From Lentilactobacillus hilgardii DSM 20176 = ATCC 8290 (GTDB taxonomy: Bacteria; Bacillota; Bacilli; Lactobacillales; Lactobacillaceae), in contig NZ_GG669998.1 in the NCBI RefSeq assembly GCF_000159315.1, forward strand, positions 1-32,194: a stretch of 32,194 nucleotides of DNA. Reading direction: 5' to 3'. The notes under the pieces were generated by a model. It was not told the DNA's origin and did no database searches. It saw nothing but the letters and a program-made list of their open reading frames with translations. This document shows positions 1-32,194 of this stretch, one piece after another (position 1 is the first letter of the stretch; every line of letters starts with the position of its first letter). The translations under genes were made by a program, and so were the position numbers.

Positions 1-5
1 GAGAT

Positions 6-45
6 AAAGGTTGAAACAATGTTAAATTTGTTTCAACCTTTTTTG
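6..45 (+). terminator. Intrinsic terminator at the host side
   Basis: A long perfect stem (AAAGGTTGAAACA pairing with TGTTTCAACCTTT) closes a short AT-rich loop and is followed by a T-rich run. It probably ends a host gene lying to the left of the window. The stem is preceded by A residues, so it could also work in the other direction. Confidence 0.8.
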
Positions 46-189
46 TTTCCTTTTGTTTTAATCAACAATAAAAACAAAATTAACGCTGGCTTAATAATTT
101 TTAGGGCACCGCTTGTTTTATAGATGTTGACTTGATAAGATATTATGAGTAACAGTATGAACACACAACCGCTTATTCAGTAGTAGCAT

Positions 190-262
190 GCCGTTTTAGC
201 TCAGAAGGTAGAGTATTTCCATGGTAAGGAAAAGGTCCCGGGTTCAAATCCCGGAAACGGCT
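190..262 (+). tRNA. tRNA-Thr (anticodon GGT), prophage integration target
   Basis: A complete 73-nt cloverleaf can be drawn. The acceptor is GCCGTTT with AAACGGC, followed by T as discriminator. The D-arm stem is GCTC/GAGT. The anticodon arm is TTTCC-ATGGTAA-GGAAA, giving anticodon GGT. The T-arm is CCGGG-TTCAAAT-CCCGG. CCA is not encoded. The integrase gene lies just downstream and points toward it, so the 3' half of this gene is almost certainly the bacterial attachment site, rebuilt by phage DNA on integration. A weak upstream promoter, TTGTTT (113-118) and TAAGAT (136-141) with 17-bp spacing, is possible. Confidence 0.95.
225..262. other. Probable attL core (3' half of tRNA-Thr)
   Basis: Tyrosine-integrase prophages commonly use the 3' portion of a tRNA gene as the crossover core. 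Here phage-type sequence (integrase and arm-like repeats) starts directly after the tRNA 3' end. The exact core limits cannot be fixed because attR is not in the window. The given interval is the anticodon-stem-to-3'-end segment that would be expected to recur at the right end. Confidence 0.6.
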
Positions 263-369
263 TTATGGTTAAAATTAGAGCATTTTTTAAAATTAAGAAT
301 GCCTATATATCAACGTTTAAAGCAATGCGGTATTTTTAAAAAGCACAAGAAAAGATAAGAAATTAAACA

Positions 370-446
370 AATAACGGTCAAATAACGGTCAAATGAGAAG
401 CTTAACAACAGTGAAAACAGGACGATTATAAAATCAATAACGGTCA
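370..446 (+). repeat. Direct repeats AATAACGGTCA, candidate integrase arm sites
   Basis: Three exact copies of AATAACGGTCA lie at 370-380, 381-391 and 436-446. The first two are in tandem. A shorter TAACGGT recurs at 462-468, inside the integrase stop/terminator. Repeats of this size between an att core and an integrase gene are the usual place for arm-type binding sites of lambda-type integrases. Binding itself is inferred. The rest of 263-461 holds no gene. Confidence 0.6.
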
Positions 447-472
447 AAAAAGGAAACCAATTAACGGTTTCC
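446..472 (-). terminator. Terminator of the integrase gene
   Basis: Read on the minus strand, the stem GGAAACC/GGTTTCC (472-466 with 458-452) with a 7-nt loop is followed by six T residues (451-446). It overlaps the integrase stop codon at 461-463. Confidence 0.8.
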
Positions 473-1600
473 CTTTGACACTTGGTTAACTTTTTCCTGT
501 GGCAATAATTTATCAAGTTCGTTTCGAATCTGTTCATCATTTTTGGCCTTGTACTCATCAATTAAATAAGAATACGTACGAGTGGTTGTAGATATGTTGG
601 TATGTCCTAATCGTTTGGATATGATATAAATATCAATTCCACATGCTAACAGATACGCAACGTGAGTATGTCTGAGAGAGTGGAAATGAAATCCTGACCT
701 ATTGATACCTAAGTCTTTTAAACTCTGCCTGAGCTTTTTATTTAGGGCACTAGAAGAAGGAATGGTGTTAAACTGATTCATAAAAACCATGGATTTATCT
801 TTACGATGATCTTTTAATATTTTTAAGTCATCAAGCAAATTGTTATTCACGGAAATAATACGCTTGGATCCTTCATTCTTTGTATCTTGAAATCCACCAC
901 CCTGCATATAGTTCCAAGACTTGCTAATACTAATGGTCTTAAAATTAAAATTGATATCCTTCCAAGTCAAGGCCTGAATTTCTCCTAATCTTGCACCAGT
1001 CAGCAAAGCGGTTAAGATCATAAAACTGGAGGTATAGTTAGGATTTAAATTATTTTCTAAATAAGAGGCTAACCTTTTAACTTCATCAATATTTAGATAT
1101 TCAATTTTTTTGTCTCGAGATTTATCATAAATAATTTCGACGCGTTGGGTGAAATCCTTATGAATTAAATCATCCAAAATAGCATTTTGAGCAGCAGCTC
1201 GAACTAATGAATTAACCTTATAAACGGTGTCTTTAGCATGATCACTTCCATAATGGTTAATAAACTGCTGATATCTTTGTCGGTTCATATTCTTTAATGA
1301 AGTTTTTCCAAAATATTTATGCAGTACTCGACTAGTAATCTTATACCTTTGCTGAGTCATGAATTTAATTTTTGGTTCTTTATAAGTGTGATAAAAGTAA
1401 TCAAAGTAATCTGCAAATGGACGATCCCCGGTAGCAATGTTTAAACCGTTCTGATAATCAATTTCAACTCGGCTAGCAAATAACCTAGCTGCTGACTTTG
1501 TTTTAAAACCACTTTTACTTTTTTCACGCTCATGGCCATCCATGTCATAGTAATAATACCTAACTTGATAGCCAGTTCCGCGTTTGCGTATCGAAGCCAT
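461..1600 (-). CDS. int: Tyrosine recombinase / phage integrase
   Basis: Site-specific recombinase that inserts the phage genome into the tRNA-Thr gene and, with a directionality factor, excises it. The protein has 379 residues, normal for the Tn916/phage type. An N-terminal AP2-like arm-binding domain comes first (residues 1-60), then a core-binding domain (about 60-160) and the catalytic domain. Catalytic residues visible are R204 in ARLGE, K241, H307 and R310 in HSLRH, H333 in LGH, and the nucleophile Y343 in RTYSY. The frame is open further upstream, but the ATG at 1598-1600 is chosen because GGGAGG stands seven bases before it and the protein then begins MASIRKRG, as family members do. 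No excisionase gene is recognised nearby. Confidence 0.96.
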   Translation of the reverse strand: MASIRKRGTGYQVRYYYYDMDGHEREKSKSGFKTKSAARLFASRVEIDYQNGLNIATGDRPFADYFDYFYHTYKEPKIKFMTQQRYKITSRVLHKYFGKTSLKNMNRQRYQQFINHYGSDHAKDTVYKVNSLVRAAAQNAILDDLIHKDFTQRVEIIYDKSRDKKIEYLNIDEVKRLASYLENNLNPNYTSSFMILTALLTGARLGEIQALTWKDINFNFKTISISKSWNYMQGGGFQDTKNEGSKRIISVNNNLLDDLKILKDHRKDKSMVFMNQFNTIPSSSALNKKLRQSLKDLGINRSGFHFHSLRHTHVAYLLACGIDIYIISKRLGHTNISTTTRTYSYLIDEYKAKNDEQIRNELDKLLPQEKVNQVSKGNR

Positions 1601-1813
1601 AAGTGGACCTCCCTTGTAAAATATTTTTAAACATGTAAAAAAGATTTGCGGCGTCACCTTCTTTCGGTTACAATTAAATACGTAAAAAGGGTATACTTAT
1701 CCCTTAGACCATTGTGTATGCGTCCCATTATCTTGGCGGGTAGGGGGATGCACTTTTGTATACATAGTACTAGAATGTTAGTCTATTATTACTTAGTTGT
1801 AGATTTGATTTTT

Positions 1814-1822
1814 TGTTATAAT
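1814..1822 (+). promoter_or_regulatory. Extended -10 promoter for the 2-TM protein gene
   Basis: TGTTATAAT is a perfect extended -10 element (TG-n-TATAAT) 40 bases ahead of the GTG start at 1862. The -35 region is poor, as is common with extended -10 promoters. The rest of the 1601-1861 gap holds no convincing gene. It has a 7-bp imperfect stem at 1720-1751 and a small inverted repeat AAGGG/CCCTT near 1687-1705. Confidence 0.55.
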
Positions 1823-1861
1823 GCTCTATGAAGATTGTTACTGTTGCAGGGGGTGCAAGTA

Positions 1862-2668
1862 GTGAATAAAAAAATTGGTAAGGCGATTTGGACAGTAGTC
1901 ATACTAGCATGTTTTTCACTGCTTATTTATCTTACAATTTTTGATAGGCTTCCTAAGGGATTAGATTCTAAAAAAATAGTTACTGTTTTTTCACTGACAA
2001 CAACTTTAGTTATATATGGCTATAATCATTGGAAGTTCCTATTTGTGTACTGGAGAAAGTTTTGTGCATGTCTGTGGGGGGATACTGTTAGTTGGACAGG
2101 AAAGTATGTCTTTTACTTGGATGCGGAACAAGATTTTGTACAACTCGCAAAGGAATTCCGAAAAAAAGTGTTAAATCAAACAGACGTTACGTGCGAAGAC
2201 GGTAAGATTCAAAAAGATAGCGCAAATTTTACATTTAATTTTAAAGGTTTACAAAATAAGATTAAAATCGAACGAAGTTCTGCTAATGACTATGATGAAA
2301 TCGTTTTGAAATATAGTTCAAGCACATCTTATCGAGATTCAAAAAAACAGGTAGAGAATTTTCAGAAAATAATAAAAAAACTTTCGGCTGCTTCTCCTCA
2401 GCAGATTGACCTATCAAAATTTAGAGACTCGCAGGGCCTTAAAGAACGTCTCTCTGTTACTATTTCTATGAGAAAATATAATCCATTCTATCGTTTAACA
2501 TTGCGACACTTTGATGGTGACGAAGGTATATTGAAATGGAATATGGTACTAACGGAGGATGATTTAAAAGTTGAAATTAAGAAACATATGTTAAGGGCTA
2601 CAAGTTCTAACGAAGAAAAGATTATTGATGTTTTGAAGAACTATATTGCCTTGTCTACTGTTGGCTAA
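1862..2668 (+). CDS. Uncharacterised protein with two N-terminal membrane segments
   Basis: The 268-residue product has two hydrophobic stretches near the N-terminus (about residues 7-24 and 37-54) and then a basic segment. The remaining 200 residues are soluble and beta-rich in appearance, so a membrane-anchored cytosolic domain is likely. The GTG start is chosen because AGGGGG lies eight bases upstream; upstream in-frame codons lack a ribosome site. It is read rightward, opposite to all neighbouring lysogeny genes, from its own extended -10 promoter, and its end overlaps the end of the convergent 2655-3329 gene by 14 bases. I do not recognise the family. Position and topology suit an accessory gene such as superinfection exclusion or anti-phage defence, but no diagnostic motif is visible. 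Confidence 0.75.
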   Translation: MNKKIGKAIWTVVILACFSLLIYLTIFDRLPKGLDSKKIVTVFSLTTTLVIYGYNHWKFLFVYWRKFCACLWGDTVSWTGKYVFYLDAEQDFVQLAKEFRKKVLNQTDVTCEDGKIQKDSANFTFNFKGLQNKIKIERSSANDYDEIVLKYSSSTSYRDSKKQVENFQKIIKKLSAASPQQIDLSKFRDSQGLKERLSVTISMRKYNPFYRLTLRHFDGDEGILKWNMVLTEDDLKVEIKKHMLRATSSNEEKIIDVLKNYIALSTVG

Positions 2669-3329
2669 TTGCAATTAAGGTATCAATAGCAAGCTGCAAG
2701 TATGGTTGTTCAACACCGTCATCGTTAAGCTTGCTGTATATAACCAGTGTCCCTTTTTTAGAAAAACCAATTGTACGTTGTTCACCATCTACATCGATCT
2801 TTGCCATTAGGTAAGTTGCATTGTCTTTGTCGATAGCGTCAATTACCTCGTCATTGTCTTGTACACCGCTACCGAAGAAATGCTTTGTATCCACATCGGT
2901 GTCGTCATCGACATTAAAATAGATACCACTAGCACGGACTTCAAAGCGAGATATTTTAGTGAAATCAAAGTCATAAACACCGGATGTGGCTAACTTAGGA
3001 CCATAAGAGTTTATGAGTTCTTTCATGAATCCCTTAGAGATGATCGAGGGTGCCATTAAAAATAAGATTCCTTTTGTTTGATCGTAAAATGCGGGGAAAG
3101 TAGTGGATTTCTTGTATTCATCAGTAGGAACAAATTTTCCAGTTTCCATATCCTTCACGAGGATATCTTCGTTGACGGTAATATTGTAGGTACAAGTGAA
3201 AGGCTGCAAAATGTCATTACTAATTGTTAACGTGTTTCCAGCTAGTGCAATGCTTCCTGATGAGTCGGGAAAGCTTACAGAGTCAGTAAAGTCAAAGCGA
3301 GAGACTTTTTGAACACTTAATGATTTCAA
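2655..3329 (-). CDS. Uncharacterised acidic cytosolic protein (cargo gene)
   Basis: The 224-residue protein has no signal peptide, membrane segment or recognisable motif. It is acidic, with a DDDTDVD cluster near residue 140, and appears to alternate short strands, so a beta-rich soluble fold is likely. The TTG start at 3327-3329 is well supported by AGGAGG seven bases before it. It is the last gene of the leftward cargo series and converges on the 2-TM gene, the stops overlapping by 14 bases. A tRNA T-arm-like fold lies 47 bases upstream of its start. I cannot assign a function. A role together with its convergent neighbour is possible only by position. Confidence 0.75.
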   Translation of the reverse strand: MKSLSVQKVSRFDFTDSVSFPDSSGSIALAGNTLTISNDILQPFTCTYNITVNEDILVKDMETGKFVPTDEYKKSTTFPAFYDQTKGILFLMAPSIISKGFMKELINSYGPKLATSGVYDFDFTKISRFEVRASGIYFNVDDDTDVDTKHFFGSGVQDNDEVIDAIDKDNATYLMAKIDVDGEQRTIGFSKKGTLVIYSKLNDDGVEQPYLQLAIDTLIAISQQ

Positions 3330-3375
3330 AGGGTTTCCTCCTAATTGTTAATATTGTTGAAAAATTTTGTTCTAA

Positions 3376-3418
3376 TCCCTCCGCTGGAGTTGAACCAGTG
3401 CTGGCTACCGAGGAGGGT
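3376..3418 (-). other. tRNA acceptor/T-arm-like fold upstream of the 3329 gene
   Basis: On the minus strand CCCTCC (3417-3412) pairs with GGAGGG (3382-3377). Inside, CTGG-TTCAACT-CCAG forms a T-arm whose loop matches the tRNA consensus TTCRANY and is closed by the usual G-C pair. About 12-13 linker bases stand where D and anticodon arms would be, and A follows as a discriminator-like base. It lies in the gap between two minus-strand genes. It is not a functional tRNA. Its role is unknown. Confidence 0.5.
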
Positions 3419-3427
3419 GGACATTAT

Positions 3428-3826
3428 TTAGAACCAGCCCTTTGATTCAGGGTAAGTATATAAAATCTTGAATTGATTAGTGTTGGTCCAGTTGACGGAA
3501 TATTCTTTATTTTTGCTAGTGTACTTTTCATGTTTGCCACCAGTAACTTGCCAACTAACGCCCCCTACGCCACGGAACCAAGTACGTACAGTTTCCCCAT
3601 TATGGATGGTTACATGTCCGGCAACATAAAGGCCACCATGCTTGTAGTATTTAACGATATTGGCACGCTTAGTTTTTTTGACTCTTATTTTGTACTCTTT
3701 CATGTAATGTTTCTCAATCAAATTAAGCGTTAATTTCTTAGCACTAGCAGTTAGCGGTTGACTTATGAATGTTGTACCACCGAAAGTAATTAACACAAGG
3801 GACAACATCAAACTTTTTTTGAACAA
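3428..3826 (-). CDS. Small secreted protein, lysogenic-conversion candidate
   Basis: The 132-residue product has a clear Sec signal peptide: a Lys-Lys N-terminus, a hydrophobic core of about 15 residues, and a likely cleavage after TASA near residue 29. The mature part is about 100 residues, basic, and rich in Lys, Tyr and Trp, with no Cys. The frame is open to 3841, but the TTG at 3824-3826 is the likely start because GGAGG lies eight bases before it and the upstream codons are the ribosome site itself. It is a neighbour of another secreted gene (3928-4689) in the prophage's lysogenic region, a usual place for genes that alter the host surface. No named family is recognised. Confidence 0.75.
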   Translation of the reverse strand: MFKKSLMLSLVLITFGGTTFISQPLTASAKKLTLNLIEKHYMKEYKIRVKKTKRANIVKYYKHGGLYVAGHVTIHNGETVRTWFRGVGGVSWQVTGGKHEKYTSKNKEYSVNWTNTNQFKILYTYPESKGWF

Positions 3827-3877
3827 TACTTTCACCTCCAAATTCAGCTTTTAAAGACGTCAGTATTTGGTCTGTGC

Positions 3878-3911
3878 GCATCCTACTTCCTAACGGGAGG
3901 GGATGCTTTTT
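3878..3911 (+). terminator. Plus-strand intrinsic terminator between two minus-strand genes
   Basis: GCATCC (3878-3883) pairs with GGATGC (3901-3906). Inside, CTTCC-TAAC-GGGAG extends the stem. Six T residues follow on the plus strand. On the minus strand, the direction of the flanking genes, the hairpin is not followed by T residues. It would stop rightward transcripts, such as read-through from the plus-strand gene at 1862-2668. Confidence 0.65.
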
Positions 3912-3927
3912 TATAGTAGCTATTCTT

Positions 3928-4689
3928 TTATTTAACGGTTAAGTTACTAAGATAAGTCCAGCCATAATCATCCATTTCTTTTGCCATTGGTTGAACCCAA
4001 ACCTTGTCTGAACCTTTAAATTGAATGGCATCATATGTGGGACCACTTGTTAATGGATAGTTGTTTTCTTTGCTAGGGTTATCATGCAAAGGTACTTCAT
4101 CGTCTCCAGGTGTTTGAACCATTAAATTTTTATGAGGTGCAAATTTTAAATATCCACGCCAAACCCATCCTGATATTCGTCCATGCTTTATATGGTAATA
4201 AACTGCATAGTTATGTTTATTTGATTTTGATTCGTAATTTACTGTCCATGTTGTGTGTTTATATTTATTAAGATAAAATTTTATAGTATTGCTTGATGGT
4301 GAAGAGAAAACTGGAACATACCCCAAAACTTTTCTTCTCCACAACATATTCGGCATTCTTTGGTAACTAGAATTTTCATTTACACTCCAAAAATTATTTT
4401 TTAATATCATATAGTAGACATCTTTGCCTGAATGAAAATCAGAAGTAGATATGATCCATCCACCATATTTTGAAGAATAACTGTCAGACGTTAACCATGT
4501 TCCCTTATGTATAATAAAGGACTTTAGCAATACATCCCTTGAAGGCTTGCTTCCTTTTTTCATCTTATATACTATCGTATCGGCATACATCTGATCCTTA
4601 TAACTTGCATTAACTGATGTTGTGAATTTCATTTCAAATGCGAACATTGAAATAAAGGCCAAGCATAAAGGCAATAACCATTTTTTCAT
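3928..4689 (-). CDS. Secreted surface protein with SH3/GW-like segments
   Basis: The 253-residue protein starts with a signal peptide (MKKWLLPLC, then a hydrophobic core, likely cleavage after NASA-type residues near position 29). The mature part is basic and rich in Trp and Tyr. It contains SGWVWRGYLKF near residues 172-182, a pattern seen in GW/SH3-like cell-wall-binding modules of lactobacillus extracellular proteins. There is no LPxTG signal, so non-covalent wall association or release is expected. ATG at 4687-4689 has AGGAGG eight bases upstream. It is followed leftward by a second secreted protein. It may modify the lysogen's surface, but this is inference; no catalytic motif is visible. 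Confidence 0.75.
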   Translation of the reverse strand: MKKWLLPLCLAFISMFAFEMKFTTSVNASYKDQMYADTIVYKMKKGSKPSRDVLLKSFIIHKGTWLTSDSYSSKYGGWIISTSDFHSGKDVYYMILKNNFWSVNENSSYQRMPNMLWRRKVLGYVPVFSSPSSNTIKFYLNKYKHTTWTVNYESKSNKHNYAVYYHIKHGRISGWVWRGYLKFAPHKNLMVQTPGDDEVPLHDNPSKENNYPLTSGPTYDAIQFKGSDKVWVQPMAKEMDDYGWTYLSNLTVK

Positions 4690-4721
4690 AAATACATCCT
4701 CCTCATTTTAATATATAAATG

Positions 4722-4755
4722 ATACCGCTAATTACTCTGCTTGGCGGTATTTTTT
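4722..4755 (+). terminator. Plus-strand intrinsic terminator in the leftward cargo region
   Basis: ATACCGC (4722-4728) pairs with GCGGTAT (4744-4750), extended by one T-G pair, and is followed by a T run at 4750-4755. Like the hairpin at 3878, it faces against the direction of the adjoining genes. Its T run overlaps the stop codon of the 103-residue gene. Confidence 0.6.
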
Positions 4756-5065
4756 ATTCAAATTCTATCTCAACGACGGATTCTTCCAACTGATCAAGCA
4801 TTTCATTAATTGAAATAAAGTGCCGCCACTTATTAGGATCATGTTTAGCAAGTCCCTTAAAGTTACTGCTGATTTTGTTGTGAATATTTACTAGAAATTT
4901 GTAATACATATTTGCTGCTTCACGATCAATTCTTTCCTGTAGCCAACGTTTGTCTAAAGAGCGTTGGTTATTTTTTTCGGTCAAATATTGTAAACATTTG
5001 CTAGTAAATAAATTTTCAACATTGCTATTTTCTTTTAAATAATCTCTCAATTCTTCAATATCCAT
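4754..5065 (-). CDS. Small acidic helical protein, unknown
   Basis: The 103-residue protein is charged and probably all-helical, with no signal or membrane segment. The ATG at 5063-5065 has AAGGAGG eight bases upstream. It sits directly downstream (leftward) of the repressor gene but is separated from it by a terminator and by a tRNA-like fold, so it may have its own transcript. Small genes beside a repressor often act in immunity or superinfection control, but nothing in the sequence proves this. Family not recognised. Confidence 0.7.
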   Translation of the reverse strand: MDIEELRDYLKENSNVENLFTSKCLQYLTEKNNQRSLDKRWLQERIDREAANMYYKFLVNIHNKISSNFKGLAKHDPNKWRHFISINEMLDQLEESVVEIEFE

Positions 5066-5094
5066 TTAAAAATCCTCCTTAAAATTAATTAATT

Positions 5095-5136
5095 GACTAT
5101 TTAGGACTCGAACCTAAGTAAACCACCTGGTTAGTC
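5095..5136 (-). other. tRNA acceptor/T-arm-like fold upstream of the 5065 gene
   Basis: On the minus strand GACTA (5136-5132) pairs with TAGTC (5099-5095). TTAGG-TTCGAGT-CCTAA (5117-5101) forms a five-pair T-arm with a perfect TTCRANY loop and the expected G-C closing pair. A 13-base linker stands in place of the D and anticodon arms. The layout is nearly the same as at 3376-3418, although the sequences differ. It lies between the repressor terminator and the ribosome site of the 103-residue gene. Confidence 0.55.
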
Positions 5137-5160
5137 GAAACGTGTGTTCTTTTGAAGCTT

Positions 5161-5189
5161 TAAATAAAGCCCCCAAAATGTGGGAGCTT
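5161..5189 (-). terminator. Terminator of the repressor gene
   Basis: On the minus strand AAGCTCCC pairs with GGGGGCTT (one T-G pair) around a 7-nt loop and is followed by TTATTTA. It starts inside the stop codon of the repressor gene. Confidence 0.65.
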
Positions 5190-5895
5190 ATAAGATTACT
5201 TTGCCAATGACATTTACTTCATCACAATCGAAGTGCATATCATCATAGGCTTCATTAATTGACCTTAAAGTAACGGTATTATCTTCATTTACATATATCT
5301 TTTTACAAGTGACACCAATATCGCGGATGTGGACAATCGCAATTTCACCATCCTCAACTTCTGGCTGGTAGTGGATAAAAACTTGACTACCCTTTTTTAA
5401 GAGCGGTTCCATTGAATCACCATCCACAGTAATTAATTCATCTGCACCGGCAGGAACTTTTTCGCCGGCAATCATTTTATGAATTAATTGGGTATCTTGA
5501 TCCTCACCGTTAATAGGAGACCCGGCAGCAGTTGAACGCCCAGCAGGAATTTCAATCATAGGTTTGTGATCAAACATTGAAGATATTTTTTCATTATTCT
5601 GTTCGTCTAATTGATCACTGGCATAATTGTAAACTTTCTCTTGGCGTGAAGGGTGGAGCTGAAGCATTATTTTATTGGTATCACTAACGACTGAACTTTC
5701 TAACTTGACAATGTCTTCTGGTTTGATTCCCAATCCATCACATATTTTTATTATATTTTCCATTTTAGCATTCATAATGCCGCGATCCAGAATAGATCGG
5801 ATAGTTGTATAAGCCATGCCTATAGAATCGGCAAAAGCTTTAACGTTACCCGATTTTATTTCTATTAAATCTTTTAAATAATCTTCCTTGTTCAT
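5188..5895 (-). CDS. CI-like phage repressor, HTH plus S24 (LexA-like) autopeptidase
   Basis: Maintains lysogeny by binding the operators in the divergent promoter region, and is inactivated by RecA-stimulated self-cleavage. It has 235 residues. An N-terminal HTH covers about residues 5-65 (AFADSIGMAYTTIRSIL). A C-terminal S24 domain covers about 135-235, with nucleophile S161 in GDSMEP and general base K198 in VTCKK. Ala-Gly pairs at 118-119 and 124-125, in the linker, are candidate cleavage sites. ATG 5893-5895 has AGGAGG eight bases upstream. Its promoter contains operator O1 in the spacer, so it probably regulates itself. Both active-site residues are present, so induction by DNA damage is expected. 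Confidence 0.93.
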   Translation of the reverse strand: MNKEDYLKDLIEIKSGNVKAFADSIGMAYTTIRSILDRGIMNAKMENIIKICDGLGIKPEDIVKLESSVVSDTNKIMLQLHPSRQEKVYNYASDQLDEQNNEKISSMFDHKPMIEIPAGRSTAAGSPINGEDQDTQLIHKMIAGEKVPAGADELITVDGDSMEPLLKKGSQVFIHYQPEVEDGEIAIVHIRDIGVTCKKIYVNEDNTVTLRSINEAYDDMHFDCDEVNVIGKVIL

Positions 5896-5920
5896 GCTTT
5901 CTTCCTCCTTAACATGTTTT

Positions 5921-5949
5921 ATTATATCATGCGAAAAATCGTATGTAAA
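5921..5949 (-). promoter_or_regulatory. Repressor promoter
   Basis: On the minus strand, -35 TTTACA (5949-5944) and -10 TATAAT (5926-5921) are separated by 17 bp. Operator O1 (5929-5944) fills the spacer, so repressor bound there would block its own promoter. Confidence 0.8.
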
Positions 5950-6066
5950 TGAACGAGTTTAAAGAAATACGAATTTTTGTATTGACTAAATACGAAAATT
6001 CGTATATTATAAAAATGTGCTCATGAAGAGCCATTATTTTTTAAACTAATATACGAAAATTCGTAT
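5929..6066. promoter_or_regulatory. Four operators of the lysogeny switch
   Basis: A 16-bp perfect palindrome ATACGAAAATTCGTAT occurs at 5990-6005 (O3) and 6051-6066 (O4). Diverged copies lie at 5929-5944 (O1, 14 of 16 matching) and 5967-5982 (O2, 13 of 16). O1 lies in the repressor promoter, O2 touches the -35 of the rightward promoter, O3 covers its spacer and reaches the first base of its -10, and O4 lies downstream in the cro leader next to the ribosome site. Repressor and Cro-like protein are the expected binders. Confidence 0.85.
5982..6010 (+). promoter_or_regulatory. Rightward early promoter (PR-like)
   Basis: TTGACT (5982-5987) and TATTAT (6005-6010) stand 17 bp apart and read toward the cro-like gene. 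Operators O2 and O3 overlap the two elements, as expected for the promoter silenced in the lysogen. Confidence 0.8.
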
Positions 6067-6083
6067 TAGGAAGGAGTCATATT

Positions 6084-6299
6084 ATGTTAAATAATTTAGA
6101 AGAAATTCGAAAGAAGAAAAATGTAACTTTAGTTGATATGGCAGATCTTTTGAATGTTCGTTACCAGACTATCGCTGACAAAATTAATGGAACGTCATCA
6201 TTCAAATTCAGTGAAGCTTTAAAAATTCAAGAAAGCTTTTTTCCTGAATATGAACTCAAGTTTTTATTTACTCCGGATTCGTCCACACAGCCAGCATAG
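6084..6299 (+). CDS. Cro-like HTH regulator
   Basis: The 71-residue product is a small DNA-binding protein that begins the early operon and diverges from the repressor gene. A helix-turn-helix can be read at about residues 15-38 (VDMADLLNVRYQTIADKING). It has no peptidase domain, as expected for Cro. ATG 6084 has AAGGAG seven bases upstream. Operator O4 ends 17 bases before the start codon. It probably represses the repressor promoter after induction and later its own promoter. Confidence 0.85.
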   Translation: MLNNLEEIRKKKNVTLVDMADLLNVRYQTIADKINGTSSFKFSEALKIQESFFPEYELKFLFTPDSSTQPA

Positions 6300-6337
6300 A
6301 AAGGGGGTTAATAAAAATAACTAAAGGAAGTGACAAA

Positions 6338-6664
6338 ATGTCTCAAATCATTACTGCTAGAGTTTCAATTCAAATTCCTAATAATTTTGAATTGATCAAC
6401 AAGGAAGATTACCAAGAGTTGAAACATCAATCAACCTTTGGACGAACTTGGAATTTAAATGATCTTCGTAAGTGGTGTGGGAATAAATCGCCACAATGGT
6501 TAAAGGAAAATGTTTTGGAAAATCCAAAATATTCAAGAGAAATACAAACAATGATTGATCGTGGAGAGCTGATTCATCGTGGAAGTAAAGGTAGTCCGTG
6601 GCTATTTAAAGCTACCAGAATGCAACAGTTTTTGGAAGATCATTGGAATGAGTTCAGCTGGTAA
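6338..6664 (+). CDS. DUF771 family phage protein
   Basis: The 108-residue protein has the length and features of DUF771: INKEDYQELK near residue 20, a TWNLNDLRKW segment with a possible winged-helix role, KENVLENP, and an aromatic C-terminal region ending EDHWNEFSW. DUF771 genes sit early in the rightward operon of many lactococcal and lactobacillus phages. The biochemical role is unknown; the central segment resembles a DNA-binding helix pair, as in phage excisionase/AlpA-like proteins, but that is inference. AAAGGAAG precedes the ATG. Confidence 0.75.
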   Translation: MSQIITARVSIQIPNNFELINKEDYQELKHQSTFGRTWNLNDLRKWCGNKSPQWLKENVLENPKYSREIQTMIDRGELIHRGSKGSPWLFKATRMQQFLEDHWNEFSW

Positions 6665-6676
6665 GGAGGTATAAAA

Positions 6677-6802
6677 ATGGTTTTAATTTTACCACAGTGG
6701 TTAGACTATGTAATTTTTAGTGCGATTGGTTTTTGGATTGGGACTGAGTATATGAAGTATAAAGCAAATCCAAAAACTTTTTGGAAAGAGTGGTTTGATT
6801 AA
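6677..6802 (+). CDS. Tiny single-pass membrane protein
   Basis: The 41-residue peptide has one hydrophobic helix (about residues 10-22, YVIFSAIGFWIG) and a basic, Trp-rich tail. It has a perfect AAGGAGGT six bases before ATG. Its stop overlaps the start of the next tiny gene (TAATG). Small membrane peptides of this kind are common in phage early regions. Function unknown. Confidence 0.6.
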   Translation: MVLILPQWLDYVIFSAIGFWIGTEYMKYKANPKTFWKEWFD

Positions 6803-6882
6803 TGGAATCATTGGAAGTGCTAATTTTATTATTTTTGGCAGCCTTGGTCATTGAATATTTTATGCCAACCGGACGCCATTAA
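6802..6882 (+). CDS. Tiny hydrophobic peptide
   Basis: The 26-residue peptide is mostly one hydrophobic stretch (VLILLFLAALVI) and starts within the stop codon of the preceding gene (TAATG), so translation would be coupled. It has no ribosome site of its own beyond that coupling. It may be a membrane peptide acting with its 41-residue neighbour. Function unknown and reality less sure. Confidence 0.45.
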   Translation: MESLEVLILLFLAALVIEYFMPTGRH

Positions 6883-6906
6883 AAATATAGAAAGTGAGTC
6901 ATATCG

Positions 6907-7101
6907 ATGAATAAATTACAAAAGTATTCGACACCTCAATTAGTGGGTGAATTAAGAAAAAGAAAAGAAGCTCAACTGTTTCATGGCGGCCTTTATGCCA
7001 ATACTGAACTACGAGGCAAATATGGTCATGAAAACATTAAGCTTCCAAATAATTACTGGATTTTATTAACTAGCGATTCTTTTCCGCTAAATAGTAATTA
7101 A
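6907..7101 (+). CDS. Small hypothetical early protein
   Basis: The 64-residue product begins MNKLQKYSTPQLVGELRKR, a start often seen in short lactobacillus phage proteins of unknown role. The ribosome site is weak (AAGTGAG nine bases before ATG). Its last 32 bases overlap the end of the minus-strand YozE-like gene. The C-terminal part is less ordered in composition than the first 40 residues, so the original gene may have been cut short when the counter-oriented gene was inserted. Confidence 0.5.
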   Translation: MNKLQKYSTPQLVGELRKRKEAQLFHGGLYANTELRGKYGHENIKLPNNYWILLTSDSFPLNSN

Positions 7102-7282
7102 AGGCATTTCGAACAATTTCCAATTCTGGATTTTCAGAATTAACTGATTTGATATATTTTTCTAAAGTTTCCCAATCTAAATTTCCTTTGGGAAACGATC
7201 TATCAGATTTCGCGTCTCTGGCCAAATCACCAATTGGCAGGCTGACGTCTTTAAATCTCATTAACCAACTGTAAAAATCCAT
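7070..7282 (-). CDS. YozE_SAM_like domain protein, counter-oriented
   Basis: The 70-residue protein matches the YozE SAM-like family: FYSWLMRFKD at the N-terminus, PIGDLARDAKSDRSFPKG in the middle, then DWETLEKYI and a C-terminal helix FNYYLAEK. This is a small all-helical fold of unknown function found in Bacillota chromosomes and phages. The ATG at 7280-7282 has an AGGTGG ribosome site about nine bases upstream. It is the only minus-strand gene in the rightward early operon and has its own -10 (7320-7315) and an upstream insulating terminator. That arrangement suits expression in the lysogen. Confidence 0.75.
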   Translation of the reverse strand: MDFYSWLMRFKDVSLPIGDLARDAKSDRSFPKGNLDWETLEKYIKSVNSENPELEIVRNAFNYYLAEKNR

Positions 7283-7314
7283 GAAAATTCACCACCTTTA
7301 ATTGAACTAACTAA

Positions 7315-7320
7315 ATTATA
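7315..7320 (-). promoter_or_regulatory. Candidate -10 of the YozE-like gene
   Basis: A perfect TATAAT on the minus strand lies about 33 bases before the ATG. No good -35 stands at 16-18 bp (ACACTC or similar), so this is a weak or activator-dependent call. Confidence 0.4.
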
Positions 7321-7353
7321 CAGCAAAGGAAGTGATGGAGTGTTTCTGTGTAA

Positions 7354-7385
7354 TAAAAAAAGTCCACTACCGCAAATAGTGGACT
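7354..7385 (-). terminator. Minus-strand intrinsic terminator upstream of the YozE-like gene
   Basis: AGTCCACTA and TAGTGGACT form a perfect 9-bp stem with a 7-nt loop. On the minus strand it is followed by seven T residues (7360-7354). It would stop leftward antisense transcripts before they reach the YozE-like promoter. The gap 7283-7436 holds only this hairpin and the promoter. Confidence 0.8.
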
Positions 7386-7436
7386 GAGGAAAGAATTGTT
7401 TGACTAATTATATCACATATAAAGTGAGGCAACTTA

Positions 7437-7706
7437 ATGGAACTTATTTGGAAGGCAGTTGGAATTATGGATTCCAAAGTGCTGGAATCTGGAAAAACCA
7501 AAGCAGAAGTGATGCGGAAACTTAGCGTTAAATATCCAACTTATGTCGTTACTGGTAGAAATAAAAATTTCCATAAAAGCTTTAAGGAGCACACGCCGAT
7601 TTATCCGGAACCAATTAGATTGATCTGCGGTCGAATCACAAAATCTAAAAGAAAAGAAATAGCGTCAATGAAGGATTCAATTAATCGGCGATACTATTCG
7701 ATTTAA
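7437..7706 (+). CDS. Hypothetical early phage protein
   Basis: The 89-residue product is basic (many Lys and Arg) with no membrane segment. The N-terminal half is a likely beta-alpha unit and the C-terminal tail KSKRKEIASMKDSINRRYY is helical and basic. AAGTGAGG stands seven bases before ATG. It opens the replication gene group. Not recognised. Confidence 0.65.
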   Translation: MELIWKAVGIMDSKVLESGKTKAEVMRKLSVKYPTYVVTGRNKNFHKSFKEHTPIYPEPIRLICGRITKSKRKEIASMKDSINRRYYSI

Positions 7707-7726
7707 AGAAGTGGAGGTAATTATAA

Positions 7727-8584
7727 ATGGTAAACGAATTAACCTTACCAGAATACACGATTGACTATCAGCCAACCGTTATTACAATTAACAATTTTGA
7801 TCGATTAAAAGCAGCTGTAGAAGCATATGCGAATAAATATCAAGGAATGGCAGTGACAACTTCCACAGAAAAAGAAGCCAAGTCCAGTCGCGCAGAACTT
7901 CGAAAATTGAAGCAAGCCCTTGATGATAAGCGTAAAGAAATCAGAAAAAAATACGCTGAACCATATCAGCGGTTTGCAGCTCAAATTAAAGACTTAGAAG
8001 CCACTTTAGATTCATCGATTAACCCAATTGACGCTGGGCTAAAGGAATTGGAAGATCAGCAACGCCAGCTTCGCTTAAAACATGTTCAATCTCTGATTTC
8101 TGAAATGGCACCCAATTATCATGTTGAACCAAGCGAAATTGATATTGATCCTACTTGGTTAAATAAAACCACCACGAAAAAGAAAGTAACCGAAGGCATT
8201 GCTGACGTGATGGGCTATGTTAAAAAGAAACACGACGACTTGGAAGCAGACATTAAAACCATTACTAAATATGCTCAAGCTTATCACATTGATCCGGCTG
8301 GTTGGATTGATCAATTAAAGCAAGGCCAGGATGTTAATTATTTAATTACAGCAATTGATCATCAGGTCAATCTAAATCAACAAAAACAGCAGGCTTTGGA
8401 GGCTCAAGCAGCAGAAGCACAAACACATCAAGTTCAGCAGAAAGGTAAAACGATTGATACCAACACTGGCGAAGTTGTTTCCCATTCCGTGTCTTTAAAA
8501 ATAACGGCAACAATTCCACAAATGAAACTGTTGAGGGCTTTCATGGATAGTAACCAAATTCGTTATCAAAGAGTGGGTGCTTAA
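7727..8584 (+). CDS. DUF1351 domain protein
   Basis: The 285-residue protein is a DUF1351 member by layout: an N-terminal strand region with YQPTVITINNFDRLKAAVEAYA, a long Lys/Arg-rich coiled coil (about residues 45-125, RKLKQALDDKRKEIRKKY), a middle helical part, and a C-terminal segment SHSVSLKITATIPQMKLLRAFM. The last part resembles the C-terminus of phage proteins next to recombination genes. It stands directly before the Sak4-like ATPase, the usual DUF1351 position, so a role in replication or recombination is likely. GGAGG lies nine bases before ATG. Confidence 0.85.
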   Translation: MVNELTLPEYTIDYQPTVITINNFDRLKAAVEAYANKYQGMAVTTSTEKEAKSSRAELRKLKQALDDKRKEIRKKYAEPYQRFAAQIKDLEATLDSSINPIDAGLKELEDQQRQLRLKHVQSLISEMAPNYHVEPSEIDIDPTWLNKTTTKKKVTEGIADVMGYVKKKHDDLEADIKTITKYAQAYHIDPAGWIDQLKQGQDVNYLITAIDHQVNLNQQKQQALEAQAAEAQTHQVQQKGKTIDTNTGEVVSHSVSLKITATIPQMKLLRAFMDSNQIRYQRVGA

Positions 8585-8586
8585 TC

Positions 8587-9264
8587 ATGAAGACGATTGA
8601 AGCTAAAGATTTACAGCGAACCCAGAACTGGCGAGTCATTCTATATGCTAAGCCTGGAACTGGTAAAACAACTTGTGTTAAATATTTACCTGGCAAAACT
8701 AGAATTTTTGATTTAGATAACTCCGCTAAAGTATTAGCTGGAATTGGCAACGTTACAGTCGATGAAATGGATCGAACTCGTCCTGAAGAAGATATGAAGC
8801 AATATCTTGAACATGCTTCAGAATTGATTGTTGGTTACGATAATTTAGTTATTGATAATGTGTCAAGTTTTGAAAAAGATTGGTTTGTGGAGAAGGGTAA
8901 GGGTAGCCATAACGGCATCTCAAATGAACTGCAGGATTATTCACAATGGACTAATTATTTTTCGAGAGTAATGACTGCTATCTACGCGTTGCCAGTTAAT
9001 GTATTAACTACAGCTTGGGAGACGCAACGCCAGATTACCACTGAAAATGGTCAGCAATTTAATCAATATGCACCCGAAATTCGTCAAAGCGTGATGGATG
9101 GAATGCTGGGATTATGTGATGTGGTTGGTCGGTTGATTATTAATCCGAAGACTAACGGTCGTGGCGTTATGCTGCAAGGAAATGACTCGATTTATGCCAA
9201 AAATCGTTTGGACAATCGAACCATGTGTGCTGCTAAGGACTTATTTAGGTTTGGCGGTGAATAG
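8587..9264 (+). CDS. AAA/RecA-like phage ATPase (Sak4-like, AAA_24)
   Basis: A single-domain P-loop ATPase of 225 residues. Walker A is AKPGTGKTT (residues 21-29). Walker B is near 94-99, in NLVIDNVSS. Later NVLTTAWETQ suits a sensor strand. This is the phage nucleotide-binding family that includes Sak4 recombinases, which help single-strand annealing or exchange together with an SSB. An SSB-like DUF669 protein is two genes downstream, which supports that reading. The start follows the previous stop by two bases and lacks a strong ribosome site, so translational coupling is likely. Confidence 0.85.
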   Translation: MKTIEAKDLQRTQNWRVILYAKPGTGKTTCVKYLPGKTRIFDLDNSAKVLAGIGNVTVDEMDRTRPEEDMKQYLEHASELIVGYDNLVIDNVSSFEKDWFVEKGKGSHNGISNELQDYSQWTNYFSRVMTAIYALPVNVLTTAWETQRQITTENGQQFNQYAPEIRQSVMDGMLGLCDVVGRLIINPKTNGRGVMLQGNDSIYAKNRLDNRTMCAAKDLFRFGGE

Positions 9265-9266
9265 TA

Positions 9267-10622
9267 TTGCCATTTAAATTATTTGATTATCAACAACGAT
9301 TAGTAGACGAAACCCGTCAAAAGCTTGCTGAAGGCAATCATGGTGTTTTAATTGTTTCTCCACCAGGAAGTGGTAAGTCAGTTATTATTGCAGAAATTGC
9401 CAGATTAACAGTTGCTAAGGGTGGACAGGTAATGTTTTTCGTCCACAGACAGGAACTTGTGAATCAAATAACCCAATCTTTTCAGAAACAAGACGTTGAT
9501 TTAATGCACTGCACAATTATGACTGTGGGAAAGATTGTTAACCGACTAGGAAAATTGCCAAGACCTAATTTAATCATTTGTGATGAATCACAGCATAGTC
9601 GGGCAAAGTCTTATTTAAAAATATTCGACTATTACAAAGACGTGCCAAGATTGGGATTCACTGGGAGTCCTTGGCGAATGAATGGAAAAGGTTTTGATGA
9701 TATTTATTCAGCAATGGTGGAAGGACAGACTGTTACCTGGTTAATACAGCATCATCACCTGGCACCGTACAAATACTACTCAATCAAATTGGTTGATGAT
9801 AGTAAATTAAAAAAATCAAGCACCGGTGATTATACCAATAACTCGATTGACGATGCCATTGGAAAAACAATTTTTGGGGATGTGGTCAAAACCTATCGAA
9901 AAAAAGTTCCTGGCCAACAGGCCATTGTTTATGCCCATGATATTGAACACAGTAAAGCAACTGCATCGGCATTTTGTGCCGCTGGAATTGAAGCAGTTCA
10001 TGCAGATGCCAAAACGCCCAAAGCCAAACGTGATCAAATTATGCATGATTTTAAAAATGGCAACATTAAGGTTCTATGTAACGTGGATTTGATCTCGGAG
10101 GGGTTTGATGTTCCAGATTGCTCTGTAGTCATTATGTTACGGCCAACCGAGTCATTGGTATTGGACATTCAACAATCCATGCGGTGTATGCGATATAAGT
10201 CCAATAAAGTAGCAACTATTATTGATCATGTGGCTAATTACACCCGCTTTGGTTTGCCTGACACTCCACGACAATGGAGTCTTGAAGGACGACCTAAGAA
10301 AAAGCGGAAGAATAACACAAAATCAATCCCAGTTAAAACTTGCCCAAATTGTTTTGCAGTGGTGCCGACACAATGTCGTGTTTGTCCACAGTGTGGTAAT
10401 GAGATTAAATATGATGCTGACAAAATGGAAATTGATGAAACGGCCAGTATTGAAAAAGTTGGGGAATTTAAACTGACTACTGATTATTCAAAAATCCAGA
10501 CGGCAAGAAAAAATCCGGAAGATGCACAAAGTTACAAAGAGTTACTAGAAATCGCTAAAGCCCGTGGATATAAAGCTGGTTGGGCCTATGTACAAGCTAA
10601 ACGACTAAAAATGGTTAACTAA
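9267..10622 (+). CDS. Superfamily 2 DEAD/DEAH-type helicase with zinc ribbon
   Basis: A 451-residue ATP-dependent DNA/RNA helicase. Visible motifs are a Q-like DYQQRLVDE, motif I SPPGSGKS (31-38), motif II DESQH (106-110), motif III-like GFTGSPWR (about 131-138), and motif VI QQSMRCMRYK (about 302-311). Near residues 358-376 the pairs CPNC and CPQC form a four-Cys zinc ribbon. The start is TTG at 9267, three bases after the previous gene, with GGTGA before it inside that gene. It acts in phage DNA replication or replication start, and matches the helicase found beside DUF669 and the primase in many lactobacillus phages. Confidence 0.93.
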   Translation: MPFKLFDYQQRLVDETRQKLAEGNHGVLIVSPPGSGKSVIIAEIARLTVAKGGQVMFFVHRQELVNQITQSFQKQDVDLMHCTIMTVGKIVNRLGKLPRPNLIICDESQHSRAKSYLKIFDYYKDVPRLGFTGSPWRMNGKGFDDIYSAMVEGQTVTWLIQHHHLAPYKYYSIKLVDDSKLKKSSTGDYTNNSIDDAIGKTIFGDVVKTYRKKVPGQQAIVYAHDIEHSKATASAFCAAGIEAVHADAKTPKAKRDQIMHDFKNGNIKVLCNVDLISEGFDVPDCSVVIMLRPTESLVLDIQQSMRCMRYKSNKVATIIDHVANYTRFGLPDTPRQWSLEGRPKKKRKNNTKSIPVKTCPNCFAVVPTQCRVCPQCGNEIKYDADKMEIDETASIEKVGEFKLTTDYSKIQTARKNPEDAQSYKELLEIAKARGYKAGWAYVQAKRLKMVN

Positions 10623-10638
10623 TGGAGGAATTTTAAAA

Positions 10639-11232
10639 ATGGCATTTATACAAGCTAATTACAAGAACAACGAACACAAAGATTTTTCAGCTTTACCAAG
10701 TGGAAATTACGAGATGATTATTAAGTCAGCTCAGGAGAAGGCAACTAAGAATGGGGCAGAATCACTGCAATTAGATTTAGTCGTTCGAAATGACTTAGAC
10801 GGGGTTACTGGATTAAAAAATACCAATGCCAAGTACCATAACCGTCATGTCTTTATGGATAATTGGAAACGCAAAACTACTAATCAGTACGATTTGGATA
10901 GTTTCCAATACATTCTTGAAGCTGTTCAAATTCCTGAAGGAACACCATTGAATACGATTGACGATTTTACTAAGGCTATTGCTAATAAACCAGCCAAAGT
11001 GTATGTCAAGAAAACAGTTGATGATTATGGCGGTGAAAAGAAAGATATCAATCAGATTGCCCCTTGGAACTTTAGCAAGAGTGATTATCCACAAGTGCAG
11101 CATGTATGGAAAGACCAAAAGGACGGTAAAAACCCATTTGCTGGTAATCAACCAGCATCAGCACCGGCAGATGATCCATTTGCTAATTCTGGAGATTCAA
11201 TTGATATTTCAGACGATGATTTACCATTCTAG
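10639..11232 (+). CDS. DUF669 protein with SSB-like acidic tail
   Basis: The 197-residue product belongs to DUF669, found in phage replication modules. The N-terminal 140 residues look like a beta-rich nucleic-acid-binding fold (LPSGNYEMIIKSAQ, SLQLDLVVRND). The C-terminus is a disordered Ala/Pro/Asp linker ending DISDDDLPF. That is the form of the SSB C-terminal peptide (acidic, then -PF) used to recruit replication partners. No separate SSB gene is present, so this protein probably does that job. GGAGG lies ten bases before ATG. Confidence 0.85.
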   Translation: MAFIQANYKNNEHKDFSALPSGNYEMIIKSAQEKATKNGAESLQLDLVVRNDLDGVTGLKNTNAKYHNRHVFMDNWKRKTTNQYDLDSFQYILEAVQIPEGTPLNTIDDFTKAIANKPAKVYVKKTVDDYGGEKKDINQIAPWNFSKSDYPQVQHVWKDQKDGKNPFAGNQPASAPADDPFANSGDSIDISDDDLPF

Positions 11233-11243
11233 GAGGGTAAAAA

Positions 11244-13547
11244 GTGGCATATGAAAAAATTCCAAATGAATTGCGGACCCTAAAACAATGGGGTCTGTTT
11301 AGAAAAATTTGGCAGCCTGAGCGAAATAAATATACCAAAATACCCCATAATGCGCTTGATGGTGGGGCGGGAAAAACCAACGATCCTAGTAGCTGGACTG
11401 ATTATCAAACAGCCTTAAAAGCACTTAAAACGTATCAAATGGATGGTCTCGCATTTTACTTTGCTAATGGTTATGTAGGGCTAGATATTGATCATATTGG
11501 AGACGAGTTGGAAAGATACGCCGCACAGGATTATCAACAAAATGAAGTCCAAGATGTGTTAACGATGACTAAATCCTATGTGGAAATTAGTTTATCCGGT
11601 ACCGGGATTCATGCCATTTTTAAGGGCAAGATTCCTGGTGATCGTCGTCGTAAAGGCAACGTTGAGATGTATGAATCTGGTCGTTTCTTTGCCCTGACAG
11701 GTCGAACAGTCGGTCCATACAGTGATCGGATAAATACACCTAATTCCGAAGTGATGAAACTTATTTATAAACACTATTTCGGTGAAAACAATGTGGTAAA
11801 ACTTCCCAATCAGGCACCAATCAGGCCAAATGATTTAAGTGTTGATGAAATTATTAAACGTGCCGAACTTTCACGAACGGGTAAACGTTTCAAGATGTTT
11901 ATGGAAGGTGGCTGGGACGGTTTCTACACTTCACAATCCGAGGCTGATTTGGCATTTTCCAACGACTTAGCTTTTTGGACAGGCCGTGATTTCAATAAAA
12001 TGGATCAAATCTTTCGAAAGTCTAGTTTAATGCGCCCTAAGTATGATGAAAAGCACGGAAAAACCACTTATGGGGTTTCACTCCTTAACAAATCCATTAA
12101 TGAAACGCGGGAAACCTTTAATCCACAGCAACATCCCTTGCATAAATATAATCTTAAATTCCTACAATCTAAGCCTAAAAAGAAATTACCACCTAGAAGT
12201 TGGGATGACACTGGGAATGCTGATCGATTTATTGATGTTTTTGGAAATCTAGTCAAATATTCCTATATTGATAAGTCCTGGTATTTCTATAATGGCAGTT
12301 ATTGGGAAATGGACGATCAGGGAAAAGCAGCTCAATTCGTTGATATGACCGTGGATAATATGAAGAATGAGAAGTTGCATGTTGCTGCCGGCGTAGATCC
12401 TGAAAAGGCCAAAGTAGCTTGGGAAAAGTTTTTGAAGAAGTCTCGTAGTCATGCTGCTAAACAAGCCATGATAAGCGAAGTACAACATCGGGTTCCGGTA
12501 TTACATGGGCAGTTTGATCAAGATAAAACTTTATTGAATACGGTTAATGGCTATATTGATTTAACTTCAGGTATCTTAAAAGACCACGACATTAAGAAAA
12601 TGTTCAGTCATCAGACAAGTGTGGAATACACCGACAAAATTGATTGTCCAGAATGGGATGAATTTTTAAATCAAATTTTTGCTGGTGATCAGGAATTAAT
12701 CCATTACATTCAAAAAGCGGTTGGATACTCTGCCACGGGAAGTATCAAGGAACAAGTGATGTTTATTCTGTATGGAAATGGCCGAAATGGTAAATCAATT
12801 TTTATCGATACAATTTCTGATATTCTGGGAACTTATGCCAAGTCAATGCAGGCCGATTCAATTATGGTACGACAAAACAAATCGGGAGCCAACTCAGATA
12901 TTGCTCGGTTGGAAAGCGCCCGATTAGTTACCTCAAGCGAGCCTAATGAGGGTGTGAGATTGGACGAGGGATTAGTTAAACAATTAACCGGTGGCGATAA
13001 AGTAACCGCACGGTACTTATATGGTAAGGAATTTGAGTTTAAACCACAGTTTAAGCTGTGGTTAGCCACTAACCATAAACCAATCATTCGTGGTACTGAT
13101 GACGGAATTTGGCGACGATTGATGTTAATTCCATTTAAGGTAAAAATTCCCGATGGCCAAGTTGATAAAAACCTAAAGGATAAATTAAAACGCGAATCCG
13201 TGGGAATCCTTAATTGGATCGTTGAAGGTTCTTTATTATGGCAACGTGAAGGCTTGAATCCACCAATAAGTGTCACTCGTGCCAGTCGGCAATATCGTGA
13301 AGAAATGGATGTTATTAGTTTATTTGTGGATGATTGCTGTGAAGTGAGTGATAATTACCGATCACCTGCAGGAGAACTTTTTAAAAAATACCAATCCTGG
13401 GCAAAAGATAATTCCGAATACTCTATGAGTAAGCAAAAGTTTAGTCGAGAGATAAAGCAGAAATTTGAATTTAAAAAAACAATGAAAGGACGCTTTTACG
13501 AAGGATTAAAAATAAAAACGGATCCTAGATTGAATTGGGTTAAATAA
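11244..13547 (+). CDS. Phage/plasmid primase-helicase, D5/P4 family
   Basis: The 767-residue two-part protein primes and unwinds phage DNA. The N-terminal part is a primase-polymerase-like domain (about 1-190) with the metal-binding pair D81/D83 in GLDIDHIG and a later GTGIHAIFKG strand. A D5_N-type linker follows (about 320-460), then the SF3 helicase with Walker A GNGRNGKS (about 511-518) and Walker B-like residues in ARLVTSSEPNEG. KLWLATNHKP is a typical motif C/sensor segment. GTG at 11244 is chosen as start: AGGAGGG stands before it. The iteron-rich gap immediately downstream is the probable origin it acts on. Confidence 0.94.
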   Translation: MAYEKIPNELRTLKQWGLFRKIWQPERNKYTKIPHNALDGGAGKTNDPSSWTDYQTALKALKTYQMDGLAFYFANGYVGLDIDHIGDELERYAAQDYQQNEVQDVLTMTKSYVEISLSGTGIHAIFKGKIPGDRRRKGNVEMYESGRFFALTGRTVGPYSDRINTPNSEVMKLIYKHYFGENNVVKLPNQAPIRPNDLSVDEIIKRAELSRTGKRFKMFMEGGWDGFYTSQSEADLAFSNDLAFWTGRDFNKMDQIFRKSSLMRPKYDEKHGKTTYGVSLLNKSINETRETFNPQQHPLHKYNLKFLQSKPKKKLPPRSWDDTGNADRFIDVFGNLVKYSYIDKSWYFYNGSYWEMDDQGKAAQFVDMTVDNMKNEKLHVAAGVDPEKAKVAWEKFLKKSRSHAAKQAMISEVQHRVPVLHGQFDQDKTLLNTVNGYIDLTSGILKDHDIKKMFSHQTSVEYTDKIDCPEWDEFLNQIFAGDQELIHYIQKAVGYSATGSIKEQVMFILYGNGRNGKSIFIDTISDILGTYAKSMQADSIMVRQNKSGANSDIARLESARLVTSSEPNEGVRLDEGLVKQLTGGDKVTARYLYGKEFEFKPQFKLWLATNHKPIIRGTDDGIWRRLMLIPFKVKIPDGQVDKNLKDKLKRESVGILNWIVEGSLLWQREGLNPPISVTRASRQYREEMDVISLFVDDCCEVSDNYRSPAGELFKKYQSWAKDNSEYSMSKQKFSREIKQKFEFKKTMKGRFYEGLKIKTDPRLNWVK

Positions 13548-13548
13548 T

Positions 13549-13793
13549 ATGACGGATAAATGACGGATAAATGACGGATAAAAAAATCGCTCAATCCCTT
13601 GGTACCATTAGTATTATTACTCTTTATTCTTTATATGACGGATAAATTAATAAGAGTATATAAGATAAAAGAGTAAAAAAGATATATAAATAAAGGTTTG
13701 TTGAAAAGATCCGTCATATTAGCAAAAAACGTAGCTTGTTCTTAGAGCGACAAGGAATACAGCAGCTTAATCATCCGTCATGTTATCCGTCAT
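13549..13793. repeat. Iterons ATGACGGATAA, candidate replication origin
   Basis: The 11-bp unit is present three times in perfect tandem (13549-13559, 13560-13570, 13571-13581) and once at 13635-13645. In inverted direction there is a full copy at 13783-13793 and 9-bp copies at 13709-13717 and 13773-13781. An extremely AT-rich stretch (13610-13700) lies between the direct and inverted sets and could be the unwinding element. The 234-bp gap has no gene and follows the primase-helicase gene directly. Confidence 0.75.
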
Positions 13794-13815
13794 AATTATT
13801 TGGAGGCGTATAAAG

Positions 13816-14130
13816 ATTAAATCAGAACATGAAATTCAAACAGAAATTCTTTTAGCGTTATCTCGACATGATTGTACTGTTTGTCGTAGTAATGCTGGAA
13901 AAATTAAAACTGATGATGGCAGACGAATTATGTTATTTCCGAGAGGCTGGCCGGACATTACCGGTTTTGAACATCACAGTGGAAAAATGATTTTGATTGA
14001 AGTTAAAAATGAACGAGGTAAGTTACGTGATGATCAGAAGCGGTTTGCAAAATTTATTAAGCAATATCCAGTGTTATATGGCGTTTGCCGTTCTGTAGAT
14101 GACGCGTTAAAAATAATTGGAGGTAAATGA
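13816..14130 (+). CDS. VRR-NUC nuclease
   Basis: A small nuclease of the PD-(D/E)XK class that commonly stands alone in phages and may act on branched or damaged DNA. Conserved parts visible are an N-terminal SEHEIQTEIL helix, SNAGKI, GWPDITGF (the PD acid), and IEVKNERGKL (the ExK). Length from the proposed start is 104 residues, normal for stand-alone VRR-NUC. The frame opens with ATG at 13780, but that codon lies in the last iterons and has no ribosome site. GGAGG at 13802-13806 instead points to an ATT codon at 13816, giving the expected beginning MKSEHEIQ. An ATT start is rare and is inferred. Confidence 0.8.
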   Translation: MKSEHEIQTEILLALSRHDCTVCRSNAGKIKTDDGRRIMLFPRGWPDITGFEHHSGKMILIEVKNERGKLRDDQKRFAKFIKQYPVLYGVCRSVDDALKIIGGK

Positions 14131-14132
14131 AA

Positions 14133-14546
14133 ATGACAGTAAAAATTGCTGATAAGGAACTGTTTAAAATGTACCAATGCGCAATGGCAGAAAATATTTC
14201 TGATTGGAAGCGAGTAGCAAAATTAGCTAAATTTATTGATAAATATGCTAATGATGATGTTAATTCTAATCGCGATGATTTAGCTAACGTTGTGGATGCA
14301 ATCTTAAATCATGAAAAGGTTGAATTATCCGTTCCTAAATATCGTTTGAAGATGAATGGTATGGTTGGAAATAATGGACAACAGTACGTTTCTCGAAGAA
14401 TAGATGATCAAGGTGGATATTTTATCTGTGGAGTTCGCAACCCGCACGTTTGTCGAGGCGAAATTACGCAGCAATTTACACGTGATGAAGCTGAATTCCT
14501 GAAGGATTTATTAAATAACTCAAGTATCCAAAGTGTGGAGGAGTGA
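14133..14546 (+). CDS. Hypothetical phage protein
   Basis: The 137-residue product has a helical N-terminal half and a C-terminal half that begins KYRLKMNG and ends QQFTRDEAEFLKDLL. That form recalls the C-terminal part of DUF1642-type phage proteins, but the match is only by eye. An ATG at 14127 overlaps the previous stop. The second ATG (14133) is preferred because GGAGG then stands nine bases away. Function unknown. Confidence 0.65.
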   Translation: MTVKIADKELFKMYQCAMAENISDWKRVAKLAKFIDKYANDDVNSNRDDLANVVDAILNHEKVELSVPKYRLKMNGMVGNNGQQYVSRRIDDQGGYFICGVRNPHVCRGEITQQFTRDEAEFLKDLLNNSSIQSVEE

Positions 14547-14551
14547 CGGTA

Positions 14552-15031
14552 ATGAGCAGAGAAATTAAGTTTCGTGGGGTTGCCAAGGATTTAAAAAACG
14601 TTGATGTGGTGCCACACAAAGGAATCTTTGTGTACGGGAACCTAGTGCATGGGAACCTAGTGCATGATGATGCCACTGATGGACCTGATTACATCGTTGG
14701 CAACATGGTGGAAGCAGATGAAGAATATTGCACACTGCATTTCTGGGAACCGATTGAAAAAGGGTCAGCAGAGCAGTTTACCGGTTTAAAAGATAAGAAT
14801 GGCAAAGATATCTACGAAGGCGATATTCTAGCCTGGCATTCAAACATTTGTAGAAAGCATGATTGGGTAGGATTAGTTCTGTATCGCGGAGCTGGATTTG
14901 CGGTACAAGAGAGCGATAAGTCCTATAGTTCACCAGAATGGCTGGATTGTGCTTGCCGTAAAGATGCTAATATCATTGAAGTCATCGGAAATATCCACAC
15001 GAATCCAGAACTATTGGAGGACAAAAAATGA
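14552..15031 (+). CDS. YopX family protein
   Basis: The 159-residue protein begins MSREIKFRGVAKD and has the YopX signature: FVYGNLVH, then EQFTGLKDKNGKDIYEGDIL and, near the end, IIEVIGNIHTNPELL. YopX proteins are common in phages of Bacillota. Their function is unknown. ATG 14552 has GGAGGAG eight bases before it; an in-frame GTG at 14543 is the ribosome site itself. The segment GNLVH is doubled at residues 29-38 by a 15-bp tandem duplication. Confidence 0.88.
   Translation: MSREIKFRGVAKDLKNVDVVPHKGIFVYGNLVHGNLVHDDATDGPDYIVGNMVEADEEYCTLHFWEPIEKGSAEQFTGLKDKNGKDIYEGDILAWHSNICRKHDWVGLVLYRGAGFAVQESDKSYSSPEWLDCACRKDANIIEVIGNIHTNPELLEDKK
14636..14665 (+). repeat. 15-bp tandem duplication inside the YopX gene
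   Basis: GGGAACCTAGTGCAT occurs twice without a base between the copies. It keeps the frame and doubles the residues GNLVH. The two copies are identical, so the event is recent or the tract is variable. Confidence 0.9.
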
Positions 15032-15049
15032 CATAAAAAAGGTAATTCC

Positions 15050-15124
15050 ATGTGTGCCAATGGATTTGAGCTTAATGCATTTTACCGAGAAAAAAGAAAA
15101 CAGCGAGTAGTACATGATTTATAA
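15050..15124 (+). CDS. Possible 24-residue peptide
   Basis: ATG at 15050 opens a 24-residue frame (ending QRVVHDL) with only a weak AAGG before it. Directly upstream, a good ribosome site (GGAGG) leads to an ATG at 15028 that stops after two codons. The TAA that ends this frame is followed in the same frame by the 15134-15220 peptide, so both may be parts of one broken gene. Confidence 0.25.
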   Translation: MCANGFELNAFYREKRKQRVVHDL

Positions 15125-15133
15125 ATTAAAAAA

Positions 15134-15220
15134 GTGGCATATTTTGATTTAAGCGTGCCAAAGTACCGGAGAAAAATCAAAAAAACGGCTGTTTTTGCAA
15201 TTAAGGAGGCAGAAAAATGA
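15134..15220 (+). CDS. Possible 28-residue basic peptide
   Basis: GTG at 15134 gives MAYFDLSVPKYRRKIKK and a C-terminus EAEK whose TGA stop overlaps the ATG of the next gene. No clear ribosome site precedes the GTG. The same ending, EAEK with an overlapping start, recurs at the next gene border because of a 21-bp repeat, which favours this being a coding frame or a remnant of one. Confidence 0.4.
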   Translation: MAYFDLSVPKYRRKIKKTAVFAIKEAEK

Positions 15221-15434
15221 AGATTTATTGTTATCTTATTCCAAGGTTCACGTTTGTAGCAGAGGATCGTGTTTTTAAAAAAGATGAGAAATATCCAGTT
15301 TATAGTCGGGGAGACTATTTCACACTAGTTGGAGAGAACGGAGAATTTAATTTCACTAAACGAGGTCTTGATCTGACTATTAAAAACTGGAAAGATCAAG
15401 TTAACGTCCAAACGGAGGCAGAAAAATGAAGATT
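15205..15434 (+). repeat. 21-bp gene-border repeat (two copies)
   Basis: An identical 21-bp stretch beginning GGAGGCAGAAAAATGA lies at 15205-15225 and 15414-15434. Each copy carries the ribosome site, the ATG, the stop of the preceding frame and the first two codons after ATG of the next gene (Met-Lys-Ile). Confidence 0.9.
15217..15429 (+). CDS. Small hypothetical protein
   Basis: The 70-residue product appears beta-rich (IYCYLIPRFTFVAEDRVF, YFTLVGENGEF), possibly a small SH3-like barrel. AAGGAGG stands in front of the ATG, and its stop overlaps the next start (ATGA). Not recognised. Confidence 0.7.
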   Translation: MKIYCYLIPRFTFVAEDRVFKKDEKYPVYSRGDYFTLVGENGEFNFTKRGLDLTIKNWKDQVNVQTEAEK

Positions 15435-15620
15435 AGAGTATCGGACGTTTTCGATAACGTCAACGACATTCGCAAAGATATGTCAATCGGCATGAATGAA
15501 GAGATTAAACAAGAATTGGCAGAGAATTTGGGAATTGGAACCTTTGAAATTGATCAAGTTTTAGAAAATGCACAGATTTACTTCGATGGCTCTTTACTGA
15601 ATAAAGTTATTGAGGTGTAA
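15426..15620 (+). CDS. Small hypothetical protein
   Basis: The 64-residue acidic product begins MKIRVSDVFDNVNDIRKDM and appears to be a short strand followed by helices. The ATG overlaps the preceding stop and has its own GGAGG. It is followed by a frameshifted small gene. Function unknown. Confidence 0.65.
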   Translation: MKIRVSDVFDNVNDIRKDMSIGMNEEIKQELAENLGIGTFEIDQVLENAQIYFDGSLLNKVIEV

Positions 15621-15623
15621 GGT

Positions 15624-15739
15624 ATGAGCGGTGATATGAAATAATTGAAGTCCCACTTCGGCAAACATACAAAACCGTGATAAGATTAATCCCACATGAA
15701 ATGAATATATTACAGATTGGATGGATTAAAAATGAATGA
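15624..15739 (+). pseudogene. Frameshifted 38-codon gene
   Basis: GAGGTG precedes an ATG at 15624 that reads MSGDMK and stops. One base out of register, the same stretch stays open for more than 30 codons (YEIIEVPLRQ, KTVIRLIPHEMNILQIG) and ends at 15737-15739, overlapping the start of the next gene in normal phage style. Adding one T at GATAT (GATTAT) would join both parts into a 38-residue protein. A one-base loss is the simplest reading. It could be a sequencing error. Confidence 0.55.
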
Positions 15740-16061
15740 ACTAGTTAAACGAGTAATTGAATTAGAAAGTCAATACAATGGTTCAATGAATAATGTGCCA
15801 GCAAATAAGTTGTCTAGTTTGCAAGCTTATGCTAATCAAATAGCCCCAGAAAAAATGGTCAAAAGTACTCGGAATGCTGTTAGAAGTAAGCAGTATCAAC
15901 GTTATTTCTTGATGAAGTTAACTCAATTGGTTATTAATGGCAATGATATTAAAAATATTCAGAAGCAATTAAATGCTGATGAGGTAATTAATATGCACGG
16001 AGAACGGATGATGAGTAAATCTGCTGTACTAAAAGCTATGAAATATCATCATTTGGTGTAA
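15732..16061 (+). CDS. Hypothetical protein before the late region
   Basis: The 109-residue basic protein is probably all-helical, with SKQYQRYFLMKLTQLVINGND and a C-terminal MMSKSAVLKAMKYHHL that could form a DNA-binding helix pair. ATG 15732 is preferred to 15717 because the former gives MNELVKRV and a GGATGG lies eight bases away. The gene lies where late-transcription activators (ArpU/RinA-like) usually stand, but I see no clear match to those families. Confidence 0.6.
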   Translation: MNELVKRVIELESQYNGSMNNVPANKLSSLQAYANQIAPEKMVKSTRNAVRSKQYQRYFLMKLTQLVINGNDIKNIQKQLNADEVINMHGERMMSKSAVLKAMKYHHLV

Positions 16062-16092
16062 CAGTTACTTCAAAATTATTGGTGGTGATCCT

Positions 16093-16989
16093 TTGAAAGA
16101 TGAAGTGTTAGTTAATTCAATTACTAATTGTCGAAATTTTAGAAATGGGGTTAATCGAATCCATTATGCGATTTATTGTTCGACTAATGATGCATTTAAC
16201 TTACTATTACAGCAAACACTAAAACGAGTTCATTACTGGGAGTGCAAAGACAAGGCCAATTTAATTGCGGCTTTTACTGATGAGAGCAACCCTGAATTTA
16301 AAAATAAACAATGGGCAATTACCTATGCTGCCAAAGATGTAGTTGAAGATTATTATGGTCATAAAACATTATTGGTAGAGGATTTTGATAAATCTGATGA
16401 ACTCGGTCAATTAGAACCTATTAATTGTCGAAGTTCAGTGTCGGTTGAGAATTCATTGGTAAATAAGGTTAGTTCATTATTTCCGACTAATAAAACCAAA
16501 ATGTTTGTCAAAAGCTTGCTGAAATATGGAAAAACGGCAACGATGGATATTTTTTCAATGACTGAGAAAAAATTTGAACATGCATTGTATGATCGAATAG
16601 CTTACGTTAAATCCAATGCACAACTGTTTAACACAAGGTTAAACAGTTTTGATCATCAAGACGTGTTAGATAAACTAAAGATATTAGGCGATTTTGAATA
16701 TTGCCTTAATAAATACATTGATCCGATGACATTAAATAGCGAGGTTCACACTTTATTTATTGATAATAGTGATGTATTCAATGATATATTCGATTATGCA
16801 GCTAAAGTATATGGGATGGAATACCAGGGCATTGTTTGGGAATCGTTTGGGATGATTAATGATCATGAATTAAAACTAGATGAATACAAATTAATTGACT
16901 CAATAATTGATTTGCAACAAGAATTAAGTAGACAACTTTTGCCAACAAAAGGACAGGTGAGCTTATATGAAGCTACATATTTGTCATGA
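16093..16989 (+). CDS. Uncharacterised protein, possible late-gene regulator
   Basis: The 298-residue cytosolic protein has no known motif that I can name. Near residues 135-170, FVKSLLKYGKTATMDIFSM and the following KKFEHALYDRIAYV resemble a helix-turn-helix of the sigma-region-4 or ArpU kind, but the call is weak. TTG at 16093 is the start, with GGTGG seven bases upstream. It overlaps the HNH gene by 23 bases. Its place, between the early genes and the terminase region, suits a regulator of the late operon. Confidence 0.6.
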   Translation: MKDEVLVNSITNCRNFRNGVNRIHYAIYCSTNDAFNLLLQQTLKRVHYWECKDKANLIAAFTDESNPEFKNKQWAITYAAKDVVEDYYGHKTLLVEDFDKSDELGQLEPINCRSSVSVENSLVNKVSSLFPTNKTKMFVKSLLKYGKTATMDIFSMTEKKFEHALYDRIAYVKSNAQLFNTRLNSFDHQDVLDKLKILGDFEYCLNKYIDPMTLNSEVHTLFIDNSDVFNDIFDYAAKVYGMEYQGIVWESFGMINDHELKLDEYKLIDSIIDLQQELSRQLLPTKGQVSLYEATYLS

Positions 16990-17434
16990 AGTTGGCTGTC
17001 AAGCATTGATACCAATGAATAAAAGATATTGCGATAAGCATTCCATTAAGCATCAACGACCAGGCAACTTGCGTCAGCGTGCAGTCAGTTCTGCAAGAAA
17101 TCGGGAGTACAATATGTATCATCGTGATCCAATAGCTAACGGTTTTTATCATTCCCAAGAGTGGACTAAGATTCGTAATTATGTGGCAGCTAGGGATTAT
17201 TATCTAGACGGTGTGACTGAATTGCCAGTTGCAAACGATAGAATAATCGTTGATCATATTATTCCTAGACGTCTATTGTCTCGAGACAAATGGTTGGATG
17301 TTGACAATCTTTGGTGTTTATCGCCAGCAACGCATAATATCAAAACTAAACTAGAACAATCGATGAGGGATAATCAATTAAAACATTGTGATAAACGCTG
17401 GTGGATTAAAGTATTATCCAAACGCATTAAATAA
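16967..17434 (+). CDS. HNH endonuclease next to terminase
   Basis: The 155-residue HNH nuclease has an N-terminal zinc knuckle (CHEVGC, then YCDKH) and the HNH core from about residue 85: IIVDHIIPRR with the catalytic His, DNLWCLSPATHN, then THNIKTK. In HK97-like phages of Gram-positive hosts such genes stand beside terS/terL and aid the cos cleavage step with the terminase. A ribosome site GGTGAG lies ahead of ATG, inside the previous gene. The untranslated gap that follows probably contains its substrate site. Confidence 0.9.
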   Translation: MKLHICHEVGCQALIPMNKRYCDKHSIKHQRPGNLRQRAVSSARNREYNMYHRDPIANGFYHSQEWTKIRNYVAARDYYLDGVTELPVANDRIIVDHIIPRRLLSRDKWLDVDNLWCLSPATHNIKTKLEQSMRDNQLKHCDKRWWIKVLSKRIK

Positions 17435-18036
17435 CCATTCCCCATTTGTGGGAAGTTCCTAATAAGACGGATGGTATTCTGTATGGGGTGGGTACCAACT
17501 GGCGGATGGTGAGTACCGGTTATAGAAGGGCACCATCCAAAAAAGAAGGCCACCATGAACACTTCCTTAAATAATTTCTGAGATTCAAAAATCAATCTGT
17601 CTAATTTTTAGAATAAGAGATGGCACCATCGTTTAAAACGTCGAAAATAATTTTAATTTTTTCAACAACGTTGAGGCGATATACGTGTACAGAAAAAAAT
17701 CAAGTAGAAAATATTTTTTTGGAATTTGCCAAAAATGATAATGATTGGGAAGTTCCTTAAGACATCCCCCGGGTGGTCAAAGCTTAGGGGAGCGCACGCC
17801 CAGCAGTAGCGCACGTTAAAAGTTGTAAATTCAAAACTTTTTTATGGGCTTACTATAACTGGGTGCACGCAATTTCACAAATTGCTTATATGAATAACCC
17901 TACTATAATGACTATGTATATTTTCCTCCTAAAAGTTAATATAATTAGACGTTTTTTCACGATTGTAGGGTGTATACGTTCGAACAGTGTGTTTAATGAT
18001 TTTTTTGTGATTCATTAGTCTAAATGAATCAGATTG
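17435..18036. other. Repeat-rich non-coding stretch, candidate cos/terminase recognition region
   Basis: No convincing gene lies here. The motif GGATGGT is at 17469-17475 and 17504-17511 (as GGATGGTG). Its inverse CACCAT(CC) is at 17531-17538, 17551-17556 and 17624-17630, the last within the palindrome GATGG-CA-CCATC (17619-17630). TGGGAAGTTCCT is a direct repeat at 17449-17460 and 17746-17757. AGCGCACG repeats at 17791-17798 and 17808-17815. An 8-bp stem GATTCATT/AATGAATC stands at 18009-18030. Position between HNH and terS is the usual one for cos. The cut site cannot be fixed. Confidence 0.5.
17882..17909 (+). promoter_or_regulatory. Candidate late promoter
   Basis: TTGCTT (17882-17887) and a perfect TATAAT (17904-17909) are 16 bp apart and read toward terS. 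The terminator at 18037-18066 lies between this promoter and terS, so read-through or antitermination would be needed. Weak call. Confidence 0.3.
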
Positions 18037-18066
18037 AAAGAGTCCCTATTGGGGGGGCTCTTTTTT
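18037..18066 (+). terminator. Intrinsic terminator just before terS
   Basis: AAGAGTCCC pairs with GGGGCTCTT (one T-G pair) and is followed by a T run at 18061-18066. It ends only 24 bases before the terS start codon. It would separate the early operon from the late operon unless it is read through. Confidence 0.75.
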
Positions 18067-18089
18067 ATTGCTTGGAGGTGAACTAAAAA

Positions 18090-18608
18090 ATGCCAAAACA
18101 AATGAAACTAACTACAGACAAGCATGCTCGCAAGGATCAGCGAGTTAGAACTCAAAAACTAATAACGGAAACTTCTGGAATGGATTTGATTCAAAAGAGT
18201 TGTCCAAAATATCTGTCAAGTTATGCGCGAGCAATGTGGACGAAACTTGTACCAATTTTGCAAGCATCAGGATATGTTAAACAGGCCGACAAGGGAACAA
18301 TTGAAGCGTTTTGTATTAACTATCAATTATTGCGGAAAGGCTATGACTCAATTAAAACAGATGGTGTTGTCACCAAAGTTTCTAAAACTGTGGTCAACCA
18401 ACGAACTGGAGAAACATATGAAGACAACGCAGGCTGGAAACGTAATCCGGCATCACAAATTATTGATTCTGCTACGGCAAAATTAAACAGCTTAGCACAC
18501 GAATTAGGCTTAACACCATCTGCACGAGCCTCATTACTGCAACTCTCAGATGACAACGATGAGGAACCCAATATTAAAGAGATGTTAAATGGGGGAAGTG
18601 AGTTTTAG
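18090..18608 (+). CDS. terS: Terminase small subunit, P27 family
   Basis: Recognises phage DNA and loads it on the large subunit for packaging. The 172-residue protein fits the P27 family: the PKYLSSYARAMWTKLVPILQ helix region, ADKGTIEAFCINYQLLRKGY, NPASQIIDSATAKLNSLAHELGLTPSARASL near the C-terminus. A basic N-terminus (DKHARKDQRVRTQK) may contact DNA. GGAGGTGA stands eight bases ahead of ATG. The stop overlaps the GTG start of terL. Confidence 0.93.
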   Translation: MPKQMKLTTDKHARKDQRVRTQKLITETSGMDLIQKSCPKYLSSYARAMWTKLVPILQASGYVKQADKGTIEAFCINYQLLRKGYDSIKTDGVVTKVSKTVVNQRTGETYEDNAGWKRNPASQIIDSATAKLNSLAHELGLTPSARASLLQLSDDNDEEPNIKEMLNGGSEF

Positions 18609-20452
18609 TGGTACAGGAATTTGATTTTACTCAAAGAAATACTAACTTGGATAAAATATTTCAGCAGCTTGATGGGAAAGGCTACTTTGATGAAATCAAA
18701 AGCAAATACCGTGATCCGGCCACTGTTTATTGTTACCGGGTATTAACTGGTCAACAGTTAGCCTGCAAAACAATTAAACTAGCAGCGTTTAGACATTTGA
18801 ATGATTTAAAGCGATCCACGGAAGGTAATTTTCCGTATTACTATGATTTGGATAAATGCCGAAATATCTGTAACTTCGCACGCATGTGCCCTGATGTTTC
18901 TCAAAACAAGCCAATACCACTGATGATTTGGCAACAAGCAATCTTGTGCCTTTCTCAGGGATGGCGAACAAAGGAAGACAAGCAAAAGCGATTTGAGCGA
19001 TGTATGGTTTCAGTGGCTCGGACTAATGGCAAGTCATATTTATTGAATATCTTGATACTTTACGCTTACTTGGTCGAGGATAGTGACCAGTTTAACGCTG
19101 ATTTGTGTTACTTGGCACCAGTTGATAAGCAGTCTAAGAAGTCTTGGCGTTACATTAAACAGACTTTTAACAGCTTACAAGAAATGCCTGGATTTCGTAA
19201 ATTAATCAAGGATCAGAATATTGCGATTAATGATGATGTTTTGAAATCCACGAAGACTCAAAACCAGATATTACGAATGACAGCTGGTAGTGCACAATTA
19301 GATGCCTTTCATTTTCTCTTTGCCACGGTGGATGAATACGGGGATGAAAATTTTAATTCGGATGTGATTTCTAAAGTCACGTCTGGACAAGTTCAAACTA
19401 GTAACCGGCAAACATTTTTTATCAGTACGGCATACAGTAACCCTAAAGTCCCGATGTATAGTGATGTTAGACGACTCACTAAGGCGATGGAAAAAGATTC
19501 TAACCGAACGGAAGATTCAACGTTGGCATTAATTTGGCAGCAGGATGACCAAGATGAAGTTGATGATCCAGAAACATGGGTGAAAAGTAATCCATTACTA
19601 GATTTACCGGCTAAGCATGATACCCTACTGAAAGGGTTAATTAGTGAACGTGATTCTAAGCTGGAAGACGGTACGCTAAATGATTTCATTAACCGTAACC
19701 TCAATATGTGGTTGCAGACTGCTAAAGATAAATATTTGAAATTAGAGGATATACAAAAGTCAGTTGTTTCTGATTTCGAAATTGATAATCAAGATTGCTA
19801 TGTGGGTTTTGATTTATCGCATGCTTCAGATGATACGGCTTATAGTTTTGTTTTCCCACATTTGAATGGCGAACAAAAGAAATATTTCATCTTGCAGCAT
19901 TCATTTGTTCCGTTAGCCCGAGCAGATAATTCCATTATTGTGAAAGAAAAACAAGATGGAATTAATTACTCAAACGCAGAAAAGTTAGGCTTTTGTGATA
20001 TTTCGCAAAATTCTTATGGCTTAATTGATGAAGATTTTGTTGGGCGCTGGTTCCTGGATTTTGTTAACGATCATCATTTGAGAGTCAAAGCGTTTATTTA
20101 TGATCCTTATCAAGCTAGCGTAATTACTGATTGGTTGGATAATAATATGCCAGAAGTGCCTTTTATTACTTTAAAGCAAGGGACGGTTAGTTTGAGCTCG
20201 CCCACAGTATTTTTGAGAAATCAGTTTATTGCGGGAAATATTGAGATGTTGGCTGATCCGATTTTGCAAACCTGTTTGGCTAATGCTGTGACGATGGCTA
20301 ATCCGTATGGTATTAAAATAGATCGAACGGCTCTGACTTCAAAAATTGATTGTGCTGATGCCACTATTGATGCCATGTCTCAAGCCTTTTTTATTTTGAA
20401 AATCCTAATCATGGTCTTAAAGAAGATAAAAAGAATCCCTTTAACGGGATGA
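18608..20452 (+). CDS. terL: Terminase large subunit, C-terminus altered by frameshift
   Basis: ATP-driven packaging motor and DNA nuclease. The 614-residue frame shows Walker A-like ARTNGKS (137-143), Walker B ATVDEYG with D242/E243, and the RNase H-like nuclease with D402 in GFDLSHA and a late Asp pair, D581 and D584, in IDCADATID. GTG 18608 overlaps the terS stop. After the T6 run at 20387-20392 the frame goes into a short ILKILIMVLKK tail. In the -1 frame a much more protein-like, acidic end follows (ENPNHG, NPFNG, EEVNEFF) to a stop at 20500-20502, which would give 631 residues. A lost T (T7 to T6) or frameshifting is likely. All catalytic residues lie before the lesion. Confidence 0.92.
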   Translation: MVQEFDFTQRNTNLDKIFQQLDGKGYFDEIKSKYRDPATVYCYRVLTGQQLACKTIKLAAFRHLNDLKRSTEGNFPYYYDLDKCRNICNFARMCPDVSQNKPIPLMIWQQAILCLSQGWRTKEDKQKRFERCMVSVARTNGKSYLLNILILYAYLVEDSDQFNADLCYLAPVDKQSKKSWRYIKQTFNSLQEMPGFRKLIKDQNIAINDDVLKSTKTQNQILRMTAGSAQLDAFHFLFATVDEYGDENFNSDVISKVTSGQVQTSNRQTFFISTAYSNPKVPMYSDVRRLTKAMEKDSNRTEDSTLALIWQQDDQDEVDDPETWVKSNPLLDLPAKHDTLLKGLISERDSKLEDGTLNDFINRNLNMWLQTAKDKYLKLEDIQKSVVSDFEIDNQDCYVGFDLSHASDDTAYSFVFPHLNGEQKKYFILQHSFVPLARADNSIIVKEKQDGINYSNAEKLGFCDISQNSYGLIDEDFVGRWFLDFVNDHHLRVKAFIYDPYQASVITDWLDNNMPEVPFITLKQGTVSLSSPTVFLRNQFIAGNIEMLADPILQTCLANAVTMANPYGIKIDRTALTSKIDCADATIDAMSQAFFILKILIMVLKKIKRIPLTG

Positions 20453-20562
20453 GCAATGAGGAAGTCAACGAATTTTTTACCAGTGATCAGTTTAGTTTTT
20501 AATATTTTCAACATTTAGTGGGTGATATATGTAGTGGATAAATTATTTAGGAGGCAGATTAG

Positions 20563-20727
20563 TTGAATCTGAAACAATGGTGGACAGGTTTAATCACTAA
20601 CCTGTCTTTTATATTATTTTTATTTGGATTAATTACTTTTGTGATTGCAGCAAGTTTAATCAATTTTATTGTTGGTTGGGTAGTTGCTGGAATTGCTTTA
20701 ATCGTTTTAGCCTATGTCATTTCTTGA
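20563..20727 (+). CDS. DUF1056-like small membrane protein
   Basis: The 54-residue peptide has two hydrophobic segments (about 14-32 and 36-53) and an N-terminal MNLKQWWTG. The TTG start has AGGAGG eight bases upstream. Small DUF1056 proteins commonly stand between terL and portal in phages of lactic acid bacteria, which matches this position and size. Function unknown. Confidence 0.75.
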   Translation: MNLKQWWTGLITNLSFILFLFGLITFVIAASLINFIVGWVVAGIALIVLAYVIS

Positions 20728-20740
20728 AAGGAGGCGTTGA

Positions 20741-21889
20741 ATGCTGAATCCCTTTAAAAATTTTATGTCAAAACAAACACAGTCAATTAGTACAGCTGGT
20801 TATTCACCATTCATGTTAAACGGTGCGCTACTATCAACTAACACTGTGGATGCTGACGGGGCGTTACAAAACAGCGATATTTATGCGGTGATTAACCGAA
20901 TTGCGGGTGACGTAGCCAGTTGTGAATTTAAAACAGATCAATATAGCAACATGTTAAATCAGCCCAGCACGCTATTGAGTGCATATAATTTTTGGCAAGC
21001 AGTTAGTGCTCAAATGATGTTAACTGGCAATGCCTTCGTTCTAATTCAACGAAATGGTAACGGTAGCCCGGCTGGATTGGCCTTAATTCCGTTTTATCAA
21101 GTTAGTATTACTTTAGATAATCAGCAAAATGTTCTCTATTATACAGTTAATTACGGCGATGACCGGGGACAGGTAACTTATTTAGCTGCCGATATTTTGC
21201 ATTTTCGGTTGTTCGTTTCGGGGCAAGTTGCTACTGAACTAGTCGGAAGCAGCCCATTAAATAGTTTGGTTAAAGAAATTAATATCCAGAATTATAGCAA
21301 TCAATTGTCATTAAGTAGTTTAAAAAATGCGATTGCACCAAGCTATACAATTACGGTTCCAGCAGCCAAATTGGAACCGCAGGCTAAGGAAAATATTAGA
21401 GAATCGTTTGAAAAACAAAATTCTGGTGCTAATTCTGGTCGACCAATTGTTTTGGATCAATCCGCTCAGCTTGATTCATTACAAATTAATCCAGATATAG
21501 CCAAATTATTAAATAATGCCACGTTTAGTCAGACCCAGATTGCCAAGGCTTTTTGTGTTCCAGATAGTTATTTAAATGGTCAAGGTGACGAACAATCATC
21601 AATTGAGATGATTCGTTCTTTGTATCAAAATAGTTTGAGCTTATACATTCGACCAATTGAATCGGAGTTGTCGTTGAAATTGGGAATTGATATAAAAATG
21701 GATATTAATTCGGCTATTGATGTTGATCATCAGCAATTAATTAGTAATATTACTAAATTAAGTACTGGTCAGTCACCAGCATTAACGCCGCAACAAGCGC
21801 AAACAATTCTGAAACAAGCGGGGGTTTTTCCTGATTTGAAAGTTTCAGCAGTGGAAGGAGGTGATGATAATGACAACAGTACCAATTAA
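20741..21889 (+). CDS. Portal protein, HK97 family
   Basis: Forms the dodecameric ring at the head vertex through which DNA enters and leaves. The 382-residue sequence has the family's N-terminal part with NSDIYAVINRIAGDVA, then MLTGNAFVLIQRN, ILHFRLF, and the stem/clip region with SQTQIAKAFCVPDSYL and GDEQSSIEM (about 270-290). AAAGGAGG precedes ATG. The 3' end runs 20 bases into the protease gene, the usual coupling. Confidence 0.95.
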   Translation: MLNPFKNFMSKQTQSISTAGYSPFMLNGALLSTNTVDADGALQNSDIYAVINRIAGDVASCEFKTDQYSNMLNQPSTLLSAYNFWQAVSAQMMLTGNAFVLIQRNGNGSPAGLALIPFYQVSITLDNQQNVLYYTVNYGDDRGQVTYLAADILHFRLFVSGQVATELVGSSPLNSLVKEINIQNYSNQLSLSSLKNAIAPSYTITVPAAKLEPQAKENIRESFEKQNSGANSGRPIVLDQSAQLDSLQINPDIAKLLNNATFSQTQIAKAFCVPDSYLNGQGDEQSSIEMIRSLYQNSLSLYIRPIESELSLKLGIDIKMDINSAIDVDHQQLISNITKLSTGQSPALTPQQAQTILKQAGVFPDLKVSAVEGGDDNDNSTN

Positions 21890-22571
21890 AGGTGTTGTAT
21901 CTAGTGATGATGATGCTGAAGTATATGAATTCTTTGGCTATTCAACAGTTACTCCTTCCGCAGTTAAAGATGCGTTAAGCACTGCAAATGGTCAAAATAT
22001 TGTTGCCGAAATTAATTCACCGGGTGGCGATGTGTTTGCCGGTTCTGAGATATATACCGCACTTAAGAATTATACCGGTAATGTGGAAGTTGACATTGTT
22101 GGATTAGCAGCGAGTGCGGCCAGTGTCATTGCAATGGCTGGTGATACGATTAAAATTTCGCCAACGGCTCAATTAATGATTCATCGGGCTTCCACTGTAT
22201 CTCAAGGGAATGCAGATGATTTATCCAGCGATTTACAAGGCTTGAACTCGACTGATCAATCAATTGCAAATGTTTATGTACAACGAACGGGTTTGGATCC
22301 GCAAACAGTCATGCAAATGATGGCCAAGGAAACTTATATCAATGCAAAAGATGCCGTTGAACAAGGATTTGCAGACGAAATGATGTTTGACGATCAACCA
22401 GCCAAAGTTACTAATATGCTCTCGCCGGTTATGTTGAGTAATCAGGCAATTAGTAAAATTAAATCATTGTTAACCAAAGTAAAAGAAAAGCCTAAAGAAA
22501 CTAATAGCCAAACTAGTGACCAATTGCGATCACATAAGTTGGCTATTTTATTTAAGAAAGAAGGAAATTAA
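21870..22571 (+). CDS. ClpP-like prohead protease
   Basis: Cuts the capsid precursor during head maturation. The 233-residue protein has the ClpP/S14 fold: EINSPGGDVFAG (48-59), the nucleophile S82 in VGLAASAAS, and H105 in LMIHRAS. The third active residue is not obvious. The C-terminal 50 residues are a charged extension. Of several in-frame starts (GTG 21861, ATG 21864, ATG 21870), the last is chosen because AGGAGG at 21856-21861 then stands eight bases away. It overlaps the portal end. Confidence 0.93.
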   Translation: MTTVPIKGVVSSDDDAEVYEFFGYSTVTPSAVKDALSTANGQNIVAEINSPGGDVFAGSEIYTALKNYTGNVEVDIVGLAASAASVIAMAGDTIKISPTAQLMIHRASTVSQGNADDLSSDLQGLNSTDQSIANVYVQRTGLDPQTVMQMMAKETYINAKDAVEQGFADEMMFDDQPAKVTNMLSPVMLSNQAISKIKSLLTKVKEKPKETNSQTSDQLRSHKLAILFKKEGN

Positions 22572-22574
22572 ATT

Positions 22575-23816
22575 ATGGATTTAAATAAGCTGCACGATGC
22601 TTGGCTTGAAGCTGGTCAAAAAGTAACGGACCTTCAAGAAAAGCGTAATCAAATGGCAGTTGAACTGAACGATTCTCCTGAAAAATATTCAGATGAGGAT
22701 CTAACTAAAATTGCTGATTCAATTGATAAAGCAAAGAAGACCCGAGATTTTGCTAAAGGTGCATATGATGATGCCCTGGCAACTGCTAAATTAGTAAAGC
22801 CTGATAAACCAGCTGCAGGTGGTCAAAAAGATGTTACGCCAAAAGACAAGCCTAAGTTTATTAATATTGTCAAGGGAGCCTTAAAGGGTGATCCAAAGTT
22901 TTTGAATTTGATGTCTAGTGGACTTGATGCCAACGGAAATGGTGTTGGCTTGACAATTCCAGAAGATGTCCAAACGGCCATCAATAATTTGAAGCAAACC
23001 TTTACGTCGCTGGAGCCATTAGTAACTGTGGAAGAAGTTAGCGCACCATCTGGTTCACGAGTTATTGAACCACGTCAGTCAGTGACCCCATTTGCCAACT
23101 TGGATGATGAAACAGCCCAAATTGGGAATAATGATGATCCGGCATCTTTCAAACCATTAACTTATAAAATTCATCGCTATGCTGGTATTTCTAGCATTAC
23201 AAATACTTTGATGAATGATAGTGATGCAAATCTATTATCATATTTGGAAAACTGGATTGCCAAGAAAGATGTTATTACTCGAAACAGTGAAATTTTAAAA
23301 GCGTTGGCTAAGTTACCAAGCACACAAAAAACCACAGTTGATAGTTTTGACGCCATTAAGGATATTTACAACAAGGAATTGGATCCACTGATTTGGAATG
23401 AATCTGCATTTGTTACTAACCAATCAGGCTTTGCTGTTCTGGATAAAGTCAAGGATAATAACGGACAATACGTCATTCAACCTAACCCGCTTAATCCATC
23501 ACAAAAAATGTTGGCTGGTAAGACAATTACAGTTATTGCCGATGCCTTTCTGCCCAATGATGGAAACAGTTTCCCACTTTACATTGGTGCTTTGACGGAA
23601 GCTGTTCGTCTATTCGACCTTCAGCAGATGTCTTTGTTGGCCACCAACATTGGCGCCAGTTCTTTCGAAAATGACTTGACTAAGATTCGTGCCATTGATC
23701 GCTTTGACGTTGAGTTGTGGGATACTGAATCGGTCATTTATGCACCATTTACCGGATTAGCAGATTTAACTCCTGCTGCAAAGACTAGTGGGACTACTAG
23801 TTCAACTGGCAAGTAA
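22575..23816 (+). CDS. Major capsid protein, HK97 fold
   Basis: Builds the icosahedral head. The 413-residue protein begins with a coiled-coil delta/scaffold-like domain (about 1-80) and an Ala/Pro/Lys linker. The mature capsid domain starts near residue 115, with GLTIPEDVQTAINNL and later AGISSITNTLMNDS and FVTNQSGFAVLDKVKD, typical of the family. The protease gene lies directly upstream, so removal of the first 110 or so residues is expected. The C-terminus is a Ser/Thr/Gly run, TSGTTSSTGK. Confidence 0.95.
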   Translation: MDLNKLHDAWLEAGQKVTDLQEKRNQMAVELNDSPEKYSDEDLTKIADSIDKAKKTRDFAKGAYDDALATAKLVKPDKPAAGGQKDVTPKDKPKFINIVKGALKGDPKFLNLMSSGLDANGNGVGLTIPEDVQTAINNLKQTFTSLEPLVTVEEVSAPSGSRVIEPRQSVTPFANLDDETAQIGNNDDPASFKPLTYKIHRYAGISSITNTLMNDSDANLLSYLENWIAKKDVITRNSEILKALAKLPSTQKTTVDSFDAIKDIYNKELDPLIWNESAFVTNQSGFAVLDKVKDNNGQYVIQPNPLNPSQKMLAGKTITVIADAFLPNDGNSFPLYIGALTEAVRLFDLQQMSLLATNIGASSFENDLTKIRAIDRFDVELWDTESVIYAPFTGLADLTPAAKTSGTTSSTGK

Positions 23817-23879
23817 TTTAAATAAGTCGCCAATGAAATAAACAATACAGTGATGGGCGGCTGTTAGGAGGGGTGTCAT

Positions 23880-24170
23880 GTGACGGTTAATCCGACAGAA
23901 TTAATGGATGAGTTGCATATTGACCAAAGTCCGACTGAATTAACGACTGTTACCAATTTGATTAATGAGGCAACTGAGATTATCAATCATTCAGTCAGTT
24001 CAACTGAAACCCAATATCAAGCCTCATCAATTTACGACCTAGCAATAAAAACACTGGCAACTCAATTATATTATGATCGGGAATTATCTAAAGGGATGTC
24101 AGCTGGTTTGTTGATGATGCTAGATCAACTCCAAGGAATGGTTTCAGGAAGTGATCCGGATGGCACTTAA
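23880..24170 (+). CDS. Head-tail connector protein (gp6-like)
   Basis: The 96-residue all-helical protein (LMDELHIDQSPTELTTVTNL, LAIKTLATQLYYDREL) fits the gp6/gp15-like adaptor family that binds below the portal. The start is GTG at 23880, with AGGAGG eight bases upstream. The short gap after the capsid gene has no terminator. The end overlaps the next gene by 11 bases. Confidence 0.85.
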   Translation: MTVNPTELMDELHIDQSPTELTTVTNLINEATEIINHSVSSTETQYQASSIYDLAIKTLATQLYYDRELSKGMSAGLLMMLDQLQGMVSGSDPDGT

Positions 24171-24522
24171 TAAATTTAGTCCGGAGCAGTTTAATCGGCA
24201 AGCCCAGTTTGGAACGGCTTTACCAACAATTAATCCTAATACTGGTGCATCAGGAACGCAATTTAAACCACAGTTCGTGTTATGGTGCATGCCTTATACG
24301 CGAACTAACACACAGAACGTTTCGCTTTTGGGAACAGATTTTGAAGATACTATTCAAATTGTTATTCGACACAATCCGTTAATTGACAAAGGTCTGCTAG
24401 TTCAATATCAAGACCAACTATATCAAATCGTTAATTTGAGTTTAGATGATAGCAATAAAATTGTGACTTATGACATTTTGACTCTACAGATTAATGAGAG
24501 GGTTGGTAAAAAACATGGTTAG
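24160..24522 (+). CDS. Head closure protein (SPP1 gp16-like)
   Basis: The 120-residue beta-rich product begins MALNKFSPEQFNRQAQFG and has DTIQIVIRHNPLIDKGLLVQY, typical of phage head-tail stoppers that close the filled head. ATG 24160 is preferred to GTG 24151 since GGAAGTG then stands at a usable distance and family members begin at this site. It overlaps its neighbours on both sides. Confidence 0.85.
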   Translation: MALNKFSPEQFNRQAQFGTALPTINPNTGASGTQFKPQFVLWCMPYTRTNTQNVSLLGTDFEDTIQIVIRHNPLIDKGLLVQYQDQLYQIVNLSLDDSNKIVTYDILTLQINERVGKKHG

Positions 24523-24913
24523 TATGGCCGAACAATTAGACGATTATTTAGCGAAAATAAAACGATTGGTACCCAACCGGGCGGAAAGAACTATAATCAC
24601 TAAAGCCGGTGCCGATGTTTTACAAAAGAAATTAGCTGATGAAACTAAACGGCTACATTATAGTAATCGAATTGCTACCGGAAATGATCCTCACTTGGCT
24701 GATAGTGTATTAGTTAGTTCGAAAAATATTGATGGTGATGTGGATGGGACAGCGACAGTTGGCTGGGTCAAGAAAAAAGCAGTGATTGCTCGCTGGCTAA
24801 ATGATGGCACTGTTTACATTGTCGGTGACCACTTTGTGGAAAAGACCCGTGAGGAAACTCGTTCTGATATATTAAAATCTGAATATATTAAGTGGAAGGA
24901 GCTGGGTCACTAA
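24515..24913 (+). CDS. HK97 gp10-like head-tail joining / tail terminator protein
   Basis: The 132-residue protein has VPNRAERTIITKAGADVLQKKL, a Gly-Trp strand VGWVKKKAVIARWLNDGT, and C-terminal GDHFVEKTREETR, characteristic of the HK97-gp10 family. The ATG at 24515 overlaps the previous stop. A second ATG (24524) is possible. It works at the joint between head and tail. Confidence 0.85.
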   Translation: MVSMAEQLDDYLAKIKRLVPNRAERTIITKAGADVLQKKLADETKRLHYSNRIATGNDPHLADSVLVSSKNIDGDVDGTATVGWVKKKAVIARWLNDGTVYIVGDHFVEKTREETRSDILKSEYIKWKELGH

Positions 24914-25302
24914 TGGAATTACCAGTTATGACTGTTTATCAGTTAATTCAATCTTTGCACTATGGTTGGATTGACCAGCTTTATTCCATGAACATTCCTC
25001 CCGGAGCTGATACTTCTGGAAAGCAGACTATTGTCTTGATTACTTCCATTACTGAACCGTTGGGCGGATATCGGAACGATCAATTTAGTAATATGCAAGC
25101 TAATATTCAAGTTCAAATATTTTGGAAAAAAGATACACAAGAAAATATTTTTAATGAAGAAGTTGCCCTAATGAATAATTTGGAAAATCAGGATTGGCTG
25201 GTTAGCTCACATGAACCTAATACGGTGGATCCAGACACCGATCAAGTTATGGCAACTTTTTCAGTTACTAAAACAATTACAATGAAGAAAGAAGGATTTT
25301 AA
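24913..25302 (+). CDS. DUF806 family tail-joining protein
   Basis: The 129-residue protein begins MELPVMTVYQLI and matches the DUF806 group of lactic acid bacteria phages in length and order. The position, between gp10-like and major tail protein, is where tail-terminator/completion proteins stand. ATG overlaps the previous stop (TAATG). An earlier in-frame start at 24892 would lie within the preceding gene and has no better ribosome site. Confidence 0.8.
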   Translation: MELPVMTVYQLIQSLHYGWIDQLYSMNIPPGADTSGKQTIVLITSITEPLGGYRNDQFSNMQANIQVQIFWKKDTQENIFNEEVALMNNLENQDWLVSSHEPNTVDPDTDQVMATFSVTKTITMKKEGF

Positions 25303-25965
25303 ATGTCAACACATGGTATTAAAGATGTCACCTTTGGTTTAGTTGATGCTAATGGTAAATTACTGACTAGCGATGCAGGAGTAGGAACTAATGGTATCTA
25401 TTTAGTTGATGGCGATGCTAAAGGCGCTACGACGGCCACAGTTTCTGGCTTGGAAGCCGAGGGTACTGTAGCCTATGCTAATGATGAAGCAAAACGAGTT
25501 TCAAATGGTCAGGCACAACCAGAGGTCGCATTGGAATTCTTGGATATTGATTTTGACGAGTTGCAAAAGCTCAAGGGATATATTCAGGATGCGGCTAATG
25601 GTGGTTGGACACGTCAATTGCCAAAGCCCCATGTAGCAATGTTGTTACATTTTCGTTCTCTTACGAATATTGACATGTATGAAGGCTTTGCTAACGGCCA
25701 ATTGATTGAAACTGGTAGTTCCCATGCAACGGATAATAATGCCGAAACTGATGCCAATACGGCGTTAACTTACCAAGCATTAACACCAGCTGACAATACA
25801 ATCTTCAACGGAGAACCGTACAAGATTTGGATGTCTCAAGATGCTGGCTTTGATAAAGCCAAAATGCTGGCTGAAGTCTTTGGTGGTTATTCAGCAACTA
25901 GTGGATCAACTACCGGTGGCAGCACCAATGGATCTACCACAGGCGGTACAACACCAGGAAAATAA
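25303..25965 (+). CDS. Major tail (tube) protein
   Basis: Forms the hexameric rings of the tail tube. The 220-residue protein starts MSTHGIKDVTFGLVD, with later strands KPHVAMLLHFRSLTNIDMYEGF and YKIWMSQDAGFDKAKMLAEVF, like the phi13-type major tail proteins. It ends in a low-complexity Ser/Thr/Gly repeat of about 22 residues, which recalls the end of the capsid protein. The start follows the previous stop at once. Confidence 0.9.
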   Translation: MSTHGIKDVTFGLVDANGKLLTSDAGVGTNGIYLVDGDAKGATTATVSGLEAEGTVAYANDEAKRVSNGQAQPEVALEFLDIDFDELQKLKGYIQDAANGGWTRQLPKPHVAMLLHFRSLTNIDMYEGFANGQLIETGSSHATDNNAETDANTALTYQALTPADNTIFNGEPYKIWMSQDAGFDKAKMLAEVFGGYSATSGSTTGGSTNGSTTGGTTPGK

Positions 25966-25972
25966 ATTAAGG

Positions 25973-25989
25973 CGGGGGTCGTTCCCCCG
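25973..25989 (+). terminator. GC-rich hairpin after the major tail gene
   Basis: CGGGGG-TCGTT-CCCCCG is a perfect six-pair GC stem. It has no T run behind it, so it is more likely a partial terminator, a pause site or an mRNA 3' end stabiliser between the highly needed tail tube gene and the chaperone gene than a full terminator. Confidence 0.5.
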
Positions 25990-26024
25990 TATACATAACT
26001 AAATAAAATAAAGGAGTTTTGATC

Positions 26025-26264
26025 ATGAAAATTAATATTACTCGATTAGGTTTACGTAAAAAGTCAGCTGAGGTTAAGACTACTGTAGGAGTCGTTGAGA
26101 AAGCACAAAATTTACAAATTCAATTGCTAAAATCGGATTCAATTGACTTTACTAACGATGATCCACTAGCAGTTTTGGAAACGCAAAAGAAAATGGTTCA
26201 AGGACTATTACAATTTATGATTGATATTTTTAAGTTGACTGATCAAGAAGTTGAAAAAGATTAA
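26025..26264 (+). CDS. Tail assembly chaperone, N-terminal part (frame broken)
   Basis: The 79-residue frame begins MKINITRLGLRKKSAEVKT, the usual start of the gpG-like tail chaperone of these phages, and ends LTDQEVEKD. Family members usually continue for another 40-50 residues through a segment like LDFTDFQNFMAYVLFRFQGMSDED. Exactly that sequence follows in another frame (26254-26403). Removing one A from the A5 run at 26254-26258 joins both parts into about 127 residues. So this is probably a gene broken by a one-base insertion. AAGGAG lies eight bases before ATG. Confidence 0.75.
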   Translation: MKINITRLGLRKKSAEVKTTVGVVEKAQNLQIQLLKSDSIDFTNDDPLAVLETQKKMVQGLLQFMIDIFKLTDQEVEKD

Positions 26265-26403
26265 ATCCACTTTGGATTTCACGGATTTTCAAAATTTCAT
26301 GGCCTATGTATTATTCCGGTTTCAAGGTATGAGTGATGAAGACTGGGAGACTGTCACCAAACAGCAAAGTGAGGAATCAGCTGACCCAAAAGAAAACAAT
26401 TAA
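26251..26403 (+). CDS. Tail assembly chaperone, second part of gpG
   Basis: A 50-residue frame from a TTG at 26251 codes KKIKSTLDFTDFQNFMAYV and RFQGMSDEDWETV, the usual C-terminal half of gpG-like chaperones. No ribosome site precedes the TTG, so independent translation is doubtful. It probably belongs to the 26025 gene through the one-base lesion, or needs a +1/-2 shift at the A5 run. Near its end lies the canonical slip site that gives the T extension. Confidence 0.65.
   Translation: MKKIKSTLDFTDFQNFMAYVLFRFQGMSDEDWETVTKQQSEESADPKENN
26385..26391 (+). promoter_or_regulatory. Programmed -1 frameshift site C CCA AAA
   Basis: CCCAAAA is in the exact phase X XXY YYZ relative to the gpG C-terminal frame (codons CCA AAA). 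A slip by -1 leads into an open frame of 73 codons that ends on the start codon of the tape measure gene. Tail chaperone genes of siphophages commonly use this device to make gpG and gpGT. A weak stem GATTA/TAATC starts 13 bases downstream. Confidence 0.8.
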
Positions 26404-26612
26404 GATTAGCTAAATTAATCAATGATTTAAGCATATCCCAACAAGATATGCTTTTTTTTAAACAACAAATGATGAAGCAAGGAATCTTACCAGATGAGTT
26501 AAACCGACAAGATTACTTTGAATTTATGGCAGTCTTAAATGCTAAGGATAAGAAGAAACAAGTAACAGATCCGGTTGTCGAGTTATTAAATAAACGAAAG
26601 GGGACTGACTAA
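26391..26612 (+). CDS. Tail assembly chaperone T extension (by -1 frameshift)
   Basis: A 73-codon frame entered by slipping at 26385-26391. It codes RKQLRLAKLINDLSISQQ, KQGILPDELNRQDYFEFM and LLNKRKGTD, typical of gpT-like domains that bring gpG to the tape measure protein. Its TAA overlaps the tape measure ATG (TAATG). Within it lies a strong intrinsic terminator (26429-26459). An internal ATG at 26448 exists but has no ribosome site. Confidence 0.75.
   Translation, partial: RKQLRLAKLINDLSISQQDMLFFKQQMMKQGILPDELNRQDYFEFMAVLNAKDKKKQVTDPVVELLNKRKGTD
26429..26459 (+). terminator. Intrinsic terminator inside the T coding frame
   Basis: AAGCATATC and GATATGCTT form a perfect 9-bp stem with a 7-nt loop, followed directly by eight T residues (26452-26459). 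It lies within the T extension, 38 bases after the slip site and 150 bases before the tape measure gene. Confidence 0.8.
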
Positions 26613-29600
26613 TGGCTACTATTAATGATGTAATGAGTACTTCAATTCGCTTGGATGCAGTACAACCAGCACGGTCATTAAAGACTTTAACCAATTACAT
26701 TAAAGCTAATACCAATGCATGGCGTTCTCAGGAGGTGGCCTTAAAGCCTTCTGGAGATAAACTAGATGCTTTAAAAACTAGGTATCAAGGAATATCAGAA
26801 GAAATTAAAGGTTATAACTTAAAAATTGATGAGTTGAAGCGTCGACAGTCAGGCCTCGATCAAACGACCAATCAAGGTTCAGAAAAATATGCCAAATATG
26901 CTAATCAGATTGCTAAAGCACAAGAGAAGATTGCTGGATTAAATGATCAACAGTCTAAGGCGGAAAAACAATTTGAATACCTTAATTCAGGACTATCTGG
27001 ATTACAGCGCAACTATCATAACCTTAATCAGGTAACTAATTCTTATGTGGATGCGCTAAAGGCTCAAGGAAAGATTAACCAGGCTGGTCAAGTAAAGCTT
27101 AAAGGCCTTAAGGAAGGATTGAATAGCTTATCTGATCAGTACAGATTACAAAATAGTGAACTCAGTAAAAACTCACAGGCTTATAAACAAGCCCAGTTGG
27201 CCTATGAAAAACAACAAAATGTTGTTAACCGCCTCGCCAATGATACCCACAAGAATGCGGATGAATATGTTCAAGAAAAGGAAAAACTTAATCAATTAAA
27301 AGGGAGCTTGGATATTGCTAACGAAGCCTTTAACACCCAACAAGTGCGAGTTAACAAAACAGCCACTTCACTAGCCAATGTCCGTTCAGATGTTGTTAAG
27401 TACGACTTACAAGTTGGCCACATGAGCGATGCAATGGTTCGATTAGGCGATAAAGCCAACATTGCTAAAAACAAATTTAAAAATTCATTTGGGTCAATCA
27501 AGGGTAGTTTGCTAGGTGCCAGCGTAGCGATGGGGACATTGGGAGCAGCAGCTTTTTCTGGCGCTAAAAAAGCAACTGAACTTCAAAATGTTTATAAAGT
27601 AAACCAAAACTTACTGGTTACGGGTGGCGACAAGGCTAAAACTGCTATTAAAACCGTGACAGAAATGCAAAAAGACGGGGCTAAGTACGCTCTTAAATAT
27701 GGAGTTAGTCAAAAAGAGATTGCTGATCAATACCAAGATCTGATCAAGCGTGGCCATACAGGTGCTGAATCATTAGCGGTTATGAAAACTGAACTGCAAG
27801 CCAGTGTGGCTTCTGGTGATGACTTTAAAGATGTGGTTAAAGTATCAAGCCAAGCGATTGAAGCATTTGGCATGAAAACCAATAATACGGCAAAAATGAT
27901 GCACAACACTAAACGTGTAGTCAATGCATTAGCTTATTCTGCTGACATGACTGCTACTGACTTCCACAGTTTAGGCAAGGGCATGGAATATGTAGGCGAT
28001 TCAGCTAATAATGCGGGCTTTAGTATTGAGCAAACTTCTGCTGCTTTAGGTGAATTGAGTAACCATGGCTTGGAAGCTGATAAAGCTGGGACAGGTCTGC
28101 GAAAAATTATTACTAGTTTAGCAGCTCCAACAAATTCAGCTATGGGCGCTTTAAATGAAATTGGAATTAAATCAACTAAAATATTCCAAACTGCCAATGG
28201 TAATTTCAAAACGTTGCCTGCAATTTTTAAAATTATTGAGGAACATACTAAAAAACTTGGTGGAGCTGATACAGCGCGCATCTTTAAAAATGTTTTTGGT
28301 CAAACCGGCATGCAAGCAGCTCAAATCTTAGCTAAATATAATGGCCAATTGGCTGATTTAACCAACAATGTTTCTAAAGCAAGCAAAGCTGGGACTTACG
28401 TTCAAAGATTAGCTAACAAAAATGCTCAAACTGCCCAAATGTCTCAGAAACGGTTTAAGCAAGCCTGGGATCAATTATCAATTATGTTTGGGTCTAAGTT
28501 GTTGCCATATATGACAAAAGCAGCTAATCAAATGACCAAGCTCTTTGGTGAAAAAGGCTTTCAGAAAGATATTGGTAAAACGGCTACTTTAACTGCACAT
28601 GTGGCAGGAGGAATCGCCAATATTGGCATTTTTGCTGTTAAACATTATGAAGGTGTCAAGCGCTTTGGTGAAGCATTAGCTGCAATTTGGGCAGTTGGCA
28701 AAGTTTATAAATACTTTAAAATATTTAGCGACCTTACTTCTGTTTTTAGTGGTCAAAAGCTAAAGGTGAACCGATTGACATCAGCATATGATGATCAAAC
28801 TCTAGCCATTGAACGTAACACTAAGGCTAAAGAAGCCAATGTGGATGCTGGGAATGAAACTAGCACAGTTGATGATATTGCTGATAACGCTGGTGGTGAA
28901 GGTAAGGTTGCCGAAGATGCTGAAAAAGACGGTAAAACAGCGATTCACGACATAGATGATACAAGTAAAGTCACCGAAGATACCGGAAAGATAGGCCGAT
29001 TCGCTAAATTAGCTGAAAAGTTTAAAGGTGTTAGCAAATTCGGAAAGGTTGTTGCAGGCTCTGTAGGTGTCTTAGACGTTTTAAATTCAGCAACTGATTT
29101 AATTGGCATGAAAAAGAAGAGTGCCGGTTCACACATTGGCGCTGCTACCGGTTCATTAGGTGGTACTGCAGCAGGTGCAGCAATCGGGACAGCTATTTTA
29201 CCTGGAATTGGTACAGCTGTCGGAGCTGGCTTAGGTGGACTAGTGGGTGAAGGCGTTGGCCGTAAATTCGGCAAAGCTATTCAAAAAGGACTATCGGCTC
29301 AAAAAATTCATGTACCAAAACTATCTGCCAAATCTTCTTTCAAGAAACTTTCTGATGAAGCGACAAGCTATTATAAAAACCGTGAAGCTCAGGACAAGAA
29401 GAACTTACAATTACTTTATAAAAACGGGGACATTACTAAAAAAGAGTACGAAAAACGCCTGCAAATTATTAAAGATGAAGGATCTAAAGCCAACCGATTA
29501 ACTCTGATGAGTCAAAAGGATCAGCAGGCAATTGCCAAATATTATGCGCAATCACGGCAACGACTAACGGAATCATGGAATGAAAAGATTTTAAAAGCTG

Positions 29601-32188
29601 AGAATAAATACGGTAAAGGATCCGTTCAAGTTGAAAAGTTGCAGAAGGAAAAGAAAGAAGCACTTGAAAAACAACATCTTAAATTTGCTACGAAAGTAAC
29701 TGCTAAGGAAGCCGAACTGCATACTACCTTAGCTGGCCAGATTAAACTGTCTACTAATAAGATTGCTAAAGATTATAAAACGCTCACTGAAAAGAGTAAA
29801 AAATATTCCAAAGAAAAAATGATTAAATTGGTGGCTAATGCCGATGAAGAGCAAAAGTCTGTCAGTAAAAAAGCCAACGATGAATATCATAGTGTCTATA
29901 ACGCTGCTTGGAAGAAATATAAAAATACAGTTAAAGTAGCAGATGAAGAGTACAAGGGAAATAGTTCGGCTGCCAAGGCACAACGCCAAAAAATTATTGA
30001 GGAGGCTCGTAAACAAAGAATTGGTGTGATTAATCATGCCGATAAACAAAAAAACGATTCAATCACTAAAGCAAAACAGCAGTCTGATAAGGTTTACGAT
30101 TATGCGCATAATCAAAATCAGAAGGTAACAGCTCAGGCTGTTTCTCAATATGAGAGTATTAAGAAAAATAATTCCAAAACCAAAGACAATTACAGTCTCT
30201 CCTGGCATGGCATCTGGAAGTCAGTTGGTAATTGGATTGGAAAATTAGTTAATGGGATGAATAAGAATGCCATTTCAGCCCAGAATAAGGTCTTTAAACA
30301 ATACGGTGGTTCACAAACCCTAGATCAGATTCCAACGGTAGCCTGGGCAACAGGTACCGGATTATTGAAAAATGGTTTATTAACCCAACCAGTTTTGGCT
30401 AAGCTTAACGATGGTCACGATTCACCAGAAACACATAATAAAGAAATCATTGTCCACGCAGATGGGCAATTAGAACCAGTTGAAGGTAAAGATACTCACC
30501 GGTTCCTAGAAGCTGGTTCCGGCGTTTTAAATGCTACAGAGTCTAAGATGTTAATGGCTTTAAATGGCATGCAGCACTTTGCGTCAGGTACTGGTTTATT
30601 TGGTGGTATCGGGAAACTCTTTAAAGGCATTTGGGGTTCTTTAAAGCAGAAGTTGTCAGCGTTATCTCATATTGCTAAGCATTCTGATGCAACCTTCAAA
30701 CAAGCTTTTCAACCTAACTTTGGCGATATAAAGGGAACTGTTGGAGAGAACTTTGCCAATATGTTTGGCAAACGCGACAAGCAACAGGGTTCGGTTTGGT
30801 GGGATACTGCCTGGAATATGCTACATGGCATGGTTTCCGAAGGCGGTGGTCAGACTGATTCAGCATTTTTGAATGAAGCTAAGAAATTGGCAAATCGTGC
30901 CCATCACCGATATTCTGAAGGCTCTAATGTCCGCTTAGGACCGAATTATTATGATTGTTCTGGCTTAGTTTATGAGACTTTGAAACACATGGGAATTACA
31001 GTTCCTGGTGGCTCGACTACTGTCCCTGAATACAACTTTTCTAAGCCTGTATCTTGGAAGAATGCGAAGACTGGTGATTTAGCGTTCTTCGGTCGTAGAG
31101 GAAGTCAACACGTTGGTATTGTGGTTGATAATAGTGGCTCTGGGCATATGTTCAGTGCCGAAAATCCAAAGGACGGGATTAAATATTCTACCATCAAGGG
31201 ATTCGGTGATTTTGTTGGGATCCGAAGAGTACCTGGATTAATTGACAAAGTTAAAAAGTCAACTAAATCTCATAAACAAAGCTCCGGATTACAAGCACTA
31301 GTAAAGTCACAATTAAAGAATTCTGGAGTTTGGGGTTGGGTATCAAAGAACTTAAAACCATTATGGCAAAAACTGTTTGGTAGTTTAAGTAGTTTTGGAT
31401 TAAGTGGCGATGTGGCGGCTAGAGCCAAAACCTTAGCAAAAGCGTTGAAAAAACTAGATCCACGCGCAACCAAGGCAGGAATTGCTGCAATCCTTGGCAA
31501 TTGGGAATTTGAGTCGGGATTAAATCCTAATGCAAGAAATTCATCTGGTGGAGCTTCTGGGCTTGGGCAGTGGTTAGGTGGTAGACTGAATCATTTGAAA
31601 TCATATGCTCATCGTCATGGTGAAAACTGGCGCAATGCAGCTACCCAATTAAAGTTTGCGTTAAGCGATGACAGTTCTGATTCTTCTGTATTTAAACGAA
31701 TCCTCGAGGGTCACGGTTCGATCACTTCGTTAGCTAGTCAGTTTTCTGAAGATTGGGAACGTGGTGGCTATACGGGGCAACACGTTAACGGTGCGAAGAA
31801 AGTTGCTAATTATTTAGGATATGCGAATGGCGGCTTAGTTGATCAAGAACAGTTAATTAAAGTAGCCGAACGTAATAAACCGGAAACCATCATTCCATGG
31901 GATATTAATAAACGAGGACGAGCCTATGAATTGCTAGCTGATACTATGGCTCATTTTAAGCAAACAGATCAGCACACCAACCAATCAAGTAATTCAGATG
32001 GTCAGGCTGTCAAAAGACTTGAAGCTAAGTTTGATACAATGATTAAACTTATGAGTCAATTGGTCGATGGCCAAAACAATCCGATTCCGGCAGTAGTGAC
32101 TGACAAGCAAGTTGTTCAGGCAGTCAATAAGCATAACAAACGAACAACGGCTAAGAATAATTGGGGAAGAGGTGTAACCTTTGGCTAA
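26612..32188 (+). CDS. Tape measure protein with NlpC/P60 and tail lysozyme domains
   Basis: Sets tail length and helps DNA enter the cell. It has 1858 residues. An N-terminal coiled-coil (about 30-270) comes first, then a TP901-type core (about 300-680, with QSKxx-like GTGLRKIITSLAAP), a Gly-zipper hydrophobic stretch (about 840-890), and a long Lys-rich coiled coil (about 900-1190). An NlpC/P60 peptidase domain follows (about 1415-1540) with C1449 in YDCSGL and H1500 in QHVGIV. A phage tail lysozyme domain (about 1600-1740) has Glu 1632/1634 in NWEFESGL. At the usual 1.5 A per residue the tail would be near 280 nm. ATG overlaps the T stop. Confidence 0.95.
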   Translation: MATINDVMSTSIRLDAVQPARSLKTLTNYIKANTNAWRSQEVALKPSGDKLDALKTRYQGISEEIKGYNLKIDELKRRQSGLDQTTNQGSEKYAKYANQIAKAQEKIAGLNDQQSKAEKQFEYLNSGLSGLQRNYHNLNQVTNSYVDALKAQGKINQAGQVKLKGLKEGLNSLSDQYRLQNSELSKNSQAYKQAQLAYEKQQNVVNRLANDTHKNADEYVQEKEKLNQLKGSLDIANEAFNTQQVRVNKTATSLANVRSDVVKYDLQVGHMSDAMVRLGDKANIAKNKFKNSFGSIKGSLLGASVAMGTLGAAAFSGAKKATELQNVYKVNQNLLVTGGDKAKTAIKTVTEMQKDGAKYALKYGVSQKEIADQYQDLIKRGHTGAESLAVMKTELQASVASGDDFKDVVKVSSQAIEAFGMKTNNTAKMMHNTKRVVNALAYSADMTATDFHSLGKGMEYVGDSANNAGFSIEQTSAALGELSNHGLEADKAGTGLRKIITSLAAPTNSAMGALNEIGIKSTKIFQTANGNFKTLPAIFKIIEEHTKKLGGADTARIFKNVFGQTGMQAAQILAKYNGQLADLTNNVSKASKAGTYVQRLANKNAQTAQMSQKRFKQAWDQLSIMFGSKLLPYMTKAANQMTKLFGEKGFQKDIGKTATLTAHVAGGIANIGIFAVKHYEGVKRFGEALAAIWAVGKVYKYFKIFSDLTSVFSGQKLKVNRLTSAYDDQTLAIERNTKAKEANVDAGNETSTVDDIADNAGGEGKVAEDAEKDGKTAIHDIDDTSKVTEDTGKIGRFAKLAEKFKGVSKFGKVVAGSVGVLDVLNSATDLIGMKKKSAGSHIGAATGSLGGTAAGAAIGTAILPGIGTAVGAGLGGLVGEGVGRKFGKAIQKGLSAQKIHVPKLSAKSSFKKLSDEATSYYKNREAQDKKNLQLLYKNGDITKKEYEKRLQIIKDEGSKANRLTLMSQKDQQAIAKYYAQSRQRLTESWNEKILKAENKYGKGSVQVEKLQKEKKEALEKQHLKFATKVTAKEAELHTTLAGQIKLSTNKIAKDYKTLTEKSKKYSKEKMIKLVANADEEQKSVSKKANDEYHSVYNAAWKKYKNTVKVADEEYKGNSSAAKAQRQKIIEEARKQRIGVINHADKQKNDSITKAKQQSDKVYDYAHNQNQKVTAQAVSQYESIKKNNSKTKDNYSLSWHGIWKSVGNWIGKLVNGMNKNAISAQNKVFKQYGGSQTLDQIPTVAWATGTGLLKNGLLTQPVLAKLNDGHDSPETHNKEIIVHADGQLEPVEGKDTHRFLEAGSGVLNATESKMLMALNGMQHFASGTGLFGGIGKLFKGIWGSLKQKLSALSHIAKHSDATFKQAFQPNFGDIKGTVGENFANMFGKRDKQQGSVWWDTAWNMLHGMVSEGGGQTDSAFLNEAKKLANRAHHRYSEGSNVRLGPNYYDCSGLVYETLKHMGITVPGGSTTVPEYNFSKPVSWKNAKTGDLAFFGRRGSQHVGIVVDNSGSGHMFSAENPKDGIKYSTIKGFGDFVGIRRVPGLIDKVKKSTKSHKQSSGLQALVKSQLKNSGVWGWVSKNLKPLWQKLFGSLSSFGLSGDVAARAKTLAKALKKLDPRATKAGIAAILGNWEFESGLNPNARNSSGGASGLGQWLGGRLNHLKSYAHRHGENWRNAATQLKFALSDDSSDSSVFKRILEGHGSITSLASQFSEDWERGGYTGQHVNGAKKVANYLGYANGGLVDQEQLIKVAERNKPETIIPWDINKRGRAYELLADTMAHFKQTDQHTNQSSNSDGQAVKRLEAKFDTMIKLMSQLVDGQNNPIPAVVTDKQVVQAVNKHNKRTTAKNNWGRGVTFG

Positions 32189-32194
32189 TAACGA
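32181..32194 (+). CDS. Start of the next tail gene (probably distal tail protein), cut by the window
   Basis: A TTG at 32181 within the end of the tape measure gene reads Met-Ala-Asn-Asn and runs off the window. AGAGGTG stands six bases before it. The distal tail (Dit) gene normally follows the tape measure gene in this family, and such overlap is usual. Only four codons are visible. Confidence 0.4.

Follow-up and report, generated by a model that had tools for sequence, protein, structure and literature searches.

The window, by which we mean the whole stretch of 32,194 nt that was analysed, is a prophage of Lentilactobacillus hilgardii that adjoins a tRNA-Thr gene, and all main ORFs but one between its integrase and its repressor lie on the minus strand (Table 1). 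Two short elements, E1 and E2, stand between genes of the lysogeny module. ORFs 3428-3841, 2655-3329 and 4754-5065 had no Pfam or PADLOC match, and PADLOC matched none of the four window genes tested. A hairpin, recognised by eye, lies between the repressor stop codon and E2. We also observed a box, GAACACACGTTTC (GAACATATGTTT in relatives), that ends where E2 begins in the window (5137-5150, minus strand) and in loci L011-L017 and L051; it resembles the Gram-positive LexA box, and boxes of a similar kind are found close to elements in L060, L070, L086 and L227. A second recurrent leader motif, found before cargo genes, consists of a short hairpin GACC...GACGTC followed by about TTAAAAGCTGAAT, and was seen at 3839-3880 (minus strand) in the window and in L005, L007, L058, L066, L086 and L231. 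A tRNA-like element may or may not precede this leader, and by eye L066 and the window look like one leader with and without a 44-nt element.

Table 1. Features of the analysed stretch that are discussed in the text
Feature	Position	Strand	Description
tRNA-Thr gene	190..262		adjoins the prophage
Phage integrase	461..1657	(-)	opposite end of the lysogeny module containing E1 and E2
Gene behind E1	2655..3329	(-)	224 aa; 6 of 300 other Lactobacillaceae genomes have homologues
E1	3377..3417	(-)	putative anticodon-armless tRNA-like element; acceptor CCCTCC/GGAGGG, D-loop-like GGTA, T-arm CTGG-TTCAACT-CCAG
Gene ahead of E1	3428..3841	(-)	137 aa; signal-peptide-like start (by eye); stop codon 10 nt before E1
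Gene behind E2	4754..5065	(-)	103 aa
E2	5095..5136	(-)	putative element of the same family as E1; acceptor GACTA/TAGTC, GGTG, T-arm TTAGG-TTCGAGT-CCTAA
CI-type repressor	5188..5895	(-)	HTH and peptidase S24; stop codon ~50 nt before E2

Read on the minus strand, E1 (41 nt) runs CCCTCC TCGGTAGCCAGCA CTGG TTCAACT CCAG C GGAGGG and consists of an outer helix of 6 bp, a 13-nt linker, a T-stem of 4 bp (a fifth pair would be A.C) and a canonical 7-nt T-loop; the discriminator place is taken by an unpaired A (3376). E2 (42 nt) reads GACTA ACCAGGTGGTTTAC TTAGG TTCGAGT CCTAA A TAGTC. Common to both are an outer helix of 5-6 bp, a D-loop-like GGTR at a fixed place, 9 nt, and a canonical T-arm. A preliminary description of this DNA had reported two minihelices with this architecture and sequence, and both exist as it described them; it was also right that their stem sequences are unrelated, though the two elements align without a gap.

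The architecture is rare by chance. When both strands were scanned for a T-loop TTCRANY, a T-stem of 4-5 Watson-Crick bp, a linker of 11-16 nt and an outer helix of at least 5 Watson-Crick bp, the window contained two such folds against a mean of 0.011 per dinucleotide-shuffled window; at least one fold was present in 11 of 1000 shuffled windows and two in none, and when GGT was required in the linker only 2 of 1000 shuffles had one fold. A looser scan, with G.U pairs and longer linkers allowed, yielded one extra place in the window (22231-22271, minus strand), which the covariance model R1 described below does not report. Folding of the single sequences gave z-scores for E1 and E2 of -1.66 and -0.48, respectively, in 46-nt pieces and of -1.22 and +0.73 in 81-nt pieces, and the minimum-energy fold keeps the outer helix of E1 without its T-arm and lacks the fold of E2. 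Because single-sequence folding does not favour the T-arm in either element, the case for E1 and E2 rests on comparison.

A Blast search with E2 identified Lactobacillus phage Lb (L051) and other prophages. Phage Lb has GATTA...TAATC and ATGGG-TCCGAGT-CCTAT in place of the GACTA...TAGTC and TTAGG-TTCGAGT-CCTAA of E2, substitutions that amount to compensatory changes in both helices. A third, unrelated-looking element was found in another genus (L008), in front of a distant homologue (28% identical) of the gene behind E1. All of the aligned elements have GGTR, 9-10 nt, and then GGTTCRANTCC or a close form. A direct DNA search with E1 had no match in phages and, in its own genus, matched only its own genome of 24.

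From seven aligned rows (alignment A3) we built the covariance model R1, which the seven, with E1 and E2 among them, match by construction. R1 reported 48 places of at least 26 bits in 30 of 201 Lactobacillaceae genomes, the window's own included; at an E value of 0.01, 78 of the 201 genomes match, with tRNA pieces among the weaker matches. At the level of the order, 9 of 198 genomes match at 1e-4 (again including the window's own, and one outside the family), and at the level of the phylum only the window's own genome of 249 matches at an E value of 3e-5, so that, judged by strict scores, the family seldom occurs in other bacterial genomes. The window's own genome has a likely further element at G000:C111:124223-124268 (L230), with 35.9 bits. 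In ARAGORN runs that covered the window, 39 lactobacillus loci and 30 of the 80 viral loci among the matches listed, no match of at least 25.9 bits in the 39 lactobacillus loci overlapped a tRNA gene. Dropped before counting were L221 and L233, which by eye are tRNA-Arg gene fragments, and weak matches that were partial or inside tRNA genes.

Pairing is maintained throughout the family in spite of the variety of its stems. In alignment A5 (48 rows, 45 distinct), 95.3% of 491 cells were paired and 156 were changed on both sides, compared with 38-52% paired in slid controls; in A6 (57 rows, from viral contigs among the matches listed and one cyanophage), 95.9% were paired, compared with 48-54% when slid. 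Both alignments were fitted to models, and R1 and the second model, R2, lean towards D-loop and T-loop letters. Four of five A5 measures exceeded all of 500 shuffles; the number of A5 pairs with a double change was 10, compared with 8.8 in shuffles, and was reached in 80 of the 500, and two A6 measures do not exceed shuffles. RNAalifold, given the model-fitted alignment without its structure, returned the same two helices with double changes in 9 of 10 pairs. The preliminary description had argued for selection on structure and not chance, and had proposed shuffled controls and a search for compensatory changes in both stems among relatives; the shuffles, the double changes and the RNAalifold consensus all bear this out.

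On the sense strand G.U outnumbers A.C by 63 to 13 in A5 and A6 together, sets that were selected by models, and by 14 to 5 where the positions had not been chosen for their pairing. This excess suggests that a folded RNA of the coding strand is what has been kept. With both helix strands present and co-varying, we rejected a tRNA-gene or attachment-site remnant as the identity of the elements, since a cut attachment site would be expected to keep one strand only.

Beyond the helices, the elements carry several marks of a tRNA. The T-loop conforms to TNCRANY in 46 of 47 distinct elements from the window and the loci up to L096, G53-C61 is present in all 45 distinct rows of A5, and the T-loop is TTCGATT in 90 of 115 elements among the matches listed, the viral part of which was chosen with that loop. 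The D-loop-like GG stands at its place in 46 of the 47 distinct elements up to L096, compared with ~24 expected from shuffled linkers, with the proviso that the finding model favours GGT. The earlier term "tRNA-like minihelix" is thereby not only upheld but extended, because the GG of a D-loop is kept where it belongs. The T-stem has ~5 bp and the outer helix 5-6 bp; the junction pair of the latter is weak (unpaired in 14 of 43 A5 cells), and the distance from the T-loop to the outermost pair is 11-13 nt, centred on 12, in 103 of 115 parsed elements among the matches listed. The linker of ~13-15 nt, which contains the GGTR, has no room for both an anticodon arm and a D-stem. From these comparisons we assign E1 and E2 to a family of ~44-nt elements whose predicted fold mimics the upper half of a tRNA, with an acceptor helix, a T-arm and a D-loop-like GG and without an anticodon arm.

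Known RNA classes did not account for the elements. Neither ARAGORN nor Rfam called E1 or E2 a tRNA, ARAGORN found no tmRNA in the window, and an Rfam search of window positions 3300-5200 with E values up to 5 gave nothing on E1 or E2. At the gathering score, the only Rfam matches in the window and in a further 15 loci (a clear element being present in 13) were to tRNA and Glutamine-II, and none of these fell on an element; nor did any element match a tmRNA model. We accordingly rejected tmRNA pieces, riboswitches and other established RNA families for the elements tested. The elements are also not intrinsic terminators, because a T-run is lacking behind them: at least five T in the next 8 nt were found in 6 of 117 elements among the matches listed, compared with 122 of 2340 random places, and at least six T in none.

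Elements of this form also occur in viral contigs. A search of IMG/VR for the fixed D-loop letters CTGGTGA and a T-loop with two G-C pairs, with no other pairing required, matched at least 120 stretches in many viral contigs, and 80 loci are among the matches listed. At least two further T-stem pairs together with an outer helix of at least 5 pairs were present in 54 of 68 distinct testable hits among the matches listed, compared with 3.9% of 3400 controls with shuffled flanks. Model R2 placed elements in many of the viral loci among the matches listed, including six places in contig L101; the viral set comes in part from lactobacillus phages and repeats A5 elements (L105 repeats elements of L084). 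An R2 match in Lactococcus phage 949 was rejected, as it lies inside an annotated tRNA-Trp.

Similarity to one viral contig led to T7-like cyanophages. The 52 phage records included 35 mycobacteriophages, and Fowlmouth, the one of these that was examined, has candidate R2 matches of up to 27.4 bits. In the T7-like cyanophage S-TIP37, a full element of 32.7 bits separates the capsid gene from a small gene whose stop codon is overlapped by the acceptor strand, and a diverged form occurs in P-GSP1 (15.7 bits, E value 0.073). R2 found no match before the capsid gene of S-SBP1 or 9515-10a, where other hairpins without the usual T-loop occur, so the tRNA-like form is not essential at this place. Two further features were observed in this region. 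A block of ~70 nt, TTGG...GGATACC...GACGGTGGGA...GACCACAA, is conserved behind the element and before the capsid gene in L119, L234, L235, L236 and L239, and persists where another hairpin replaces the element. In T7-like cyanophages, Glutamine-II riboswitch aptamers precede the tRNA-like place, in the interval from psbA to the capsid gene (L239:2815-2868 and L236:2868-2922).

The most regular feature of the position of the elements is the stop codon in front of them. Among the matches listed, 128 hits with 117 distinct sequences, a same-strand stop codon of an ORF of at least 45 aa lies from -8 to 60 nt ahead of the element in 81, with a median of 7 nt; the same test on the opposite strand gave 20 of 128, and random places gave 414 of 2560 (16%). 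In the window and the loci up to L096, 30 of 50 hits begin within 20 nt of a stop codon. The elements stand at phage gene borders, oriented with the genes and in most cases only a few nt past a stop codon. No single upstream gene defines this position: in three other genomes, the stop codons of four homologues of ORF 3428-3841 (L047-L050) have no element behind them.

The preliminary description had looked in the other direction and placed both elements 30-47 bases upstream of minus-strand cargo genes. The distances are about as it stated (the next start codon lies 47 nt past the end of E1 and 29 nt past that of E2), but the leader role that this suggested for cargo genes is unsupported as a rule. 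The next start codon is found anywhere from 18 to 308 nt away, and none was found for 9 of the 50 hits; by comparison with relatives, the 10 nt between E1 and the preceding stop codon is the more constant feature. We considered whether the element might be a leader structure that controls the following gene through its translation or stability. A ribosome-binding site follows 30-50 nt on in the window and in some relatives, and the S-TIP37 element stands before a capsid gene, both of which would fit a leader. However, five of the six homologues of ORF 2655-3329 elsewhere have no element in front, the exception being that of L008, so that we rejected a leader of this gene as the general rule, and E2 is retained in related prophages (L014-L017, L021-L024) in which the gene behind it lacks its first 25 codons. 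Overall we regard a leader function as improbable. In all of these prophages the loss of the gene start looks like a short deletion with CAAT at both ends; for L014-L017, cassette exchange was rejected on this ground, by eye.

The most likely explanation for a tRNA-like fold just behind a stop codon is that the element is a minimal substrate for RNase P and RNase Z that splits polycistronic phage mRNA at gene borders, and we give this reading about an even chance of being correct. The element would be transcribed within a polycistronic phage message, host RNase P would cut on its 5′ side and host RNase Z on its 3′ side, and the transcript would thereby be split into separate mRNAs with defined ends, which would alter expression. 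In the lactobacillus prophages, the repressor, the cargo genes and the integrase would be separated from each other. The reading is based on the tRNA marks, on the place mostly just behind a stop codon and on the conservation of the element as sense-strand RNA. On precursors that lack CCA, RNase Z reads the tRNA elbow, according to the available text of PMC4810234. An encoded CCA at the 3′ end was found in only 1 of 117 elements among the matches listed, as expected for the RNase Z route. Several observations count against punctuation of the message. Among the matches listed, only 66 of 115 elements have A as N73 and only 26 of 115 have G-C as their first pair, and 47 of the 128 hits have no ORF of at least 45 aa ending in the tested stretch. 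In addition, a cut a few nt past a stop codon would expose a short 3′ end to exonucleases. The single-sequence folds of E1 and E2, the hairpins of another form in S-SBP1 and 9515-10a, and the pair measures that do not exceed the shuffles also count against it.

A rival explanation is that the element shields the upstream mRNA at its 3′ end, with a cut by RNase Z behind the element and added CCA giving a tRNA-like end that blocks exonucleases, as in some plant RNA viruses. The tight coupling to the upstream stop codon and the near absence of an encoded CCA would suit protection, but the same fold should also be a substrate for RNase P and hence be removed from the upstream mRNA, and we consider this explanation very improbable.

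Another possibility is that the product of interest is a stable small tRNA-like RNA acting in trans, for example as a decoy for tRNA-binding enzymes or for tRNA-directed defence or toxin proteins. The marks of the tRNA elbow, the several copies in some phages (six in L101 and four in L083, among the matches listed) and the abortive-infection genes in neighbouring cargo (Abi_2/AbiD, Abi_alpha) all speak for such an RNA, as does tRNA-like sequence adjoining two copies, in L086 and L122. However, an RNA that acts in trans would not need to lie a few nt past a stop codon or to point in the direction of the genes around it, and nucleases that cut anticodons would meet no anticodon arm. We judge this possibility unlikely. 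The tRNA-like sequences lie a few nt behind an element, at L086:4203-4268 (39.5 bits to the Rfam tRNA model) and, in L122, behind 7752.

The elements also occur in arrays, as with the four in L083. Ten proteins encoded behind or between elements were compared with Pfam, and five are phage integrases, one is Abi_2, one is Abi_alpha and three were unmatched; PADLOC assigned the two Abi proteins to AbiD and PDC-S47. The stretch L083:1-7000 combines the four elements with an Abi_2/AbiD-like gene and, by eye, a RelB/RelE-like pair, upstream of what by eye is an integrase-like ORF. To describe exchange, we compared 150 nt on each side of element pairs that were at least 93% identical. Among the matches listed, both flanks were common in 30 pairs, neither in 34, only the upstream flank in 7 and only the downstream flank in 1. 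Of the 34 pairs with neither flank in common, 28 represent one 47-nt type (AGCTTCTG...) from one genus and viral contigs, and 3 were exactly at the threshold downstream; 5 of the 7 upstream-only pairs come from one neighbouring gene family. Near-identical elements with unrelated flanks show that these borders also recombine, be it through a dedicated enzyme or through homology alone.

These pairs and arrays, together with the integrase genes behind elements in several prophages, support the view that the element is chiefly a recombination border, at which cassettes of gene plus element would be exchanged between phages, either by homology or through a site-specific recombinase that, as in integrons, works on a folded strand. 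Integron cassettes likewise have the order gene, then element, and their attC sites carry AAC/GTT core triplets at the two ends. Such triplets were present at both ends of only 6 of 117 elements among the matches listed, and the S-TIP37 element stands before a capsid gene, away from cargo arrays. Furthermore, recombination alone would leave unexplained the conservation of T-loop and D-loop, the length near 12 and the excess of G.U over A.C on one strand. We consider it rather unlikely that exchange is the main function. Both a recombination border and a free tRNA-like RNA may nevertheless hold in addition to punctuation of the message.

More broadly, and only tentatively, the elements may represent a widespread, previously undescribed class of phage RNA, anticodon-armless tRNAs behind stop codons that would punctuate messages for RNase P and RNase Z, setting off defence and cargo cassettes in temperate phages and the capsid message in T7-like phages, and that would also serve as joints for cassette swapping. 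With a conserved family of this kind, spread over many phages and usually placed behind stop codons, RNase P would take on a general role in the expression of phage genes. The elements would also offer natural minimal mimics of tRNA, and prophages could be searched with them for cargo and defence genes. No paper on such elements was recognised in the literature searched, which took in few subscription papers and no preprints. Folds in mRNA and phage RNA that are tRNA-like or cut by RNase P are known singly, namely T4 gene 32, phage M3 and C4 RNA, which are named in the available text of PMC11143913.

As far as sequence allows a classification, the elements are tRNA-like structures of a new form, neither tRNA nor tmRNA, since they lack an anticodon arm and a D-stem and have no tmRNA match. 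The tRNA-like domain of tmRNA has an acceptor helix, a stemless D-loop with UCUGG and a T-arm, and no anticodon arm. The elements share this plan, with their acceptor helix, T-arm, stemless D-loop and missing anticodon arm, but unlike tmRNA have no tag ORF and no partner piece. The mascRNA of MALAT1 is a tRNA-like 3′ structure behind an RNA that is cut by RNase P and RNase Z. Mitochondrial tRNA punctuation is comparable in that a tRNA-like fold with RNase P and RNase Z sites lies between coding sequences. In contrast to both, the elements belong to bacteriophages, lack the anticodon arm and have many unrelated stems, and their cutting is a prediction. Integron attC sites likewise keep structure despite variation in sequence, stand directly behind stop codons and form arrays, whereas in the elements the AAC/GTT end triplets are rare and the T-loop and D-loop of tRNA are conserved. 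The tRNA-like structures of plant RNA viruses, such as TYMV, mimic the tRNA elbow as the elements do (available text of PMC4810234). These viral structures contain pseudoknots and lie at the 3′ end of RNA genomes (available parts of PMC4810234 and PMC11143913), whereas the elements are internal, belong to DNA phages and are described by a pseudoknot-free model. There is also a likeness in form to the AT1 and minihelix model substrates of RNase P, which have the acceptor stacked on a T-arm, a canonical T-loop and ~12 bp from loop to helix end (available text of PMC11143913), a distance that is 11-13 nt in most of the elements. Compared with these models, the elements are natural, stand at phage gene borders, carry a conserved D-loop-like GG and a linker of ~13-15 nt, often have an outer helix of 5-6 bp whose junction pair is weak, and are predicted substrates.
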